Positions 1-64,000 of a stretch of 64,000 bases of DNA are shown here, in pieces. A program made the translations under genes and the position numbers. Below the pieces are notes generated by a model. The model saw only the letters and a list, made by a program, of their open reading frames with translations, ran no database searches and was not told the DNA's origin. Source of the stretch: Malaciobacter mytili LMG 24559 (GTDB lineage: Bacteria > Campylobacterota > Campylobacteria > Campylobacterales > Arcobacteraceae). The DNA is taken from the NCBI RefSeq assembly GCF_003346775.1, contig NZ_CP031219.1, positions 62,001-126,000 on the forward strand, given 5' to 3'. How positions within the stretch are numbered: position 1 is the stretch's first letter; each line of letters starts with the position of its first letter.

Positions 1-63
1 ATCTCTTCTTGAGCCAATAATGCTACTTAAGGTTTCTAAATCTTTATTTGAAAAATTTTTCAT
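1..63 (-). CDS. N-terminus of a nitroreductase-like protein, possibly BluB (partial)
   Basis: Only the first 21 codons lie in the window; the gene runs off the left edge. The peptide starts MKNFSNKDLETLSSIIGSRR and continues with D. The pattern of a phenylalanine-serine start followed by an I..RRD motif is typical of BluB-type flavin enzymes, which make 5,6-dimethylbenzimidazole for cobamides, and of related nitroreductases. The start ATG overlaps the stop codon of the upstream gene by one base (TAATG at 61-65 on the reverse strand), so the two are translationally coupled. The assignment rests on very few residues and is tentative. Confidence 0.35.
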   Translation of the reverse strand, partial: MKNFSNKDLETLSSIIGSRRD

Positions 64-365
64 TATACTTTTAGAGTTTTTAGTTTTCCAAGTAAAAAAG
101 CCTCAACGATTTCATCAATACTTTTTTGTGTTGGCGCTTCTAAAACTGATATATTTTTTTGTTTAAAATCCCATAAATAGTCAGTTTCATTTATAATTAC
201 AGCATAATCAATCCAGCAGTTAGATTCTTTTTTGTCTTTAAAAAATTCACAATTTACTATTTGACCTTCATCTAGTTCTACATATGCCCAATATGAAAGA
301 TCTTCAATTGCACAAATAATTGCTTCATGTCTTTTATTACAATCAACAGGAATTAAGATATTCAT
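63..365 (-). CDS. small acidic hypothetical protein (100 aa)
   Basis: This is a soluble 100-residue protein with no signal peptide or membrane segment. It begins MNILIPVD and ends with a stretch resembling the t.e.....A...G.L pattern near the C-terminus of NifX/NifB-C-like (dinitrogenase cofactor biosynthesis) domains. That similarity is only a fold-level impression and no function is claimed. Its stop codon shares a base with the start of the downstream nitroreductase-like gene, so the two are probably made together. The 75 bases upstream, to the end of asnB, are AT-rich and hold its promoter. Confidence 0.6.
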   Translation of the reverse strand: MNILIPVDCNKRHEAIICAIEDLSYWAYVELDEGQIVNCEFFKDKKESNCWIDYAVIINETDYLWDFKQKNISVLEAPTQKSIDEIVEAFLLGKLKTLKV

Positions 366-440
366 TTTTCCCCTCGCTTTTTTAGCTTGTGAAATAATAT
401 CTAATATTGATTTAAACTATAAGTAATAGAAAAAATTTTT

Positions 441-2219
441 CTATAAGTATTCTTTATCAAACCATTTTGAAAAGATATAAATTGACCAAAGATGTTGTTT
501 AAATTTTCTTGATTTTGCTAAATGATAAATCTCTTTTAAATAGTTTTCATTAAAAAGATTTGATTGCTTATTTACTCTTAAAATTAAAGCTAAGATTTCA
601 TCTTTATATTCAGCTTGAATCCACTCATTAAAAGGTGAATTAAAACCTTTTTTTGTTCTATTTATTATCTCTTTTGGAATATATTTTGAAGCTATTTTTT
701 TTAATAAATATTTATTAGTATTTCCCACTTTTATATCTGATTGTACACTAAACATATAATTTACTAAATTATAGTCTAAAAAGGGTGTTCTAACCTCTAA
801 AGAATTTGCCATAGAGATTCTATCAACTTTACTTAATAACCCCTCCCCTAACCAAATCTTTAGGTCAATATAACTCATCCAATCAACCGGGTCTTTTTTA
901 GCAGTTTCACTTTTAAATGTGGGAACTTTTTTAAAGAGTTTTTTCTTTTGAATTGAAGTAAAAACTTCTGCAAAACTATTATATAAATTCTCTTTTTTTA
1001 TAATTCTTCTTAAATATTCACTCTCTTTGGTATTATTTTGTAAAGCAATAATTATTGAATCTAAAAATTGTGTTTGCGAAGTTGATAAAGTTTTTTCAAA
1101 CTCATAATATTTTAAAAATTTAGCATAATTATCATAACCTAAAAATATCTCATCACTGCCCTCTCCACTTAGTACAGTTTTTATTCCCATATCTTTTATT
1201 TTTTTTGTTAAAAGGTATAGAGGAATTGCTGCACTATCTGCATGGGGTTCTTCTAAAGCCTCTAAAGTGCTTTCAAAAGCATTAATAAAATCCTTTTGAT
1301 TAATTACTAAGGGATGATGATTTGAGCCTATATGCTTTGCTGTAATTTCTGCATAGTTTAACTCACTATAATTTTCATACTCCTCATAACCTACACTAAA
1401 AGTATTAATCTTTTTACCTGAAATTTTAGTATAAAGTGCAGAAATAAGTGAACTATCTATTCCTCCACTTAATAAACTTGCAACTTCAACATCAGAAGTT
1501 AATCTTTTTTCTACACTATTAAAAAGTAGCTTTTCAATATCTTCTAATGCCCTACTTTCCTCTTTGATTTTTTTATAGGTATTAATTTTATAGTATTTTT
1601 TTATATGTATTTGATTTTTTTCTAAAGTTAAAAAAGAGGCTGCTTCAAGCTTTTTTATTCCATTATAAAAAGTATTTTCCCCTAAACTTACAAAGTATTG
1701 CATATATTGAGAAAGTGCAACTTTATTTAATGAAGGTTTTTTTTCTAATAATGCTAAAATTGATCTAAGAGAAGAAGAAAAAATAAACTTACTATTTTCA
1801 TAATAGTAAAAAAATGGTTTTTTCCCATACCTATCCCTAGCACAAAAAAAACTATCTTTTTTTATATCATAAATACAAAAACTAAACATTCCATTTAAAT
1901 AGTTTAAAAACTCCTTATCATACTTTTGATAAAGTCTTATAAGCACTTCAGTATCAGATTTTGTTTTACAGTGTAAATTATGCTCTTTAATTAACTCTTG
2001 ATAATTATATATCTCTCCATTAAATACTATTAAAATCTCATCAAAAACCATAGGTTGATTTGCTTCATTATCTAAATCAATTATAGATAATCTAGTATGG
2101 CAAAAAGTATTTTTATTTATGGTTTTAATTTCTTGAAAATCAGGTCCCCTATTTTCAATATATTTTAAAGCATGGCTAAAATTATTATGTAAAAAATTGC
2201 CACCTAAAATACCACACAT
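441..2219 (-). CDS. asnB: asparagine synthase, glutamine-hydrolysing
   Basis: The enzyme converts aspartate, glutamine and ATP to asparagine and glutamate in the cytosol. Cys2 of MCGILGG is the nucleophile of the N-terminal class II glutaminase domain, and RGPDF and the FNGEIYN motif follow within the first 80 residues. The synthetase half has the PP-loop SLLSGGIDSS near residue 250 and the SGEGSDE motif near residue 350. The 592 residues are near the usual length of about 600. The start ATG overlaps the stop of the upstream permease gene (TAATG), so the two are coupled. Some family members act in surface-polysaccharide loci, but no such genes are nearby, so asparagine synthesis is the simplest reading. 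Confidence 0.9.
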   Translation of the reverse strand: MCGILGGNFLHNNFSHALKYIENRGPDFQEIKTINKNTFCHTRLSIIDLDNEANQPMVFDEILIVFNGEIYNYQELIKEHNLHCKTKSDTEVLIRLYQKYDKEFLNYLNGMFSFCIYDIKKDSFFCARDRYGKKPFFYYYENSKFIFSSSLRSILALLEKKPSLNKVALSQYMQYFVSLGENTFYNGIKKLEAASFLTLEKNQIHIKKYYKINTYKKIKEESRALEDIEKLLFNSVEKRLTSDVEVASLLSGGIDSSLISALYTKISGKKINTFSVGYEEYENYSELNYAEITAKHIGSNHHPLVINQKDFINAFESTLEALEEPHADSAAIPLYLLTKKIKDMGIKTVLSGEGSDEIFLGYDNYAKFLKYYEFEKTLSTSQTQFLDSIIIALQNNTKESEYLRRIIKKENLYNSFAEVFTSIQKKKLFKKVPTFKSETAKKDPVDWMSYIDLKIWLGEGLLSKVDRISMANSLEVRTPFLDYNLVNYMFSVQSDIKVGNTNKYLLKKIASKYIPKEIINRTKKGFNSPFNEWIQAEYKDEILALILRVNKQSNLFNENYLKEIYHLAKSRKFKQHLWSIYIFSKWFDKEYL

Positions 2220-3136
2220 TAATACTCTCCTATAAAATATTTAATAAGTTCTAAATAAAAATAAAGTAGAAGCGTAAATTTTAAAGTAGAAATTAGTACT
2301 GATGCTGTTACATCATAAGGTTTGCAACTATATAAAGCTGCTAGATTTACATTATTTACTGCAAGTGGAACCATTAATTGCATTACTAAAATAGAACTAA
2401 CATAAACATTTAAATCACTTAAAATTACAAAATAAATACCAACTATGGGAAGGATTATTTGCTTTACCGTTGAGATACTAAATGATAGCTTCCAATTCAT
2501 TGTTCTTACTTTTACTTCACTTAAATACACACCAAAAATAATAAGTTGTAAAACCATAGCTGCATAAGCACCCATTTCTAAAACTCTTGTTATTTCTTTA
2601 CTTAATTCAATAGAATTATAATTAATACAAATAGCAAAAGCTGCCACCCAAAGACCAGGAAGTTTAAAAATAGTAGTAATTGCCTCTTTTAAACTAAATT
2701 GCTCTTTAGCAAAGAAATATACACTAAAAATATAAATAAAAAACATATTGGCAATATTAATAATACTTGTATAAGGAACAGATTGCTCACCAAATAAGGC
2801 TATGCCTAAGGGTACACCAATATTCCCCGTATTTCCCACTAAAGAAACTGCTAAAAAGATAGTTCTATCTTTGCTATCACTAAAAATTTTTTTTGAAATA
2901 ATAATTAAAATAAATAAAACAGTAAAAATTGCATAAAAATAAATTACAGGAGACATAATAAATCCATAATCTATTGGTGCTTTTGTTAATCCCCAAAATA
3001 TTAAAATAGGTTGAAGAAAATAAAAAGATAAAATTACATAACTTTTTTCATCAATCTTTTCTTTAAAAATTTTTTTTACAATTAATCCTATAAGAATAAA
3101 GAAATAAACAGGAAGTACAGAAAATAATGTTTCGAT
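2219..3136 (-). CDS. AEC (auxin efflux carrier) family permease with a non-canonical start
   Basis: This is a multi-span inner-membrane carrier of the AEC family, whose members export or exchange carboxylates and related small acids. The first ATG (2956) would give only 245 residues and remove the first helices. The frame stays open for 60 further codons upstream and encodes a typical AEC N-terminus (LFSVLPVYFFILIGLIVKKI). No ATG, GTG or TTG is in that frame. An ATC codon at 3136 sits 7 bases after an AAAAAAGG ribosome site and gives 305 residues, the normal family length. I take ATC as start, or as a mutated ATG. It is translationally coupled to asnB, which suggests an amino-acid or acid substrate. 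Confidence 0.75.
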   Translation of the reverse strand: METLFSVLPVYFFILIGLIVKKIFKEKIDEKSYVILSFYFLQPILIFWGLTKAPIDYGFIMSPVIYFYAIFTVLFILIIISKKIFSDSKDRTIFLAVSLVGNTGNIGVPLGIALFGEQSVPYTSIINIANMFFIYIFSVYFFAKEQFSLKEAITTIFKLPGLWVAAFAICINYNSIELSKEITRVLEMGAYAAMVLQLIIFGVYLSEVKVRTMNWKLSFSISTVKQIILPIVGIYFVILSDLNVYVSSILVMQLMVPLAVNNVNLAALYSCKPYDVTASVLISTLKFTLLLYFYLELIKYFIGEY

Positions 3137-3210
3137 TGAATAGCCTTTTTTAATTATTAATAGAAGAAAATTTTATCATAAAATAATATAATCTTCGTTA
3201 TATTTTTAAA

Positions 3211-3618
3211 ATGATAAATAATTTAAGAAAACTTAACATTTTGTATGTTGAAGATGATGATTTCATAAGAGAACATACTACCTTGCTATTAAAAACAATT
3301 TTTAAAGATGTATATACAGCTAAAGATGGTAAAGATGGAATTCTTGCATATAAGCAGCATTATAAAGAAGTAGATGCAATAATTACAGATATTAATATGC
3401 CATATTTATCTGGACTTGAAATGGCAAAAAAAATAAATGCCAATTGTAAATTAAAAAGACCTATTATTGCTGTTTCTGCTTATGATTGTGATGATTATGG
3501 AATTACAGAAATAAGTGAAAACTTTTCACATTATTTAAGAAAGCCTATACAAATTAAAGATTTAATAAAAAGTATTGATAAGGCAATAAAAGGCGAGGTC
3601 GGAGATTATTGTAAATAA
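3211..3618 (+). CDS. single-domain response regulator (CheY-like receiver)
   Basis: The 135-residue protein is a stand-alone phosphoacceptor domain. It has the acidic pocket (VEDDD), the phosphorylatable aspartate in IITDINMP near residue 53, the switch serine in AVSAYD and the conserved lysine in LRKPIQ. There is no DNA-binding or enzymatic output domain, so it must act by protein contact or as part of a phosphorelay. No kinase gene is adjacent. It is divergent from the AEC permease and converges directly on the phosphate carrier gene, with one base between the two stop codons. Confidence 0.85.
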   Translation: MINNLRKLNILYVEDDDFIREHTTLLLKTIFKDVYTAKDGKDGILAYKQHYKEVDAIITDINMPYLSGLEMAKKINANCKLKRPIIAVSAYDCDDYGITEISENFSHYLRKPIQIKDLIKSIDKAIKGEVGDYCK

Positions 3619-3619
3619 T

Positions 3620-5200
3620 CTACGACATAATACCTTTTATCATAAAGAAAATAGAAGCAGATAAAAATGCAGCTGCTGGAACAGTAATAATCCAAGCTGC
3701 AACTATTTTTTTAATTGCATCTCTTTTTACATATTTAACTCTTTTTTTAGCTTTAAAGTCTCTTTTATCTTTTTTAACTTGTTCAACTTTTTCATCAATT
3801 AACTTATAAAGTTCAACAATTCTTACATAATCAGATTTACTTTTATTATTGTCTTTTTCAATTTTATAAAGTTCATCTTCATATTTTTCTAAAATCTTTT
3901 TATCTCTTTTAAATTTTTTTCTAATATCACTTAAGATTTTAGACTCACTTGAATCAAGATATTCCCTTAAGAACCCTACTCCAAAAACTCCCCCAACTGC
4001 AATATGAGTTGAAGATACAGGCAGTCCTAATTGACTTGCAATTATAACAGTAACAGCAGCTGCCATTGCAATAGAATAAGCTCTTACTTGATCAAGTTCA
4101 GTAATTTCAGAACCAACAGTTTTAATTAATCTTGGTCCATATAAAGCAAGACCAATGGCAATACCAGCAGCACCAACTAGCATAACCCAAAGAGGAATAC
4201 CAACTTTAGTTGCAATTTCATTATTCATAACAGCATCATTAATAGCAGCTAAAGGTCCAATTGCATTTGCAACATCATTTGCTCCATGTGCAAACGATAA
4301 AAGTGCAGCAGCAAAAATAAGTGGTATTGTAAATAGTGAGTTTATACCTGCTCTTGTATTTCCTATTTTTACAGAAGCTTTAATAATTAGGGGTTTTACA
4401 AAGAAAAATACTCCTATAGAGATAATTAAACCAATAATTAAAGCAGTAAAAAAATCCAATTTAATTAGATGCTTTACCCCTTTTAAAATAAGGTATGTAG
4501 AAAAGGCCCAAGACATAAAAGCAATTAAATATGGAACAAAGATTTTAGCGGCTTCTACCATATCTTTTTTAAACATTATATTTTTTTTAATAAAAAATAA
4601 AAATCCTGCTGCAATAACTCCCCCTAGAATTGGTGAGATTACCCAAGAAGCAGCAATTTTACCCATTGTTCCCCAAGATACAATTGAAAAACCTGCGGCT
4701 GCAATTCCAGCACCCATTACTCCACCTACAATTGAGTGAGTAGTTGAAACAGGAGCTCCAATAGAAGTAGCAAAGTTTAGCCATAATGCTGCTGATAAAA
4801 GTGCAGCTGTCATTGCCCAAATAAATATTTCAGGGTCAGAAATTAAAGCTGGATCAATAATTCCTTTTTTGATTGTTTTAACAACATCTCCACCTGCAAT
4901 TAATGCCCCAGCTGCTTCAAATACTGCTGCAATTACTATTGCCCAAAACATTGTAATTGCTTTAGACCCAACAGCAGGTCCCACATTATTTGCAACATCA
5001 TTAGCACCAATATTCATAGCCATATAAGCTCCAAATACTGCACCAATGATTAAAAATGAGTTGTTAGGAACATTACCATGAGAGGTGTAGCTCCATAAAA
5101 ATACTAAAACTATAAATAAAAGTCCTAGTGAAAGTTTGGCAAAGCTTGGTAAGACTGAATCTACGGCTTTATCCATTTTTTTAATTGTTTCAAAGTCCAA
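3620..5200 (-). CDS. pit: PiT-family inorganic phosphate transporter
   Basis: This inner-membrane carrier takes up phosphate (as metal phosphate) driven by protons or sodium. Both family signatures are present: GANDVANNVGPAVGS in the N-terminal half and AHGANDVANAIGPLAAI in the C-terminal half, matching the inverted internal repeat of PiT proteins. A charged, coiled-coil-prone cytoplasmic insert of about 80 residues precedes the last helix, as in bacterial Pit proteins. The length of 526 residues is usual. It has its own upstream gap of about 250 AT-rich bases. The exact ion coupled cannot be read from the sequence. Confidence 0.9.
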   Translation of the reverse strand: MDFETIKKMDKAVDSVLPSFAKLSLGLLFIVLVFLWSYTSHGNVPNNSFLIIGAVFGAYMAMNIGANDVANNVGPAVGSKAITMFWAIVIAAVFEAAGALIAGGDVVKTIKKGIIDPALISDPEIFIWAMTAALLSAALWLNFATSIGAPVSTTHSIVGGVMGAGIAAAGFSIVSWGTMGKIAASWVISPILGGVIAAGFLFFIKKNIMFKKDMVEAAKIFVPYLIAFMSWAFSTYLILKGVKHLIKLDFFTALIIGLIISIGVFFFVKPLIIKASVKIGNTRAGINSLFTIPLIFAAALLSFAHGANDVANAIGPLAAINDAVMNNEIATKVGIPLWVMLVGAAGIAIGLALYGPRLIKTVGSEITELDQVRAYSIAMAAAVTVIIASQLGLPVSSTHIAVGGVFGVGFLREYLDSSESKILSDIRKKFKRDKKILEKYEDELYKIEKDNNKSKSDYVRIVELYKLIDEKVEQVKKDKRDFKAKKRVKYVKRDAIKKIVAAWIITVPAAAFLSASIFFMIKGIMS

Positions 5201-5453
5201 AGTAACCCTTTTTTTGTAACCATTTTGTAATTTAAGTAAATTATTATTTTAGTGGATAATTGTTTATAGAAACTTTAATAAAGCTTAAACTTTATATTGA
5301 TAAACTACTTAAAATATTTAATATCTCTATATAATGTTCTTAAAAAAATCTTCTTTTTTTTCAAAATTCTTTTAATTTAAAATAATTTTTTAATGACTTT
5401 ATAAGATTTTATATGTACAATAGTTATAAAATATAGACAATGGGAGTAGAAAT

Positions 5454-5678
5454 ATGTTAAGCATAAGAATTTTAACAAAAAATGATATTCCAAAAATAGA
5501 TAAAATGAAACAAGATTTCAATATCTTTAGAGTAGTTGATACAAAAAAAGGAAAACTTGAAATGGTTGAATTTTTTAATAAAGATGGAGTATTTAGAGGT
5601 TTTGGTAGAGATACTAAAGCTGCTTATAAAAAAGCAAAGAGAGCGGTTAAAAAATATTATAAAGAAGTAAGTGAATAA
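5454..5678 (+). CDS. small basic hypothetical protein (74 aa)
   Basis: The 74-residue soluble protein has a lysine-rich C-terminal helix (AAYKKAKRAVKKYYKEV). A GGGAG ribosome site lies 7 bases before the ATG, and a strong terminator hairpin overlaps the stop, which supports a real gene. The lysine-rich helix could bind nucleic acid, but there is no recognisable domain. An antisense frame at 5472-5684 is a shadow. Confidence 0.6.
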   Translation: MLSIRILTKNDIPKIDKMKQDFNIFRVVDTKKGKLEMVEFFNKDGVFRGFGRDTKAAYKKAKRAVKKYYKEVSE

Positions 5679-5690
5679 ATTCACTTACTT
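5665..5690. terminator. bidirectional terminator hairpin
   Basis: A perfect 12-bp inverted repeat (AAGTAAGTGAAT with its complement) has a two-base loop and lies between two convergent genes, the small protein at 5454 and the helicase ending at 5696. It overlaps the stop of the first and can serve both strands. Confidence 0.7.
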
Positions 5691-5695
5691 ATATA

Positions 5696-7177
5696 TTATG
5701 AAGATCTTCTTCTTCTATTTGAAGAAGGTTTTCCAGATGAACTTTTTGAGTTTGAAGATGAATCTCTTCTTGAAGAGTTACTTCTTCTATTATTGAAGTT
5801 TCTAGAACCTCCTCTTCTTCCACCTCTTGATCTATCATCTCTATCACTTTTAGAAGAATTTTCAATAAGTTTTAAAATATCTTTTTCAGATTTTCCAATG
5901 TTATTGTTTCCTTTTACATAAGTAGAGCTTGATAAAATAGAAGCTAATTTAAAAGCAATTGTAGAAATATCATAACTCTCTTTTAAATCTTCTACGATTT
6001 TTAATGCAGCATCATGAACTTCTTGTTCTTTAATTTTTTCAATTAAAGAGTTAGTTTTTTTATCTTTAACTAACTTAATAGTAGGAATTGTTTTTGCTTC
6101 AAGTTTTCCACCTGTAGTTTTTTGAATTTTTTGTATCATTCTAAACTCATGTGGAGTAACAATTGAAACAGCAACACCTTCTTTACCTGCTCTTCCTGTT
6201 CTTCCAATTCTATGAACATAACTTTCAGAATCAAATGGTAAATGATAGTTAAATACGTGTGTTACATCATTAACATCTAATCCTCTTGCTGCAACATCTG
6301 TTGCAATAAGAATTTCTAATTTACCTTTTTTAAAGGCATTAATAGCCTCTTCTCTTTGTCTTTGCTCCATATCACCATGAAGACCTTTTGCACTAAAACC
6401 TTGAGATACTAAAAATGTAGAAAGTCTATCTACTTCTTTTTTTGTTCTACAAAAGATAATTGATTTTTCTGGGTTTTTAAAATCATATAATCTAATAAGA
6501 GCATCATCTCTTTCATACTCATCAACAACATAAAATGTTTGAGTAATTTTAGAATTTGTAATCTCACTTTGTGTAATTGTGATAAATTCTGGTTCATTTA
6601 AAATAGATTTCGCAAGTTGCTTAATAGCATTTGGCATTGTTGCAGAAAATAGTAAAGTTTGTCTTTTTTCTGGTAGAAATGTAAAGATTTCTTTAATATC
6701 ATCTAAAAATCCCATATCAAGCATTTCATCAGCTTCATCTAATACTACGAAACTTGGGTTAATACTTATTTTTTTATCCCTTAAAAGATCTAAGAATCTT
6801 CCTGGTGTTGCTATTAAAATAGAAGCATTTTCAATATGCTTTAATTGTCTAGAATATGATTGTCCACCATATACTGTTGCAGTATTTATATTTAAATTTT
6901 TCCCAAATTTATATAATTCATCAGATACTTGCATTGCAAGCTCTCTTGTAGGAACAATAACAACTGCTTCTACTTCTTTGTTACACTTCATCATATTTAA
7001 AATTGGAAGACCAAATGCAGCAGTTTTTCCTGTACCTGTATGTGCTTGTCCTACAATATCTTTACCTTGTAAAATTACTGGAATTGCATCTTGTTGAATT
7101 GGACTTGGCTCTTTAAATCCCGCTTCGTCAATTGATTTTTGTAAATTTTGTTTGAAATCGAACTCTTTAAAAGTCAC
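5696..7177 (-). CDS. DEAD-box ATP-dependent RNA helicase
   Basis: The protein unwinds RNA, probably in ribosome assembly or cold adaptation. The motifs are in order: Q motif (F.EPSPIQQDAIP), motif I AHTGTGKT, PTRELA, TPGR, VLDEADEMLDMGF, SAT, then in the second RecA domain IIFCRTKKE, TDVAARGLDV and HRIGRTGRAG. After about residue 440 comes a low-complexity tail rich in Arg, Ser, Gly and Asn, typical of RNA-binding extensions in CsdA/RhlE-like enzymes. The length of 493 residues fits. It stands alone with a 220-base upstream gap. It could be called deaD, csdA or rhlE; the subfamily is not decided here. Confidence 0.9.
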   Translation of the reverse strand: MTFKEFDFKQNLQKSIDEAGFKEPSPIQQDAIPVILQGKDIVGQAHTGTGKTAAFGLPILNMMKCNKEVEAVVIVPTRELAMQVSDELYKFGKNLNINTATVYGGQSYSRQLKHIENASILIATPGRFLDLLRDKKISINPSFVVLDEADEMLDMGFLDDIKEIFTFLPEKRQTLLFSATMPNAIKQLAKSILNEPEFITITQSEITNSKITQTFYVVDEYERDDALIRLYDFKNPEKSIIFCRTKKEVDRLSTFLVSQGFSAKGLHGDMEQRQREEAINAFKKGKLEILIATDVAARGLDVNDVTHVFNYHLPFDSESYVHRIGRTGRAGKEGVAVSIVTPHEFRMIQKIQKTTGGKLEAKTIPTIKLVKDKKTNSLIEKIKEQEVHDAALKIVEDLKESYDISTIAFKLASILSSSTYVKGNNNIGKSEKDILKLIENSSKSDRDDRSRGGRRGGSRNFNNRRSNSSRRDSSSNSKSSSGKPSSNRRRRSS

Positions 7178-7367
7178 TTTTTACCTTCGTATATTTGAAT
7201 TTAAAATACACTTTATATAACTTTTTTGTTCATCTTAGAAAATTTAATGATAAATAATTGAGCGCCAATAATTTAAAATCTTTGAGTTGAAATTCAAAGT
7301 AAAAATAGGTATATAACTGTGTATAATTGGGCGGAGTATATCTAAATTTAGATAAATTTAAGCTTTA

Positions 7368-7391
7368 GGGCTTGAATTGATTTTCAAGCCC
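7368..7391 (-). terminator. terminator hairpin after accC
   Basis: A 9-bp inverted repeat (GGGCTTGAA with its complement) with a six-base loop lies just beyond the accC stop codon at 7397. It is GC-richer than the surroundings. It probably ends the accBC transcript. Confidence 0.6.
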
Positions 7392-7396
7392 AAGTT

Positions 7397-8737
7397 TTAA
7401 CCTTTGTAGTTTTCTAAATATTTTGTATCGTATTTATTTTCTATAAAGTCTTTATTTTCCATCATTTTTTTATGAAAAGGAATAGTAGTTTTAATTCCTT
7501 CTACTTCAAACTCATTTAAAGCTCTTTTCATAATATTGATAGCTTTATTTCTATCTCTTCCCCAAACGATTAGTTTTCCAATCATTGAGTCATAATAAGG
7601 AGGTACAATATATCCTGCATAAACATGAGAATCAACTCTTACATTTCTTCCACCTGGAACCATCCATTGTTTAACTGCTCCTGGACAAGGTAAAAATGAA
7701 ACTGGATCTTCAGCTGTAATTCTACACTCAATAGCATGCCCTCTAAATTTAATACTTTCTTGAGGAGGTAATTTTTCACCTTCTGCTACTTTTATCATAA
7801 GTTCAATAATATCAATTCCTGATACCATTTCTGATACTGGGTGTTCAACTTGAAGCCTTGTATTCATCTCCATAAAGTAGAAGTTCTGTTTATCATCTGC
7901 TAAGAACTCAAATGTTCCTGCACCTTCATAATTTAAGTATTTAGTTGCTTTAACTGCAACATCAAGAAGTTGTTGTCTTGTCTCTTCGTTTAATAAAATT
8001 GCAGGTGATTCTTCAATCACTTTTTGATGTCTTCTTTGTAAAGAACAGTCTCTTTCCCCAATATGAATAGCATTTCCATAAGAATCACCAACAACTTGAA
8101 CTTCAATATGTCTAGGATTGTTGATAAATCTTTCTAAGTACATAGTACCATCACCAAATGCTGCTAAAGCTTCAGAAGATGCTGCCATAAATAATTGGTC
8201 AAACTCAGACTCATTTTTAATAAGTCTCATTCCTCTTCCACCACCACCAGCAGCAGCTTTAGCCATAATTGGATACCCAATTTCTTTAGCTGTTTTTTTT
8301 GCTTCTTCTAGTGAGTGAACAGCTCCTTCACTTCCTGGAACAACTGGAACACCAGCTTTTACCATTTCAGATTTTGCTTTAGATTTATCAGCCATTTTTT
8401 CCATTACTTCAACAGAAGGCCCAATAAATTTAATTCCATGTAATCTACAAATTTCTACAAAATCTTGATTCTCAGATAAAAATCCATATCCTGGAAAAAT
8501 TGCATCACATCCTGTCATTTCAGCAGCAGTGATAATTGCTGGAATATTTAAATACGATTCAGATGATTTAGCACCACCAATACATACTGCTTCATCAGCA
8601 TGTTTTAAATATGAAGCGTTTTTATCCCCAGCACTATATATAGCTACTGATTTTTTTCCCATTTCCCTAATTGTTCTAATAGCTCTTTGAACAATTTCGC
8701 CTCTATTAGCTATTAAAATTTTCTTGATTTCAGCCAT
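7397..8737 (-). CDS. accC: biotin carboxylase subunit of acetyl-CoA carboxylase
   Basis: The enzyme carboxylates biotin on AccB with ATP and bicarbonate, the first half of malonyl-CoA synthesis. Visible are the N-terminal IANRGEI motif, the glycine-rich ATP loop AAGGGGRGMR, the ERDCSLQRRHQKVIEE segment, the metal-binding EMNTRLQVEHPVSEM region and the C-terminal biotin carboxylase domain. At 446 residues it is a free subunit, not fused to BCCP. It lies 12 bases after accB in the same direction, the classic accBC operon. The carboxyltransferase genes accA and accD are not in the window. Confidence 0.95.
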   Translation of the reverse strand: MAEIKKILIANRGEIVQRAIRTIREMGKKSVAIYSAGDKNASYLKHADEAVCIGGAKSSESYLNIPAIITAAEMTGCDAIFPGYGFLSENQDFVEICRLHGIKFIGPSVEVMEKMADKSKAKSEMVKAGVPVVPGSEGAVHSLEEAKKTAKEIGYPIMAKAAAGGGGRGMRLIKNESEFDQLFMAASSEALAAFGDGTMYLERFINNPRHIEVQVVGDSYGNAIHIGERDCSLQRRHQKVIEESPAILLNEETRQQLLDVAVKATKYLNYEGAGTFEFLADDKQNFYFMEMNTRLQVEHPVSEMVSGIDIIELMIKVAEGEKLPPQESIKFRGHAIECRITAEDPVSFLPCPGAVKQWMVPGGRNVRVDSHVYAGYIVPPYYDSMIGKLIVWGRDRNKAINIMKRALNEFEVEGIKTTIPFHKKMMENKDFIENKYDTKYLENYKG

Positions 8738-8749
8738 ACGAGCTCTTTC

Positions 8750-9226
8750 TTATAACTTTTCAATTACGAATAATGGCATATCATATTCAACTGGATCAGC
8801 ATCTTTTACTAATACTTCTAAGATTTTGCAATCGCATTCTGCTTCAACTTCATTCATAATTTTCATTGCTTCTAAAATACATAAAGTTTGTCCTTTTCTT
8901 ACTGTATCTCCAGCTTTTACGAATGCTGGTGAACCAGGAGATGGAGCAGCATAATATGTTCCCACCATTGGTGAATTAATTGTATCTGAACAAGTTTGAA
9001 CTCCTTTTTCTGTTGAGCAAGAAGTCTCAACAGGAGCACTTATAGATGGTGTTGAAATAGCAACAGGGTGAGCAGCAGGTGCCATTGATGTAACAGGTGC
9101 CATTTCAATAGCCCCATCAAATCCTTTCCCCATAGATATTTCAAAGTCACCTTCTTTGATTTTTAATTTATTAAGTTCACTTTTGTCAAATACTCTTATT
9201 AGTTCTTTAATATCTTTAAAATCCAT
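8750..9226 (-). CDS. accB: biotin carboxyl carrier protein of acetyl-CoA carboxylase
   Basis: This 158-residue protein carries the biotin that shuttles CO2. The C-terminal biotinyl domain contains the EAMKIMNE motif, in which the lysine is biotinylated, and the Pro-rich thumb region characteristic of bacterial BCCP. A short N-terminal domain and an Ala/Pro-rich linker precede it. It is the first gene of the accBC pair, divergent from the dCMP deaminase gene, with a 78-base shared promoter region. Confidence 0.95.
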   Translation of the reverse strand: MDFKDIKELIRVFDKSELNKLKIKEGDFEISMGKGFDGAIEMAPVTSMAPAAHPVAISTPSISAPVETSCSTEKGVQTCSDTINSPMVGTYYAAPSPGSPAFVKAGDTVRKGQTLCILEAMKIMNEVEAECDCKILEVLVKDADPVEYDMPLFVIEKL

Positions 9227-9304
9227 AGACGTACCTTTTTATTAAATTTCGCTATAATATATCAAAAAAATCATTATAATTTAATTTATTTATATGGAGT
9301 TTAA

Positions 9305-9754
9305 GTGTTAAGTGATATAAATTTTATAAATATAGCGCATGAAATAGCAAGTGCATCTAAATGTGTATCAAAACAAGTAGGTGCAGTTATAGTAAAAGAT
9401 GGAAGAATTCTCTCAACGGGTTACAACGGTACCCCATCAGGGTATATAAATTGTAGTGAACATTGGAAAGATGAATATACTAAAGATCACCATGAATGGT
9501 CAAAAACTTATGAAATTCATGCAGAGATGAATGCAATAATTTGGGCTGCTAGAAAAGGAATTAGTATAGAAGGTGCCACTATTTATGTAACATTAGAACC
9601 TTGTGCAGATTGTTCAAAAAACTTAATTGCAAGTGGAATAAAAAGAATAGTGTATGATAGATCATATGAACATACAAACTCTGATATTGTTACAAAATTT
9701 ATAAAAGATAATGGTGTAACAATAGAGCAAATTAAAGTTAATGAAAATAAATAA
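9305..9754 (+). CDS. dCMP/cytidine deaminase family protein
   Basis: The enzyme deaminates dCMP to dUMP for thymidylate synthesis. The zinc site is complete: HAEMNAI supplies the His ligand and catalytic Glu, and LEPCADC the two Cys ligands. The N-terminal SKQVGAVIVKDGRI and STGYNGTPSGY segments match deoxycytidylate deaminases rather than tRNA adenosine deaminases. The start is GTG at 9305, seven bases after a TGGAG ribosome site. The gene overlaps the following methyltransferase by 14 bases, so both are likely co-translated. Confidence 0.85.
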   Translation: MLSDINFINIAHEIASASKCVSKQVGAVIVKDGRILSTGYNGTPSGYINCSEHWKDEYTKDHHEWSKTYEIHAEMNAIIWAARKGISIEGATIYVTLEPCADCSKNLIASGIKRIVYDRSYEHTNSDIVTKFIKDNGVTIEQIKVNENK

Positions 9755-10304
9755 TCATCTTTTTTATAAGAAATCTATTTTAAAATATGGACTTACAGCA
9801 AGGGGAGTTCATTGGGACTCTTCTTTTACTCAATATTTAAGATTTGAAGTTCTTTTTCAATTTATTGAAAATTTAAATAACTCTTCTATTGTTGATGTAG
9901 GTTGTGGATTTGCTGAGTTTGTTAATTTTCTAAACTATAAAAATATAAAACCAAAGGAGTATTTAGGTATTGATTGTGAAGAGCAAATGATAAAAATCTG
10001 TAAAAGTAGATTTAAAACAAATAATTTTTTAGTAAAGGATGTTTTAAAAGATACTTTAATAAAAAAAGATTATTATATTTGCAGTGGAGCTTTAAATCTT
10101 TTAGAATTCAATGAGTTTAAACTTTTTATAGAAAACTGTTTTAAAAATTCACAAAAAGCTTTTATTTTTAATTTTTTAATAAAAAATAGTTTTACTAATA
10201 TAAATAAAGAAGAAGTACTCGCTTTTTGTAAAACACTTACCAATAAAATTTCCATTGAGTGTAACTATTTGGAAAATGATTGCACAATAAAACTAGAAAA
10301 ATAG
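9741..10304 (+). CDS. class I SAM-dependent methyltransferase
   Basis: The 187-residue protein has the SAM-binding glycine motif VDVGCGFAEF near residue 55 followed by the acidic loop LGIDCEEQMI. The rest is a plain Rossmann-type methyltransferase without a clear substrate domain, so the target (small molecule, RNA or protein) cannot be told. It overlaps the dCMP deaminase gene by 14 bases and ends about 80 bases before lutA. Confidence 0.75.
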   Translation: MKINNHLFYKKSILKYGLTARGVHWDSSFTQYLRFEVLFQFIENLNNSSIVDVGCGFAEFVNFLNYKNIKPKEYLGIDCEEQMIKICKSRFKTNNFLVKDVLKDTLIKKDYYICSGALNLLEFNEFKLFIENCFKNSQKAFIFNFLIKNSFTNINKEEVLAFCKTLTNKISIECNYLENDCTIKLEK

Positions 10305-10386
10305 CATTAAAATAGCATTTTTGTAAAATATCATAAGTTTTTCATATTAGTTGTGTAGAATTTCTTATATAATAAAAGGAGTTTGC

Positions 10387-11133
10387 ATGAAAATTGGATT
10401 ATTTATACCTTGTTTTATGAATGAGTTATATCCTGATGTTTGTATGGCAACACTTAAAATTCTTAAGAAATTAAATTTAGAAATTGATTATCCTATGAGT
10501 CAGACTTGCTGTGGTCAGCCAATGGCAAATTCTGGTTGCTCAAAAGATATTGAAACTTTAGCTAAACAGTTTGTTGAGACTTTTAAAGATTATGATTATA
10601 TTGTTGCTCCAAGTGGTTCTTGTGTTACTATGGTAAAAGAACACTATGCCCCATTTTTTAAAAATAATAGTGATTATAATAAAGTAAAAACTTCAATTTA
10701 TGAAGTTTGCGAGTTTTTACACGATATTATTAAAATCGAATACTTAGATGTTAGTTTTCCTTATAAAGTTGGTATTCATAACTCATGCCATGGGCATAGA
10801 ATGTTAAAACTAGGAACTCCAAGTGAATTAAATATTCCTTATAATTCTAAATTAAAAAATCTATTATCTTTAGTAAAAGATATAGAAATTGTTACTTTAC
10901 AAAGAGAAGATGAATGCTGTGGATTTGGTGGAACATTTAGTGTAACAGAAGAAGATATTTCAGTTGCTATGGGTAAAGATAGAATAAAAGACCATATAGA
11001 TTCACAAGCCCAAATAATAACAGGTGCAGATATGTCATGTTTAATGCATATGGATGGTATTATTAATAGAAATAAAGAAAATATCAAAGTTATGCATATA
11101 GTTGAAATTCTTGCAGGAGCTAAATATGAGTAA
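10387..11133 (+). CDS. lutA: L-lactate oxidation complex subunit LutA/LldE (Fe-S, CCG domains)
   Basis: This is one of three subunits of the LutABC (LldEFG) complex that oxidises L-lactate to pyruvate. The 248-residue protein has two cysteine-rich CCG domains: QTCCGQP near residue 40 and DECCGFGG near residue 175, which bind Fe-S or heterodisulfide-type clusters. I chose the ATG at 10387 because an AAAAGGAG site lies just upstream; a longer frame from 10351 lacks one. Its end overlaps lutB by 8 bases. Lactate use through this complex is known in Campylobacter jejuni. Confidence 0.9.
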   Translation: MKIGLFIPCFMNELYPDVCMATLKILKKLNLEIDYPMSQTCCGQPMANSGCSKDIETLAKQFVETFKDYDYIVAPSGSCVTMVKEHYAPFFKNNSDYNKVKTSIYEVCEFLHDIIKIEYLDVSFPYKVGIHNSCHGHRMLKLGTPSELNIPYNSKLKNLLSLVKDIEIVTLQREDECCGFGGTFSVTEEDISVAMGKDRIKDHIDSQAQIITGADMSCLMHMDGIINRNKENIKVMHIVEILAGAKYE

Positions 11134-12502
11134 TAATCATCCATTAAATGCAAAAGCTTTTGTTGCAAATGATGAAAGAATGCATTGGCATGATAAAGCT
11201 TTATGGTTTGTAAGAGAAAAAAGAGATAGGGCATCAAAATCTATTCCTGAGTGGGAACAATTAAGAGAGTATGCAAATATTATTAAAACTCATACTATGG
11301 CAAACTTAGATAAATATCTTTTAGAGTTTGAAAAAAATGCAAATGCAAAAGGAATTACTGTTCATTGGGCAAAAGATGCAAAAGAACATAATGAAATTGT
11401 ATATAAGATTTTAAGTGAAAACAATGTAAAAAAAGTTGTTAAATCAAAATCAATGCTAACAGAAGAGTGCCATTTAAATCCTTTTTTAGAAAGTAAAGGT
11501 TTAGAAGTTGTGGATTCAGATTTAGGTGAGAGAATTGTTCAACTAAGAAAAGAGCCACCATCTCATATTGTTCTTCCTGCAATTCACTTAAAAAAAGAGG
11601 ATGTTTCTGATACTTTCCATGAAAAAATGGGTACGGAAAAAGGAAACTATGATCCTACATATTTAACAAGGGCTGCAAGGGCTGATTTAAGAGATAAGTT
11701 TTTAAAAGCTGATGCAGGAATTACAGGAGTAAACTTTGCTATTGCAAATACAGGTGGAGTTGTAGTTTGTACAAATGAAGGAAATGCAGATATGGGTGCT
11801 AGTTTACCAAAACTGCATATTGCTTGTATGGGAATAGAAAAAATTATTCCAAGATTGGAAGATTTAGGAGTTTTTACAAGACTACTTGCAAGAAGTGCAA
11901 CAGGGCAACCTATTACTTCATATACTTCACATTTTCATGGTCCTATTGAAGGTGGAGCTATGCATATTGTAATTGTAGATAATAAAAGAACACCATTTTT
12001 AGAATCTTCAAAATATCAAAAAGCTTTAAATTGTATTAGATGTGGAGCTTGTATGAATACTTGTCCTATTTATAGAAGAAGTGGAGGTCATTCGTATGAG
12101 TATGTAATTCCAGGTCCAATTGGTTCAACATTATCTACATTTAGAGACCCTAAAAAACATAAGACATTACCTTTTGCATGTACTTTGTGTGGTTCTTGTT
12201 CAAATGTTTGTCCAGTTAAAATTGATTTAGATGCTCAATTATACAATCATAGACAAGATTTAAGTGCAAAAGATATAATAGATCCAAAGAAAAAGTTTAT
12301 GATGAAAGCTGCTTCTTGGCTAATGTCCCATCCAACACTATTTGATTTAGCAGGTAAAGTGGCTAGAAAAGTGGTACCATTATTGCCTAAAGCTTTAATT
12401 TATAATAAATCAAATGTTTGGGGAAGACAAAGAGACCTACCAAATATGCCTAAAAATAGTTTTAAAGAACTGTATAAAAAAGGATTGGAAGATGACAAGT
12501 AA
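11126..12502 (+). CDS. lutB: L-lactate oxidation iron-sulfur subunit LutB/LldF
   Basis: The 458-residue subunit contains the LUD domain (about residues 60-290) followed by two ferredoxin-type motifs, CIRCGACMNTCP and CTLCGSCSNVCP, that hold 4Fe-4S clusters, and a basic C-terminal tail. It passes electrons within the LutABC complex. The start at 11126 overlaps the lutA stop (ATGAGTAA). The end overlaps lutC by 11 bases. All three genes are therefore tightly coupled. Confidence 0.9.
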   Translation: MSNNHPLNAKAFVANDERMHWHDKALWFVREKRDRASKSIPEWEQLREYANIIKTHTMANLDKYLLEFEKNANAKGITVHWAKDAKEHNEIVYKILSENNVKKVVKSKSMLTEECHLNPFLESKGLEVVDSDLGERIVQLRKEPPSHIVLPAIHLKKEDVSDTFHEKMGTEKGNYDPTYLTRAARADLRDKFLKADAGITGVNFAIANTGGVVVCTNEGNADMGASLPKLHIACMGIEKIIPRLEDLGVFTRLLARSATGQPITSYTSHFHGPIEGGAMHIVIVDNKRTPFLESSKYQKALNCIRCGACMNTCPIYRRSGGHSYEYVIPGPIGSTLSTFRDPKKHKTLPFACTLCGSCSNVCPVKIDLDAQLYNHRQDLSAKDIIDPKKKFMMKAASWLMSHPTLFDLAGKVARKVVPLLPKALIYNKSNVWGRQRDLPNMPKNSFKELYKKGLEDDK

Positions 12503-13076
12503 AGAGATAATTTTAGCTTCAATAAAACAAAATAATAAGGTAAAAGAGACACCTCTTCCTTCTTATAATAATTTTGGAATAGTATATGAAGATAAGTTTG
12601 CAAAATTTTCTGAAATGCTTTCAAGTGTTGGTGGGAAAGCTTTAATTGTAAAAAAAGAAGACTTAGATAAAACTATTAAAGAGATTTATCCTGAAGAAAA
12701 AGTAATTACAACAAATGTACAAGGGTGTTCTTTAGGAAATTTTGATGCAAATGCCCAAGAGGATGCACATAAATTAGAAAATATAGATTTATGTATAGTA
12801 AAAGGTAATTTTGCTGTGGCTGAAAATGGTGCAGTATGGCTAAAAAATAGTGATAATAGACATAGAAGTTTATATTTTATTGCACAAAATATTGTAATAG
12901 TTGTACAAAAAGAAGATATTTTAAATAATATGCATGAAGCATATGAAAGAATCTCTTTTGAGCAGGCAGGTTATGGTGTATTTGTAAGTGGTCCATCTAA
13001 AACAGCAGATATAGAACAATCTTTAGTAATTGGAGCACATGGTCCAAAATCTGGATATATAATTTTTGTAGATTGA
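12492..13076 (+). CDS. lutC: L-lactate oxidation subunit LutC/LldG
   Basis: The 194-residue protein is a LUD-domain protein, the third subunit of the lactate complex. The region AVAENGAVWL...H is the conserved core of this family (compare IADTGTV in homologues). The start ATG lies inside the end of lutB after a GGAAG site; a longer frame reading through lutB has no basis. The sensor kinase gene follows after 28 bases, so the regulators may share the transcript. Confidence 0.88.
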   Translation: MTSKEIILASIKQNNKVKETPLPSYNNFGIVYEDKFAKFSEMLSSVGGKALIVKKEDLDKTIKEIYPEEKVITTNVQGCSLGNFDANAQEDAHKLENIDLCIVKGNFAVAENGAVWLKNSDNRHRSLYFIAQNIVIVVQKEDILNNMHEAYERISFEQAGYGVFVSGPSKTADIEQSLVIGAHGPKSGYIIFVD

Positions 13077-13104
13077 TGATATAATACAGGCTTAAAGGAT
13101 TAAT

Positions 13105-15297
13105 TTGAAAAAGATATTAATACTAATAAGCCTTGTTATATCCCTTTTTGCTAAAGAAAGCTCCAAAGAGGTATTATTACTTCATTCTTATCATAAAGGA
13201 TATAAATGGACAGATGATATTTCAAATGCAATAGAAAAAAATTTTAATAAATACAACAATATAAATCTAACTACAATTTATATGGATACAAAAAGAGTAT
13301 CTAACCAAAACTACTATGTAAAACTAAAAGAACTATATAAAGAACAATTTTTAAATAGAAGATTTGATGTAATAATCGCAAGTGATAACTCTGCTTTAGA
13401 GTTTTTAATAGATTATCAAAATGAACTTTTCCCTAAAACTCCCATACTTTTTTGTGGGATTAACTATTTTGATGAAAAAATACTTGAAAAAAATGATATG
13501 AAAGATTATATTAGTGGGGTTATTGAACAAGTAGATTTAGAAAAAAACTTTGAACTTATTTCAAAACTTCATCCAAATTTAGAAAAATTAGTAATTATAA
13601 ATGATAAGTCAAAAACTGGACTTATAATGAAAAATGATTTAAATAAACTTATACCAAAATATAAAAATAGATTTGAAATTGAATATATTGATGATATGCA
13701 AATGAATGAACTTAAAAAGCATGTGTCAAATAGCAGTAAAAATACTGCACTTTTATTTGTTCTTTTATTTAAAGATAAAACGGGGAAGTTTTTTACTTAT
13801 AAAGAGAGTTTAGAACATATAAAAAGTTTTTCAAATGTACCAATATATGGTTTATGGGATTTTTATTTAAATTATGGGGTTATTGGGGGGCTATTAACTT
13901 CTGCAAAAGCACAAGGAGATGCAGCTTCAAAAATGGCCTTAGAGATTTTACTTGAAAATAAAAAAATCAAAGATATTCCAATTTTACGAAAATCTCCAAA
14001 TCAATATATGTTTGATTTTAATGAACTAAAAAAATTTGATATTAATATTCAAAAGTATGTGGATAATTATATTATTGTAAATAGACCTTTTTCTTTTTAT
14101 AGAAAATATAAGCTTTTAGTAAATATTACAATTGCAACAATGCTTGTTTTTATAATCTTAATTATTTTAATGAGAGCAAATATTAATAGAAGAAAAAAGC
14201 TTCAAAGGGATTTATCAAATAGATTGGAATTTGATAAAGTATTACTTGATACTATACCAAATGCAATATATTATAAAAATGTTGATGGAAAATTTATAGG
14301 TTGTAATTTAGCTTTTGCAAATCTAATGGGATTAAATAAAGAAGAAGTTGTGGGGAAAAATGCTTTTGATTTTTTTCCAAAAGATATAGCTGAAAAGAAT
14401 ACAAAAGTTGATGAAAAACTACTTAAAACACTAAAAACTGATACTTCTGAAATGGCATTGCATTTTAGTAATAAAGAGATTAAATATTTTATTTTAAATA
14501 AGGCTGTTTATAAAAATATAGATGGAAGAATTGGTGGGATAGTTTGTATTATGGATGATATTACAGAAAGGGTACAACAAAAACAGTTTTTAATTCAACA
14601 AAGTAAACTAGCAGAAATGGGAGATATGGTGGCTGCTATTGCTCATCAATGGAATGAGCCCTTAGTGGAACTTTCAGCACAAGTGCAAGATATACAAACT
14701 TCATATTTATTAAATGAACTAAAAGATACTCAAGTTGAAGAGTTTGTAAATGATTCTATGATACAAATTCAATATATGTCAAGAACTTTAAATGATTTTA
14801 GAAACTTTTTAAAACCTTCTACAAAAAAAGTAATTTTTCCAATAAAAAAAGCACTAGATGAGATAAATGAGATTATAGGAAAACAAGTTTTTTACTCAAA
14901 TATTAATATGACATTTAATTATTTAGATGGAGAAAATTTAGTTGTTTATGGATATGAAAATGAATTTAAACAAGTTTTATTAAATTTAATAAATAATGCA
15001 AAAAATAAAATAATTGAAAATTTTGCTGAAAGTCAAATTAAAGGAAATATTATAATTAATATTTCAAAATTTCAAAATTATAATAAAATAGAGATTATAG
15101 ATGATGGAGGAAAAATTGATGAAAAAATTATTTCTTCTATCTTTGAACCATATTTTACCACAAAAAAAGATGGTACAGGAATAGGGTTATATATGGCAAA
15201 AGTTATTGTAGAAGATAAAATGCAAGGATTTATTAAAGTTAATAATGTGGGAAATAATGTGGTTTTCACAATAATAGTACCTTATAAAAAGGATTAA
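13105..15297 (+). CDS. hybrid-sensor histidine kinase with periplasmic ABC-binding-protein-like domain
   Basis: This is a membrane sensor kinase of 730 residues. A signal peptide (to about residue 17) is followed by a periplasmic domain of the ABC sub_bind type (about 20-300), one transmembrane helix near 337-357, a PAS domain (about 370-490), a dimerisation region with phospho-acceptor His514 in AIAHQWNEPL, and a HATPase domain ending with the G boxes GTGIGLYMAK. It has no receiver domain. The start is TTG at 13105 behind AAAGGAT. The response regulator begins one base after its stop. Its place between lutABC and the TRAP genes suggests it senses lactate or a related acid. Confidence 0.88.
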   Translation: MKKILILISLVISLFAKESSKEVLLLHSYHKGYKWTDDISNAIEKNFNKYNNINLTTIYMDTKRVSNQNYYVKLKELYKEQFLNRRFDVIIASDNSALEFLIDYQNELFPKTPILFCGINYFDEKILEKNDMKDYISGVIEQVDLEKNFELISKLHPNLEKLVIINDKSKTGLIMKNDLNKLIPKYKNRFEIEYIDDMQMNELKKHVSNSSKNTALLFVLLFKDKTGKFFTYKESLEHIKSFSNVPIYGLWDFYLNYGVIGGLLTSAKAQGDAASKMALEILLENKKIKDIPILRKSPNQYMFDFNELKKFDINIQKYVDNYIIVNRPFSFYRKYKLLVNITIATMLVFIILIILMRANINRRKKLQRDLSNRLEFDKVLLDTIPNAIYYKNVDGKFIGCNLAFANLMGLNKEEVVGKNAFDFFPKDIAEKNTKVDEKLLKTLKTDTSEMALHFSNKEIKYFILNKAVYKNIDGRIGGIVCIMDDITERVQQKQFLIQQSKLAEMGDMVAAIAHQWNEPLVELSAQVQDIQTSYLLNELKDTQVEEFVNDSMIQIQYMSRTLNDFRNFLKPSTKKVIFPIKKALDEINEIIGKQVFYSNINMTFNYLDGENLVVYGYENEFKQVLLNLINNAKNKIIENFAESQIKGNIIINISKFQNYNKIEIIDDGGKIDEKIISSIFEPYFTTKKDGTGIGLYMAKVIVEDKMQGFIKVNNVGNNVVFTIIVPYKKD

Positions 15298-15298
15298 A

Positions 15299-15943
15299 AT
15301 GAATATATTACTTTTAGAGGATAATAAAAAATTAAATCAAACTATTACAAAAAGATTGAAATTAAAAGGTTATAAAATAGATGCTTATTTAGATGGAAAT
15401 GAAGCATATAATAATATAACTGAAGGCTATAGTTGCTTTATTCTTGATATAAATGTTCCAAATGTTGATGGAATAAAGATTTTAAAAAAAATTAGAGAGT
15501 TTTATGAAGAGGTACCTGTAATTATTATTAGTGCTTCAACAGAACTTGAAGTAATAAAACAATCATATGATTTTGGTTGTAATGATTACTTAAAAAAACC
15601 ATTTTTTATTGATGAATTGGAGATAAAAGTAGAAAAATTATGTAAAATTAAAAATGATTTTATCTTCTTTGATGATAATTCATATTTTGATTATAAATCC
15701 TCTATTGTGGTTTTAGAAGGAGTGGAACAAAGGCTAACTAAAAAAGAGAGATTACTAATGAATCTTTTTTTAACAAAAAGGAATCAAGTTTTATCATATG
15801 ATACGATACAAAATTATGTATGGGAAGGTAGTTTTGCATCACTTGAATCTATAAGAAGTCTTATTAGACGCCTAAGAAAGGTACTTTCTAATAAATATAT
15901 TGAGACAGTTGTAGATACAGGATACATCTTTAAAACTACATAA
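15299..15943 (+). CDS. OmpR-family response regulator
   Basis: The 214-residue protein has an N-terminal receiver domain with acidic pocket LLEDNKK, phosphoacceptor Asp in FILDINVPNVDG near residue 50 and lysine in YLKKPF, then a winged-helix DNA-binding domain in which ESIRSLIRRLRK is the recognition helix. It is directly coupled to the kinase gene upstream. The nearest downstream target is the dctP promoter region (15944-16028), so it likely controls the TRAP transporter, and perhaps lut genes. Confidence 0.88.
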   Translation: MNILLLEDNKKLNQTITKRLKLKGYKIDAYLDGNEAYNNITEGYSCFILDINVPNVDGIKILKKIREFYEEVPVIIISASTELEVIKQSYDFGCNDYLKKPFFIDELEIKVEKLCKIKNDFIFFDDNSYFDYKSSIVVLEGVEQRLTKKERLLMNLFLTKRNQVLSYDTIQNYVWEGSFASLESIRSLIRRLRKVLSNKYIETVVDTGYIFKTT

Positions 15944-16028
15944 AAATTACATAATAGTTGTAAAATATCATATCATTATCATCTCAAATGGTTAAAATTT
16001 AAAACAACACATAAAAAAGGAGAATGTT

Positions 16029-17099
16029 ATGATGTTTAAAAAGACAACTAAATTACTTGTTGCTTCTGCGCTAGTTACGACACTTAGCTCAGCAGCATTT
16101 GCAGCAGATAAAGTTTACAAGTGGAAATTGGCTACTACTTGGGGTTCAACTTTATCACCATTTATTGATGCACCAACAAATATGGCAAAACTTGCAGAAG
16201 AGATGTCAGATGGAAGACTACAAATTAGAGTTGATGCAGCAAATAAACATAAGGCACCTTTAGGTATTTTAGATATGGTAAAAGGTGGTCAATATGAAAT
16301 GGGACACTCTGCTTCATATTATTGGAAAGGTAAAGATATTGAAACATTACCTTTTACTACAATGCCTTTTGGTATGACTGCACCTGAGCAATATGCATGG
16401 TTCTATTATGGTGGAGGACTAGAACTTATGCAAAAAGCATACTCAAAACATAAAGTATTATCTTTCCCTGGTGGAAACTCTGGAAACCAAATGGGCGGTT
16501 GGTTTAGAAAAGAGATTAATTCATTAGATGACTTAAAAGGTCTAAAAATGAGAATTCCAGGATTTGCAGGAGAGGTTTTAGCAAAACTTGGTGTAACAGT
16601 TACTAATATTGCTCCAGGTGAGCTTTATACTTCTTTAGAAAGAGGAACAATTGATGCATTAGAATGGGTAAGCCCATCAATGGATATTAAAATGGGATTC
16701 CATAAAATTGCTCCATACTACTATACAGGTTGGCATGAACCAGCAACAGAATTACAATTCTTAGTTAATGAAAGAAAATTTAGTAAATTACCAAAAGATT
16801 TACAAAAAATCTTAATTACAGCTATGAGAGTTGCAGCTTATGATATGTATGTAGAAAACTACCATATGAATGCAGAGGCTTGGGCTCAAATTGCAACAGA
16901 CTATCCAAATGTAAAAATTAAAACACTTCCAGAAAATGTAATTAAAGCTATGAAAAAAGCAAATGATGAATTATTAGTTGATATGGCTAAAGAAAGTCCA
17001 TTATTAAAAGAGGTTTTAGAATCTCAAAAAGCTTATATGAAAAAAGCAAGAGAGTGGACAAAAATGGCTGATTATAAATACTTAGAGGATAATTTATAA
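16029..17099 (+). CDS. dctP: TRAP transporter solute-binding protein, 2-oxoacid/lactate type
   Basis: This is a periplasmic binding protein with a clear signal peptide (cleavage after AAFA). The mature part starts YKWKLATTWG and includes GNQMGGWFRKEI, LKGLKMRIPG and ERGTIDALEWV, a set typical of the TakP/TTHA0766-like branch that binds 2-oxoacids or lactate, rather than DctP proteins for C4-dicarboxylates. That is family knowledge applied by inference. An AAAAAAGGAG site precedes ATGATG; either ATG may be used. A terminator-like hairpin separates it from the membrane subunit genes, allowing more binding protein than permease to be made. Confidence 0.88.
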   Translation: MMFKKTTKLLVASALVTTLSSAAFAADKVYKWKLATTWGSTLSPFIDAPTNMAKLAEEMSDGRLQIRVDAANKHKAPLGILDMVKGGQYEMGHSASYYWKGKDIETLPFTTMPFGMTAPEQYAWFYYGGGLELMQKAYSKHKVLSFPGGNSGNQMGGWFRKEINSLDDLKGLKMRIPGFAGEVLAKLGVTVTNIAPGELYTSLERGTIDALEWVSPSMDIKMGFHKIAPYYYTGWHEPATELQFLVNERKFSKLPKDLQKILITAMRVAAYDMYVENYHMNAEAWAQIATDYPNVKIKTLPENVIKAMKKANDELLVDMAKESPLLKEVLESQKAYMKKAREWTKMADYKYLEDNL

Positions 17100-17136
17100 T
17101 AGTTTTTTAACCTTCCTACTTTTTTTATATATTAAG

Positions 17137-17165
17137 AAGCCCCTTTTTAAGGGGCTTTTATTTTA
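17137..17165 (+). terminator. terminator or attenuator between dctP and dctQ
   Basis: A 9-bp stem (AAGCCCCTT with its complement, loop TTT) followed by a T-rich tail lies downstream of dctP. As the dctQM genes follow in the same direction, it probably reduces rather than stops transcription, a common feature after binding-protein genes. Confidence 0.8.
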
Positions 17166-17254
17166 AATAAAAAGTAATATAATAATGGCTTTGATAAGTG
17201 TAAACTTTATATTTATTAAACTCATTTGAGAGAGTAAACAAAAAGGATAAGCTA

Positions 17255-17800
17255 ATGCTTTTAAAACTAGAACGGGGTTTTGAAAAATTTGCAAATATTA
17301 TAGGTGGTATAACTGCTATTGTTATAGTCCTAATGATATTAAATGTATTTTATGATGTTGTTATGCGATATTTATTTAAAAGTGGAAATATTGCTATGCA
17401 AGAGATGGAGTGGCATCTATTTTCAATAGTTATTTTACTAGGAGTGTCTTATACTTTAAAAGAAGATGGACATGTAAGAGTAGATTTAATATATGATAGA
17501 TTAACAGAAAAGAAAAAAGCTATAATAAATATGATAGGTGTTATTACATTTATCTTCCCTATTTCTTTATTAATTGTGTTTGGATCTTTAGATTTTGTTC
17601 ATGAAGCTTATGCTTTTAATGAAGTATCAGGAGATCCAGGTGGCTTAACTCATAGATGGTTAATTAAATCTATGATTCCAATTTCATTTGTTTTATTAAT
17701 GGTTACTTCTATTGGATATTTTATAAAAAATTTAAATATCTATTTAGGATTACATCATATACCAGAACATAAGTTTGAAGAGAAAAAGGCAGATAAGTAA
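17255..17800 (+). CDS. dctQ: TRAP transporter small membrane subunit
   Basis: The 181-residue protein has four predicted membrane helices, the topology of DctQ subunits, with the conserved EWHLFSIVILLG segment in the second helix region and the DGHVRVDLIYDR loop. It links the large permease to the binding protein. Its stop overlaps the dctM start (TAATG), so the two are translated together. Confidence 0.9.
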   Translation: MLLKLERGFEKFANIIGGITAIVIVLMILNVFYDVVMRYLFKSGNIAMQEMEWHLFSIVILLGVSYTLKEDGHVRVDLIYDRLTEKKKAIINMIGVITFIFPISLLIVFGSLDFVHEAYAFNEVSGDPGGLTHRWLIKSMIPISFVLLMVTSIGYFIKNLNIYLGLHHIPEHKFEEKKADK

Positions 17801-19164
17801 TGATTGGTATTATTATGTTTTTTACAGCATTATTTATGCTGTTAATTGGGTTCCCTGTTGCTTTTACTTTTGGAGCAGTTTCTGTTGTATTTGGAATTAT
17901 TGCAGGAATTGTAGAAATAGGATTTGATGGGGGATTAGTTGCTGGTTTAATTGAAGGATTTGAAGAGGGTATGTATATGTTTGATTTTATGCCCCATAGA
18001 ATCTGGTCTATTATGAATAATACGATTTTAATGGCAGTTCCAATGTTTATTTTTATGGGAATTGTATTACAAAAAACAGGTCTTGCTGAAAGATTACTTG
18101 AATCAATGGGATTCTTATTTGGTGAGATTAGAGGTGGAGTTGCTATTTCAACAGTATTAGTTGGAACTCTTCTTGCTGCATCTACGGGTGTTGTTGGAGC
18201 TTCAGTTGTTGCAATGGGAGTTATTTCTTTACCTGTAATGCTTAAATATAAATATAATACTGAATTAGCCACAGGTACAATCTGTGCTTCAGGAACACTT
18301 GGTCAAATTATTCCTCCTTCAATTGTTTTAATTATCTTGGGAGATGTTTTTCAAGTTCCAGTGGGAGATTTATTTCAAGCAGCTGTTTGGCCAGGATTAT
18401 TTTTAGTATTGGCATATATTTTATTTATTTTTGTTGTGGCTTTAGTTAAAAAAGATATGGCACCTGCAATTCCTGCTGATCCAACTAGGGGAAGTAAATC
18501 AAAACAAGTTGTAAGAGCTTTAATTGATATTATTCCATCTTTAACTCTTATTATATTAGTTTTAGGTTCTATTTTTGCTGGTGTTGCAACTCCTACTGAA
18601 TCAGCAGCTGTTGGTTGTTTAGGTGCAATGGCATTAAGTTTTATGTATAGAAGTTTTACCCTTGATATGGTAAAAGAAGCTGCATTTGAGTCTGTAAAAA
18701 TTACTTCTATGGTATTTGCTATTTTAATTGGAGCAACAGCTTTTTCTATGGTATTTACTTATACAGGTGGAGATGAGTTAGTTGAACATTTTATGATGAA
18801 TTTACCAGGAGATGAAAAACTTGGATTTATTATATTTACAATGTTAGCAATTTTTGTTTTAGGATTTTTTATTGATTTCGTTGAGATTTCATATATTATT
18901 GTTCCTATTTTAGTACCTATTGCTGTAAATTTAGATATAAATCCAGTATGGTTTGCTATACTTATAGCAATGAATTTACAAACATCATTTTTAACACCAC
19001 CTTTTGGATTCTCCCTTTTCTATTTAAAAGGAGTAGTTCCTGCAACAGTTAGAACAATTCAAATTTATAAAGGTGTTTTACCTTTTATTTTAATACAAAT
19101 AGGTGTATTAGCAATGTTAGCTTTATTCCCTGAGTTTTTTGGGATTAAGCCAACAATAGGATAA
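17800..19164 (+). CDS. dctM: TRAP transporter large permease subunit
   Basis: The 454-residue permease of the DctM family has about a dozen hydrophobic segments, and drives sodium-coupled uptake of the acid delivered by the binding protein. Typical motifs include ASTGVVGASVVAMG, GTLGQIIPPSIVLIILG and TPTESAAVG. It contains a longer loop near residue 55-70 (EGFEEGMYMFDFMPHRIW), seen in the TRAP subfamily working with 2-oxoacid binding proteins. It is coupled to dctQ. Confidence 0.92.
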   Translation: MIGIIMFFTALFMLLIGFPVAFTFGAVSVVFGIIAGIVEIGFDGGLVAGLIEGFEEGMYMFDFMPHRIWSIMNNTILMAVPMFIFMGIVLQKTGLAERLLESMGFLFGEIRGGVAISTVLVGTLLAASTGVVGASVVAMGVISLPVMLKYKYNTELATGTICASGTLGQIIPPSIVLIILGDVFQVPVGDLFQAAVWPGLFLVLAYILFIFVVALVKKDMAPAIPADPTRGSKSKQVVRALIDIIPSLTLIILVLGSIFAGVATPTESAAVGCLGAMALSFMYRSFTLDMVKEAAFESVKITSMVFAILIGATAFSMVFTYTGGDELVEHFMMNLPGDEKLGFIIFTMLAIFVLGFFIDFVEISYIIVPILVPIAVNLDINPVWFAILIAMNLQTSFLTPPFGFSLFYLKGVVPATVRTIQIYKGVLPFILIQIGVLAMLALFPEFFGIKPTIG

Positions 19165-19181
19165 GAGTCTTTCTTATCCTA
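19157..19181 (+). terminator. hairpin at the dctM stop
   Basis: A 10-bp inverted repeat (TAGGATAAGA with its complement) with a five-base loop overlaps the dctM stop codon. The following bases are A-rich rather than T-rich, so it may be a weak terminator or an mRNA 3'-end stabiliser. Confidence 0.5.
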
Positions 19182-19200
19182 AAATCTTTAGGAAATGGTT

Positions 19201-19320
19201 ATGAATAAAAAAAGCATATTAAAGCTAGTTTCAAATATTGTTTTTAAACAGTGTGATAGAATGTCATTTTTTATTGATGACCCCCAACAAAGAATCTACA
19301 CAGTACCAAGGCTTGAGTGA
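19201..19320 (+). CDS. candidate small protein (39 aa)
   Basis: An ATG at 19201 with an AGGAAATGG stretch upstream opens a 39-residue frame ending RIYTVPRLE. The middle (CDRMSFFIDDPQQRIYT) looks like coding sequence rather than random AT-rich DNA, and the frame fills the gap between dctM and the dehydrogenase gene. No family is recognised. It could instead be a remnant of a longer gene. Confidence 0.4.
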   Translation: MNKKSILKLVSNIVFKQCDRMSFFIDDPQQRIYTVPRLE

Positions 19321-19372
19321 TAAGTTTATATTTTTTCAACATTTAAAAAATAAAAAAATATAAGGATTATCA

Positions 19373-22210
19373 ATGTTAAGCAATGAATATAAAGAATTTT
19401 ATAATCAAATAATTAAAAAAATACCAGAAAATATAATATTTACAGATGAGTTACATACTTTAGCCTATGGAACAGATGCTTCTTTTTATAGATTAATTCC
19501 TAAGATAGTTATTAGAGCTGAAAATAGTATTCAAGTTAAAGATATTTTACAGTTAGCTAGCTCAATGAATTTAAGTGTTACTTTTAGAGCTGCTGGAACT
19601 TCTTTATCAGGACAAGCAATAAGTGATTCAATTTTAGTTGTTACTTCTAGAAATTGGACAGATTTTAAAGTTGCAGAAGATAAAAGTTATATCTCATTAG
19701 CACCTTCTTTAACAGGAGCACAAGCAAATAATATTTTAGCTACTTATGGGAAAAAAATAGGTCCAGACCCAGCAAGTATCAATGCTGCTATGATTGGTGG
19801 AATTGCTGCAAATAATGCTTCCGGGATGTGTTGTGGAGTTTCTCAAAACTCATATAAAACCTTAAAATCGATGAAGTTAATTTTTAGTGATGGAACAGAA
19901 CTTGATACTTCAAATGAAGTAAGTAAAAATGCATTTAGAAAAACGCATAAAGAGTTCTTATCTAACTTAAAAATGTATGCACAAAGTGTAAAAGAAGATG
20001 AGCAATTAAGTGCAAAAATTAGAAAAAAATTTAAGATGAAAAATACAACAGGGTATAGTTTAAATGCCTTAATTGATTTTGAAGATGAATTTGAGATTTT
20101 ACAACACTTAATAATTGGAAGTGAAGGAACACTAGGTTTTATAAAAGAAGTAACTTATTATACAGTTGAAGATTATAAAGATAAAGCTAGTGCTTTAGTA
20201 TATTTTACTGATGTAAATGAAGCCTGTAAAGCTGTTACAAAATTAAAACTTGCAAAAGAAGATAAAAAAATAGTTGTAGATGCAGTTGAACTTATGGATA
20301 GAGCAGGACTTGCAAGTATTGAAAATGATGAAACAATGCCTTCATATATTAAAGAGTTTGATGAAAATGTTACTGCACTTTTAATTGAAACAAGAGCAAA
20401 AACTCCTAAAGAATTAGATATTCAAATTAAACAAATTGAAGATAATTTAAAAGAGTTTTCTTTAGCAAAAGAGCTTTATTTTACAAAAGATATAGAAGAA
20501 TATACTAAATATTGGAAGATAAGAAAAGGGCTTTTCCCAGCTGTTGGAGCAGTTAGAAGAATAGGAACAACTGTTATTATTGAAGATATTGCTTTTCCTA
20601 TTGAATATATGGCAGAAGGAACTTTAAAGCTTCAGGCATTATTTAAAAAGCATAACTATACAGAAGCTTTAATTTTTGGACATGCTTTAGAAGGAAACTT
20701 ACACTTTGTATTTACACAAGATTTCTCTACACAAGAAGAGATAAAAAGATATGATGAGTTTATGTATGATGTAACACAACTTGTTGCTGTTGAGTATGAG
20801 GGAAGTTTAAAAGCAGAACATGGAACAGGTAGAAATATGGCAGCCTTTGTTGAGTTAGAGTGGGGTGCCAAAGCCTATGAAATGATGAAAAAAATCAAAA
20901 CTTTATTTGACCCTAAGGGCATTTTAAATCCAGGTGTTATTATAAATGAAGATAAAGAAGCACATATTAAAAACTTAAAACCGCTACCAGCTACAAATGA
21001 GTTAGTTGATAAATGTATCGAATGTGGTTTTTGTGAGCCTGTTTGTCCTTCAAATGTATTAACTTTAACTCCAAGGCAAAGAATTGTAATAAATAGAGAA
21101 ATTTCAAGATTAGAAGACCAAGAACATAATTTTGAAAAAGCTAAAGAGTTAAAAGAGTTATATACTTATGATGGAATAGAAACTTGTGCCACATGTAGCT
21201 TATGTTCAACTGCCTGTCCTGTTGGTATTGATACAGGAAGTTTAACAAAATATTTAAGACATGAAAAGATTACTCCAACACAAGAAAAAATAGCAAATTT
21301 AATTACAAATAATTTTTCTACAACTTTAAGTGGTATGAAACTAGGTTTAGGTGTGGCAAATTTAACACACTCTTTAATAGGTACAAATGCTATGAAAGGT
21401 CTTACTTCAACTGTTAGAAAAATATCAGGAAATAAGATAGCAAAATGGAGCGAACATTTACCAAAAGCAATTAGTATTGATTTAAAAATCGAGCAAAAAG
21501 CAAGTGATTTAAAAGTGGTATATTTCCCTTCATGTATAAATAGAACTATGGGATTAAGTAGTGCGAGTAAAGAAGAAAAACAGTTATTTGATACTACTGT
21601 TGAGTTATTACATAAAGCAGGTTTTGAGATAATTTTTCCTAAAAAAATAGATAGTTTATGTTGTGGTATGCCTTTTTCTTCAAAAGGATATGATAAACAA
21701 GCAAAAATAAAATCACATGAATTAGAAGAGGCTTTAATTAAAGCTAGTAATAATGGAGAATTCCCTATTCTTTGTGATACAAGTCCTTGTACTAAAAAGA
21801 TGATAGAAAGCTTTGAATTTAAATTAAAACTTTTTGAACCAATAGAGTTTGCTTTAGAGCATTTAATACCTAATTTGGAAATAAAAACAATTAATGAGCC
21901 AATTACAATACACACAACTTGTTCTTCAAGAAAAATGGGCTTACATGAAAAGTTTATAAAACTAGCAAAATTATGCTCAGCTGAAGTAATAGTTCCAAAT
22001 GATGTAACTTGCTGTGGATTTGCAGGTGATAGAGGATTTAATTTCCCAGAATTAAATCAAAGTGCATTAAGAAACTTAAAAAGTGGGATAAAAAATGCAA
22101 AATATGCCTTCTCAACTTCTAAAACTTGTGAAATAGGTCTTAGTGAATATTCAGGACTTGATTACAACTCAATTTTCTATTTAATTAATAGTTGTTCAAA
22201 AGCAAAATAA
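19373..22210 (+). CDS. dld: FAD-linked D-lactate/2-hydroxyacid dehydrogenase with Fe-S and CCG domains
   Basis: The 945-residue fusion enzyme is of the GlcD/Dld plus GlpC type. An N-terminal FAD_binding_4 domain (FRAAGTSLSGQAISD, GPDPASINAAMIGGI) is followed by the FAD-linked oxidase C-terminal domain (HALEGNLHFVF, EHGTGRNMAAF), then two 4Fe-4S motifs, CIECGFCEPVCP and CATCSLCSTACP, and two CCG domains with CCGMPFSS and CCGFAGDRGF. It oxidises D-lactate or a similar 2-hydroxyacid and feeds electrons to the membrane chain. A counterpart is known in Campylobacter jejuni. Its position after lutABC and the TRAP genes supports lactate as substrate; glycolate or 2-hydroxyglutarate are alternatives. 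Confidence 0.85.
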   Translation: MLSNEYKEFYNQIIKKIPENIIFTDELHTLAYGTDASFYRLIPKIVIRAENSIQVKDILQLASSMNLSVTFRAAGTSLSGQAISDSILVVTSRNWTDFKVAEDKSYISLAPSLTGAQANNILATYGKKIGPDPASINAAMIGGIAANNASGMCCGVSQNSYKTLKSMKLIFSDGTELDTSNEVSKNAFRKTHKEFLSNLKMYAQSVKEDEQLSAKIRKKFKMKNTTGYSLNALIDFEDEFEILQHLIIGSEGTLGFIKEVTYYTVEDYKDKASALVYFTDVNEACKAVTKLKLAKEDKKIVVDAVELMDRAGLASIENDETMPSYIKEFDENVTALLIETRAKTPKELDIQIKQIEDNLKEFSLAKELYFTKDIEEYTKYWKIRKGLFPAVGAVRRIGTTVIIEDIAFPIEYMAEGTLKLQALFKKHNYTEALIFGHALEGNLHFVFTQDFSTQEEIKRYDEFMYDVTQLVAVEYEGSLKAEHGTGRNMAAFVELEWGAKAYEMMKKIKTLFDPKGILNPGVIINEDKEAHIKNLKPLPATNELVDKCIECGFCEPVCPSNVLTLTPRQRIVINREISRLEDQEHNFEKAKELKELYTYDGIETCATCSLCSTACPVGIDTGSLTKYLRHEKITPTQEKIANLITNNFSTTLSGMKLGLGVANLTHSLIGTNAMKGLTSTVRKISGNKIAKWSEHLPKAISIDLKIEQKASDLKVVYFPSCINRTMGLSSASKEEKQLFDTTVELLHKAGFEIIFPKKIDSLCCGMPFSSKGYDKQAKIKSHELEEALIKASNNGEFPILCDTSPCTKKMIESFEFKLKLFEPIEFALEHLIPNLEIKTINEPITIHTTCSSRKMGLHEKFIKLAKLCSAEVIVPNDVTCCGFAGDRGFNFPELNQSALRNLKSGIKNAKYAFSTSKTCEIGLSEYSGLDYNSIFYLINSCSKAK

Positions 22211-22235
22211 AGAATAGTGTTTACACTATTCTTTA
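22208..22235 (+). terminator. terminator after the D-lactate dehydrogenase gene
   Basis: A perfect 12-bp stem (TAAAGAATAGTG with its complement, loop TTTA) overlaps the TAA stop codon and ends the lactate block. Confidence 0.75.
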
Positions 22236-22319
22236 TTAAATAACCTAAATCTTTTTTTATAAAACTGATATTTACTATTTTTTTGGTAAAATATCACTTT
22301 TACAAAAAGGGATTAGATT

Positions 22320-23141
22320 ATGAAAAAGCTATTAGGTACACTTTTATTATCATCTACATTAAGTTTTGCAGCAATTATTGATGCTGTTGCGTTAATTGTA
22401 AATAATGAACCAATTACTTTATATGATATTGATAAAAGAATGGTTCAAGGCAATATGAATAAAAAAGAGGCAGTTAGTTCTTTAATTGATGAAGTTTTAT
22501 ATAAACAATTAATTGAAGAAAAAAATATTAAAGTTGATATTTTTGATATAAATAATTATTTAGAAAAAGTTGCTGCTCAAAATGGTATGGATTTATATAC
22601 TTTTAAATCAGTTGTAAAACAAAAATATAAAGATTATGAAGCATATGAAGAAGAAACAAAAAGAAGAATTGAAAGAGAAAAACTTATTTCTACTCTTGTA
22701 AGGGGAAATTTAGCAATTGCAAATGAAGAAGATTTAAAAATCTATTATGAAAATAATCAAAATCAATTCTCTACTGCAAAAGAGATAGAAGTAGTACAAT
22801 ATGCATCTAAAGATAGAGGTGCATTAGTTTCTGTAATGAATAATCCAATGGCTACTAAAGATGTAGAACAATCTACAATCGTATTAGAACAAAATCAATT
22901 AAATTCACAATTAAGGTATCTTTTAAATGATACTAATATAAATCAGTTTACTCCAATATTTGCTGCAAATAGCAAGTATGTAACTTTATTGGTTAAAGAA
23001 AAAAAAGGAGTAGAAACAATTGCATTTGATGAGGTTAAAAATAAAATTTTTAGTGTAATAATGCAAAAAAGAGAAGCAGATTTTTTAAGAGAATATTTTG
23101 AAAAAATCAAATTAACTGCTGATATTAAAGTTGTAAGATAA
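22320..23141 (+). CDS. SurA-N-domain periplasmic chaperone-like protein
   Basis: The 273-residue exported protein has a signal peptide ending near LSFAA. The segment IDAVALIVNNEPITLYDID followed by KKEAVSSLIDEVLYKQLIEE is the SurA N-terminal chaperone domain. The C-terminal third has no convincing parvulin rotamase motif, so it may be a chaperone without isomerase activity, helping outer-membrane proteins fold. It lies 10 bases upstream of gatB, probably only by shared transcription. Confidence 0.75.
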   Translation: MKKLLGTLLLSSTLSFAAIIDAVALIVNNEPITLYDIDKRMVQGNMNKKEAVSSLIDEVLYKQLIEEKNIKVDIFDINNYLEKVAAQNGMDLYTFKSVVKQKYKDYEAYEEETKRRIEREKLISTLVRGNLAIANEEDLKIYYENNQNQFSTAKEIEVVQYASKDRGALVSVMNNPMATKDVEQSTIVLEQNQLNSQLRYLLNDTNINQFTPIFAANSKYVTLLVKEKKGVETIAFDEVKNKIFSVIMQKREADFLREYFEKIKLTADIKVVR

Positions 23142-23151
23142 AAGGAAATAG

Positions 23152-24576
23152 ATGTTTGAAGTAATTATAGGATTAGAAGTTCACGCTCAGTTAAATACAA
23201 AAAGTAAATTATTTTGTTCTTGTGCAACAAGTTTTGGAGAAGACCCAAATACAAATGTTTGTCCAACTTGTTTAGGATTACCTGGTGCGCTTCCTGTATT
23301 AAATAAAGAAGCTGTTCATAAAGCTATTATGTTAGGAACTGCTTTAAAAGCACAAATTAATCAAAAATCAGTTTTTAATAGAAAGAACTATTTCTATCCA
23401 GATTTACCAAGTGGTTATCAAATTTCTCAATTTGAAGTACCTGTTGTTGGTCTTGGCGAATTAGTAATAGATTTTGAAGATGGAACATCAAAAAAAATTG
23501 GAGTTACAAGAGCACACTTAGAGAATGATGCAGGGAAAAATATCCATGCAGGAGATGTATCTCATGTGGATTTAAATAGAGCAGGGACTCCTTTACTTGA
23601 AATAGTTTCTGAACCAGATATGAGAAGTGCTGATGAAGCTATTTTATATCTTAAAAAGCTTCACTCTATTGTAAGATACCTAGGAATTAGTGATGCTAAT
23701 ATGCAAGAGGGGTCTTTTAGATGTGATGTTAATGTATCAATTAGACCAAAAGGTGATGATAAGTTATATACAAGATGTGAAATTAAAAATATGAACTCTT
23801 TTAAATTTATTGAAAAAGCAATAAAATATGAAGTTCAAAGACAAATTGAAGCATGGGAAGATGGTGTTTACGAAAGAGAAGTAGTTCAAGAAACTAGACT
23901 TTTTGATGTAAATACAGGAGAAACTAGATCTATGAGAGGTAAAGAAGATGCTGCTGATTATAGATATTTCCCAGACCCAGATTTATTACCATTAATTATC
24001 ACTGATGAGATGATTAAAGAGTATTCAAAAATCCCTGAACTTCCAGATGAGAAAAAAGAGAGATTTGTAAAAGAGTATGGATTAAAAGAGTATGATGCTT
24101 CTGTTATTACAAGTTCACTTGAAATGGCACACTTCTTTGATGAGATGATGAAAGAAGAAATTAGCGCTAAAAATGCAGTAACTTGGCTAACTGTTGAATT
24201 ACAAGGGAGATTAAAAGAGGGTGTTACTATTGAAAATTCACCAGTTTGTTCTAAAACTTTAGCAACAGTTGTAAAAAAAATTGAAGATGGAACAATCTCT
24301 GGAAAAGCTGCAAAAGATGTATTAGACTACTTAATGGAAAATAATGAAGAAGTTGATACTGTTATTGAAAAACTTGGATTAAAACAAGTTTCTGATGATA
24401 GTGCAATTTTAGAGATTATTGATAGAATACTAGCTTCTAATGAAGATAAAGTTGCAGAGTATAAAAGTGGGAAAGATAAACTATTTGGTTTCTTTGTAGG
24501 TCAAACTATGAAAGAATCAAAAGGTAGTGCAAACCCTGCAAAAGTAAATGAATTATTAAAACAACGATTATCATAA
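23152..24576 (+). CDS. gatB: aspartyl/glutamyl-tRNA amidotransferase subunit B
   Basis: GatB recognises Glu-tRNA(Gln) or Asp-tRNA(Asn) and transfers the amide group with GatA and GatC. The N-terminal [20 protein letters not shown] motif, the [14 protein letters not shown] zinc-site region and the [17 protein letters not shown] segment are all present, and the C-terminal GatB/YqeY tail domain follows (end EL-LKQRL). The length of 474 residues is standard. GatA and GatC are not nearby. Confidence 0.95.
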
Positions 24577-24577
24577 G

Positions 24578-24602
24578 CAAAGTAGATTTTCTACTTTGTT
24601 TT
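24578..24602 (+). terminator. rho-independent terminator after gatB
   Basis: A perfect 9-bp stem (CAAAGTAGA with its complement, loop TTT) is followed by TTTT, immediately after the gatB stop codon. Confidence 0.8.
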
Positions 24603-24747
24603 AAACTTACTTCTAATTAAATCCTTTATTCTCCTAACTTACGATAAAAAGATATACAACTATATAAAATATCTATTTTTAAAAATTGTATAAAAGCAAG
24701 ATTTTGATAATATGATAAGATAAGTTTTATTTTAAAAAAGGTTTTTA

Positions 24748-25638
24748 ATGGCAAATATTGCAGTTATTGGTGCAGGTAAATGGGGACAAGCACTTCATTA
24801 TGCTTTAAGCCAAAAACAAGAGTGTCTTATCACTTCAAGAACAAAAAGAGATATAAAAAATTTTGTGGATTTAAATACTGCTATGCAGTGTGAGTATTTA
24901 GTAATTGCTATACCAGCACAGCAAATAAGACAGTGGCTAAAAGAAAATTTTAGTTTTAAAAATCAAAAAGTATTAGTTGCTTCAAAAGGAATAGAGGCTT
25001 CAAGTGGGAAGTTTTTAAATGAGATATATGAAGAGTTTATTCCAAGGGAAAATTTAGGATTTATTTCAGGTCCTTCTTTTGCAGCAGAAGTTATACAAGG
25101 TCTGCCTTGTGCTTTAGTTATAAATAGTTTAAATAAGTCTTTATTTGATGAATATGAAAAGTTTTTCCCAAATTTTATTAAGACTTATTATAGTGATGAT
25201 GTAATTGGTGCAGAAATTTGTGGAGCTTATAAAAATGTTTTAGCCATTGCAAGTGGAATTTGTGAAGGTTTAAATTTAGGTAATAATGCAAGAGCTTCTT
25301 TAATCTCAAGAGGTCTTGTAGAAATGCAAAGATTTGGTAGCCACTTTGGTGCAAAAATGGAAACATTTATTGGTTTAAGTGGGGCAGGAGACTTATTTTT
25401 AACTGCAAGTAGTGAATTAAGTAGAAACTTTAGAGTAGGGCTTGGACTTGCAAAAAATAGAACTCTAGAAGAGATTTTAGAAGAGTTAGGAGAAGTGGCT
25501 GAAGGAGTTAAAACTTCATATGCTATAAACTCTTTAAGTCAAGAACATCAAATTTATACTCCAATTGCAAATGAAGTATTTTCAATTTTACAAGGTAAAA
25601 ATCCAATAGATAGTTTAAAAGACCTATTAAGAAGTTAA
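24748..25638 (+). CDS. gpsA: glycerol-3-phosphate dehydrogenase (NAD(P)+)
   Basis: The enzyme reduces dihydroxyacetone phosphate to sn-glycerol-3-phosphate for phospholipid synthesis. The N-terminal nucleotide-binding loop is VIGAGKWGQAL, followed by ASKGIE, the FISGPSFAAEV motif, the AYKNVLAIASGICEGL active-site helix with its lysine, and FIGLSGAGDLFLTASS. At 296 residues it is slightly shorter than the E. coli protein (about 340) but contains all motifs. fetB follows with one base between. Confidence 0.93.
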   Translation: MANIAVIGAGKWGQALHYALSQKQECLITSRTKRDIKNFVDLNTAMQCEYLVIAIPAQQIRQWLKENFSFKNQKVLVASKGIEASSGKFLNEIYEEFIPRENLGFISGPSFAAEVIQGLPCALVINSLNKSLFDEYEKFFPNFIKTYYSDDVIGAEICGAYKNVLAIASGICEGLNLGNNARASLISRGLVEMQRFGSHFGAKMETFIGLSGAGDLFLTASSELSRNFRVGLGLAKNRTLEEILEELGEVAEGVKTSYAINSLSQEHQIYTPIANEVFSILQGKNPIDSLKDLLRS

Positions 25639-25639
25639 A

Positions 25640-26347
25640 ATGCAAACTATCTCTTTTTATAATCTTGCATATATGCTACTACCTTTAGCTATTGTAGTAT
25701 ATTTTTATTTTAAATATACACAAGATAAAAAAGAGATAGTTTATGCAACAGTTCGTATGGTTTTACAACTACTTTTAATAGGATACTTACTTATTTTTAT
25801 TTTTAATACTAAAAATATTTTTTTAGGACTTTTTATTTTAACTTTTATGTTAGTTATTGCAACAATGATTGTTTTAAGAGTAACTACTAATAAGAGTTTA
25901 AAAAACTACTCTTTAATATTTTTTGCAAGCTTTATTTCAAGTTTTATTCATCTTTTTTTAATCTTAGAAGTTGTTTTAGATTTAGAAAGTTTTTATGAAC
26001 CAAGGTATGCCATACCTCTTGCAGGAATGGTATTTGCAAATATTATGAATATTATTTCTTTATCAATTGAAAGATTTGAAAAAGAAATAAGTAGAAATGA
26101 AAGTTTTGAAGAAGCAAGAAAAATAAGTTTTAAAGCTTGTATGATTCCTCAAATTAATACTTTGCTTGCTGTGGGGTTAGTAGCTTTACCTGGAATGATG
26201 ACAGGACAAATATTATCAGGAGTAGATCCTTTAATTGCAGTAAGATACCAAATTTTAATTATGATTATGTCTATTTCTAGTGGGGGATTGGCTGTTATTA
26301 TATATTATAATTTTCTTGAAAAGTTTAAGCTTTATTCTAAAAAATAA
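25640..26347 (+). CDS. fetB: FetB-like ABC permease (UPF0014)
   Basis: The 235-residue inner-membrane protein of the UPF0014/FetB family has six to seven hydrophobic segments. The VRMVLQLLLIGYLL stretch, the PLAGMVFANIMN segment and the ALPGMMTGQILSGVDP motif are family hallmarks. In E. coli FetAB exports iron. Here the ATPase partner FetA is not adjacent: gpsA precedes it and a convergent gene follows. The ATPase must be encoded elsewhere or shared. Confidence 0.85.
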   Translation: MQTISFYNLAYMLLPLAIVVYFYFKYTQDKKEIVYATVRMVLQLLLIGYLLIFIFNTKNIFLGLFILTFMLVIATMIVLRVTTNKSLKNYSLIFFASFISSFIHLFLILEVVLDLESFYEPRYAIPLAGMVFANIMNIISLSIERFEKEISRNESFEEARKISFKACMIPQINTLLAVGLVALPGMMTGQILSGVDPLIAVRYQILIMIMSISSGGLAVIIYYNFLEKFKLYSKK

Positions 26348-26367
26348 AGATAGCAAGTGCTATCTTT
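26346..26367. terminator. bidirectional terminator between fetB and the Met-rich peptide gene
   Basis: A perfect 10-bp inverted repeat (AAAGATAGCA with its complement, loop AG) spans the stop codons of two convergent genes and is flanked by A- and T-rich runs. Confidence 0.75.
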
Positions 26368-26593
26368 ATCCTTCTGTGATACTTTGAGTATTTAAATCTT
26401 CTAAAAGTTTATCATAATTTGTTTTTTTAATTGAAGATGAACTTTTCATCATCTCTTTATGCATTTTCATACACTCCTCTTTAGTCATACCTTCCATCAT
26501 TCCTGCTTGCATATTATTATGATTCATTTGTGCTGCGAAAATAGTAGTTGCTAAAATACCTAGTCCTAAAATTGAAAGAAAAATCTTTTTCAT
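26366..26593 (-). CDS. small exported Met/His-rich protein
   Basis: A 75-residue precursor with a signal peptide ending at IFAAQ. The mature part starts MNHNNMQAGMMEGMTKEECM and continues with MKMHKEMM, so about a third of this region is Met, His or Cys, the usual ligands for Cu(I) or Ag(I). I infer a periplasmic copper-binding role; the genes beyond it on the same strand are the Cus-like efflux set, which supports this. No named family is claimed. Confidence 0.6.
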   Translation of the reverse strand: MKKIFLSILGLGILATTIFAAQMNHNNMQAGMMEGMTKEECMKMHKEMMKSSSSIKKTNYDKLLEDLNTQSITEG

Positions 26594-26666
26594 TTTTTAT
26601 CCTTTTTTGTTTTTTATTGAAGTAATTGTAGTGGTTTTATATGGAAGAAATATGGAAAAAATAAAA

Positions 26667-27362
26667 TTATAAGTTTTTATCTTCTTTTTTTAGTTCATCT
26701 ACTCTTTTATTATAAGAATGAAAAAAAGTTTCAAAGATTCTTTTATACATATGTAGAACTTTTTCATCTTCTTCATTTTGTGATAGGGTAACAAAGTCAG
26801 TAATTTGATTGTCTAAATAGTTTGTAAAAGTAGTTACTCTATTTTTAATAGTTTCAGATGAGGGTTCTATTTCATAATATTGCAATCCTATTGAAGTTGG
26901 AACAATCTCTTGCGTTGAAATTATAGTCATTGAAGCAAGCATAATATCTTTAAAAGCTAAGCTGTTAAAAGTATCTACTAAGGCTTGTTTTTCTATATTT
27001 GATAATTTTCTAGGAATATGTGGAACAACTTTATTTTCTCCAACTTCAATTAATCCATCATTATTAAAATCAAACTTTTCATAATGATGCATAAGTAAAT
27101 TGTATGCCCCTTCACTACTAAGTTTATCTGGATTTATTTCATTGCTTAAGTTTGCAAATTTTTTTAATATATCTAATTCAAAAGAGGATAAAGTCTTGAT
27201 AAACTCTTTTGCTGTTGAAACCTTTACTTCTTGATTATTTGCTTTTGTATAAATATCTTCAAAGGCCTGATTTTCTTCTTTTGTTCCTTTATATAAATCA
27301 CCAGGTTCTTTTAAATTTTTAACAATATTTACATATTCTGTGTATTGTTTGAAGACTTCCAT
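26667..27362 (-). CDS. hypothetical protein with one EF-hand-like loop
   Basis: The 231-residue, mainly helical protein lacks a signal peptide or membrane helix. Near residue 99 it contains DFNNDGLIEVGE, a match to the 12-residue EF-hand calcium loop (Asp1, Asn3, Asp5, Gly6, Ile8, Glu12). No other domain is recognised. It lies between the Met-rich peptide and the RND efflux gene, on their strand, with separate upstream space, so it need not belong to either. Confidence 0.6.
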   Translation of the reverse strand: MEVFKQYTEYVNIVKNLKEPGDLYKGTKEENQAFEDIYTKANNQEVKVSTAKEFIKTLSSFELDILKKFANLSNEINPDKLSSEGAYNLLMHHYEKFDFNNDGLIEVGENKVVPHIPRKLSNIEKQALVDTFNSLAFKDIMLASMTIISTQEIVPTSIGLQYYEIEPSSETIKNRVTTFTNYLDNQITDFVTLSQNEEDEKVLHMYKRIFETFFHSYNKRVDELKKEDKNL

Positions 27363-27440
27363 TATATCTCCTTTGAAGTATTATAAATAAACTGTATTAA
27401 ATAATTATAATATAATTTAGCTAAAGCTTTAAGGCTTTAG

Positions 27441-30400
27441 CTAATGAGAAATAGAAACTTCAAGAATCTTTTCTTTTTTCTTTAAGGCCAAAATATAAAA
27501 GATAGAAGGAATAATAATAAGTGTTAAAAATGCAGAAGAAATCATCCCTCCAATCATAGGTGCAGCAATTCTTTGCATAACTTCACTTCCTACACCATTT
27601 ATATACATAATAGGTATTAGTCCTCCTAAAATTGCAAATAAAGTCATAAGTTTTGGTCTAAGTCTTAAAACTGCCCCTTTAAAAACAGCATGATAAATAT
27701 GCTCTTTTGTAAACTCTAAACCTTTTTGTTTTAATTCAAACATTGCTTCATGTAAATATACAAGCATTACTATTGAAGTTTCTGCTGCTACACCAAGTAA
27801 AGCTAAAAAACCTACAATAACAGCAATAGAAATATTAAAATTTAAATACTCTAAATAAAATATTCCACCTGTTAAAGCAAAAGGTAGTGTAAAGAAAATA
27901 ATAAAAGTATATGTTACATTTTTTAGAGCAAAATAGATTAAAATAAAAATAATCATCAAAGTAAGAGGAATAATATATGCTAATCTTTGCATAGCTGATT
28001 CTAAATATTCACTTTGTCCTGCCCACTCAAAATAGTAACCAGCAGGAAGTTGAATCTCTTCTAAGGCAGCTTTTGCATTATCTTTATACTCTTTAGCACT
28101 TACTTCACTTTTTGGTGTAATATATATAAAGTTTACATTTAAAGCTTTCTCTGATTTTATAACAGAAGGACCTTCTTCATATTTTAAATCTGCAAATAGT
28201 TTTAAAGGTTGAAATCCTAGTTTTGTTTTTATTTGAAGATTTTCTAAAGCTAAGATATTTTCTCTTTGTGTTGTTTCATATCTTAAACTAATAGGGTATC
28301 TTTCTAATCCTTTATAAAAAGTTGAAACCTCTGCTCCTGATACACCCAAAGCAATAGTATTTAAAATATCATCTTTTGTAATTGAGTATCTTGATAACAT
28401 TTCATCTTTTACATCAATATTTAAATAATATCCTGAGTTTATTTTATCAGAAGAAACAGCCAATGTTTTATCATACTTTTTTAGTTTTTGTTCAATTTTA
28501 AGGGCTAAAGCTTCTAGTGTTTCATGATCATTTCCATATAGTTTTATACCAAGAGGAGTTCTAATACCTGTTAAAAGCATATCTATTCTTCCTCTAATTG
28601 GATAAGTCCAAGAGTTTATAAGCCCAGCAACTCTTAGTTTTTCATCCATTTCTTGCATAAGTTTTTTATATGTCATCCCTTCTCGCCATTGATCTTCACT
28701 TTTTAAAGTAACAATAGTTTCAATCATAGCAAGAGGTGCAGGGTCAGTTGCACTATCTGCTCGTCCAGCTTTTCCAAATACAGTTTGTACTTCAGGAAAT
28801 GATTTTAAAATTTTATCTGTTTTTTGAGTTAATTCTTTTGATAAATCAACCCCTAATCCATAAGGAGTTACAGGCATATACATAAAAGTTTGTTCATTCA
28901 TCATAGGCATAAATTCCCAGTTTTGTTTTTTATAAACGGGAATTGCTAAAATAATTGTTCCTATAAAAATAGCTATTATTAAATATCTAAAATTTAAAGA
29001 TAGTTTTAAAAGAGGAGAATATAGTTTTATAAAGAATTTATTTAAAATATTTTTATCTTCACTTATAATTTTACCTTTAATAAAAAATATCATTAAAATA
29101 GGAACGATAGTAATAGATAAAATAGCACCACTTATCATTGCAAAAGTTTTAGTAAAAGCAAGAGGTGTAAAAAGTCTTCCTTCTTGACCTGTTAGGGCAA
29201 ATATAGGTAAAAATGATACCACAACTAAAATAAGAGCAAAAAAGATAGGACGACCAACTTGCTTTGCAGATTTGATAATAATTTCTACTCTTTGTTTATT
29301 TGAAATATCTTCTTTGCCTTGAAGGTGTTTATGGGCATTTTCAACCATTACAATAGTTGCATCAACCATAGCTCCAATTGCAATAGCAATTCCTCCTAAA
29401 CTCATAATATTTGAACCTAAACCAAAAGCTTTCATTAGTAAAAAAGTTAAAAGTACAGTAATTGGAAGAGTAAGAATTATAATTAGTGCTGACCTTGCAT
29501 GAAATAAAAATAAAGCAGTAACCACCATAACAATAATTGATTCTTCTATTAAAGTAGATTTTAAAGTATCAATAGCCTTATCTATTAATGAAGTTCTATC
29601 ATAAGTTTCAACTATTTCAACTCCTTGAACCTTTAAAGTTTTTAGTTTCTCTTTTACAGCTTTTATTACTTTATATGGATTTTCATCATATCTAACTACT
29701 ACAATTCCTCCAACAGTTTCCCCTTGACCATTTAAATCAGCCATACCTCTTCTTGATGCTGAAGTTACATTTACATTTGCAATATCTTTTATTTTTAGTG
29801 GAATATTATTTTCAGTTTTAATAGTAATATCTTCAATATCTTTTACGCTTTGTAAGTAACCTCTTGCAGTGATTAGGTGCTCATAACCATTTTCTAAAAT
29901 AATTCTTCCACCTTTATCATTATTACTTTTTTCTAAAGCTTTTTTTATCTCTTCAATACTTACATTATATTGAACCATTTTATTTTGGTTTAAAGTAATT
30001 TCATAATTTCTAATAAATCCACCAATAGAAGCTATCTCACTAACACCATCAACTCCTAAAAGTGCAAATTTATAATAATAATCTTGTAGAGTTCTTAATT
30101 CATCTAAACTTTTTGTATCTGATTTTAATGCATACTCATATGCCCAACCAACCCCTGTTGCATCAGGACCAATAGAGATTTTTGCATCTTTTGGAAACTC
30201 ATTTTGTAGTTGTGAAAGTTGTTCTAAAATTCTATTTCTTGAATCATAAAGGTCTGTTCCATCTTTAAAAATAATATAAATTAAAGCATTTGCAAAAGAA
30301 CTCATAGCCCTTACTGTTTCAATATTTGGTAAACTCATTAAGTTTGAGATTAAAGGATATGAAACTTGTTCTTCAATAGTTTTTGGACTTTGTCCTGCCC

Positions 30401-30557
30401 ATTTAACTTGCACAATTACTTGTGGGGGAGATAAATCAGGTAAGGCATCTAAACTTGTATTTTTAACTGCCCAAAAAGAACCAACAGTTAAAATAATAAT
30501 TGAAAAAAGAATTAAAAATTTATTTTTTATACTATATGAGATTATATTTTCAACCAT
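27441..30557 (-). CDS. cusA: CusA/CzcA-family heavy-metal RND efflux pump
   Basis: The 1038-residue inner-membrane proton-driven pump has the RND layout: a membrane helix at the N-terminus, a large periplasmic loop, helices 2-6 with AIGAMVDATIVMVENAHKHL, a second loop and the final helices. The start AVKNTSLDALPDLSPPQVIV is typical of the HME (metal) branch, not the drug branch. Substrate is monovalent (Cu, Ag) or divalent metal; the nearby Met-rich proteins favour copper, by inference. It is the last gene of a same-strand run with the adaptor, outer-membrane channel and YtkA-like genes. Confidence 0.88.
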   Translation of the reverse strand: MVENIISYSIKNKFLILFSIIILTVGSFWAVKNTSLDALPDLSPPQVIVQVKWAGQSPKTIEEQVSYPLISNLMSLPNIETVRAMSSFANALIYIIFKDGTDLYDSRNRILEQLSQLQNEFPKDAKISIGPDATGVGWAYEYALKSDTKSLDELRTLQDYYYKFALLGVDGVSEIASIGGFIRNYEITLNQNKMVQYNVSIEEIKKALEKSNNDKGGRIILENGYEHLITARGYLQSVKDIEDITIKTENNIPLKIKDIANVNVTSASRRGMADLNGQGETVGGIVVVRYDENPYKVIKAVKEKLKTLKVQGVEIVETYDRTSLIDKAIDTLKSTLIEESIIVMVVTALFLFHARSALIIILTLPITVLLTFLLMKAFGLGSNIMSLGGIAIAIGAMVDATIVMVENAHKHLQGKEDISNKQRVEIIIKSAKQVGRPIFFALILVVVSFLPIFALTGQEGRLFTPLAFTKTFAMISGAILSITIVPILMIFFIKGKIISEDKNILNKFFIKLYSPLLKLSLNFRYLIIAIFIGTIILAIPVYKKQNWEFMPMMNEQTFMYMPVTPYGLGVDLSKELTQKTDKILKSFPEVQTVFGKAGRADSATDPAPLAMIETIVTLKSEDQWREGMTYKKLMQEMDEKLRVAGLINSWTYPIRGRIDMLLTGIRTPLGIKLYGNDHETLEALALKIEQKLKKYDKTLAVSSDKINSGYYLNIDVKDEMLSRYSITKDDILNTIALGVSGAEVSTFYKGLERYPISLRYETTQRENILALENLQIKTKLGFQPLKLFADLKYEEGPSVIKSEKALNVNFIYITPKSEVSAKEYKDNAKAALEEIQLPAGYYFEWAGQSEYLESAMQRLAYIIPLTLMIIFILIYFALKNVTYTFIIFFTLPFALTGGIFYLEYLNFNISIAVIVGFLALLGVAAETSIVMLVYLHEAMFELKQKGLEFTKEHIYHAVFKGAVLRLRPKLMTLFAILGGLIPIMYINGVGSEVMQRIAAPMIGGMISSAFLTLIIIPSIFYILALKKKEKILEVSISH

Positions 30558-30566
30558 TTTTTTATC

Positions 30567-31568
30567 CTACCAGTTATCATTGTCTTCATCATAAAGACCA
30601 TTTGTTACAGCATCACTATCAAGTAAGAATAAAGCATTGTCTATTACTTTTTGGTTTTCTTCTAACCCTTCAAGAATTTGATATTTATTTGAAGAGATTC
30701 TTCTTACTTCAACTTCTATTGGCTCAAACTCACTTTTTGAAATACTTTGAAATACATAGTATTTATTTGCTTTATTTAAAACGGCTGTTTTTGGTAGCGT
30801 TAGCATTGAACCATTTACAATTTCTACTTTTACTTTAGCAAACATATTTGGATAGATTTTTTTATCTTTATTCTCTACTACAATTCTAATATCTACTGTT
30901 TTACTTTTCTCATCCACATTTGGGTAAATAAAATCAATTTTTGATTCAATAGGAGAAGTTATCCCATCAAAATATACTTTTACTTTTTGTCCTGTTTTAA
31001 TCTCTTTTAAATCAGCTTCATAAATCTTTGCAATTACCCAAAGTTTATCTATATTTGCAAGTTGTAAAAGAAGATTTCCCTTTTTAGCAAAAGATTTAAA
31101 GTTTATATTTTTTTGTAAAATTATTCCATCTATTGGAGAATAAAAAGTAACCTCTTCAAAATCTTTTTTTAGATTTTTGATTTTTTCTATATCTTTATTA
31201 TTTACTGCTAAAACTTTTAATTTATCAAGACTACTTTTATATAAAGTTTTATCTAAATTCTTAGTGATTTTTAGTTCTTGAGAAATATTATAAATCTCAT
31301 CTGAATAAATAGAAAATAAAGGTTGATTTTTTTTTACATCCATATATAACCTATTGGCATTTAATTTTGTAATATACCCATCAAATCTAGTAACTATATC
31401 TACAACTTTATCTTCGATAATTATGCTATTTGCATAAAACTCTTTTGTAATAGAAATATCTTCTTTTTTTACTTGTGTAATTTTTTTATTAAAAAGTTGT
31501 TGGGCTTCAATAATCTGGGCATTTACTAATGTAAAGCTAACTAATAAGAATGTTAAAAAAAATCTCAT
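30567..31568 (-). CDS. cusB: CusB-type periplasmic adaptor (membrane fusion protein)
   Basis: The 333-residue exported protein has a signal peptide ending LVNA. It has a lipoyl-like half (DIVTRFDGYITKL and FYSPIDGIILQKNINF), a helical hairpin between, and a beta-barrel domain (KTGQKVKVYFDGITSP). It bridges the RND pump and the outer-membrane channel. Its start overlaps the end of the channel gene by 4 bases. At 333 residues it is shorter than E. coli CusB (about 400) and lacks the N-terminal metal-binding extension. Confidence 0.85.
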   Translation of the reverse strand: MRFFLTFLLVSFTLVNAQIIEAQQLFNKKITQVKKEDISITKEFYANSIIIEDKVVDIVTRFDGYITKLNANRLYMDVKKNQPLFSIYSDEIYNISQELKITKNLDKTLYKSSLDKLKVLAVNNKDIEKIKNLKKDFEEVTFYSPIDGIILQKNINFKSFAKKGNLLLQLANIDKLWVIAKIYEADLKEIKTGQKVKVYFDGITSPIESKIDFIYPNVDEKSKTVDIRIVVENKDKKIYPNMFAKVKVEIVNGSMLTLPKTAVLNKANKYYVFQSISKSEFEPIEVEVRRISSNKYQILEGLEENQKVIDNALFLLDSDAVTNGLYDEDNDNW

Positions 31569-32755
31569 TGTATATTTCCTTCATAATATTTTGATTTTGC
31601 TAAAGTTGTAAAAAATTTACTTTTTTCATCTAAGGCATCAATTTGTAGTTTAAGTGTTTTATTAAGATTTTGTATTATTTGTGTACTATTATTTTTAAAT
31701 TTATTATCGATTTTTAAACTTTTATCAATACTATTTTGTAAAGCTAACATCTCTTTTGAAAGTAATTGATAGTTTTCATAGCTTGTATTTAATTCATTTT
31801 GTAAAATTTGTTGTGTTGTAGTAAAGTTTCTTCTTAAACTTTCTAGATCATTTTTTGCTTTTAAATAACTATATTGAGCTTTTTTTACATTTATATTTTC
31901 TCTATTATAAATACTTAAAGGAATAGCAACAGAAACATTTACATAGTCTTGAAACTCAGTTCTATTAAAATAAGTTATATTAAAGTTTATATCTGAAGTT
32001 TTTAAAGCTTTTTCATAAGCTTCTTGTTGTTTAAAAGCCTTTAATTGTTCATTAAATGCTTGAACTTTAGGATGTTTTTCAATATTATTTTCTAAAGAAG
32101 CTTTAAAAACATCAAGATTTATATTTAAATTATCAATTTTTGTATAGGCTATTTCTTCAAGATTTAATTTTAAAGTTGTTATATTTGTTTGTAAATTATT
32201 TAATGTAATATCAAAGTTTTTATTTATTAATTTTGTATCAAATAGTGTTTTTACATCTGTTTTAGAAGTTTGATATAAATAATTTTGTAATTTTTCTAAT
32301 TTTCCTATATTTCTTTTTTGTTCTAATATAAGTCTTTTTTTCTCTTCTAAAATAGCAATATTATATGCAAGTTCATAGATTTTTGCTTTTAAAAGTAGTT
32401 TTTTATCCTCTAAAGATAAAGCTAAGATATTTTTATTAGTAATTTGTATTGATTTATTTATTTCAAGTTTATTTGTTATAGGAATAGCTTGTGTTATTCC
32501 TATAAACTGTGCTTGCATTGCTTCTAAATCTCTTTTATCATAGTTTTCATTTGTATGAATATCATTGATTCCTAAAGATAAAATAGGATTTGAAAGCTTA
32601 GTTGCAAGAGTTATATTCTCATTTGCAATCAGTATTGATTTTTCAATACTTTTAAGTTCATTATTTTTATCTAAAGCATTAGTTACTAAACTTTCAAGAG
32701 AGTTCGCACTTAAATTTAATATTAAAAATGAGATTACAATGAGATACTTTTTCAT
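31565..32755 (-). CDS. cusC: TolC-like outer-membrane efflux channel
   Basis: The 396-residue exported protein has a signal peptide (ILNLSANS) and long helical repeats rich in Asn, Lys and Leu, with the KLSNPILSLGINDI segment characteristic of the CusC/CzcC group of outer-membrane factors. There is no lipobox cysteine. It is translationally overlapped with the adaptor gene downstream and with the YtkA-like gene upstream (TAATG-type junction at 32755), so all act as one tripartite pump unit. Confidence 0.8.
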   Translation of the reverse strand: MKKYLIVISFLILNLSANSLESLVTNALDKNNELKSIEKSILIANENITLATKLSNPILSLGINDIHTNENYDKRDLEAMQAQFIGITQAIPITNKLEINKSIQITNKNILALSLEDKKLLLKAKIYELAYNIAILEEKKRLILEQKRNIGKLEKLQNYLYQTSKTDVKTLFDTKLINKNFDITLNNLQTNITTLKLNLEEIAYTKIDNLNINLDVFKASLENNIEKHPKVQAFNEQLKAFKQQEAYEKALKTSDINFNITYFNRTEFQDYVNVSVAIPLSIYNRENINVKKAQYSYLKAKNDLESLRRNFTTTQQILQNELNTSYENYQLLSKEMLALQNSIDKSLKIDNKFKNNSTQIIQNLNKTLKLQIDALDEKSKFFTTLAKSKYYEGNIQ

Positions 32756-33135
32756 TATAAGTTCACACTTCCTCTTAATTTATGAACTTTGCCATTTTCT
32801 TCTTTAAATTTGATTTGATATTGCCAAGTTCCACCCATAGAAAAGTTAATTAACATTTTATATTTTCCATTAACTAATTTTGCATTTTCTTCAAACTCCA
32901 TATATGGCATCCCTGGCATCTCTGGCATATAAAATTTTGCTTTAACTTTTGCATTTGTAATAGCTTGCCCATCTTTTGCCAATTCTATAAAGAAAATATT
33001 ATCTCCAACAACAAGTGATTTTTCAGATGTTAATTTAACATCAATTCCATCTTTATTACCCGATTGAGAAACAATTTCAGCATTTAAAAATGTGAATACT
33101 AAAGCTAAAATAGAAAATAGTTTTACAAATTTCAT
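32755..33135 (-). CDS. YtkA-like/FixH-like exported Met-rich protein
   Basis: The 126-residue precursor has a signal peptide ending FLNA. The mature domain is a small beta-sandwich like YtkA, with MPEMPGMPYM in the middle, a methionine motif that often binds Cu(I), and a conserved GTWQYQIKF ending. First gene of the efflux operon, it may hand copper to the pump or insert copper into an enzyme; the assignment to copper is inference from the motif and the neighbours. Confidence 0.7.
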   Translation of the reverse strand: MKFVKLFSILALVFTFLNAEIVSQSGNKDGIDVKLTSEKSLVVGDNIFFIELAKDGQAITNAKVKAKFYMPEMPGMPYMEFEENAKLVNGKYKMLINFSMGGTWQYQIKFKEENGKVHKLRGSVNL

Positions 33136-33203
33136 GTAAAGACTCCTTTTTTGATTTTATGAAGTCTATTAATTTTATGAGGAAGAAGTGTGGAAAAAAA
33201 TAT

Positions 33204-34352
33204 TTAAAAGTTAAAAGAAAAGGTAGTTCCTTTATTTAGTTGTGATTCTACATTAACTTTTATATTATATTTAAAGCAAATATTTTGAACAATATTAAGC
33301 CCAATACCAAATCCACCACTTTGAGTGGTTGCTCTATAATATCTATTAAAAATATCTTTTATTTTTTCTTGTGATATACCTATGCCATTATCTTGTATAT
33401 TAAGAGTAAAGTCTTTTAAACTTATATGAATAGTACCTCTTTTTTTATTATATTTTATAGCATTTGATAAGATATTATTAAATAATCTAATAAAGTCATT
33501 TTCCTCTATTTCATAAAAAGTTTCTTCTAATTCATAAGTTATTTGAATTGATTTTTTTTCTGCTAAGGCTTCAAAGTATTTTAGTTGTTCATTTATGATT
33601 TTTTCTAAATTTAATTTTACAATATTTGTTTTTTGAGTATTCTCTTCTAAAAATACATAAGTTAAATCTTTGTAAATCTCAGAGATTTTTAAAGCTGCAA
33701 GTTTAATTCTTTGGATTTGTTTTTTAGTAAGGTCTTCATTTTCAGCAGACATTAAAATAGCACTAATTGGAGTATTTAATTCATGGGTTGTATCTTTTAT
33801 AAAAGTATTTAATTTTTCTCTTTCATCTTTTATTGGTTTTAAAAAAAGTTTTGCAAGAAAAAAACCTATTAGGGAAATAATAAAATAAATTACTAAAAAA
33901 AGTAAAATGATATTTCTTTTTAAATCTTTCATAGCCAAATAAAAAGAGTTGTCTTTTATGGCAATATATGCTACTCCTAGATGGTTATAAGTGGAATTAT
34001 CTAGCAAAATAAAATAAGTATCTTTTTCTATAAGTTTCTTAGAAAAATCTATTTCTTCATTTATATTTCCATAGATTTTTTCTTTTTTTTGATTATATAA
34101 GGAGAAGCTATATTTATCTTCAAATAGCATACCTTTTGTATCTTTTTTTTCTGCATTCATATGAGTTAAAATTATTTTGGAAGAGATTAATGAAGCAAAA
34201 TTTTGAACTTTTGTTTTTGTATAATCAAAATATAATTTTTTTTCATTTTCATAGTAAAGTAGGGCAATAAGTATCATTAAAATAAAAGAACCCCCTAAAT
34301 AAAGACCAAAAAATCTTATAAAAGTTCTTTTTTCACTATTGGTTAAATCTAT
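33204..34352 (-). CDS. sensor histidine kinase of the efflux locus, apparent AUA start
   Basis: A membrane kinase with two transmembrane helices around a periplasmic domain of about 110 residues, phospho-acceptor His in TTHELNTPISA, and HATPase boxes (NAIKYN, DNGIGI, GGFGIGLNIV). The first ATG (34277) lies inside the first membrane helix. In-frame sequence upstream, IDLTNSEKRTFIRFFGLYLG, aligns with the N-terminus of the paralogous kinase at 35150 (IVLTRSEKSALVRFLGLYLG), so the real start is further up. Only ATA (34352) or ATT (34355) are available, behind TAAGGA. It is divergent from the regulator gene at 34501, its probable partner. Confidence 0.8.
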   Translation of the reverse strand: MDLTNSEKRTFIRFFGLYLGGSFILMILIALLYYENEKKLYFDYTKTKVQNFASLISSKIILTHMNAEKKDTKGMLFEDKYSFSLYNQKKEKIYGNINEEIDFSKKLIEKDTYFILLDNSTYNHLGVAYIAIKDNSFYLAMKDLKRNIILLFLVIYFIISLIGFFLAKLFLKPIKDEREKLNTFIKDTTHELNTPISAILMSAENEDLTKKQIQRIKLAALKISEIYKDLTYVFLEENTQKTNIVKLNLEKIINEQLKYFEALAEKKSIQITYELEETFYEIEENDFIRLFNNILSNAIKYNKKRGTIHISLKDFTLNIQDNGIGISQEKIKDIFNRYYRATTQSGGFGIGLNIVQNICFKYNIKVNVESQLNKGTTFSFNF

Positions 34353-34500
34353 AATAAAGAATCCTTACTTAAAATTAATGAAAAAGTATAACATATTAAA
34401 ATTAAATCTTATAAGAAATAAAATTTCCACATAAACTCCATATCAAATAATATATAATTTAAAAATGATATACTAAATAAGCATAAAAAAAAGAGGTAAA

Positions 34501-35160
34501 ATGAGAGTTCTTTTACTTGAAGATGATACTTTATTAAATGAAATTATTGAAGAGTTTTTAGAAGAGTTAGATTATGAAGTAGTCTCAACTCATGATGGGC
34601 AAGAAGCCTTAGAAACTATCTATGAAGATCATTTTGATTTGCTTATTTTAGATGTAAATGTTCCTTCTATAAATGGCTTTGATTTATTAAAAAGCTTAAA
34701 AGACAATAAAATTGATATTCCTACAATTTATATAACTTCTTTACATACTTCAAAAGATATTCAAGAAGGTTTTGAATCAGGTGCTGATGATTATATTAAA
34801 AAGCCATTTCATTTAAGTGAATTAAAACTAAGAATTAATAATATAAAAAGATTAAGACAGATTGATAATAGTGGTCAAGTAAAATTAAATAATGAAATTT
34901 CTTATAATTATGACACAAAATATATAACTGTAGAAAAACAGGAAACTCACCTTTCAAAAACTGAAGCAAAAGTTTTTGAGTATTTAATAAAAAATAAAAA
35001 CAGAGCTGTTTCAATAGAAGAAATATCTTTAAACAATTGGCTTTATGATGAGGCTCCCACAGCTACAACCATAAGAACCTATATAAAAAATCTTCGAAAG
35101 ATTTTAGGAAAAGATAAAATATTAAATTTAAAAGCAGTGGGGTATAAAATTACTCTTTAA
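34501..35160 (+). CDS. OmpR-family response regulator (divergent from the efflux-locus kinase)
   Basis: The 219-residue protein has a receiver domain (LLEDDTLLNE, phosphoacceptor Asp in LLILDVNVPSINGF near residue 51, lysine in YIKKPFHL) and a winged-helix output domain (recognition helix near ATTIRTYIKNLRKIL). An AAAAAAGAGGT site precedes the ATG. The 148 bases to the divergent kinase gene must hold promoters for both. Its tail overlaps, on the opposite strand, the tail of the second kinase by 11 bases. It likely regulates the efflux operon. Confidence 0.85.
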   Translation: MRVLLLEDDTLLNEIIEEFLEELDYEVVSTHDGQEALETIYEDHFDLLILDVNVPSINGFDLLKSLKDNKIDIPTIYITSLHTSKDIQEGFESGADDYIKKPFHLSELKLRINNIKRLRQIDNSGQVKLNNEISYNYDTKYITVEKQETHLSKTEAKVFEYLIKNKNRAVSIEEISLNNWLYDEAPTATTIRTYIKNLRKILGKDKILNLKAVGYKITL

Positions 35161-36304
35161 AAGTTAATATAAAAGTTGTTCCCTCTTTTTCTTTTGAGTC
35201 CACATCTACTTTTATATCATATTCATTGCAAATAGTATATACAATATTTAAACCTATACCAAAGCCACCTTGTACATTGTTGGCTCTATAAAATCTTTTA
35301 AAAATATCTTTTAGATTTTGTTTATTTATCCCAATACCTGTATCTTTTACAATCATTTTATTATCTTTTAAAATTATGTCTATTTCTCCTCCAATTTTAT
35401 TGTATTTAATAGCATTGGAAATTAAATTATTGCATAATCGAATAAAACTCTCTTTATCAATAAAAAAAGTAGTTTGTTTAATATCTGTTTTTATTTCAAC
35501 TCTTTTTTTAGAAGCTAAAGTTTTAAAATACTCTATTTGTTCATTTAAAATCAAATCAATTCTAAGATTTGAAGGAGTTTCTTTTTTCTTTTCTTCTAAA
35601 AATAAATAGATTAAATCTTTATATATTTCAGAAATTCTTTTTGCACTTAGATTAATTCTTTGAATATTTTTTTCACTTAATGATGAACCATTACTTGTAC
35701 ACATTAAAATAGCAGTAATAGGAGTATTTAACTCATGAGTAGTATCTTTTATAAAGTTATTTAGCTTTAATCTTTCATTTGTAATAGGTTTTATAAACAT
35801 TTTTGCAAGATAAAATCCTGTAATAAATAAAAAAGCAAAAATTAGTAAAAAAGAAATAAGTATTTTCTCTTTTAGTTGATATATTTTTTTATAAAAAATA
35901 TTTTCTTTAATAACCACATAATTAACTCCCAAGTGACCAAGTGCAGAGTCATCAATTAAAATAAAACTATTATCATATTGTTTTATTTTTTTTGAAAAAT
36001 CAATTTTTTCAGGAATATTTCCTACAAGTTTTTTATAGCTATGGTCATATAAAGCAAAATCAAATTCAATATTTTCTCTAATTTTTTCAGGACTAATTTT
36101 TTGATTAGTCATTTGAGCATAGATTATAGTTGAAGAGATTTTTGCTGCAACATTTTTCATATTTGAAGTAATTAAATCATAATATAAATTTGATTCAACT
36201 TTATAAAATAGCCATGCAATAATAGTAAGTAAAATAAATGAAGAGCCAAGATATAACCCTAGAAATCTAACTAATGCTGATTTCTCACTTCTTGTTAAAA
36301 CTAT
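35150..36304 (-). CDS. second sensor histidine kinase, paralogue of the 33204 kinase
   Basis: The domain order and motifs copy the 33204 kinase: two membrane helices, TTHELNTPITA phospho-acceptor box, NAIKYN, DTGIGI, GGFGIGLNIV. Three starts are possible. ATG at 36337 has no ribosome site and lies 50 bases inside the regulator gene; TTG at 36310 touches the AAGGAG; ATA at 36304 is 6 bases after AAGGAG and aligns with the ATA of the paralogue. I chose ATA. The gene overlaps the upstream regulator gene by 20 bases, so the pair is co-translated. Confidence 0.78.
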   Translation of the reverse strand: MVLTRSEKSALVRFLGLYLGSSFILLTIIAWLFYKVESNLYYDLITSNMKNVAAKISSTIIYAQMTNQKISPEKIRENIEFDFALYDHSYKKLVGNIPEKIDFSKKIKQYDNSFILIDDSALGHLGVNYVVIKENIFYKKIYQLKEKILISFLLIFAFLFITGFYLAKMFIKPITNERLKLNNFIKDTTHELNTPITAILMCTSNGSSLSEKNIQRINLSAKRISEIYKDLIYLFLEEKKKETPSNLRIDLILNEQIEYFKTLASKKRVEIKTDIKQTTFFIDKESFIRLCNNLISNAIKYNKIGGEIDIILKDNKMIVKDTGIGINKQNLKDIFKRFYRANNVQGGFGIGLNIVYTICNEYDIKVDVDSKEKEGTTFILTFKE

Positions 36305-36944
36305 AACCAACTCCTTTTTTTGTCTGTATATATTCATCTGCTAAGATTTTTCTAAGATTTTTTATATAGGTTCTTAGTGTGGAAGAACTAGGAGTCTCTT
36401 CATATGTCCAAATATTAGAGATAAGCTCTTCATGGCTGATGATTTTATTTGGATGATTTACTAAATATGCAAGTATCTTAGCCTCTTTTTGTGGTAGATG
36501 ATGAATAATTCCATCATTTTTTAAAATTAAGTCTTGAGTATTAAATTCAATATTTTCATCAATTTTAATTATATTTGTATCTATATTAAATAGTTTTTTT
36601 ATATTATCAATTCTAAGTCCAAGTTCTTCTAATTCAAAAGGTTTTTTTATATAATCATTGCATCCAATTTCAAACCCTTTTTTTAAATCATCTATTTGAT
36701 TTAAAGAAGTTATAAAAATAGAAGGAGTAGTAATACCTTCTTGTCTTAATCTTTGTAAAATCTCAAATCCATTTATATTTGGAACATTTACATCTAAAAG
36801 TAATAAATCATAAATATTTGAAAAAAGATTTATTAAGGCATCTTCCCCATCATATGTTGAGGTTACAGTATAATCTTTTGATTCTAAATATTCAGTGATT
36901 ATTTCATTTAAAATAAGGTCATCTTCTAATAATAGTATATTCAT
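36285..36944 (-). CDS. OmpR-family response regulator paired with the 35150 kinase
   Basis: The 219-residue protein has a receiver domain (LLEDDLILNE, phosphoacceptor Asp in LLLLDVNVPNINGF, lysine in YIKKPFEL) and a winged-helix domain (SSTLRTYIKNLRKIL). It is a close paralogue of the regulator at 34501, the same length and with many identical stretches. It starts the operon with the second kinase. The 69 bases upstream contain AT-rich promoter-like sequence before the DUF4377 gene on the same strand. Confidence 0.85.
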   Translation of the reverse strand: MNILLLEDDLILNEIITEYLESKDYTVTSTYDGEDALINLFSNIYDLLLLDVNVPNINGFEILQRLRQEGITTPSIFITSLNQIDDLKKGFEIGCNDYIKKPFELEELGLRIDNIKKLFNIDTNIIKIDENIEFNTQDLILKNDGIIHHLPQKEAKILAYLVNHPNKIISHEELISNIWTYEETPSSSTLRTYIKNLRKILADEYIQTKKGVGYSFNKK

Positions 36945-37013
36945 AATTTATCCTAAAAAAGGCAAGTATATCATATTTATAAAAAAAATTTCTACACAAA
37001 AAATCCACAAAGA

Positions 37014-37334
37014 TTAATTATTTATCGGTTTTTTTTCGATTATTTCAACTAAATTATAAATAATTGAAGAGGCATCAGCTGGAACATTTTCTCTTTTTTC
37101 TTTTTTTACTTTTATAATATATTGGTTTCCTTCTTCAAACTTAAAACCTTTTATATTACTATAAAATAATTGCCATTTATCATCTTTTTGTTTTTTAACT
37201 TTTAAGCATTTCATTGGAGCTACACCAACGCACTTAGCTTTATAGGGAGCTATATATAAAGTAGAAGTATTATAAGAAGATACACATCCTACAAAAAATA
37301 GTATTGTTAAAAAAGATAAAATTAGAGTTTTCAT
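37014..37334 (-). CDS. DUF4377-type lipoprotein
   Basis: The 106-residue precursor has a lipoprotein signal with lipobox FFVGC (cysteine 17), so it is anchored in the membrane facing the periplasm. The mature part has KCVGVAPMKCLKVK, then KGFKFEEGNQYIIKVKKE and PADASSIIYNLVEI, the order of conserved blocks in DUF4377 (often found beside or within HslJ-like heat/stress proteins). Function unknown. The 137 bases between it and the divergent YceI gene carry both promoters. Confidence 0.7.
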   Translation of the reverse strand: MKTLILSFLTILFFVGCVSSYNTSTLYIAPYKAKCVGVAPMKCLKVKKQKDDKWQLFYSNIKGFKFEEGNQYIIKVKKEKRENVPADASSIIYNLVEIIEKKPINN

Positions 37335-37471
37335 ATTATTGCCTATTTGTAAATTAATTTAAAAATTTAAGATTAGTATAACATAATAATAAATAATATT
37401 TCTACACAAAGAGTACACGAAAGTTTATTAAAATTCATAAATAGTAAAAATTACACTTAAAAGGAGAAATA

Positions 37472-38053
37472 ATGATTACTTTAAAAAAAGTAGTAGCTAG
37501 TCTAGTATTTACCGCAGGATTACTAAATGCAACTCCCCATGCAATTGATAATTCTCATACACATGTGGGATTTTCAGTTAAGCATTTGATGATTGCAAAT
37601 GTAAAAGGTGAATTTAAAGACTTTGGTGGGAAAATTGATTTTGATTATAAAACTAAAGAATTTAAAGCCTTAAGTGCAAATATTAAAACTGCTTCAGTTG
37701 ATACAGGTATAGAAAAAAGAGATAACCATTTAAAAAGTGAAGACTTCTTTTTATCTTCAAAATATCCAGAGATGACTTTTGTAATGAAATCTTATATAAA
37801 AGAAGATGATGATGAAGGTAAAATGATAGGAGATTTAACAATTAGAGGTGTTACAAAAGAAGTAACATTGGATGTAGAAATTGGTGGTACAATTAAAGAC
37901 TTCAATGGAAATAATAGAGTTGGTTTTACACTAGAGGGTAAAATCAATAGAATGGATTATGGATTAAAATGGAATAAAGCACTGGAACTTGGTGGGGTTG
38001 CAGTAGATGAAAAAGTAAAAATAATAGTTGAAGTTGAAGCTGTAGAGCTTTAA
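37472..38053 (+). CDS. YceI-family periplasmic lipocalin-like protein
   Basis: The 193-residue exported protein has a signal peptide ending LLNA. The fold is the YceI beta-barrel that binds polyisoprenoid lipids; HTHVGFSVKHLMIANVKGEF, DNHLKSEDFF and LTIRGVTKEVTLDVEI are diagnostic. An AAAAGGAGAAATA site precedes the ATG. The Cys-rich repeat gene follows after 44 bases in the same direction, so the two may be co-transcribed. Confidence 0.88.
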   Translation: MITLKKVVASLVFTAGLLNATPHAIDNSHTHVGFSVKHLMIANVKGEFKDFGGKIDFDYKTKEFKALSANIKTASVDTGIEKRDNHLKSEDFFLSSKYPEMTFVMKSYIKEDDDEGKMIGDLTIRGVTKEVTLDVEIGGTIKDFNGNNRVGFTLEGKINRMDYGLKWNKALELGGVAVDEKVKIIVEVEAVEL

Positions 38054-38097
38054 TCTTAAATATAATATAATTTTTTTAAATCAAAAAAAGGAAACAA

Positions 38098-38409
38098 ATG
38101 AAAACATTAAAACTAAAATTAGCTACTTTATTTTTAGGTGCAGCTTTAGCTACAACAGCAGCAGTAGCAGCAAACGCAGGTTCTTGTGGAGCTGGTAAAT
38201 GCGGTGGGGATATGAAAAAAGAGATGAAAGGTTCTTGTGGAGCTGGTAAATGTGGTGGAGATATGAAAAAAGAGATGAAAGGTTCTTGTGGAACTGGTAA
38301 ATGTGGTGGAGATATGAAAAAAGAGATGAAACACGACATGAAAAAAGAGATGAAACAAGATAAAAAAGTTACTGGTTCTTGTGGTGCTGGTAAGTGTGGA
38401 AGTAACTAA
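38098..38409 (+). CDS. secreted Cys-Gly repeat protein, HvfA-like
   Basis: A 103-residue precursor with a clear signal peptide (cleavage near VAANA). The mature part is three 17-residue repeats of GSCG(A/T)GKCGGDMKKEMK, a DMKKEMK spacer, and a final GSCGAGKCG. The CG.GKCG core resembles the EGKCG repeats of HvfA proteins, which recent work describes as precursors of copper-binding modified peptides made by DUF692 and DUF2063 proteins. No such enzyme genes are in the window, so modification is open. Without it, the eight cysteines could bind metal directly. Low-complexity shadows exist on the other strand and are not genes. Confidence 0.75.
   Translation: MKTLKLKLATLFLGAALATTAAVAANAGSCGAGKCGGDMKKEMKGSCGAGKCGGDMKKEMKGSCGTGKCGGDMKKEMKHDMKKEMKQDKKVTGSCGAGKCGSN
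38179..38400 (+). repeat. 51-bp tandem coding repeats (three full copies plus a 27-bp partial)
   Basis: Near-identical units begin at 38179, 38230 and 38281, exactly 51 bp apart; a partial copy of the GSCGAGKCG part starts at 38374. The third unit differs by Ala to Thr. The DNA identity is high enough to permit slippage, so copy number may vary between strains. Confidence 0.9.
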
Positions 38410-38422
38410 TTTTTAGTTTTAG

Positions 38423-38441
38423 CCTCTCTTTTAAAGAGAGG
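38423..38441. terminator. bidirectional terminator hairpin
   Basis: An 8-bp stem (CCTCTCTT with its complement, loop TTA) between the convergent Cys-Gly repeat gene and the MATE gene has T-rich sequence on both flanks. Confidence 0.7.
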
Positions 38442-39797
38442 TTAAACGACTTTAATATGTAATTGTTTTAAAACTTTTCTTGTATAAAAAAATGCAAATA
38501 TAGCAGCACTATAAATCATTATTAAAATACCTATCCACAGGTATTGTATCTCTAAGTTTAAGTAAATAACTATAATAAAACCTACTAAATATTTAGCAAC
38601 TATTTGTCTATATAGCCCTATATAAAATATCATCTTTGGTTTTTTTATTCCTTGTAGTGTTGAAACACAAACAAATAGAGTTAAAAAAGCGAAAAATATC
38701 CAAACTTCTATTGCTAGATAGCCTGTTGCATAAGCTATTACTTCTGTATCTTTATCAAATTGTGAAACAATAAGTTTTCCAAAAGTATATAAAAAAACTA
38801 TTCCAAAACTACAAAGAAAAAATCCATATTTAAGTGCTGTATAAATAGTTTCTATTACCCTGTCATACTTCTTCGCTCCATAATTATTTGAAACTAAAGT
38901 TAATACAGCCGTACTTAATCCTAAAGCTGGTAAAAGCATAATTTGTTCTACTCTAAATCCTATTCCATATCCTGCAACGGCTTTATATCCATATGTGGCA
39001 ACAAAATATGTAAGAATAAGTGATCCTATTCCCATTGTTAGCATATTTAAACTAGAAGGGAACCCTTGTATTAAAAAGTCTTTATATATTTTCTTTTGAG
39101 GTAAAAAATAATAGGGTTTTTCAAAGTGAACAATTTTTGTATTAAGAACTTTTTTAAAAATATATAACATATTAATAATTTGTATTAAAACAGTTGCAAA
39201 GGCAATTCCAGAAATACCCATAGAAGGAATAAATAAGAAACCATATATAAATAATGGATTTAAAACTAAATTTGCAAAGAAACCAAAAATAAGGGTGTTT
39301 CTATAGGTTTTTGTATCTCCTTTTGCAACTAATATTGCATTTAAAGAGAAATTTGCCATAAAAAAAGGAATTCCCGCAAGTAAAACATACATATAATCTA
39401 AACAAATTTGCAAATAGTTCTGTTTTGCTCCTAGTAATAAAAAAACCTCTTTAGAAGTTAGAAATCCTACAAGCATTAATAAAAGTCCAATTAAAGGAAT
39501 AAAAAGTATTCCTTTATGGGCATAAATAGAAGCTAGAAGATGTTTATTTTTGCCTAAAGCATTTCCTATTAAAGCTGTAATTGCAGATGAAAATCCATAT
39601 CCTAAAGCCACAATCATAAAAAATAGCATAAAACTAAGAGAGAGTGCTGCAACTGCTTGTGTTGAAATAAGCCCCGCATAAAAAGTATCAACAACGTTGT
39701 ACATGGTATTAAAAAACATTCCTGTGCTTGCTGGTATGGCAAGTTGTTTTATTAAAGTTGGTATTTCTTTTGTTGTTAGTTCTTGAGTATTTTTCAA
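38442..39797 (-). CDS. MATE-family efflux transporter
   Basis: The 451-residue inner-membrane protein has about twelve hydrophobic segments and MATE hallmarks: the N-terminal LAIPASTGMFFNTMYNVVDTF segment, YNVVDTFYAGL, and the half-repeat LNMLTMGIGSL in the second half. It belongs to the NorM/DinF/MepA group of drug or metabolite exporters with sodium or proton coupling. The substrate cannot be told. It stands alone between a terminator and hom. Confidence 0.88.
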   Translation of the reverse strand: MKNTQELTTKEIPTLIKQLAIPASTGMFFNTMYNVVDTFYAGLISTQAVAALSLSFMLFFMIVALGYGFSSAITALIGNALGKNKHLLASIYAHKGILFIPLIGLLLMLVGFLTSKEVFLLLGAKQNYLQICLDYMYVLLAGIPFFMANFSLNAILVAKGDTKTYRNTLIFGFFANLVLNPLFIYGFLFIPSMGISGIAFATVLIQIINMLYIFKKVLNTKIVHFEKPYYFLPQKKIYKDFLIQGFPSSLNMLTMGIGSLILTYFVATYGYKAVAGYGIGFRVEQIMLLPALGLSTAVLTLVSNNYGAKKYDRVIETIYTALKYGFFLCSFGIVFLYTFGKLIVSQFDKDTEVIAYATGYLAIEVWIFFAFLTLFVCVSTLQGIKKPKMIFYIGLYRQIVAKYLVGFIIVIYLNLEIQYLWIGILIMIYSAAIFAFFYTRKVLKQLHIKVV

Positions 39798-39873
39798 AAT
39801 TTATCCAAAAGTATTTATTTAATTTATTAGAATAGTATAAAAAGATATAAAGTTTGATTTAAAATAGAAGCAA

Positions 39874-41136
39874 TTATGCTTCTATTCTAATCATAGCAGG
39901 TTTTTGTGTTACTACTTTTGAGTTTTCTAACTCTGTAATTGCATTTATAATATCTTTTTCAACACAAGTATGTGTTGCTAAAAGAAGATTAGATTTTTCA
40001 TTTTTTAGTGGTTTTTGTAGCATTTTTTCAATAGAAATTCCACAATCACCTAAGATTGTAGCAATTTTTGCTAATACGCCAGCTTTATCATTTACTTCTA
40101 ATCTTAAATAGTATTTTGTTTTAATTGCATCTTTTGGTAAAAGTTTTAAATTTTTATTAAAACTTTTTTCATATCCAAGCATTGGAGAACCTTTCCCTCT
40201 TCTTGCAATATCCACAATATTTGCAATAACAGCACTTGCAGTTGCATCTCCACCAGCACCAGGTCCATAATACATCGTTTCTCCAACTTTATCTCCAATT
40301 ACAGAGATACCATTCATAACACCATCAACTTTAGCAATCATTTGGTCATTTGGAACAAAAGCAGGATGAACTCTAAGTTCGATTTCATCTCCTACTCTTT
40401 TAGCAATTCCTAATAGTTTAATTGAGTAGTTAAACTCTTTTGCAAATTCAATATCAAAACTAGTGATATTTTGAATTCCTTCTATTAAAATTTCCTCAGG
40501 TTTAGCATCAATTCCATAAGCAATAGAACCTAAAATAAGAAGTTTATGTGCTGCATCAAATCCACCCACATCAAAAGTAGGATCAGCTTCTGCATATCCT
40601 AAATCTTGTGCTTCTTTTAAAATTTGATTATATTCAACACCTTCATTTATCATTTTTGTAAGCATATAATTACAAGTTCCATTCATAATACCTTTTATTG
40701 ATATTATATTATTTGCTGTAAGTCCTTCTCTTAGAGCATTAATAATAGGAATTCCTCCTGCTACTGCTGCTTCATACTCAAAAGGAATATCTTGTGCAAA
40801 CTCTTGTAATTCATATCTATGGTAAGCTAATAAAGCTTTATTTGCTGTAACAACTGCTTTACCTTTTTCTAAAGCTTTTTTTACTACTTCATACGCTTTA
40901 TCCACTCCACCCATTAACTCTACAACGATATCTATTGAATCATCATCTAAAACTTTATTTATATCGTCAGTTAATTCAATAGAAACATCTCTTTTTTTAT
41001 TTAGGTTATTAACAACTCCAATTGTTGGTATTAACTCTCGTCCAGCTCTTGCAGTAATAATTTCTTTATTGTCTTTTAATATATTTGCTACACTAGAACC
41101 TACAGTTCCTACACCAATAATTGCTATATTTAACAT
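39874..41136 (-). CDS. hom: homoserine dehydrogenase
   Basis: The enzyme reduces aspartate semialdehyde to homoserine for threonine and methionine. The N-terminal NAD(P) loop is IIGVGTVGSSVANIL; the catalytic domain has GTCNYMLTKM, AQDLGYAEADPTFDVGG and the lysine-containing HKLLIL segment; a C-terminal ACT domain (about residues 340-420, LRLEVNDKAGVLAKIATILG) suggests feedback control by threonine. The length of 420 is standard. It lies 9 bases after the alaC-like aminotransferase gene. Confidence 0.95.
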   Translation of the reverse strand: MLNIAIIGVGTVGSSVANILKDNKEIITARAGRELIPTIGVVNNLNKKRDVSIELTDDINKVLDDDSIDIVVELMGGVDKAYEVVKKALEKGKAVVTANKALLAYHRYELQEFAQDIPFEYEAAVAGGIPIINALREGLTANNIISIKGIMNGTCNYMLTKMINEGVEYNQILKEAQDLGYAEADPTFDVGGFDAAHKLLILGSIAYGIDAKPEEILIEGIQNITSFDIEFAKEFNYSIKLLGIAKRVGDEIELRVHPAFVPNDQMIAKVDGVMNGISVIGDKVGETMYYGPGAGGDATASAVIANIVDIARRGKGSPMLGYEKSFNKNLKLLPKDAIKTKYYLRLEVNDKAGVLAKIATILGDCGISIEKMLQKPLKNEKSNLLLATHTCVEKDIINAITELENSKVVTQKPAMIRIEA

Positions 41137-41144
41137 TTTTTATC

Positions 41145-42353
41145 CTATAAAGTTTTTAAATATTTTTTTATATTCTTTGCTGCTTGTCTAATTCTTTTTT
41201 CATTTTCAATTAAGGCAATTCTTACATACCCATCCCCATAGTTACCAAATCCAATACCTGGACTTACAGCAACTTTTGCTTCAGTTAGAAGTTGTTTAGA
41301 AAACTCCATACTTCCAAGATGTTTAGCTTTTTCAGGAATTTTTGCCCAAATAAACATAGAGGCATTTGGTACATTCATATCCCAACCTGCTTCTTTAAAA
41401 GTCTCAATTAAAATATCTCTTCTTTTATGGTATTTATCAATATGATCTTGAACACACTCTTGTGGACCATCTAAAGCAACAGTTGCTGCAACTTGAATTG
41501 GTGTAAACATACCATAGTCAAGCCAAGATTTAATTCTTTTTAATGCTCCAACAAGTTTTTCATTTCCAACAATAAATCCAACTCTCCATCCTGCCATATT
41601 GTATGATTTTGATAGAGTAAAGCTTTCAACTGCAACATCAAGTGCACCTTTTGCTTGGAAAATTGAAGGAGTTTTATATCCATCAAAAGTTAAATCAGCA
41701 TATGCAATATCAGAGATAATATAAAATCTTTCTTTTTTTGCCATATCTACTAATCTTTGGTAAAACTCAGGTTTTACTGTTGCACAAGTTGGGTTATGTG
41801 GGAAGTTTACAACCACATATTTAACTTTTGGAATAGACTCATCAACTGTTTTTTGTAATCTTTCAAAAAATAAATCTTCATCAACTTTATATTCATCATC
41901 AAAAGTTAATTCAAATTTATGAATAGCTGCTCCACTTAGCATAAAAGCATATGAATGAATTGGATAAGTTGGATCTGGAACAACAGCAACATCTCCTACA
42001 TTTACAATTGCTTGTACTAAATGAACATAACCTTCTTTACTTCCCATTGTTGCACAAGCATGTTTATTTGGGTCTAAGTAATCAACTCCAAACTTTCTTT
42101 TGTACCAATTACATATAGCAACTCTTAATTTATAAATACCAGCACTTGCACTATAACCGTGATTTTTTGGTTTATCTGCAGTCTCTTTTAATTTATCAAT
42201 AATATGTTGAGGAGCAGGACCATCTGGATTTCCCATTGAAAAGTCTATAATATCTTCTCCCCTTCTTCTTGCTTCCATTTTGATGTTATTAACTTCTGCA
42301 AACACATAGTTTGGAAGTCTCTTCATTCTTTCAAATTCTATTTCTGGAAACAC
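41145..42353 (-). CDS. AlaC-like class I/II aminotransferase
   Basis: The 402-residue PLP enzyme resembles E. coli AlaC (glutamate-pyruvate transaminase): RRRGEDIIDFSMGNPDGPAP, HGYSASAGIYKLR and GSKEGYVHL are near the family pattern. The PLP lysine is in SLSKSYNMAGWRVGF near residue 248. LL-diaminopimelate aminotransferases and aspartate aminotransferases have related sequences, so substrate is not certain; the coupling to hom could favour an aspartate-family role. Its end is 9 bases from hom. Confidence 0.82.
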   Translation of the reverse strand: MFPEIEFERMKRLPNYVFAEVNNIKMEARRRGEDIIDFSMGNPDGPAPQHIIDKLKETADKPKNHGYSASAGIYKLRVAICNWYKRKFGVDYLDPNKHACATMGSKEGYVHLVQAIVNVGDVAVVPDPTYPIHSYAFMLSGAAIHKFELTFDDEYKVDEDLFFERLQKTVDESIPKVKYVVVNFPHNPTCATVKPEFYQRLVDMAKKERFYIISDIAYADLTFDGYKTPSIFQAKGALDVAVESFTLSKSYNMAGWRVGFIVGNEKLVGALKRIKSWLDYGMFTPIQVAATVALDGPQECVQDHIDKYHKRRDILIETFKEAGWDMNVPNASMFIWAKIPEKAKHLGSMEFSKQLLTEAKVAVSPGIGFGNYGDGYVRIALIENEKRIRQAAKNIKKYLKTL

Positions 42354-42357
42354 TTTT

Positions 42358-43176
42358 TTACTCCTTAGTTATAATACTCAAACCACGTTTTATATTTATT
42401 AACGTGTATAAATCATCAATTTTGATATATTTTGTATTAAGTGGTACTTCTAGTACTAACTTTTTATACACCTTATCTTCTTTTACAATTTTTAAAATAT
42501 TTAGATGTTTATCATAGAAAACTACTTTTGGAAACCAGTTATTTAATACTTTTGAAACTATTGTAAATTTACTTATTTCTTCATCTAATTTTATTAGATA
42601 TGGTTTCAAAGGTTTTCTTAGATATTTTTTTTCATTAGCTGTCATTGCTAATGAATTATTTAATGAAGAGAATGTAGTATCAATACTATATTCCCATTTA
42701 TCATCCCCCTCTCTTTTTATATCAGCAACTCTACAGTTTTGTTTAAAAAGTTCAGTAGCCAATATGAGAGGGTCAATGGCGGCCTCAGTTTTTACTTTAA
42801 TCTCCCAGTTTAAATTTTCTGTATCATATACTAGATTTTTAGTGAAATAGTAGTAAAACCCTAAAGACTTAAGAGTATCTTTTAAAATTTTTAATGATTT
42901 AATTGGATCGTGGTTTGTATTAAATTTGATAAATATCTCTTTAGGTTGAGATAAGCTTAAGTTTAATAAGCCATTTTCTTGAAGTTTTTTTATCACTTTA
43001 ATATAGTCAATATTTTGACCAATATAATACTCTTCTTGATTTTTAAAAATATAGTTTATTAGGTTTTTATGCTTTATATAATCATAAGAACCGATTAAAT
43101 TAGAAATTTTATCATCTAATAAACTTGCTTTTAAAGTAATTGCTAATATAGTCAAGAAAAGTATTTTTTTTATCAT
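42358..43176 (-). CDS. exported hypothetical protein (272 aa)
   Basis: The protein has a signal peptide (MIKKILFLTILAITLKAS) and a long, mixed alpha/beta mature region without cysteine clusters or catalytic motifs I recognise. The gene is packed between rlmB (3 bases) and the aminotransferase gene (4 bases) on the same strand. I know no named family; it is probably periplasmic and specific to this group of bacteria. Confidence 0.65.
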   Translation of the reverse strand: MIKKILFLTILAITLKASLLDDKISNLIGSYDYIKHKNLINYIFKNQEEYYIGQNIDYIKVIKKLQENGLLNLSLSQPKEIFIKFNTNHDPIKSLKILKDTLKSLGFYYYFTKNLVYDTENLNWEIKVKTEAAIDPLILATELFKQNCRVADIKREGDDKWEYSIDTTFSSLNNSLAMTANEKKYLRKPLKPYLIKLDEEISKFTIVSKVLNNWFPKVVFYDKHLNILKIVKEDKVYKKLVLEVPLNTKYIKIDDLYTLINIKRGLSIITKE

Positions 43177-43179
43177 GGC

Positions 43180-43869
43180 CTATCTTTTTAAATTATATAT
43201 TAAAATCCCTGCTGCAACTGAAACATTTAATGAATCAAATTCATGTTGCATAGCAATTGAAACTTTCAAATCAAGTTTTTTTATAACTTTTTTTGAAAGA
43301 CCTTCTCCTTCACTTCCTAAAAATAGGGCTACTTTATCTGTGCTATCAATTTTTCCATATTTTTTTAAATCAGTGCCATCCATAGTTGCACCAATTAAAG
43401 CAAAACCTGCTTGTTTTAGTTCATTTGCTAAATCTAAACTATTTGGGTATAGCCCAAAAGGAATATCAAGCATAGCTCCTGCACTTGTCCTAATAACACC
43501 AGAGTTATTTAATGTCTTAACATTTGAAGCAACTATTGCATCCACTCCAAGGGAATAAGCAGACCTTGCAATAGCACCAATATTACCCACATCAGTAACA
43601 CCATCAAGAACTAAAATAAAATTCATATCTTTAATATCTTTGATAGGAGCATATTCAAACTCTTTTAATTTTAAGAAAAATCCTTGATGATTTCCACCCT
43701 GAGCTAAGCTTTGTGCTTTTTTATTATCAAGTTTGATTATCTTCTTACCAAGTTTTAAAAATTTTGAGAAAATTTTTTTATCTATTTCTTTTGAAAATAG
43801 AACCTCTTCAATTAAGTGAGGATGTTTTTCTAGTACATAAAGTACAATTTGTTTTCCATATATTATCAT
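43180..43869 (-). CDS. rlmB: TrmH/SpoU-family 23S rRNA 2'-O-methyltransferase
   Basis: RlmB-like enzymes methylate G2251 of 23S rRNA. The N-terminal substrate-binding domain (IIYGKQIVLYVLEKHP and GGNHQGFFL) precedes the knotted SPOUT domain with VLDGVTDVGNIGAIARSA, ASNVKTLNNSGVIRTSAGA, LFLGSEGEGL and the final SLNVSVAAGILIY. I use ATG at 43869 rather than the TTG two codons upstream since homologues begin MIIYGKQIV. Length 229 residues. A tRNA target cannot be excluded. Confidence 0.85.
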   Translation of the reverse strand: MIIYGKQIVLYVLEKHPHLIEEVLFSKEIDKKIFSKFLKLGKKIIKLDNKKAQSLAQGGNHQGFFLKLKEFEYAPIKDIKDMNFILVLDGVTDVGNIGAIARSAYSLGVDAIVASNVKTLNNSGVIRTSAGAMLDIPFGLYPNSLDLANELKQAGFALIGATMDGTDLKKYGKIDSTDKVALFLGSEGEGLSKKVIKKLDLKVSIAMQHEFDSLNVSVAAGILIYNLKR

Positions 43870-43944
43870 AGGCAAGATTCTATCTAAAAATTCTTGATAA
43901 ACCTCTTTAGAATTTATTACAATAATTTAAGAAAGTTGTAGATT

Positions 43945-44751
43945 TTATATAAGTTCTTGATAAATATCTTTAGTTTTTCTTCCAGTTAGTTTTGAAAGTA
44001 GTTTTGCTTTAGTTTTTGGTGCAATTTCTAAATCTTTAATATCATCAATATTTAAAGGTTCTCCTTCAAAAATAGTAGGCTCAATTAAAACTACCCATTC
44101 CCCTTTGATATTTTCATTTTTAAAAAGTTCAAAAATCTCTTTTGCACTGTTTTTATAAGAGTTTTGATGAAGTTTTGTAAGCTCTTTTACTAAAAAAATA
44201 GTTCTTTTTTCATCAATAGAAACTATCTCTTCTAAAAGCTTTAGTAGTCTATGGGGTGATTCGTATAAAATACCTAATTTATCACTTTGCATTATTATTT
44301 TTAGTTTTGATACTCTTTCATTTCCTTTATGGGGTAAAAAACCATGAAAAGTAAAAGTATTATAAGTAAAACCACTCATAGCATAAGCTGTTAATACAGC
44401 GTTTGCACCTGGAATTACATCATATAAAATATCATTTTCAATACAATATTGCACTAAAGAAGCACCTGGGTCACTAACACATGGCATCCCCGCATCACTT
44501 ACATAAACAACATTTTTTAAAAAAGTCTCTTTTGATAAGTTTTTTAATACTTGTGTTTCATTATGCGAATGAAAAGATTTGTACTCTTTATTTTCAAATG
44601 ATAGATTGTATTTTTCGGCAAATAAGCCAAGAAGTTTTTTAGTTACTCTTGTATCTTCACAAAAGATAAGTTCCGCCTCTTTTAAAGCATTTAATGCTCT
44701 AAAAGAGATATCCTCAAGATTTCCTATTGGAGTGGGAACTAAAATTAACAA
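43945..44751 (-). CDS. rsmI: 16S rRNA (cytidine1402-2'-O)-methyltransferase
   Basis: RsmI acts on C1402 in the decoding centre with SAM. The tetrapyrrole-methylase-like fold is seen in LVPTPIGNLEDISFRALN, ELIFCEDTRVTKKLL, VSDAGMPCVSDPGA and VIPGANAVLTAYAMSG. The C-terminal short domain ends GRKTKDIYQEL. It follows rpmE at 9 bases on the same strand, so ribosome-related genes are grouped here. Confidence 0.92.
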   Translation of the reverse strand: MLILVPTPIGNLEDISFRALNALKEAELIFCEDTRVTKKLLGLFAEKYNLSFENKEYKSFHSHNETQVLKNLSKETFLKNVVYVSDAGMPCVSDPGASLVQYCIENDILYDVIPGANAVLTAYAMSGFTYNTFTFHGFLPHKGNERVSKLKIIMQSDKLGILYESPHRLLKLLEEIVSIDEKRTIFLVKELTKLHQNSYKNSAKEIFELFKNENIKGEWVVLIEPTIFEGEPLNIDDIKDLEIAPKTKAKLLSKLTGRKTKDIYQELI

Positions 44752-44760
44752 GACAGGGTC

Positions 44761-44964
44761 TTATTTATTTAAGTTATATTTAGCTTTAAATTTCTCTACT
44801 CTTCCAGCAGCATCAACGATTTTTTGCTCACCAGTGAAGAATGGGTGACAAGCTGAACAAATGTCAATTCTTAATGACTCAACATTTGATTTAGTTTCGA
44901 ATGTGTTTCCACAAGCGCAACTTACTGTACAAGTTTTGTAATCTGGGTGAATTTCTTTTTTCAC
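44761..44964 (-). CDS. rpmE: ribosomal protein L31, zinc-binding form
   Basis: The 67-residue protein has the four zinc-site cysteines of the C+ type: CACG in the N-terminal part and [10 protein letters not shown] in the second. [19 protein letters not shown] is diagnostic. C+ L31 often has a zinc-free paralogue elsewhere controlled by Zur; none is in the window. It starts the run rpmE-rsmI. Confidence 0.95.
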
Positions 44965-45046
44965 TTTAATTTCCTTAAGATTTCTAATGTCTAATAAAAG
45001 GTCAAGTCTTAATGTTGCCCTTTATTAAACTCTTTTAAAAACGGGA

Positions 45047-45925
45047 TTATAGCGAAAAATACTTAAGAATATCTGAATTTAAGTTTTCTATAATATTGGA
45101 AGTTTGTTCTTGATTAAATTGCGATTTATTAAAAGTATTTTGCCTTTTTGCAAGTTTTGTAGTGTTTAAAGCAATCTTCTGTTCTAATTGCTCTTTTGTA
45201 AGCTTTCCATCAAGATACTCTAAAGTCTCAATTATCCCAATAGAACTCATACAATTAGGCTCTCTTGAGTAATTTTTTTCTAAAAAAATTACTTCATCTA
45301 TAATACCTTCTTTTATCATTTGTTTAGTTCGAAGTTCTATTCTTTTTCTTAAAACTTCTCTATCCCATAAAATTTCAAAAATTTTTAGATTTTTTAATAT
45401 AGGTTCTTTTTTATTTTCACTAAAAAATTTAGAGGGAGTTTTTCCTGTTTGTTTATAAATAGCATAAGCTTTTTCTATTCTATATCTATCATTTGCTTCT
45501 ATTTTTTGCATATACTCTTTATCTAAATTAAATAAAAATTCATAGGCTTCTTCTTGAGGAATATCTAGTTTTATTTTTGTATCAACTCCTAAAGAAAGCC
45601 CCTCGATTAGACTCTTTAAATAAAAGCCTGTTCCTCCCACAATAATAAGATTTTTATTATTGTTTAAAGCAAACTCTTTTGCTTTTTTATAACACTCAAT
45701 AAATTGTATTACATCAAAAGTCTCATTTGGAAAAACTTCATCTATTCCAAAATGAATAATATCGGCTCTTTCTTTTATTGTTGGTTTTGCTGAAGCTATA
45801 TCAATTTGTTTATAAACTGATAAAGAATCTAAAGATAAAATAATAGAGTTTGTTTTATTTGCTATATCAAGAGCAAGGGCAGTTTTACCTGAGGCTGTTG
45901 AGCCTATAATTGCGATTTCTTTCAT
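45047..45925 (-). CDS. miaA: tRNA dimethylallyltransferase
   Basis: MiaA adds a dimethylallyl group to A37 of tRNAs reading UNN codons. The P-loop IIGSTASGKTALALDIA, the SLDSLSVYKQIDIASAKP motif, the IIVGGTGFYLKSL segment and RYRIEKAYAIYKQTGKTPS match. The length of 292 residues is close to the usual 300. Its start codon shares one base with the stop of the lipoprotein gene upstream (TAATG). Confidence 0.93.
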   Translation of the reverse strand: MKEIAIIGSTASGKTALALDIANKTNSIILSLDSLSVYKQIDIASAKPTIKERADIIHFGIDEVFPNETFDVIQFIECYKKAKEFALNNNKNLIIVGGTGFYLKSLIEGLSLGVDTKIKLDIPQEEAYEFLFNLDKEYMQKIEANDRYRIEKAYAIYKQTGKTPSKFFSENKKEPILKNLKIFEILWDREVLRKRIELRTKQMIKEGIIDEVIFLEKNYSREPNCMSSIGIIETLEYLDGKLTKEQLEQKIALNTTKLAKRQNTFNKSQFNQEQTSNIIENLNSDILKYFSL

Positions 45926-46119
45926 TAGTTAAATCTTTTTTTATACTCTTCTAACTCTTTTTCAAGTCTTACTATTTCTAACTCTTTTTTATGTAATTCA
46001 TCTAAAAGTTCTGAAATTTGAGCATTGCTTATTTGTTTAATATTTTTTTGATTATTTGTTGCACAGCCATTTAAAAAAATGATAAAAATTGCTAGTATTA
46101 AATATTTAAAGTAGTTCAT
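45925..46119 (-). CDS. small coiled-coil lipoprotein
   Basis: A 64-residue precursor with a lipobox (LNGC, cysteine 18) and a C-terminal heptad pattern (ELLDELHKKELEIVRLEKEL), so it is a membrane-anchored coiled-coil peptide. It is coupled to miaA by a one-base overlap. Function unknown; the overall shape recalls small lipoproteins such as Lpp, but without its Ala/Asn repeats. Confidence 0.65.
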   Translation of the reverse strand: MNYFKYLILAIFIIFLNGCATNNQKNIKQISNAQISELLDELHKKELEIVRLEKELEEYKKRFN

Positions 46120-46219
46120 AAAAATCCTTTAATAAATATTTTAATTAATTACTTATAAAAATTACTTGAAAATATAGTATATAACTCATTTTATATAAAA
46201 GATTAGATAAAATCACCAA

Positions 46220-47074
46220 ATGGAAAAATTTACTAAACTTTTAAATGATTTTAATGAACTAGTTATGTTCAAACACTCAATCTTTTCTTTGCCATTTATT
46301 TTTATTGCAATGGTTGTTGCAGCTAATGGTTGGTTTGGATTTACTCTTTGTATTTTAGGTATCTTAGCAGCTCTTACTGCTAGAAATTTCGCTATGGGAT
46401 TTAATAGGTATTTAGATAGGGATATTGATGCTTTAAATCCAAGAACAATTAATAGACCAAATGTAGATGGAAGAATTTCTGCTTCTCAAATGGCTATTTT
46501 TGTGGCTTTAAATGCAATAGGATTTGTAGTTGTTGCTTACTTTGTAAATGATTTGGCTTTTTATATGTCTATTCCAATATTAATTGTAATTGGGTCTTAT
46601 TCATATTTTAAAAGATTTTCATTTTTAGCTCATATAATCTTAGGTATCTCTTTAGGTCTTGCTCCAATTGCTGGGGTAGTTGCAGTAAGTGAGAATATTC
46701 CTTTATGGTCAGTTTTATTAAGTATTGGTGTTATGTTTTGGGTTGCAGGATTTGATTTATTGTATTCACTGCAAGATATAGAAGTGGATAAAAAATTAGG
46801 TCTTCATTCTGTACCAAGTAAATTTGGTGCAAAAAATACAATGCTTATTTCAAAAGTATTTCATATTTTAACAGTGATTTTTTGGCTTTTATTTGTAATT
46901 ACTTCAAATAGCTCTGCTTTTGCTTATATTGCAGTTGTTATTAGTGCTTTAATGTTAAGCTATGAGCACTACTTAGTAAATAAAGATTTTACAAAAATTG
47001 ATAAGGCATTTTTTACTGTAAATGGATACTTAGGAATAGTATTTTTTATCTTAATTGTATTAGATAATATATAA
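46220..47074 (+). CDS. mqnP: UbiA-family prenyltransferase, menaquinone (futalosine) pathway
   Basis: The 284-residue, eight-helix membrane enzyme joins a polyprenyl chain to an aromatic acid. The two aspartate motifs are FNRYLDRDIDALNPRT (NxxxDxxxD) and SLQDIEVDKKLGLHSVP. The short N-terminus before the first motif resembles MqnP and UbiA-like proteins of Campylobacterota, which make menaquinone through futalosine. Ubiquinone synthesis cannot be excluded from sequence alone. The GGDEF gene follows after 9 bases. Confidence 0.85.
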   Translation: MEKFTKLLNDFNELVMFKHSIFSLPFIFIAMVVAANGWFGFTLCILGILAALTARNFAMGFNRYLDRDIDALNPRTINRPNVDGRISASQMAIFVALNAIGFVVVAYFVNDLAFYMSIPILIVIGSYSYFKRFSFLAHIILGISLGLAPIAGVVAVSENIPLWSVLLSIGVMFWVAGFDLLYSLQDIEVDKKLGLHSVPSKFGAKNTMLISKVFHILTVIFWLLFVITSNSSAFAYIAVVISALMLSYEHYLVNKDFTKIDKAFFTVNGYLGIVFFILIVLDNI

Positions 47075-47083
47075 GGATTTTAA

Positions 47084-47893
47084 ATGAGTAATATGTTAAA
47101 AGAAGTTACATTTTTAACAGTAAAAGAGTTGCAAAATGAAGATATTATCTTACCTAGTAAATATTCTAAGATATTTGAAAATAATGCAAAAAAATTAGAA
47201 ATAAATTTTGATGATGAAAATATAATTTTAAAAGATTTGTATGAGGATACTACAAATGTAAATAGTGTAGTAAAACAAACAAATGAAAATTTAAACTTTC
47301 TTCACCAATCAACAGATGATGCAAGAGTTGCTATTATAAATAAAGATGAAAAATCTTTACATAATATCTATAATGAACTTGCAAAAATGAAAGAGAAAAT
47401 AGATTTCTTGCAAAAAGAACTTTTCTCTGATACTTTAACAAAAGCTTATAATAGAAAATGGTTTATGGATTACTATTTGGTAGATAGAAAATTTATTGAA
47501 AATGGAGCTTTGTCTTTTATTGATGTAAATAAATTTAAAGATATTAATAATACTTATGGTCATCTAATTGGTGACCAAGTTTTAAAATATCTTGTATCTT
47601 TTTTAAAGCAAGAACTAGATTTTAGTGGAGTTAATGTCTTAAGATATGCAGGTGATGTGTTTATGATAGTTTTCAATGAAGAAGCTACAAACTCACTTGA
47701 TATTGAGCTTCTTTTATCACAAGCTCAAGAAAAACTTGCAAATCAAAAACTAAAAACTGCAAAAGTAAATAATATTTCATTTTCTTTTTCTTATGGATTA
47801 ACAAATTTTGTAAAAGATGAAGAAGTAGAAATAGTCCTAAATAAAGCAGATGAACTAATGAGTAAGAATAAAGAAAGCAGTAGAGAATTTTAA
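47084..47893 (+). CDS. GGDEF-domain protein with a degenerate active site
   Basis: The 269-residue soluble protein has an N-terminal helical part (to about residue 110) and a GGDEF domain recognisable by DTLTKAYNRKWFMDYY, FIDVNKFKDINNTYGHLIGD and the final SFSYGLTNF. At the signature, residues 187-193 read RYAGDVF, so the catalytic glutamate of GGDEF is a valine. It is therefore probably inactive as a diguanylate cyclase and may bind GTP or c-di-GMP or act by contact. The Asp of the metal site (FIDVN) is present. It ends 35 bases before the tRNA gene. Confidence 0.8.
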   Translation: MSNMLKEVTFLTVKELQNEDIILPSKYSKIFENNAKKLEINFDDENIILKDLYEDTTNVNSVVKQTNENLNFLHQSTDDARVAIINKDEKSLHNIYNELAKMKEKIDFLQKELFSDTLTKAYNRKWFMDYYLVDRKFIENGALSFIDVNKFKDINNTYGHLIGDQVLKYLVSFLKQELDFSGVNVLRYAGDVFMIVFNEEATNSLDIELLLSQAQEKLANQKLKTAKVNNISFSFSYGLTNFVKDEEVEIVLNKADELMSKNKESSREF

Positions 47894-47928
47894 GTTTTCT
47901 TTTGTTAAAATTCGCATCTACTACAAGC

Positions 47929-48005
47929 GCGTCTGTGGCTCAACTGGATAGAGCGCCGGGTTTCGGCCCCGGTGGTTGTGGGTTCGAATCCTACCAGGCG
48001 TGCCA
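47929..48005 (+). tRNA. tRNA-Arg (anticodon UCG), CCA encoded
   Basis: The 77-base cloverleaf is complete. Acceptor GCGTCTG pairs with CAGGCGT, the D arm has GCTC...GAGC, the anticodon stem CCGGG/CCCGG closes the loop TTTCGGC with UCG at 34-36, the T arm contains GTTCGAATC, and discriminator G and CCA end the gene. It reads CGA (and by wobble other CGN) codons. Its 3' end from 47987 is the attachment core of the integrated element. Confidence 0.93.
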
Positions 48006-48008
48006 TTT
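47987..48008. other. left attachment site (attL core)
   Basis: Twenty-two bases from AATCCTACCAGGCGTGCC to ATTT cover the 3' half of the T arm, the acceptor strand and CCA of tRNA-Arg plus three bases beyond. The same 22 bases recur at 62411-62432. The tRNA gene remains intact. Confidence 0.9.
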
Positions 48009-48056
48009 GTCTTAAAAGCCCTAAAAATAGGACTTTCTTCTAACTTTAATTTTTCT

Positions 48057-48078
48057 GGTGTCAAATAGGTGTCATATA
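48057..48078 (+). repeat. tandem 11-bp repeats near the left end, possible integrase arm sites
   Basis: Two head-to-tail copies, GGTGTCAAATA and GGTGTCATATA, overlap the stop codon of the integrase. A similar pair lies at 62299-62320 in the same orientation near the other end. In a circular form they would flank the core at about 50 and 90 bases on either side, as arm-type integrase sites do. Confidence 0.55.
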
Positions 48079-49202
48079 GTGCCAACACTATTTTGAAAAC
48101 ATTCTCCAAATTTATCATTTTTAACTGGGATATATTCTGAATATTTTTCAAGTGTCACTTTTACATTCTCATGTCCAGCAATTTTGGAAACATAAGTTAT
48201 ATCTTCTCCATTTGAAATTAGAGTTGAAATAAATGTTCCTCTTGTTTGATGTAGGTTTCTATAACTTACATTTGCTTTTTTTAGTGTTGGAACCCAAATT
48301 TGTTCTCTAATTTTTCCCGCACTGTGGAAATGTTTATTTGTTCTTTCTGTTAAGAATACATTAGAATCACTCTTTCCAGTAATCTTAAATTGATTTTCTA
48401 AAAAAGGAAGTAATGTTTTTACAATTGGAACAATTCTTCTACTTTTGGTAGTTTTCAAAATTGTTTTATGATTTCCATTTACAATTTGTTCTTTTATAGA
48501 AATAGTCATTTTTTCAAAATCTATTGATTCCCATTTTAAGCCAATTAGTTCTGATGCTCTAAGTCCTGTAAAGAAAAATGTGGCTATCATATTTCTATTT
48601 TGCCCTTCTGAAATACTTAAAATTTTATTTATTTCACTAGGCTTAAAAGGTGTAAGTTTAATTCTTTCAACTTTTGGTTTTTCAGTTTCATTTAACTTCT
48701 TAGCTTTTGAAACGGGATTATTATCTATAATTTGAGCTTCAATAGCATCTTCAAACATACTATTTATACAACTTCTTATTTTTAGAATTGTAGCTTTTGC
48801 TAAATGTTCTTTTTCTTGAAGATTATTTTGCCATATAGTAATATCTTGCCCACTAATTTCATTCAGAGTTTTTTCTCCAAAAGTGGGTTGAATATATTTA
48901 ATATAATTCTTTCTATGAGCATAAATTGTTGAAGAACATCTATTCCCCTTTCTTAATTCAAATGATTTCTCAATAAATTCATCAACAGTAGGAATATTTT
49001 TCTTTTTGTTTTTAAAGAACTCCCCACTTGATATTTTATAGTTTAAAGTGGGTAGAAGTTTTTTTTCTGCAAACTTCCAATTAGATGGTGTATAATCAAG
49101 ACGTAAAGGTTTTCTATATCTTTGTCCATTATGAGTAAAGTCAACCCATATAGTCTCTTTTACACCTTTTTTTGTTTTTGATTTTTTAACATATAGTTTC
49201 AT
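48072..49202 (-). CDS. int: tyrosine recombinase (integrase)
   Basis: The 376-residue site-specific recombinase has an N-terminal DNA-binding region, a SAM-like core-binding domain (about 75-165), and a catalytic domain with Arg215 (TGLRASELIGLKW), His318 and Arg321 (HQTRGTF), the second His in AGHENVKVTLEKY and nucleophile Tyr354. All catalytic residues are present. I chose MKLYVKK at 49202, since AAGGA lies 7 bases upstream; a longer frame starts at 49229. It points at the tRNA from 67 bases away, the normal layout for the enzyme that inserted this island. Confidence 0.92.
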   Translation of the reverse strand: MKLYVKKSKTKKGVKETIWVDFTHNGQRYRKPLRLDYTPSNWKFAEKKLLPTLNYKISSGEFFKNKKKNIPTVDEFIEKSFELRKGNRCSSTIYAHRKNYIKYIQPTFGEKTLNEISGQDITIWQNNLQEKEHLAKATILKIRSCINSMFEDAIEAQIIDNNPVSKAKKLNETEKPKVERIKLTPFKPSEINKILSISEGQNRNMIATFFFTGLRASELIGLKWESIDFEKMTISIKEQIVNGNHKTILKTTKSRRIVPIVKTLLPFLENQFKITGKSDSNVFLTERTNKHFHSAGKIREQIWVPTLKKANVSYRNLHQTRGTFISTLISNGEDITYVSKIAGHENVKVTLEKYSEYIPVKNDKFGECFQNSVGTI

Positions 49203-49285
49203 TGTATTTTCCTTATAAGTGGCAACCACAAATCAACCATAAATACATATGGATTATAGTTGATTATATGCTAAGATAGACTTAA

Positions 49286-49618
49286 TTAAGCAGCAAGTGA
49301 AGAAATAATTTCTTCAATAGTATTATCAATAAGTTGTTTATTATTAGTATCCTCTTGAGTAATTCCCTTTACCCAATTGTCTAATGCTTGTTTATCAAAC
49401 ATCCTTTTTCTTTGATTCTGGTAGTAGTGAATATTTTGAATAAATTCATTTTTTTTAACCATAGAATCAATGCTATCTTTTGAATAGCCTAAGTAATGAG
49501 CTGTTTCAAGTGTTGATAACCATTTCTTTTCAACTCTATTCTCAACTTTTTCATTTAGTTGATTTAGGAGTTGATAAATTTGAGGAATTTGTTCTAATGC
49601 TTCAAAATTTAATTTCAT
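49286..49618 (-). CDS. small helix-turn-helix protein, excisionase/AlpA-like
   Basis: The 110-residue protein contains a winged HTH of the AlpA/excisionase (MerR-like) type in WLSTLETAHYLGYSKDSI and QRKRMFDKQALDNWV. It sits just upstream of the integrase gene on the same strand, the usual place for a recombination directionality factor or a regulator of the integrase. A helical N-terminus could mediate dimerisation. An AAGGATATTCT site precedes its start. Confidence 0.7.
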   Translation of the reverse strand: MKLNFEALEQIPQIYQLLNQLNEKVENRVEKKWLSTLETAHYLGYSKDSIDSMVKKNEFIQNIHYYQNQRKRMFDKQALDNWVKGITQEDTNNKQLIDNTIEEIISSLAA

Positions 49619-49667
49619 AGAATATCCTTACTTTTAAAATTTAACAAAATTCATAAGAGAAAAACTC

Positions 49668-50270
49668 TTATGAATTAAAAGTACTTTTATGAACTGAATA
49701 TGCAACCGCATAAGACAAATATTTATATTCAACACCTCTTTTTCTTAAAGAACTTTTTATTCTTCTAAAGTATTTTAATAATCTACTCTGTAAGTCTACA
49801 AATCCTGAACTTTTATCAATAATAGTATGAATTATTTTCAACTCAGACTTATTAAAAAACTCTGAAAGAGAATATTCTTTACATTCAACATTTTTTAATG
49901 TTTCTTCAAAGGTATTTATTAAATTATCTTCAAGATTTGAAATTTCTTCTTCCAATCTTTTTTCATTACCTTCAATATTTTTTAGTAATTGAATTTTTAA
50001 TGAAAGATCTAAAAAAGTAGTTTCTTCAACTTCTCCATTTTCATATATTAAGAAACATTCTTCATTTTCCAAACAATCTTTGTATGGGACAAGAGGCGAA
50101 GGATTTTTTATTTTAAATTCTTCATAAGTATGTTTAAATCTCTCAAATTGTTCAACTAATGTATTACTATAAAGAGTATAGGCATAGAAGTTATCCTCTT
50201 CCTTTATAGGTTTTTCCTTCCCAAACCAAAATCCTATTGTAAGCTGTGTATTTATTGTATTAGTATTCAT
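49668..50270 (-). CDS. hypothetical protein of the element (200 aa)
   Basis: The 200-residue acidic protein is mostly helical, with a probable coiled coil near residues 95-125 (NEKRLEEEISNLEDNL), and a basic C-terminal region. There is no signal or membrane segment and no recognised domain. TTAAGGATTT precedes the ATG. It lies between the HTH gene and the methylase gene on the same strand and probably belongs to the same transcription unit. Confidence 0.6.
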   Translation of the reverse strand: MNTNTINTQLTIGFWFGKEKPIKEEDNFYAYTLYSNTLVEQFERFKHTYEEFKIKNPSPLVPYKDCLENEECFLIYENGEVEETTFLDLSLKIQLLKNIEGNEKRLEEEISNLEDNLINTFEETLKNVECKEYSLSEFFNKSELKIIHTIIDKSSGFVDLQSRLLKYFRRIKSSLRKRGVEYKYLSYAVAYSVHKSTFNS

Positions 50271-50372
50271 TTTAAATCCTTAAGGGGTTAAGAGTTGAAT
50301 AGACTCAATGTTTATTTAAACCAGATGACAACTTCATTTTGTTGTCAAGTTGTGCCATCTCAGGCAAATTTA

Positions 50373-51668
50373 TTAAGAAGCTATTTTTATAGGTAAGTAG
50401 TTAGTTGTATTTAGACTTGAAAGTTTTAGTTCAGTATTTCTATTTTTATACATCAAGATTTCAATACTTTTTGTTGCAGTAGTTCCATTTTTATAAAGAA
50501 CATCTTTTTTCAAATAATTGTAATTTTGCTTTTTTGAAAAATCTTCTAAATGTGGATTATGGTTGTTATAATAAATAAATGAATATTTTCCATTTTTGAT
50601 TTTGTTTAATAATCCTCTATGGTTAAAATTATTTATTCCATAATTATATGAACAAGATAAAAAGTCTTTTGAAGTTGATTCTTCTTCATAATTTACATAA
50701 GGAGGGTCAAATAAAACTAATGCAGTATTATCTTTATTTACTTTTCTTAAAACAGTTTCATATTTTGAAATTGAGAATTTAATATTTACAAGATTAAAAA
50801 TTTTGTTAAAAATTTCAACCTTATTTATCATTAAAGGAACTTGTCTCAATTTTTTTTCACAGAAACAGAAACTAAAAGAATTTAGTTTTGTTTTCATATT
50901 AAAATTTAACATTCCTCCCTGAACATTATGCATAAGATATAAGAATAAAGAAGCTCTTCTAGGGTTCATTTTTTTTGAAATTTCAAGTTCTGTAAATTCT
51001 TTATGAATTCTTTTAAACCACTCTTTTCCTTCTTCTTTTGTAGAAGGCTGGAATTTGTTAAAAAGTTTCATATATTCTAAATCAATTGATGCCAAATGTC
51101 TTTGAACTTGTTTAGGGTTTCTTTGAACTTGTCTAAATGTATTTATTAGAGATGGGTTTATATCACTTAAATATAAGTCTTTAATTCCATTCTCAATTAA
51201 AATTGGTAAAGAGTTATAAACAGAACCAAATCCACCTAGAAAACTTTCATAATATGATTTGAAAGAATTTGGATTGGTATTAAAAAAATCACTTAATATC
51301 ATTTGTTGTGTTGACTTATGATTTTGTTTGCTTCCTCCATAAGGAACAAAAGCAATTTTTTTTGTATCACTATCATCAGAAAATGATTCAGTATTGCAAA
51401 TATTGTTATCTTTATTTTTAAGAAATATAGATAGTTCAGACTCTGATAAAGAGTTCAAATGATTATGGAGTAAATTATCCTTTGAGTATTTAACAAGTGA
51501 TTGATTTACATACATTAGTTGTGAAGTGCGTGTTTTATTTATATTTTTTATAATAATAGGATTTGTTTTTTCAACAAAATTTTTTTGAATAAGTTTAAAC
51601 CCTTTTCTAATAACCTCTTTTGGTGAACAAAGTTTTTTTTCTACTAGTTTTAATAATGATTTAATCAT
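50373..51668 (-). CDS. orphan Dam-like N6-adenine DNA methyltransferase
   Basis: The 431-residue protein has an N-terminal extension of about 105 residues without a known fold, then a class-alpha methylase of the Dam/DpnM kind: VPYGGSKQNHK, the SAM motif YESFLGGFGSVYNS, the acidic loop LYLSDINPSLIN, and DPPY motif IV in LFDPPYVNYEEES near residue 320. Both SAM and catalytic motifs are intact. No cognate nuclease is adjacent. Such solitary methylases protect phages and plasmids from host restriction or regulate replication. Confidence 0.82.
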   Translation of the reverse strand: MIKSLLKLVEKKLCSPKEVIRKGFKLIQKNFVEKTNPIIIKNINKTRTSQLMYVNQSLVKYSKDNLLHNHLNSLSESELSIFLKNKDNNICNTESFSDDSDTKKIAFVPYGGSKQNHKSTQQMILSDFFNTNPNSFKSYYESFLGGFGSVYNSLPILIENGIKDLYLSDINPSLINTFRQVQRNPKQVQRHLASIDLEYMKLFNKFQPSTKEEGKEWFKRIHKEFTELEISKKMNPRRASLFLYLMHNVQGGMLNFNMKTKLNSFSFCFCEKKLRQVPLMINKVEIFNKIFNLVNIKFSISKYETVLRKVNKDNTALVLFDPPYVNYEEESTSKDFLSCSYNYGINNFNHRGLLNKIKNGKYSFIYYNNHNPHLEDFSKKQNYNYLKKDVLYKNGTTATKSIEILMYKNRNTELKLSSLNTTNYLPIKIAS

Positions 51669-51879
51669 TATGATTTCCTTTCTAAATTTATAATGTTTAG
51701 AACTAAGAGAAATTCATAGTTCCACCAATAACGTTAGAATCTATGTTTTTAACAATGAGTTTTAAAAGAACATAATGTGTCTCACATCTAAATCCAATGA
51801 TTTACAACCTTAAGACAAGACTTACTCCTATTTTCTTGTTTAAATTTGTTTTGTTATATTGAAATTCTAGTGAATCAAG

Positions 51880-51895
51880 GAGGGATAACTCCCTC
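51880..51895 (+). repeat. inverted repeat upstream of the WYL-like gene
   Basis: GAGGGA and TCCCTC form a 6-bp stem with loop TAAC, 47 bases before the ATG of the next gene. It is GC-rich compared with its surroundings. It may be an operator or a transcript hairpin. Confidence 0.45.
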
Positions 51896-51941
51896 TAAGT
51901 AGTAGTTTGATAAAATATTAAAAAAAATTTAGGAAATTTGT

Positions 51942-53168
51942 ATGAATGAGCAAGGAAAAGTTCTGACTAAAAAAGATTTATCATATAAACCAAAAATGAA
52001 TTATTCTTATTTTATTGCTTCATCAATAATGGAAGCACTTTGTTATAAAAATGAAATAAATAAATTTTATAGTGCTGGAAAATATAAAGAAGATGATTTT
52101 TTCCTTGGCATTGAAAATGAAAGTGAAGTAAATGATATACTTAAAAAGAAGGATAATATTTTAAAAGAGGCTACAAGAATTTTTAGAGTTCTTGATATTT
52201 TAGAATATGAAAAGAAAAAATATAATCTTTCAACAAAAAAATGGTTTTTAGAAAGTCGTTTTTATATATATGATATTAAAGTTCTTAAAGAGTTATGCCC
52301 AATTCTTTTATATTATGTAGGAAATGATTCAGAATCTTCATATATTACTTTTTTTGATAGGTTAGATATATTGGTTGAATTTGTATTAAAACCATCATTA
52401 AATCATAATAATATTTCAGATATAGAAGGTTTTATTTTAGATAAAATTGATAATCTTGATGAAGTAGAGATAATAGATGAAGATGGCAATAAAATATTTG
52501 TAATTGCAAAACAAATAAAGTTTAATAGAAAATCTAAAAATGAAATTGAAAAAATTCTAGTATATGAAGATAATAATACCTCTGAGCATAATGAAATAAC
52601 TATTGATAGAGTTGTATATCAAAAACAAGTATCTTTTCAACCTATTACTAAAATAGATTCAAAAAATTTTAGTATGTTTAATATTGATAATAAAAAAGAA
52701 AATGAGATTGAAGTAATTTTAGAATGTGATTCAATTGTATATGAATATTATAAACTTAAACCATTAAAGAGTATGAATATTTTTGAAACAGAAGACAGAT
52801 TAAAAGAGTTATCATCTTCTATTGAGTTTATAAAGCTAAAACCAAATAAATTTTATATTACTGCTATTGATACAGAAGAGATGATTATTTCAACTTTATT
52901 ACACACTTTGCCACATACAAAAGTGATTGAACCTTTTGAATTAAATGAAAAAATTATAAAAAAGTTTAAAAAGTTTTCTAATGATTTAGATATAGATTTA
53001 TGTAGCGAAGACACACCACCAACATCACCTAAAAAGCCAAATAAAAATAGTTCTATAAAAGAAGAAAAAACAGATAAAAAAATCAATAATGAAAATAAAA
53101 AAATTGGTGGGGATGGTGCTATTGAAGAAATTAAAAAAGATAATGATAATTTGAATTTAGATTTTTGA
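51942..53168 (+). CDS. WYL/WCX-like protein of unknown function (408 aa)
   Basis: The middle and C-terminal part, EVILECDSIVYEYYKLKPL followed by FYITAIDTEEMIISTLLH and TKVIEPFELNEKI, has the pattern of a WYL-associated (WCX) C-terminal domain (hydrophobic strand, then DxxE.. and V.EP.EL). WYL proteins are ligand-sensing regulators common in defence islands. There is no clear N-terminal HTH, and the last 70 residues are a low-complexity acidic/lysine tail. It lies on the opposite strand to the methylase gene, across a 270-base divergent region. A hypothetical call is the safe fallback. Confidence 0.45.
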   Translation: MNEQGKVLTKKDLSYKPKMNYSYFIASSIMEALCYKNEINKFYSAGKYKEDDFFLGIENESEVNDILKKKDNILKEATRIFRVLDILEYEKKKYNLSTKKWFLESRFYIYDIKVLKELCPILLYYVGNDSESSYITFFDRLDILVEFVLKPSLNHNNISDIEGFILDKIDNLDEVEIIDEDGNKIFVIAKQIKFNRKSKNEIEKILVYEDNNTSEHNEITIDRVVYQKQVSFQPITKIDSKNFSMFNIDNKKENEIEVILECDSIVYEYYKLKPLKSMNIFETEDRLKELSSSIEFIKLKPNKFYITAIDTEEMIISTLLHTLPHTKVIEPFELNEKIIKKFKKFSNDLDIDLCSEDTPPTSPKKPNKNSSIKEEKTDKKINNENKKIGGDGAIEEIKKDNDNLNLDF

Positions 53169-53216
53169 TTTAGGGGTTTTGAAAGGGGATTTTTAATCCC
53201 ATTCACAAGAGAGTAA

Positions 53217-53264
53217 AAAACTTTTAAGTTTTATTTCCTATCTTGAAAAAGGGTGTGCATTTTA
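53217..53264 (+). other. possible transfer origin (oriT)
   Basis: A 7-bp inverted repeat (AAAACTT with complement, loop TT; 53217-53232) is followed by AAGGGTGTGCATTTTA at 53249-53264. Its complement, TAAAATGCACACCCTT, resembles the IncQ-type nick region TAAGTGCGCCCTT apart from a two-base insertion and substitutions. It lies 70 bases before the candidate relaxase gene. No search was possible. Confidence 0.3.
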
Positions 53265-53334
53265 GTCCAATTTCCCATTTAAACAAAGTGAAAAATGATG
53301 CTATATAATTTTTGTAAAACAGCAAAGGTTATAT

Positions 53335-54342
53335 ATGAGAAAATTAAAAAATTGGACTGTCATAATGAAGTCTATAAATCAAAAAAACAAAGATAATGTA
53401 AAATCTTTTTTGAACTTATATGAATACATTTATGACTTAAAAAATGGACACCCTAACCATTCTATGAAGAGCTTCCATAAAGTTTTAGGTTTTGAAAAAA
53501 GACATAATCAAATATCTAAAAATTTTTTATCTTTACAAATGAATTATGATTTACAGAAGAATTTTCTGATAGGTAAAAAAAGAAGTGGAAGAAAAGCAAG
53601 TTTTGGTAGAAGTATTCTTTTATCTTTACCTAATGAGGTAAAGTTGAAAGAAGAGGACTATAAAAAGATTAGAGATTTAATACTTATAAGATTAGTGAAT
53701 TTTATAAGTAAAGAATACAATCTAAACTATACAAAAGAGCAAAGAGATAAATTTATAACAAATTATATATTATCAACTGCACATCTGCAAAACTCTAACA
53801 ATCATATAAATATATTAGTTCCTAATATTTTTATAGATTATAATCAGGGTAATAAATTGATTAGAGTTGACCTAGGGAAAAGAAATATCTCTTATTTTGT
53901 AAAAAAATCTTTCAATTATATAATGCTTAAATATTTTAATCAAAATTATTTAGATTATGAGATTAAGTCACATAAAGAAACTAAAAAACTAAATTCACAA
54001 TACACTTATAAATTAAAAGAAGTTGAGCAGAAAAAGGATGACTTGAAATCTCAAGTAAACAACATCAAAAATCTTTTTCAATCAACTAATGAAAGTATTT
54101 TAAAAATTCATAAGAGGTTAAATATCTATGTAATTAGGATGGATATTGCTTTAAAAGAAGCAAATAGAGATAAATTTGAGAAAAATAAAGAGTTAGTAAT
54201 TAAAAATATTGAAAAAATGAAAAATGAAATTAGTAAAGATTTAACTAATAATGATAATAAGCCTGACTTGTCAATATTTGAAAAAATAAAATCAGAAATG
54301 AAAAACACCTCTTATAATAATAGTATAGATTTAAAAAGGTAA
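53335..54342 (+). CDS. candidate HUH-type relaxase
   Basis: Around residues 150-160 the 335-residue protein has HLQNSNNHINILVPN, resembling the HUH motif of relaxases and rolling-circle nucleases (H.....NH.H), but the final His is Asn159. GKKRSGRKASFGRSILLSLP near residue 80 is also similar to a stretch in mobilisation proteins. The C-terminal third is a long coiled coil (QKKDDLKSQVNNIKNLFQST). Two tiny genes follow within a few bases. I think it nicks and mobilises the element, but a replication role is possible. A candidate nick region lies upstream. Confidence 0.5.
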   Translation: MRKLKNWTVIMKSINQKNKDNVKSFLNLYEYIYDLKNGHPNHSMKSFHKVLGFEKRHNQISKNFLSLQMNYDLQKNFLIGKKRSGRKASFGRSILLSLPNEVKLKEEDYKKIRDLILIRLVNFISKEYNLNYTKEQRDKFITNYILSTAHLQNSNNHINILVPNIFIDYNQGNKLIRVDLGKRNISYFVKKSFNYIMLKYFNQNYLDYEIKSHKETKKLNSQYTYKLKEVEQKKDDLKSQVNNIKNLFQSTNESILKIHKRLNIYVIRMDIALKEANRDKFEKNKELVIKNIEKMKNEISKDLTNNDNKPDLSIFEKIKSEMKNTSYNNSIDLKR

Positions 54343-54345
54343 AAA

Positions 54346-54546
54346 ATGGACTCACTACATACTATTAAAAGACTTGAAAAGAAGAAGAAATTGATAGACC
54401 TAAAATTAAGGGTTAAAGCCATTAAATACAAAATGGAAGAGAGTAAGTTATTAGATAAAGAAGAGAAAGAATATCTTAATTTCTCAATAGACTATATATT
54501 ATTTATAATGGACAAATACAAAGAATCTGAAGGAATGGATATATAA
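54346..54546 (+). CDS. small helical protein (66 aa), possibly mobilisation accessory
   Basis: The 66-residue, lysine-rich, helical protein begins 4 bases after the relaxase-like gene and is followed after one base by another small gene. The layout resembles small accessory mobilisation genes. No domain can be recognised. Confidence 0.5.
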   Translation: MDSLHTIKRLEKKKKLIDLKLRVKAIKYKMEESKLLDKEEKEYLNFSIDYILFIMDKYKESEGMDI

Positions 54547-54547
54547 A

Positions 54548-54688
54548 ATGTTTTTACTAATAAATTTTTTCATGGATACTACAGATGTACTTGAAGAGTT
54601 TTTACTTCAAGAGAGAAAAAGAGAAGACAAAGATATCTCAAAAAAACCTAAGCCTCCTTTTGGTGGTTTAACAAATTTAGGATTATAG
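54548..54688 (+). CDS. very small protein (46 aa)
   Basis: ATG at 54548, one base after the previous stop (TAAAATG), opens a 46-residue frame: MFLLINFFMDTTDVLEEFLL, then a charged middle and KPKPPFGGLTNLGL at the end. The start spacing shows translational coupling. The Pro/Gly tail looks selected rather than random. Unknown function. Confidence 0.45.
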   Translation: MFLLINFFMDTTDVLEEFLLQERKREDKDISKKPKPPFGGLTNLGL

Positions 54689-55022
54689 GTTATTTATAAC
54701 AACTCAAAAAAGGCTTTGAGCCAGTAGGTAATATCTTCTTAAAGAAGAAAGCAAAACCTTAAAACATTAAGATTTTACTTCAAGAGGATTGGTGGAAAAA
54801 GATTTTATAGCGTAAGTAATGCATTAAGACTATATATCATTACATAAGTATATCAATTTGTAAAAATTTACAAAACTACTATAAAATAGGATTTCTCTCT
54901 TACTTTATTTTTTTAAAGAGCAACTTTTTGGGCTTTTTTAACAACTTTTGGGCTTCTTCATTTTTAATTTGACTTACTTTTTTTTCTGCTATACAATGAA
55001 AATAAAAAAGGTTAAATATTAA
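54689..55022 (+). other. non-coding region with hairpins, probable replication origin
   Basis: Three hundred and thirty bases without a convincing gene lie before the replication initiator. They contain inverted repeats CTCAAA...TTTGAG near 54696-54713 and TCTTCTT/AAGAAGA at 54734-54748, a third (CTTAA...TTAAG) near 54768, an AT-rich stretch, and the iteron-like repeats at 54921. The first half could be a structured RNA, the second half an origin; neither is proven. Confidence 0.5.
54921..54955 (+). repeat. iteron-like direct repeats (21-bp spacing)
   Basis: CAACTTTTTGGGCTT at 54921 and CAACTTTTGGGCTT at 54942 start 21 bp apart, two helical turns, which fits binding sites for a Rep_3 initiator. 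A weaker CTTACTTTTTTTTCTG lies at about 54972. They are just upstream of the rep gene. Confidence 0.55.
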
Positions 55023-55880
55023 ATGATAGAAGATTTTATTATTCAAAAACCAAAAGCTTTAATATATATTTCAAATGATTTAACAAAGAGAGAAAGATTG
55101 GTTTTGAATTTTTTAATATTAGTTGCTAGAAGTCAAATAAAAGAAAAAAATATTAAATGTGAGTTTATGTTAGCAGATATAAAAAATGTATGTAATATTA
55201 GAGATTTTGGAGTAATTAGGGATATATTAAAAAGCTTTAATAGTAATATGTTAAATATCGATTTATTAAAAGAAGAAAAACAATTAAAAATTATAGAAAA
55301 TTTAACAATAAATTCTTCAAAAGTTGAAGTTTTATTTTCAGAAGATTTTTTTAATTTATTAAAAATAAATTCATATGCTTCAATTGATTTAAAACAACAA
55401 ACAAAACTAAACTCAAAATACTCAATACTGCTCTATGAAATGATAATTGATTATTACAGAGAAAGTAATCACTTTATGCAGATACCTCATATTAAATTAG
55501 ATATCTTCAAAAACTTAATGGGGTTTGAAGATATAACAAACTATCAATTAAAAACAACAGTATTAAATACAATAATTAAAGACATAGAAAAAGAAATAGA
55601 TTTTTATTTACAATATGAATTTTTAAAAAAGCAAGGAAGTAAAAAATATAACTATATAGAGTTTAAATTTTCTAAGAAAAAATTGAAGCCTAAAATGACT
55701 AATGAGCAAATTTTAAAAGAGATTGAGAGACAAAGGGAAAAACTTCAAGAAGAATCAGAACAATTGACTAAAAAAAGATGGGAAATTTGGGAAGAAAAAA
55801 AAGAATTGGAAGAAACTATTGAGAGATATAAAAATGTAATGAAAGAATTTGATGATAAGTGCTGGGGATATATTTCTTAA
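55023..55880 (+). CDS. rep: Rep_3-family plasmid replication initiator
   Basis: The 285-residue protein fits the Rep_3 (RepB/RepE-like) initiator layout: two winged-helix domains, with NSKYSILLYEMIIDYYRESN ending the first and IKLDIFKNLMGFEDITNYQL with VLNTIIKDIEKEIDFYLQYE in the second; YNYIEFKFSKK ends the core. A C-terminal coiled coil rich in Glu and Arg follows. The repeats at 54921 are likely its binding sites. It implies that this island began as, or can replicate as, a plasmid. Confidence 0.75.
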   Translation: MIEDFIIQKPKALIYISNDLTKRERLVLNFLILVARSQIKEKNIKCEFMLADIKNVCNIRDFGVIRDILKSFNSNMLNIDLLKEEKQLKIIENLTINSSKVEVLFSEDFFNLLKINSYASIDLKQQTKLNSKYSILLYEMIIDYYRESNHFMQIPHIKLDIFKNLMGFEDITNYQLKTTVLNTIIKDIEKEIDFYLQYEFLKKQGSKKYNYIEFKFSKKKLKPKMTNEQILKEIERQREKLQEESEQLTKKRWEIWEEKKELEETIERYKNVMKEFDDKCWGYIS

Positions 55881-55953
55881 ATAATTGTTTTTTATAAATA
55901 GCTAAAATAATTTTTATTTATGAGGGAAAAATACGTCTTTTACACAAAACTAA

Positions 55954-56148
55954 CCTTATCCAGACTATAACTTTTTATCAAATGAATTATATTTACAAGA
56001 TTTATATTCAGTTGAACAACTTGCTAATGATAGAGATGTTGAATTCATATATAAAGTAGAAACATTACAAAAAATAGAAGATAAAATTCATCGATATTAT
56101 TCTAAAGCTAAAAAGAATTACAAGATAAAAGTTTATACTAATTTTTAA
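55954..56148 (+). pseudogene. coding-like remnant without a start codon
   Basis: An open frame of 64 codons after a TAA contains ELYLQDLYSVEQLANDRDVE and continues to KNYKIKVYTNF, but it has no ATG, GTG or TTG start near its beginning and no ribosome site. It looks like the tail of a lost gene in the 343-base gap between rep and the first methylase. Confidence 0.4.
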
Positions 56149-56223
56149 ATTTAGAAAGAATTTAAAGTCTACTTGATAATAATTGCAATATAATTCCAAT
56201 GAATTTCTAAAAAAAGAGTTTAT

Positions 56224-57696
56224 ATGTCAAAACAATATTTAAAATCAATTTCTTTCCCTAAAGTGTTTAATGATGAAAATAAAACAAAAACAATAAAGTT
56301 AGCATTTAATGAAAACGAATTTGACTTATATAAAATGGTTAAAATATTATCATCAGAGGAGATTCGTGAAATACTTAAAGTATCTTCATATGATGAAATT
56401 GAAGAAGGTGCAAATAAAGAAAACAGAAAGTTAAATAATTATTGTATTACAAAATTAAAAGAATATTTTAGAAGTAAAAGAATTAATTTGAAAACAAATT
56501 CTAAGACAGGTACTTTTGCTAATAATAAACAACAAGAGATATTTGGTTGGTATCCATATTTAGAGGGGTACTCTTATGATTTTATTCAAGATATAATAAA
56601 TCAAATTTCTCCCAAACCAAAGAAAATATTTGAACCATTTTCTGGATCTGGAACTACTGTTATAGTATCAGCTTTGGATGGTATTGAAGTTGGATATTCA
56701 GAAATTAATCCTTTAATGCAATTTATATGTAAAACCAAATTTGAAGCGATAAAATATGCGTCAGAAATATTAGGTGATAAAATAAAAATAGATAGTTTTT
56801 TAAAAAAGCTTCCAATAACAAATTTTAATAATGTAAAATTGACTAATAAACATAATTATATGATTGAAAAAGGTTATTTTGATCATAAAATATTAGTTCA
56901 GTTTATTTATTTACTTCAAAAAATTAGAGCTTCGCATTTATCTCATAATATTAAAGACATTTTGTTAGTAGCAATTGCTTCTATTACAGTAAAAGAATCA
57001 AATATGATTAGAAGAGCCGATTTAAGAAAAAAGAAAAATAATGAATTTAAGGAAATTGAAGAAGATGTAGTTTCATTATTTCAAAGAACTGTTGAAAAAT
57101 TTATAAATGATTTATTATTGTTTGAGAATCTAACAGTATCTAATTCTAGATTAGTATCAAACAATGCAAAAGTTGTCAATGAAAATGAATTTAATACTTA
57201 TGATGCGATTATTACTTCTCCTCCATATATCAATGGAACAAATTACTTTAGAAATACAAAGTTAGAACTCTTAGTATTAGATTTTATTGATAAAGAAGAA
57301 GATTTAGCAAAATATAGAGATGAATCAATTACTGCAGGCATTAATAATGTATCAAGTAGAATTCCTAAACCAGAAATTTTAAGTTATCTTTCTTCTATAA
57401 TCAAAGAGTTAGAAGAAGATAATTATGATTCGAGAATACCTAAATTAGTAAAATCATATTTTAGTGATATGAAAATAGTATTTAATAATTCTTATAAACT
57501 TTTAAAAGATAATGCTGATTGTTTTATCGATATAGGTGATTCAAAGTTTAAAAATACACATATTCCAGCAGATAGAATTTATGAAGAAATAGCGAAAGAA
57601 ATAGGTTTTACCTTAGTTGATAAGATAGTATTGAGAAGTAGGTTTTCAAAAGATGGAACACCACTAAAACAATATCTTTTACATTTTAGAAAATAA
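56224..57696 (+). CDS. DNA methyltransferase with SPPY motif (first of a pair)
   Basis: The 490-residue protein carries SAM motif I as FEPFSGSGTTVIVSAL at residue 136, followed by GYSEINPLMQ, and motif IV TSPPYING at residue 332. SPPY indicates amino-methylation, N4-cytosine or N6-adenine. The two motifs are separated by about 190 residues, probably the target-recognition part, and IDIGDSKFK lies near the end. The first 120 residues may be a DNA-binding extension. The next methylase begins 22 bases later. Confidence 0.8.
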   Translation: MSKQYLKSISFPKVFNDENKTKTIKLAFNENEFDLYKMVKILSSEEIREILKVSSYDEIEEGANKENRKLNNYCITKLKEYFRSKRINLKTNSKTGTFANNKQQEIFGWYPYLEGYSYDFIQDIINQISPKPKKIFEPFSGSGTTVIVSALDGIEVGYSEINPLMQFICKTKFEAIKYASEILGDKIKIDSFLKKLPITNFNNVKLTNKHNYMIEKGYFDHKILVQFIYLLQKIRASHLSHNIKDILLVAIASITVKESNMIRRADLRKKKNNEFKEIEEDVVSLFQRTVEKFINDLLLFENLTVSNSRLVSNNAKVVNENEFNTYDAIITSPPYINGTNYFRNTKLELLVLDFIDKEEDLAKYRDESITAGINNVSSRIPKPEILSYLSSIIKELEEDNYDSRIPKLVKSYFSDMKIVFNNSYKLLKDNADCFIDIGDSKFKNTHIPADRIYEEIAKEIGFTLVDKIVLRSRFSKDGTPLKQYLLHFRK

Positions 57697-57717
57697 TATA
57701 AATTAAAAAGGAATTTT

Positions 57718-58872
57718 TTGAAAAAATCAAATGCTTCAAAATTAGTTAAAAATAATTGGGAAAAGTTTAGAGATAATTTACCTTATAAGGTACATCCTTA
57801 TTCAAAAAGAAATTGGGGAAATAATTTACATTCACTTTGTTCTTACCAAGGTAAATTAAAACCCGCATTAGGACATTTTTTAATATCTGAATTTACTTCA
57901 AAGAATATGACTATTTTAGATACTTTTTCTGGTGTAGGAACAATTCCTTTCGAAGGTGCTTTACAAGGTAGAAAAGTTATTGGTAATGATTTGAGTAAAG
58001 TAGCTTATGCCAACTCTCTTGCAAAAGTTGGGGAAACAAATAGAGAAGAAGTATATAAAATAATTGATAATTTAAAAAAATATATAAAAGAAAATATTCC
58101 AACTAAAAAAGATATTGACTCTGTTGATGTTTCTTTTAATAAAAAAATCCAAGATTATTATCATGAAAATACATTTAAGCAAATTCTTAGTGCTAGAAAA
58201 TTTTTTATTGAGCACGATATTAAAGATGCAAATTATGCATTGGTATTTTCAAGTTTGTTACATATTTTACATGGGAATAGACCTTATGCCTTATCTAGAA
58301 CTTCACATCCTATAACTCCTTTTGCTCCAAAAGGTGAGTTTATAGATAAAGATTTAATAGAAAAATTAATGGAAAAAGTTGAAAGATCTCTTACTTTAGA
58401 AGAAGAAAAATCTATTCAAATTGGAAAAGTAATTTATGGTGATGTTTTTGAGTTAGATAAAGCATTAGAATTAGAAAGTGTAGATTCAATAATTACTTCA
58501 CCACCTTTTTTTGATTCTACCAAATTTTATTTAGCTAACTGGATAAGACTTTGGTTTGCGGGTTGGAATAAAAAAGATTTTGATATAGAAAAAGAAAAAT
58601 ATCTTGAAACAAAGCAAAAAAAAGATATTTCAATTTACAATGAATATTTTAGAGTATGTAATAATGTATTAAAAATAGGTGGAACTATTATTATGCACTT
58701 GGGTGTATCTAAAAAAGCTAATATGGGAGAAATGATTTTACCATTTGCAGAAGCTAACAATTTCAAACTAATAGGAATGTTTATTGAAGATGTTGATGGT
58801 AATGAAAAATTTGGTATTAAAGATCAAGGTTCAGTAAAAGGACATCAATTTATGTTTTTAGAGAAGATTTAA
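57718..58872 (+). CDS. DNA methyltransferase with SPPF motif (second of a pair)
   Basis: The 384-residue protein has motif I in ILDTFSGVGTIPFEGALQGR at residue 66, then VIGNDLSKVAYANSL, and motif IV TSPPFFDSTKF near residue 260. It starts at TTG, eight bases after AAAAGGAA. N-terminal SYQGKLKPALGHFLI and the motif I region recall TRM11-like/DUF1156-type methylases. It differs from the first methylase, so the pair probably modifies the two strands of an asymmetric site or two different sites. It converges on the HNH nuclease gene at a strong terminator. Confidence 0.8.
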   Translation: MKKSNASKLVKNNWEKFRDNLPYKVHPYSKRNWGNNLHSLCSYQGKLKPALGHFLISEFTSKNMTILDTFSGVGTIPFEGALQGRKVIGNDLSKVAYANSLAKVGETNREEVYKIIDNLKKYIKENIPTKKDIDSVDVSFNKKIQDYYHENTFKQILSARKFFIEHDIKDANYALVFSSLLHILHGNRPYALSRTSHPITPFAPKGEFIDKDLIEKLMEKVERSLTLEEEKSIQIGKVIYGDVFELDKALELESVDSIITSPPFFDSTKFYLANWIRLWFAGWNKKDFDIEKEKYLETKQKKDISIYNEYFRVCNNVLKIGGTIIMHLGVSKKANMGEMILPFAEANNFKLIGMFIEDVDGNEKFGIKDQGSVKGHQFMFLEKI

Positions 58873-58886
58873 TTAATCTTCTCTAA
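58858..58886. terminator. bidirectional terminator between the methylase and HNH genes
   Basis: A perfect 12-bp stem (TTAGAGAAGATT with complement, loop TAATT) spans the stop codon of the second methylase and lies ahead of the stop of the convergent HNH gene. It would stop transcription from both sides. Confidence 0.75.
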
Positions 58887-58908
58887 GTTAGTATTGTTCA
58901 TTATAGAA

Positions 58909-59901
58909 TTATTCTTCTAAACCTAATATCTGTTTATTCTCTAGAGACAATTTATCTATTAAATCAAAACCTTCAATAATTTTTTTAAATTCTTGAATTC
59001 TCTTCGGAAAGTCAGACTGCTCTCTTATTTGCCCTAGGTATTTATCCATAGCTAGATTGACATCAACATCAGTATTAGTCAAAGGTTTTGTTGATGTTAA
59101 TAGTTCTAAATTTGCACCAGTAATTTGTGCTAATCTATAAAGTTTAGAATTAGATTTAAAAAACTTACTTGGCCAATGATGTTTTTTCTTTAAATTACAT
59201 CCTCTACATAATAGTTCAGCATTACTTTCAGTTAGAGGCCATAAATAAACATTTGGCAAAATGTGGTCAATTTGATAACTTTTTCTATCATCAATATCTA
59301 AATCACATTCACAGCTAAAACATTTTGAATCAAATTTCTCAAATAGCTTTTTAATCTCTATTTTTTCATCTAGAACATCAGTGAAAAGTTGGGCTGTTCT
59401 TCTACTTGTTGCAGATTTTAACATTTCATCTCTTGTTCGAAATGGGTTTAAAATTGCATTTGCAGCAGCTTTACATGCTCGGCATTCAAATTGTCTTACT
59501 AATGGACCTTTTGAAGATGATTTTTTTGCAAAATGACTAAATGGCAGAGTCCTTCCACAAGCTCCACAAATTTTATAATATGATTCTGCTGATTCTAATG
59601 AGTTTTTAAAAAAAGCATTCCAAAATCTTTGAGTAGGTAGTGATGTAGCTTTAATAATATCAGGGTTCCAATGTTCAAATGGTAAATCACTCTTTGATGA
59701 ATGATTAAAACCACAAGATTTACACACCCAATTTGCATTTTGATAAGCATCTTCAACAGATAATAATTCTTTACCAATATCGACATAGTTGTCTTTTTGG
59801 CATGATAAGCAAGTATAATGAACTTGCGCATTTTCATATGGTAGATCTAAGAATTTAAACCCAGATATTCTACCACGAGTTTCTCTTTTTTCTTTAGCCA
59901 T
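58909..59901 (-). CDS. HNH endonuclease with several zinc-ribbon knuckles
   Basis: The 330-residue protein has CLSC, CKSC, CGAC and CRAC pairs in the N-terminal half, that is, zinc ribbons likely for DNA binding. The HNH domain near residues 195-240 has CFSC, IDHILPNVYLWPLTESNAEL and LCRGCNLKKKHHW: the catalytic His of the DH pair, the Asn and the Cys-type zinc ligands. I chose MAKEKRETRG (59901), seven bases after AAAAGGA; a frame from 59940 is longer. Next to two methylases, it is the probable restriction nuclease of this set, though a modification-dependent nuclease is possible. Confidence 0.75.
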   Translation of the reverse strand: MAKEKRETRGRISGFKFLDLPYENAQVHYTCLSCQKDNYVDIGKELLSVEDAYQNANWVCKSCGFNHSSKSDLPFEHWNPDIIKATSLPTQRFWNAFFKNSLESAESYYKICGACGRTLPFSHFAKKSSSKGPLVRQFECRACKAAANAILNPFRTRDEMLKSATSRRTAQLFTDVLDEKIEIKKLFEKFDSKCFSCECDLDIDDRKSYQIDHILPNVYLWPLTESNAELLCRGCNLKKKHHWPSKFFKSNSKLYRLAQITGANLELLTSTKPLTNTDVDVNLAMDKYLGQIREQSDFPKRIQEFKKIIEGFDLIDKLSLENKQILGLEE

Positions 59902-59988
59902 GAATAATCCTTTTACAGCTTTACAAATGAGAATATTCATGTTATAATTTAATAGTCTTTTAACGAATATTCAACATTTGTTAATTAA

Positions 59989-60020
59989 AGATGTAATTGA
60001 TTTGCAGATCAATTACATCT
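59989..60020. repeat. 13-bp perfect inverted repeat in the divergent region
   Basis: AGATGTAATTGAT and its complement enclose a six-base loop, TTGCAG, in the 250-base gap between the HNH gene and the divergent LRV-like gene. It has no T tail and sits at the point where both promoters should be, so it may be an operator or an RNA hairpin. Confidence 0.7.
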
Positions 60021-60151
60021 CACCTCATTTTTGAACAATCAAATTATAACATTTTAAAAGAGAAAGGTCAAGAGCTTTAAGTATTCGATTTTATGGGATT
60101 TCATAGTTTTGAAATTCATTATGAATAGATTAATAAAAGTTTAAGTTTAGT

Positions 60152-60667
60152 ATGAATGAAGAAGAATTAAGAAAGAAAATTTATGAAATTTTAGGTTTAG
60201 AGTTTGGTTCATTATCAAATGAAGGTGGCAATGATTGGATTCGTGCTAAAAATCAAGCAATAGAAGAATATAAACAAATAGAGTTTGAAAAATTAAAAAA
60301 TGTTAAGTCGACTGATTATTTAAAGATTGACAAAAATTCAGAAGAATTTAATATGGCTTTAAATTCAAAGTTTATTGAAACAAGTAATTTTAAGATATTG
60401 ATAGCACAAAGAAATGACTTAACTAATGAAGAAATTGATAAGCTAATTGTCTTTGGTAATAAAGATATATTAATTAATTTGGCTAAATATCAAAAATTAA
60501 CTTCAGATCAAATTGATAAAATAATTCCTAATAGTGTCTTTTTAACAAAAAAAAATATAATTGAAAATCAAGAATTAAATTCCAATCAAAAAGAAAAAAT
60601 ATTAGATTTAATGGCGAAAAGTAGTTTAGATTATAAAGAATTAATAAATAAGTTAAATGAAGCTTAG
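60152..60667 (+). CDS. LRV-like repeat protein (171 aa)
   Basis: The 171-residue protein has helical repeats: LIAQRNDLTNEEIDKLIVFG, NLAKYQKLTSDQIDKIIPN, and NIIENQELNSNQKEKILDLM. The pattern (L...A....L(T/N)..(E/Q)I..L) is that of leucine-rich variant (LRV) repeats seen in bacterial HEAT-like proteins. The N-terminal region contains FGSLSNEGGNDWIRAKNQAI. There is no catalytic motif. Its last 11 bases overlap the ExoIII gene, so the two are made together. Role in the cassette unknown. Confidence 0.55.
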   Translation: MNEEELRKKIYEILGLEFGSLSNEGGNDWIRAKNQAIEEYKQIEFEKLKNVKSTDYLKIDKNSEEFNMALNSKFIETSNFKILIAQRNDLTNEEIDKLIVFGNKDILINLAKYQKLTSDQIDKIIPNSVFLTKKNIIENQELNSNQKEKILDLMAKSSLDYKELINKLNEA

Positions 60668-61421
60668 AATCTTTTCATGGAATGTAAATGGTATTAGAGC
60701 TATTTCAAAGAAAAATGTATTTGAATGGTTAGATGAATATAAGCCTAATATTTTAGCATTGCAAGAAATTAAAGCTACCGAGGAACAAATTCCAAAATTA
60801 TTTGAGTATTTTTATACTAATCGTATTGTAAATAGTGGTAGATTAAAAAATCAATCAGGTGTGTTGACATATTCAAATATTGACTTTGTTTCTAATGATT
60901 TTTGTGAAAATATTGATGATAGACTTGAAGGTCGAATAATTGAACATAATATTAAAGATGTTTGTATATTTAATGTATATATTCCTAATGGAAAGGCTTC
61001 TAAAGAAAGATTACAATATAAACTAGAATTTTATGAAAAACTATTGTATCACAGTTCGGATTTAATAAAAAAAGGTAAGTCAGTTATTATTTGTGGAGAT
61101 TTTAATACTGCTCATAAAGATATTGATTTAAAACAAACAAAAATCTTAAATAGAAGTGGTTTTACTGAAAAAGAAAGAGAGTATTTAGAAAAATTCTTTG
61201 AACTAGGTTTTATTGACTCTTATAGATATATACATGGGAGTAAAAAGAATTCTTATACTTGGTGGTCTTATAGGTCAAAAGGTCGCGAGAAAAATGAAGG
61301 TTGGAGAATAGATTATATATTAGTTTCTGATGATTTAAAAGATAAGATAATTGATGCATTTATTTTAAATGAAGTTTTTGGTTCAGATCATTGTCCTATT
61401 GGAATTGAAATTAAATTGTAG
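60657..61421 (+). CDS. xth: exodeoxyribonuclease III / AP endonuclease
   Basis: The 254-residue enzyme is complete: RIFSWNVNGIRA (catalytic Asn), LALQEIKA (metal-binding Glu), FNVYIPNG (Tyr), ICGDFNTAHKDIDL (catalytic Asp and Asn), SYTWWSYRS, WRIDYILVS and GSDHCPIGIEI (Asp-His pair). It cuts at abasic sites and degrades 3' ends of duplex DNA. As a cargo gene of a mobile element, between an LRV-like protein and an HNH nuclease, it is unusual; most bacteria keep their xth in the core genome. It overlaps the upstream gene by 11 bases. Confidence 0.88.
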   Translation: MKLRIFSWNVNGIRAISKKNVFEWLDEYKPNILALQEIKATEEQIPKLFEYFYTNRIVNSGRLKNQSGVLTYSNIDFVSNDFCENIDDRLEGRIIEHNIKDVCIFNVYIPNGKASKERLQYKLEFYEKLLYHSSDLIKKGKSVIICGDFNTAHKDIDLKQTKILNRSGFTEKEREYLEKFFELGFIDSYRYIHGSKKNSYTWWSYRSKGREKNEGWRIDYILVSDDLKDKIIDAFILNEVFGSDHCPIGIEIKL

Positions 61422-61446
61422 TTTATAAAATAATTATGGAGATAAG

Positions 61447-62145
61447 ATGAATAGCGAATCAATAAAAGACAAATATTTAAATTCTTTAAAAACTTTTGAT
61501 GACTTTGTTACTGTGTCAGAATGGGCTATAAAATTTTCAGAACTTTATCCTGAAGAATTAAAAAAAGCAGAGAGACAAGCTTTTAATCAACGTAATGAAA
61601 CTACTGGACTTAGGGAAATTGCAGCAAGAATATCTTCTCGTTTAGCAAGAGGTGCTTTTGTTGGTTTAATACAAATTGATGATAGTGAACGCCCAAAAAA
61701 GATTAAGTATATTACAAAAGAGGAACAAGATAGAAACATTCAAATAGAAATTGATAATGATCTAGAGCCTTTAAGAAGACAAGATATTATTAATAATGCT
61801 AAAGATAGTATGAATATTATTGAATTGTATAGAATTTCAGAGTTTGAAAATATTCAAAGAGGATTTAAACTTTTTTTTGGAATTGATTTTGAAATTGATC
61901 ATGCACAAGCATTATTAAATGATGTTGAACAAGGAATTCACCATCCTAATAACTTACAATTATTATTAAAATTTCATAATAGTAAAAAAAATAAAAAGAG
62001 TTGGGAAAGGTTTAGTTTTAAAGAGCAAGAAGAATATATAAAGAATGCTATTAAGTTACAATCTGTAGTTGCTGAGAAATTCGATATTGAAATAAATGAT
62101 AGAATTTTAGAATCATTATTAAATAGACTTCAGAAAGTTTATTAA
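61447..62145 (+). CDS. HNH nuclease, restriction-enzyme-like (232 aa)
   Basis: The C-terminal half has FEIDHAQALLNDVEQGIHHP, NNLQLLLKFHNSKKNKKSW: the DH catalytic pair, the HHPNNLQLL and the N-KK of HNH restriction enzymes such as HphI-like nucleases. The N-terminal part (WAIKFSELYPEELKK) is helical and probably binds DNA. TTATGGAG lies before the ATG. It follows the ExoIII gene by 25 bases. There are no zinc cysteines, so it differs from the HNH at 58909. It ends near the right end of the element. Confidence 0.72.
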   Translation: MNSESIKDKYLNSLKTFDDFVTVSEWAIKFSELYPEELKKAERQAFNQRNETTGLREIAARISSRLARGAFVGLIQIDDSERPKKIKYITKEEQDRNIQIEIDNDLEPLRRQDIINNAKDSMNIIELYRISEFENIQRGFKLFFGIDFEIDHAQALLNDVEQGIHHPNNLQLLLKFHNSKKNKKSWERFSFKEQEEYIKNAIKLQSVVAEKFDIEINDRILESLLNRLQKVY

Positions 62146-62410
62146 AACAAAAAATTTTAGGTTAAATATAATGATTATAAAAGAAAAGTATTTAAAAATC
62201 ATTCCAATATTAGAGATAGCTACTCTCATTATATGTATATATTTTCATACTTATGGACACATGACCCTGATGGTAATTATGAATTCTTAAAGATTTTTGG
62301 TGTCAAATAGGTGACATTTATTACTATTTAATAAGTCTTTTAAATGAAATAGTAAAATTCTAAAGTCTGTATTTATGGTATTAAGTGGTATTTAGTTCGA
62401 CTCCTGATAA
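62146..62410 (+). other. right end of the element: non-coding with a short gene remnant
   Basis: No intact gene is seen in this 265-base stretch. A frame around 62239-62310 contains SYLWTHDPDGNYEFLKIFG, which looks like the end of a decayed gene; its stop falls inside the tandem repeats. A different frame gives a 39-codon ORF at 62171 that is not convincing. The last 110 bases are AT-rich and lead into the right attachment site. Confidence 0.4.
62299..62320 (+). repeat. tandem 11-bp repeats near the right end, possible integrase arm sites
   Basis: GGTGTCAAATA and GGTGACATTTA lie head to tail, in the same orientation as the pair at 48057. The first 15 bases of the two sites, GGTGTCAAATAGGTG, are identical. 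The site is 91 bases from the right core. Confidence 0.55.
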
Positions 62411-62432
62411 AATCCTACCAGGCGTGCCATTT
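62411..62432. other. right attachment site (attR core)
   Basis: An exact copy of the 22 bases of attL, starting AATCCTACC. Eleven bases of CTCCTGATAAA separate it from GTTCGA, the sequence that precedes it in the tRNA T arm, suggesting that the homology of the original attP was once longer or interrupted. Confidence 0.88.
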
Positions 62433-62449
62433 AAACTATATATAATTTA

Positions 62450-63103
62450 TTACCCTCTAAACTTATCCGATAAGTCTCTTTTTTCTTTTTCAATTAGAAC
62501 TTCATTTAAAGTAACTTTCTTTTTAAACTTGTTATATAATTTATATTGAATAAAAATAGCAAAAATACCTAAGCTTCCCACATATATAAGTAGATTTGAA
62601 AGTTTTATATTTAAGTAGTCAAAAAACATAGCACTTATACTTCCAAAGATAATAGCTAGTGAAATCATAAAAGACCTAAGTATTAAATAGTCTTTTAATT
62701 GTATCTCTTCTTCTTGCATAAAATCCACAGTATGAACCCTTGCTATTTCAAAAGTAATAGCTTGCAAAGTAAAAATACAAAGAATAATATATGTGAAGAT
62801 TAAAATAGAGTGGCTTATTAAAAAATATGAGCTAATTTGCACAATATCTAAAACAATAGTAAATAAATAGATATTATAAATTTTTATATTTTTAAATAAA
62901 GGTTGAATAATCCCATCAAGAGCCCCTAAAAGCATAAAAAAACTTATCATAAAAACAGGAAGATAAGTTCCTTCTAGTTTTGTAATATAAGGAAGCAATG
63001 TCCAATCAATATATGTAACCAAAAATAAAACAACAGACTGTAAAGATAAAAAATATGACTTTTTAAGCTCTTTAAAGATGCTTTTATAGTTTTTTAAAGC
63101 CAT
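62450..63103 (-). CDS. hypothetical membrane protein (217 aa)
   Basis: Six hydrophobic segments are visible over 217 residues, with short charged loops and a basic C-terminal tail (KFKKKVTLNEVLIEKEKRDL). It resembles half of a major facilitator but has no MFS signature motif. It lies just outside attR, with its stop 18 bases from the repeat, and was probably the gene next to the tRNA before insertion. Confidence 0.6.
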   Translation of the reverse strand: MALKNYKSIFKELKKSYFLSLQSVVLFLVTYIDWTLLPYITKLEGTYLPVFMISFFMLLGALDGIIQPLFKNIKIYNIYLFTIVLDIVQISSYFLISHSILIFTYIILCIFTLQAITFEIARVHTVDFMQEEEIQLKDYLILRSFMISLAIIFGSISAMFFDYLNIKLSNLLIYVGSLGIFAIFIQYKLYNKFKKKVTLNEVLIEKEKRDLSDKFRG

Positions 63104-63187
63104 AGAAAAGTAGCCTTTCTTGCAAATATAAAATTCGCAATTGTACTACTTTTTTAAGAATTTGCGTAAAAATTAGAAAAATATTTT

Positions 63188-63832
63188 TTAAGACCAAAGT
63201 TGTAGTTTTGGTAGGTGCGATACAGCTTTAATTATATCTGTTTTAGATACCATTCCCACTACTATATCTTCTTGATTTACAACTGGCATAGCATCAAGTT
63301 TTAAATCAATCATTACTTGACAAACTCTTCTTATATCTGCAATAGGATCAGCTGTAATTACTTCACTTAAAGATAAATCTTTTAGTTTTCTATTTAAAAT
63401 AGCTCTACTATTATCCAAATCATCTATTAAAAGATTTAGAATAATTTTTTTACTAATCAGTCCTATAATTTTTTTGCCAAAGGATACAATAGGTATTTGG
63501 CTTACTTTTTTCTCTTTTAGCATATCATAGGCATCTTTGATACTTGCTTCATGGTCAAGATAAAAAATATCTCTAGTCATAATATCTTCCACATGATAAA
63601 CAGCTTCACTTATATCTAAATTTGCCATTTGTTTATATGCATTTACAGCTTGTTCTTTTACTGCTGGATTTTCACCATTTTTCTTTTTTTCTTTATTTAA
63701 ATAGTCTTGAAAAAGTGTATCATCATCAGGTTTTAAAAAAGCAGCTGAGGGAGCATCTAAATTCTTAATTTGGTATAGATTATCTGCTGTACTTCTAAAT
63801 CCTACACTTCCATTATTATATATAGCAAACAT
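63188..63832 (-). CDS. CBS-domain pair protein
   Basis: The 214-residue soluble protein has an N-terminal part (MFAIYNNGSVGFRSTADNLY) and two CBS motifs, MTRDIFYLDHEASIKDAYDM with IPIVSFGKKIIGLIS, and VITADPIADIRRVCQVMI with AMPVVNQEDIVVGMVS. CBS pairs bind adenosine nucleotides and regulate partner proteins. I chose ATG at 63832, since AAAGGA is 6 bases upstream; a longer frame from 63862 lacks a site. The partner is unknown. Confidence 0.8.
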   Translation of the reverse strand: MFAIYNNGSVGFRSTADNLYQIKNLDAPSAAFLKPDDDTLFQDYLNKEKKKNGENPAVKEQAVNAYKQMANLDISEAVYHVEDIMTRDIFYLDHEASIKDAYDMLKEKKVSQIPIVSFGKKIIGLISKKIILNLLIDDLDNSRAILNRKLKDLSLSEVITADPIADIRRVCQVMIDLKLDAMPVVNQEDIVVGMVSKTDIIKAVSHLPKLQLWS

Positions 63833-63893
63833 CTCTCGTCCTTTATATGATACCAATATCATATAATAGCATAATTAATAGTTTTTTAATATA

Positions 63894-64000
63894 TTAATTA
63901 GAACAGACTTTATTTCTACCTTTTTCTTTTGCTTCATATAATAATTTATCTGTTTGTTTATATAAATCCTCCAAATCTTGTATACAAGAAGCTTTTAAAG
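63894..64000 (-). CDS. C-terminal end of a GGDEF-domain protein (partial)
   Basis: The last 34 codons (TDKLLYEAKEKGRNKV is the conserved end of GGDEF domains: ALY.AK..GRN.V) lie here; the gene starts beyond the right edge. Catalytic residues are outside the window. Confidence 0.75.
   Translation of the reverse strand, partial: LKASCIQDLEDLYKQTDKLLYEAKEKGRNKVCSN

Follow-up and report, generated by a model that had tools for sequence, protein, structure and literature searches.

The closest described systems are HvfA/oxazolin (Haemophilus influenzae hvfABCX), the captophorins, and the Buf_EGKCG bufferins. The modification of these RiPP metallophores has been reassigned to 5-thiooxazole (PMC12668002, PMC13419390). 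Full-length HvfA was modified by HvfBC, and the form without signal sequence hardly at all (PMC13419390). The signal peptide thus acts as a leader. The characterised MNIO FonB needs a small residue after Cys and tolerates other contexts poorly (PMC12668002). Precursors without an enzyme have been counted by Antoine et al. 2025, with a Buf_EGKCG precursor and no MNIO in 67 of 2583 genomes (PMC12452194, Table 3). These authors suggested modification-free activities, or lost expression or function, and left open whether the unmodified protein works (PMC12452194). The precursor studied here belongs to the same category, precursor without enzyme; the earlier study gave counts only, whereas synteny, leader decay, selection, and operator evidence are added here.

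The window is the whole stretch of DNA that was analysed (64,000 nucleotides), and the genome that holds it, G000, has 3.04 Mb on two contigs with 100% completeness. The gene under study, called A, has the following parts.

38098-38409, + strand: HvfA-like precursor gene A, 103 aa (translation, NF050137 match), in a genome without the maturation enzymes
38098-38178, + strand: Sec-type signal peptide, 27 aa, with an apparently partly decayed leader motif; cleavage site placed by eye
38179-38331, + strand: three 51-bp (17-residue) repeats, GSCG(A/T)GKCGGDMKKEMK (Tandem Repeats Finder, translation)
38374-38400, + strand: fourth core, GSCGAGKCG, after the linker HDMKKEMKQDKKVT (translation, alignment with relatives)

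The signal peptide, translated as MKTLKLKLATLFLGAALATTAAVAANA, showed Sec-type features, namely a basic start, a hydrophobic core, and AxA ahead of the first repeat (sequence, alignment with relatives). Tandem Repeats Finder gave a 51-bp unit with 3.0 copies and 97% matches at 38178-38331, which translated to GSCGAGKCGGDMKKEMK twice and GSCGTGKCGGDMKKEMK once. A short Met-Lys linker preceded the fourth core, and the terminus was GSCGAGKCGSN. The signal peptide, three 17-residue units, and fourth GSCGAGKCG of the preliminary description were confirmed in this way. Read directly, the fourth core differed from the other units by synonymous changes only, except at one Ala/Thr site, which argues for selection on the peptide.

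The NF050137 model (NCBIfam KCGExKCG_twice, HvfA family) matched A with 38.7 bits (5.7e-10), above its cut-off of 19.5, and sister species carry this gene next to hvfBC, so that the likeness to HvfA precursors noticed earlier was well founded. A shared with HvfA, captophorins, and bufferins the Sec signal peptide, repeated KCG cores, and 17-residue period, and in sister species the gene headed an A-HvfB-HvfC cluster. It differed from them in that its genome had no HvfB or HvfC, its core was GSCG(A/T)GKCG and not EGKCG, and its signal peptide had partly departed from the leader consensus. The HvfA equivalog NF050188 was not reached, with 13.2 bits against a cut-off of 95, the cores being AGKCG/TGKCG. 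An AGKCG core and a sub-cut-off NF050188 score were also found in an enzyme-bearing relative. A contig scan gave one relative only, an Arcobacter sp. MAG (69% match), which together with gene content suggests that the organism belongs to the Arcobacteraceae (Campylobacterota). No solved structure matched A, a terminator scan gave nothing above threshold, and an NPDC1 Pfam match of A (0.0064, below cut-off) was rejected as compositional.

Bacterial metallothioneins (SmtA/BmtA, MymT) and periplasmic copper-binding proteins are small and Cys-rich. A was also small and Cys-rich and probably binds metal by free thiolates, and some orphan relatives carried CxC-type clusters in addition. Unlike metallothioneins, A is predicted to be exported and had CGxGKCG repeats, and no metallothionein family in Pfam matched A or its Cys-richer orphan relatives.

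MNIO (DUF692, HvfB, PF05114) and HvfC (DUF2063, PF09836) were searched for in both contigs of G000, and neither was found. The Pfam DUF2063 model was weak on HvfC of the family, giving only 22.1 bits, below cut-off, with the sister-species HvfC; therefore, profiles were built from 12 HvfB and 12 HvfC sequences of the family. These profiles had no match in G000, and in the enzyme-bearing G079, the positive control, they matched at 1e-160 and 6e-100. An HvfC overlooked through the weak Pfam model was ruled out, as the family profile also found none. In 17 other orphan genomes the family profiles gave only two partial HvfC-profile matches (G032/G033, E 0.03-0.04), which were taken as chance. YcaO, considered as another enzyme that could modify Cys, was absent from G000 in a genome-wide search; orphans of genus g2 had one YcaO each, in long open frames, assumed to be the housekeeping form. 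The preliminary description had reported no DUF692 or DUF2063 within 38 kb and proposed a genome search for them. That search has now been run, and the absence holds for the whole genome. A remote MNIO modifying A was ruled out, as the genome has none. Of the two options first given, modification by distant enzymes is contradicted by the whole-genome searches, and a bare metallothionein-like protein is the better one, with the addition, not visible at that stage, of descent from an enzyme-modified precursor or a sister relation to one.

Among 104 genomes of the family, a homologue of A occurred in 54 and an MNIO in 37. Gene order was read from the loci. In 36 genomes HvfB came next after A, mostly at a distance of 9-30 bp, with HvfC nearly always present too, and in 19 A stood without them. 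One of the 37 MNIO genomes, G034, had a partial 50-bit PF05114 match (positions 109-216) away from A, at L155 (G034:C8:266692-267027); the HvfB family profile did not find it, and the genome was otherwise without MNIO. The usual gene order was response regulator, kinase, YtkA/FixH, CusC, CusB, CusA, YceI, A, HvfB, HvfC, convergent MatE, Hom, and others. In orphan loci of genera g1, g2, and g3, MatE lay 22-52 bp after A.

Three states of this locus were observed inside the window's genus: YceI-A-HvfB-HvfC in G078/G079, YceI-A-MatE in G000, and YceI-MatE in G080-082, where A, B, and C were all gone. In two sister species the locus was the same (YceI-A-...-MatE), with hvfB and hvfC starting 9-13 bp after A, at the place of the following junction.

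38410-38441: junction of A and convergent MatE, 32 bp; occupied in the sister species by hvfB-hvfC and further genes

The tail (K/Q)DKKVTGSCG(A/S)GKCGS was common to A of G000 and of G078/G079 (alignment), which indicates one orthologous gene.

The GSCGAGKCGG core was present in both partnered and orphan A (alignment), and the core was thereby ruled out as a marker of modified against unmodified protein. The earlier argument from the GSCG prefix and the spacer, by which A would differ from modified precursors, does not stand, as relatives adjoining hvfBC have the GSCGAGKCGG core. The part distinguishing partnered from orphan precursors is the signal peptide and not the core. Partnered precursors of many genera had the signal peptide K(I/L/M)KLAGxxLGAAL(T/S), in which KLAGxxLGAAL was almost invariant, and such a near-frozen signal peptide is expected of a RiPP leader. 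In the leader region, A of the window read KLKLATLFLGAALATTA, against KLKLAG(A/M)MLGAALT(T/S)TT in the enzyme-bearing sisters. It kept LGAAL, had lost KLAG, and scored 27.1 with a leader weight matrix, against 45.0 and 50.9 in the sisters, so its leader appears only partly decayed.

All 36 partnered precursors of the family contained the leader motif [LIMV]G[ASTV][ASTV][LIV]; among the 19 orphans, A of the window was the only one to have it. Outside the family, 12 of 14 partnered precursors had it, against 2 of 18 orphans (Fisher 3.7e-5); the motif was defined on family data, and the outside sequences, scored by eye, were not used for its definition. Other signal-peptide-like ORFs of the loci had it in 2 of 45 cases. 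On the family tree five independent lineage pairs were available, of which four (five with a longer motif) went the expected way and none the opposite way, giving a phylogenetically corrected p of 0.06-0.125 inside the family. Divided by the divergence of housekeeping neighbours, signal-peptide divergence came to 1.2-1.3 in partnered clades; for the orphan clades g2 and g3 the ratio was about 3.3. YceI, next to A, has an ordinary signal peptide, and there the ratio was 2.7-4.8 in all clades. By these ratios, partnered signal peptides are under unusual constraint, and orphan ones are like any signal peptide.

The weight matrix was trained on four other genera. Background signal peptides scored −23.5 on average (sd 5.6, highest −1.8). 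Orphans of g2 mostly scored 13-28, with two copies at 1.7 and −2.8, and held-out partnered precursors of distant genera scored 8-39. Because partnered and orphan scores overlap at large distances, the score is most informative within g2 and the window's own genus. Most g1 and g2 orphans had a recognisable leader remnant, which favours enzyme loss and descent from leader-bearing precursors. Orphans of g3, G085, G072, and copy b of G035 scored near background, and in these the leader may never have been present. From the side of evolution, the comparison independently supports a second role for the Sec signal peptide in these RiPPs, that of leader peptide, with KLAGxxLGAAL as candidate leader residues.

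More than one copy of A was seen in G035 and G020. In G035 one form was accompanied by hvfBC and had a leader-type signal peptide; the other stood at the YceI-MatE locus, where hvfBC is missing, and its signal peptide was of the ordinary kind (L099 and L100). G020 (L095:8509-8826, - strand) had two tandem orphan copies, one with the lipobox-like signal LFSLTGC, which suggests a lipoprotein form.

Upstream of A, the window contained the following features.

37472-38053, + strand: YceI-family periplasmic protein, 44 bp upstream of A (family match, locus comparison)
37403-37418, + strand: putative operator TACACA-N5-TACAC, an 11-bp direct repeat, 69 bp upstream of YceI (pattern, locus comparison)
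36993-37008, + strand: degenerate second operator copy with one mismatch, ahead of the divergent response regulator gene
36285-36944, - strand: OmpR-family response regulator
35150-36337, - strand: sensor histidine kinase
34501-35160, + strand: second OmpR-family response regulator
33204-34277, - strand: second sensor histidine kinase
32755-33135, - strand: YtkA/FixH-like protein of the cus-type operon
31565-32755, - strand: outer membrane efflux protein, CusC-like
30567-31568, - strand: membrane fusion protein, CusB-like
27441-30557, - strand: CusA/CzcA-family heavy-metal RND pump (TIGR00914, 1007 bits)

The metal efflux genes noticed nearby in the preliminary description are this CusCBA-type system at 27441-33135, and two-component regulators lie between the pump and A. 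The two OmpR-family two-component systems stand back to back at 33204-36944 and separate the cus operon from YceI-A, whereas in genus g2 the cus operon ended with A. A DUF4377 protein gene at 37014-37334, between the response regulator and YceI, was present in the window's species only. Sister species had a compact divergent promoter at this place; in the window, the degenerate operator copy (36993-37008) remains on the regulator side.

YceI and A are probably on one transcript. All six species of the window's genus had a TTCTACACAAA-type sequence with TACACA-N5-TACAC upstream of YceI(-A). Across 1.85 Mb of fetched loci the pattern occurred 37 times, and 31 of these sites were on the same strand as A, YceI, or the FixH-cus operon and no more than 150 bp upstream, against about 0.3 expected, the genomes being related and not independent. 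The 31 sites came from 30 genome loci in several families of the phylum. They preceded orphan A operons (G000, G032, G033; A genes in G111, G138, G401) as well as partnered ones. An exact copy was not found at most g2 loci or at the window's own FixH-cus promoter. An 11-bp direct repeat adjoining OmpR-family regulator genes suggests a response-regulator operator, and TACACA-N5-TACAC is a candidate operator of the neighbouring OmpR-family regulator. By the shared operator-like site and the two-component genes next door, YceI-A would fit a Cus-type copper-response regulon.

We consider it probable that A is an HvfA/captophorin-type precursor that has lost its enzymes and is kept as an unmodified, putatively copper-binding periplasmic protein. 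The maturation enzymes HvfB (MNIO) and HvfC would have been lost from the genome and the precursor gene kept. A would be produced together with YceI, under the same operator type as the CusCBA copper pump. The protein would be exported by Sec and shed its signal peptide. In the periplasm, unmodified A with its four Cys pairs (CGxGKC) would bind Cu(I) as thiolates. A lacks the enzyme features that define the HvfA RiPP family and belongs to it by descent; by its likely working, it resembles an exported metallothionein.

We infer that the enzymes were lost in G000 and not gained in the sisters, which on the local species tree needs several losses. The opposite course is unlikely, namely that a plain secreted Cys-Gly repeat protein was ancestral in Campylobacterota, hvfBC was inserted behind it, and the signal peptide was then frozen as a leader. 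Enzyme-less forms with ordinary signal peptides do dominate in a different family of the phylum, as well as in genus g3 and in copy b of G035, and in the window's genus the tree alone is undecided between one gain and one loss. The genus had a weakly supported position in the species tree and was placed differently in the HvfBC tree, and the A-only label required at least five changes on the species tree. Against a gain, almost all genera had hvfBC at the same place after A, and the tree of HvfBC broadly agreed with the species tree, tracking species groups without settling every step; both are expected of an inherited block. The leader remnants in most orphans of the window's genus and g2, and the orthologous A common to G000 and its enzyme-bearing sisters, also speak against it.

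A might still be modified by an enzyme of another family, which we regard as very unlikely. The Cys cores were intact in G000, and the searches covered named enzyme families only. However, G000 had no MNIO, HvfC, or YcaO, and no conserved candidate gene took the place of hvfBC beside orphan A, where the next gene was MatE. Cys contexts also bear on this point. Partnered precursors had a residue other than Gly/Ala after 2 of their 288 Cys, and orphan precursors after 16 of 173 (per protein p = 0.02), the latter concentrated in G004, G020, G002, G006, and G072. Such enzyme-disfavoured contexts, together with leader decay, fit the absence of any leader-dependent enzyme. A of the window had no unusual Cys context and no added CxC cluster.

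The mature repeats of the orphans are under purifying selection. Between orphan species dN/dS of the mature part, computed on short repetitive sequences, was mostly about 0.1 (0.09-0.19), no higher than among partnered species; two orphan pairs were near 0.4 (G021/G022, G032/G034). That A is a decaying relic without function is the least probable reading, since, although three congeners have lost A, B, and C altogether and the system is thus dispensable there, the low mature dN/dS makes a relic unlikely, the frame was open in all 19 orphan genomes with 5-12 Cys retained, the A-only state was common to 13 g2 species, and a conserved operator-like site stood ahead of the window's gene.

With enzyme loss as the preferred reading for A, a wider proposal has about an even chance of being correct: in Campylobacterota, captophorin precursors would repeatedly have shed their MNIO and become plain secreted metallothionein-like proteins, the signal peptide freed from its leader role, the Cys repeats under selection, and Cys clusters added in some lineages. 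In a sample of the phylum, 21 of 39 NF050137-positive genomes were without PF05114, so Campylobacterota look like a centre of enzyme-less precursors. If the proposal is true, a RiPP class readily reverts to plain protein. Even where a genome has no MNIO, NF050137 would give A and similar proteins the name 'oxazolone/thioamide-modified RiPP metallophore'. Close relatives that share this gene and its locus, some having the enzymes and some lacking them, are a natural experiment, which bears on the benefit of the costly MNIO modification and on whether unmodified precursors do anything.

Added CxC-type Cys clusters were found in several orphans, namely G004, G020, and f7 genomes such as G215, G259, G375, and G414; the new cluster of G215 reads KGCKCKDCNHPNCAAKLDPTKACDC. 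These additions may represent a metallothionein-like direction. In orphan relatives of another family, a shared Cys cluster of the type GC(K/N)CK..(D/E)CxxxxCAAKxDPxKACDC, which had no Pfam match, was fused to the GKCG core at the following loci.

L180:6316-6651: fused Cys cluster
L182:7899-8321: fused Cys cluster
L181:6413-6718: fused Cys cluster
L172:4453-4710: fused Cys cluster

Follow-up and report, generated by a model that had tools for sequence, protein, structure and literature searches.

The window, a stretch of 64,000 nucleotides from the genome of Malaciobacter mytili LMG 24559, contains a 14.4-kb element integrated at a tRNA-Arg(TCG) gene, and this element carries an ExoIII gene (xth). 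The ExoIII gene was taken to be cargo DNA because a tyrosine integrase and a 22-bp exact direct repeat of the tRNA-Arg 3' end (47987-48008 = 62411-62432) bound the element. The features identified at the locus, in order of position, were as follows.

47929-48005, forward strand: tRNA-Arg(TCG), the insertion site of the element (ARAGORN)
47987-48008, forward strand: left attachment repeat (tRNA-Arg 3' end), a 22-bp exact direct repeat with 62411-62432
48072-49229, reverse strand: tyrosine integrase of the element (Phage_integrase 5e-20)
53335-54342, forward strand: putative mobilisation (relaxase-like) protein, its role assigned by eye; 29% identity to a protein of the JAMOQH Rep3 element
55023-55880, forward strand: Rep3-type replication initiator (Rep3_N 2.7e-12)
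56224-57696, forward strand: DNA methyltransferase 1, predicted N4-cytosine type (N6_N4_Mtase 3.4e-8; PADLOC MTase_II 4.6e-79)
57718-58872, forward strand: DNA methyltransferase 2, motif IV TSPPF, predicted N4-cytosine type (N6_N4_Mtase 1.9e-10; PADLOC MTase_II 2e-22)
58909-59940, reverse strand: HNH nuclease with Cys pairs, candidate restriction endonuclease (HNH 5.7e-4, slightly below the Pfam cut-off)
60152-60667, forward strand: predicted short alpha-solenoid protein, 171 aa, earlier called 'LRV-like' (AlphaFold pLDDT 89, 11 helices)
60657-61421, forward strand: predicted ExoIII/Mth212-like AP endonuclease of the mobile clade, 254 aa (TIGR00633 2.9e-75; closest solved relative Mth212; clade support 100/99)
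61447-62145, forward strand: HNH protein, 232 aa, in the same operon as ExoIII (25-bp gap after ExoIII; own Shine-Dalgarno sequence)
62411-62432, forward strand: right attachment repeat (22-bp exact direct repeat)

The cargo therefore comprises two DNA methyltransferases, an HNH gene on the opposite strand, the 171-aa gene, ExoIII and a second HNH-like gene, and the first-pass annotation was right to place ExoIII in one block with HNH enzymes. Methyltransferase 1 has motif I, EPFSGSGT, ahead of motif IV, TSPPY. The HNH protein at 58909-59940 gave PADLOC matches to Cas9 HNH and PtuB (best 2.1e-7), and the putative relaxase had no Pfam match. An empty integration site was sought in congeners, in which the gene flanking the insertion site is absent. 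A Dam-like protein (50373-51668; YGGSKQ...DPPY by eye) without a Pfam match was also seen in the window.

The ExoIII protein matched TIGR00633 over its full length (253 bits against a cut-off of 99) and Exo_endo_phos at 1.3e-28; EEP families were the only ones matched, with no Vsr domain found, and PADLOC returned no match for it. All of the active-site residues are kept (N9, N11, E37, Y108, D148, N150, D219, D244 and H245), which bears out the earlier description of a complete ExoIII active site within cargo DNA, and the catalytic N, E, Y, D-x-N, D and D-H are invariant in the native copy and the five mobile copies that were aligned. The closest solved structure was that of Mth212 of Methanothermobacter (3w2x/3fzi, E 4e-70), and the residues by which Mth212 recognises uracil, K125, N153, S171 and R209 (PMC6202378), are present in the window ExoIII as K122, N150, S167 and R206. 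Since the native xth of the host has the same uracil-contact residues, they are not diagnostic of the mobile genes. Two positions allow a comparison with NApe, an AP endonuclease, and NExo, a 3'-phosphatase (PMC6294502): residue 168 is glycine, which NApe shares, and residue 111 is asparagine, which NExo shares. On this analogy, the enzyme would be expected to act on AP sites and perhaps on 3'-phosphates. The xth genes of Campylobacteraceae are reported to belong to the Mth212-like family, and HpXth to degrade nicked and recessed duplexes in the 3' to 5' direction (PMC6093668). The window ExoIII is a full-length homologue of Mth212 and of the native Campylobacteraceae Xth, with the same catalytic residues; unlike the native genes, which are chromosomal and vertically inherited, it belongs to a mobile clade found beside methyltransferases.

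Three xth genes above the cut-off were detected in the window genome (G000), two mobile and one native. The window ExoIII is thus not the sole xth, and the first-pass annotation, which had proposed looking for a further chromosomal copy, is upheld on this point. The native gene (C1:986222) is flanked by radical-SAM, RNA-binding and TetR genes, and the second mobile gene (C1:2755040) is carried by a Tn7-like element that adjoins mnmG. A survey of 104 family genomes turned up additional full-length xth genes in four: two such genes in the window genome and one each in G007, G038 and G064. A sixth member of the mobile clade came from the MAG contig JAMOQH010000119.1. In a maximum-likelihood tree of 65 sequences, the six mobile ExoIIIs formed one branch (support 100/99), apart from the native Campylobacterota xth genes, which track taxonomy and point to vertical inheritance. 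The window ExoIII is therefore an intact, Mth212-like enzyme of a mobile lineage distinct from the host xth. This lineage has two sublineages and is carried by integrative, Tn7-like and Rep3 elements. The plasmid xth of Sulfuricurvum kujiense (pSULKU01 29577-30319) was considered as a clade member and rejected, as it has stops and a frameshift and a native-like sequence; it was left out of the tree and the clade counts. This broken gene lies on the margin of a defence island of the plasmid, in which NERD, DUF3883 and Qat genes are found.

We then considered the gene with which ExoIII overlaps. The two reading frames, 60152-60667 and 60657-61421, share exactly 11 bases (ATGAAGCTTAG) on the forward strand, in agreement with the first-pass annotation. 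Judged from sequence context, translational coupling of the two genes is plausible, because the ExoIII start has no visible Shine-Dalgarno sequence whereas the next gene, at 61447, is preceded by GGAGAT. The name 'LRV-like' given to the 171-aa protein could not be verified. None of eight homologues matched Pfam LRV at E values up to 5, and while the founding member of the LRV family has an N-terminal cysteine (4Fe-4S) cluster, there is no cysteine in the whole 171-aa sequence. The AlphaFold model is a confident all-helical repeat fold, and the protein is predicted to be a short alpha-solenoid; the nearest solved folds were of the armadillo/HEAT type, with Z scores of 8 to 9 that are within the chance range for helical repeats and may reflect a common arrangement only. 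Its C-terminal repeats resemble short proteins that are widespread in one related genus of the order (L088-L113).

Homologues of the 171-aa protein were found in G064 (68%), G007 (60%), G013 (broken) and G444, all in islands, and none were found in viral contigs or plasmids. The overlap and the weak ribosome-binding context could indicate a dedicated two-gene system in which the solenoid protein targets or regulates ExoIII, and the two genes do share an element in three of the four family genomes that have the solenoid (hypergeometric 8.7e-5). To that extent the pairing proposed in the first-pass annotation stands. However, the genes adjoin in the window only; in G007 and G064 a distance of 4.7 to 4.9 kb separates them. 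Of the six mobile ExoIIIs, five have no solenoid next door, three of them none nearby, and in G013 and G444 the solenoid is present without a mobile xth. Elsewhere the 171-aa gene lies beside TniQ, methyltransferases or restriction-like genes, with no adjoining ExoIII. A dedicated system of this kind is therefore very unlikely; the solenoid is a separate defence-cargo gene and not a fixed partner of ExoIII, although in the window, where it would lie upstream of ExoIII in the same transcript, it may couple the translation of ExoIII.

A more consistent neighbour was found in the DNA methyltransferases. All six mobile ExoIII genes lie less than 2 kb from a methyltransferase gene with motif I before a TSPP[Y/F] motif IV, which suggests, from motif IV only, that these neighbours are N4-cytosine methyltransferases. 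The distance between the two genes is 123 bp in G007, about 145 bp for the second copy of G000 (where the methyltransferase is divergent), 267 bp in G064, 345 bp in G038, 1.1 kb in JAMOQH and 1.8 kb, measured to the gene end, in the window. When all six frames were scanned within 1.5 kb of each gene, the methyltransferase motif was detected at four of six mobile genes and at none of 56 native xth genes (Fisher 2.7e-5). For the two genes missed by the scan, the motif lies within 2 kb in JAMOQH and beyond 2 kb in the window, though the end of the gene there is 1.8 kb away. The same scan on other defence cargo gave 0/7 for the 232-aa HNH family and 1/5 for the solenoid. As three of the six members belong to Tn7-like elements that all occupy the mnmG site, the six loci are not fully independent, and proximity to a methyltransferase is partly to be expected for any gene in a defence island.

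These observations bear on the possibility that the extra xth is simply a repair gene hitch-hiking on mobile elements, serving DNA repair in general, for instance while an element becomes established, and functionally unconnected with restriction. A native xth is already present in the host, and other plasmids and phage-like contigs carry xth genes at loci which, in almost all cases checked, are missing a methyltransferase-like motif: plasmid xth genes in other phyla have ordinary neighbourhoods, and the ExoIII relatives on viral contigs are distant, with no such motif nearby except for one NPPF. The existence of a single clade with recurrent methyltransferase neighbours, across two sublineages and several kinds of element, argues against hitch-hiking, which we consider unlikely.

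What remains constant across the six loci is the methyltransferase and ExoIII, and the partner effector of the methyltransferase varies. The methyltransferase is followed by a UvrD-PD-(D/E)XK protein in G007, by a HerA-like ATPase and a UG5-nitrilase reverse transcriptase in G038, and by PRTase-CE, ORC-CDC6-like and CARF proteins at the second copy of G000; two restriction-like proteins, assigned to no family, are encoded at the G064 locus. At three loci ExoIII has its own divergent promoter and is not in an operon with a nuclease. The DNA of the Tn7-like elements of G000 and G007 is about 87% identical on the mnmG side and through the 3' half of xth; beyond this, one 103-bp block (77%) of the 5' part of xth aligns, and nothing of the methyltransferase does. 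Because identity drops sharply within xth (L006:8684-9490 compared with L012:3453-4259), it looks as if recombination inside the gene has swapped the methyltransferase side between elements. The Tn7-like elements beside mnmG, with TniB/TniQ-type genes, were seen at L006 (G000:C1:2746000-2764000), L012 (G007) and L044 (G038). Their defence cargo differs in each and begins with xth and the methyltransferase, and in the element of the window genome the 571-aa end gene is in fragments. At another locus (L013:7496-9103, G013), a methyltransferase has identical SSLDN repeats encoded by a 15-bp tandem repeat, whose copy number could vary.

The clearest restriction operon of the clade is on the single MAG contig JAMOQH010000119.1. 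The gene order is a small HTH gene, an MvaI/BcnI restriction enzyme (MvaI_BcnI 6.5e-49) and, 3 bp behind it, ExoIII, with the TSPPY methyltransferase divergent. Five other MvaI/BcnI systems of Campylobacterota had no ExoIII within 1.5 kb, and ExoIII is therefore optional in such systems. The window differs from JAMOQH in having HNH nucleases and two methyltransferases. Its restriction endonuclease candidates are the HNH proteins, a search of its genome gave no MvaI/BcnI enzyme, and JAMOQH is the one clade locus with a definite enzyme of this type.

Could ExoIII be part of a base-excision mode of restriction, as the first-pass annotation had raised, in which a PabI-like glycosylase makes abasic sites and an AP endonuclease converts these to breaks? 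The AP endonucleases of E. coli boost restriction by PabI, and enzymes of the PabI family are present in Campylobacteraceae and Helicobacteraceae (PMC10273834), so that an AP endonuclease in a restriction context has a precedent. However, a Pfam search of the proteins of the element, several of which match nothing at all, revealed no glycosylase family; the nuclease candidates are HNH proteins, and the published AP endonuclease is the host's own. Base excision is the least probable of the readings considered here, and highly improbable in itself. The broader suggestion of a restriction-linked role is genuinely supported by the relatives: they form one clade, lie near a methyltransferase in every case and once directly behind a restriction endonuclease, but neither a PabI-like partner in the element nor a special pairing with the solenoid was found.

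Taken as a whole, we favour the interpretation, with a probability of roughly 45%, that ExoIII is an accessory nuclease of methylation-based defence modules. That the gene belongs to a mobile lineage linked to TSPP[Y/F] methyltransferases of restriction-modification or related defence modules is highly likely, and a role for ExoIII in the defence module is probable. The direction of its action is a more tentative matter, and we would put erosion of cut foreign DNA at slightly less than even odds. The methyltransferase would mark self DNA, and the variable partner (an HNH or MvaI/BcnI nuclease, UvrD-nuclease, HerA or PRTase-CE/ORC) would attack unmarked DNA. ExoIII could then act on the resulting nicks, 3' ends or abasic/uracil sites and erode the 3' strand, which would prevent the resealing of cut foreign DNA; its repair activities may also clear up incidental lesions in the host. 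A role on foreign DNA that has been cut or damaged is favoured because ExoIII lies behind a restriction enzyme in JAMOQH and ahead of an HNH gene in the window, and because the host xth and nfo of E. coli promote, and do not relieve, restriction by PabI (PMC10273834).

The constant partner of ExoIII is the methyltransferase and not any one nuclease, and a repair role would therefore fit as well. ExoIII may guard the host as Vsr does, repairing lesions tied to the methyltransferase, such as the uracil left when N4-methylcytosine is deaminated, or abasic sites that arise at methylated positions, through its AP endonuclease activity and the possible dU endonuclease activity of Mth212-like enzymes. 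The Vsr short-patch repair endonuclease, associated with 5-methylcytosine methyltransferases, is likewise a repair-type nuclease linked to a DNA methyltransferase; a Vsr gene adjoins an MvaI/BcnI enzyme in G294 (L146:2793-3098), an arrangement comparable to that of the JAMOQH ExoIII, and the residues for uracil recognition are kept. On the other hand, these residues also occur in the native xth, the JAMOQH ExoIII sits behind the nuclease and not with the methyltransferase, and N4-methylcytosine is considered less prone to deamination than 5-methylcytosine. Compared with Vsr, ExoIII has an unrelated fold (EEP), and its methyltransferase neighbours belong to the TSPP[Y/F] type. We regard a guarding role as rather unlikely, and continue to favour an accessory nuclease of the defence module. 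A wider proposal, possible but doubtful, is that a dedicated ExoIII lineage forms part of the standard equipment of N4-cytosine methyltransferase defence modules, either as the counterpart of Vsr in 5-methylcytosine systems or as a shared arm that erodes DNA, and is exchanged between elements along with the methyltransferase.

AP endonucleases are usually regarded as housekeeping repair genes, and in the open literature (subscription papers were outside the scope) we found no report of an ExoIII gene tied to a restriction-modification operon. Our analysis suggests that the mobile ExoIII clade is an unrecognised helper of restriction-modification, rather than the specific partner of an overlapping repeat protein. 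If so, this branch would add a repair-type nuclease to the restriction-modification toolkit, and whether the extra nucleases of such systems finish off cut phage DNA or shield the host from the systems' own chemistry would become testable.

The 232-aa HNH protein encoded downstream of ExoIII belongs to a family in which DFExDHA...GxHHPxN...HNxKK is invariant in seven homologues; its predicted structure is poor in the HNH half. Members of this family (window 61447-62145; L130-L136) are appended to several unrelated kinds of defence loci, with neighbours that include a type I restriction-modification specificity subunit, a probable restriction enzyme, AAA/HNH genes and a DndB-like gene. Near the family member of G073, regularly spaced FQYIICFGS translations (L131:2346-3675) suggest a CRISPR array.
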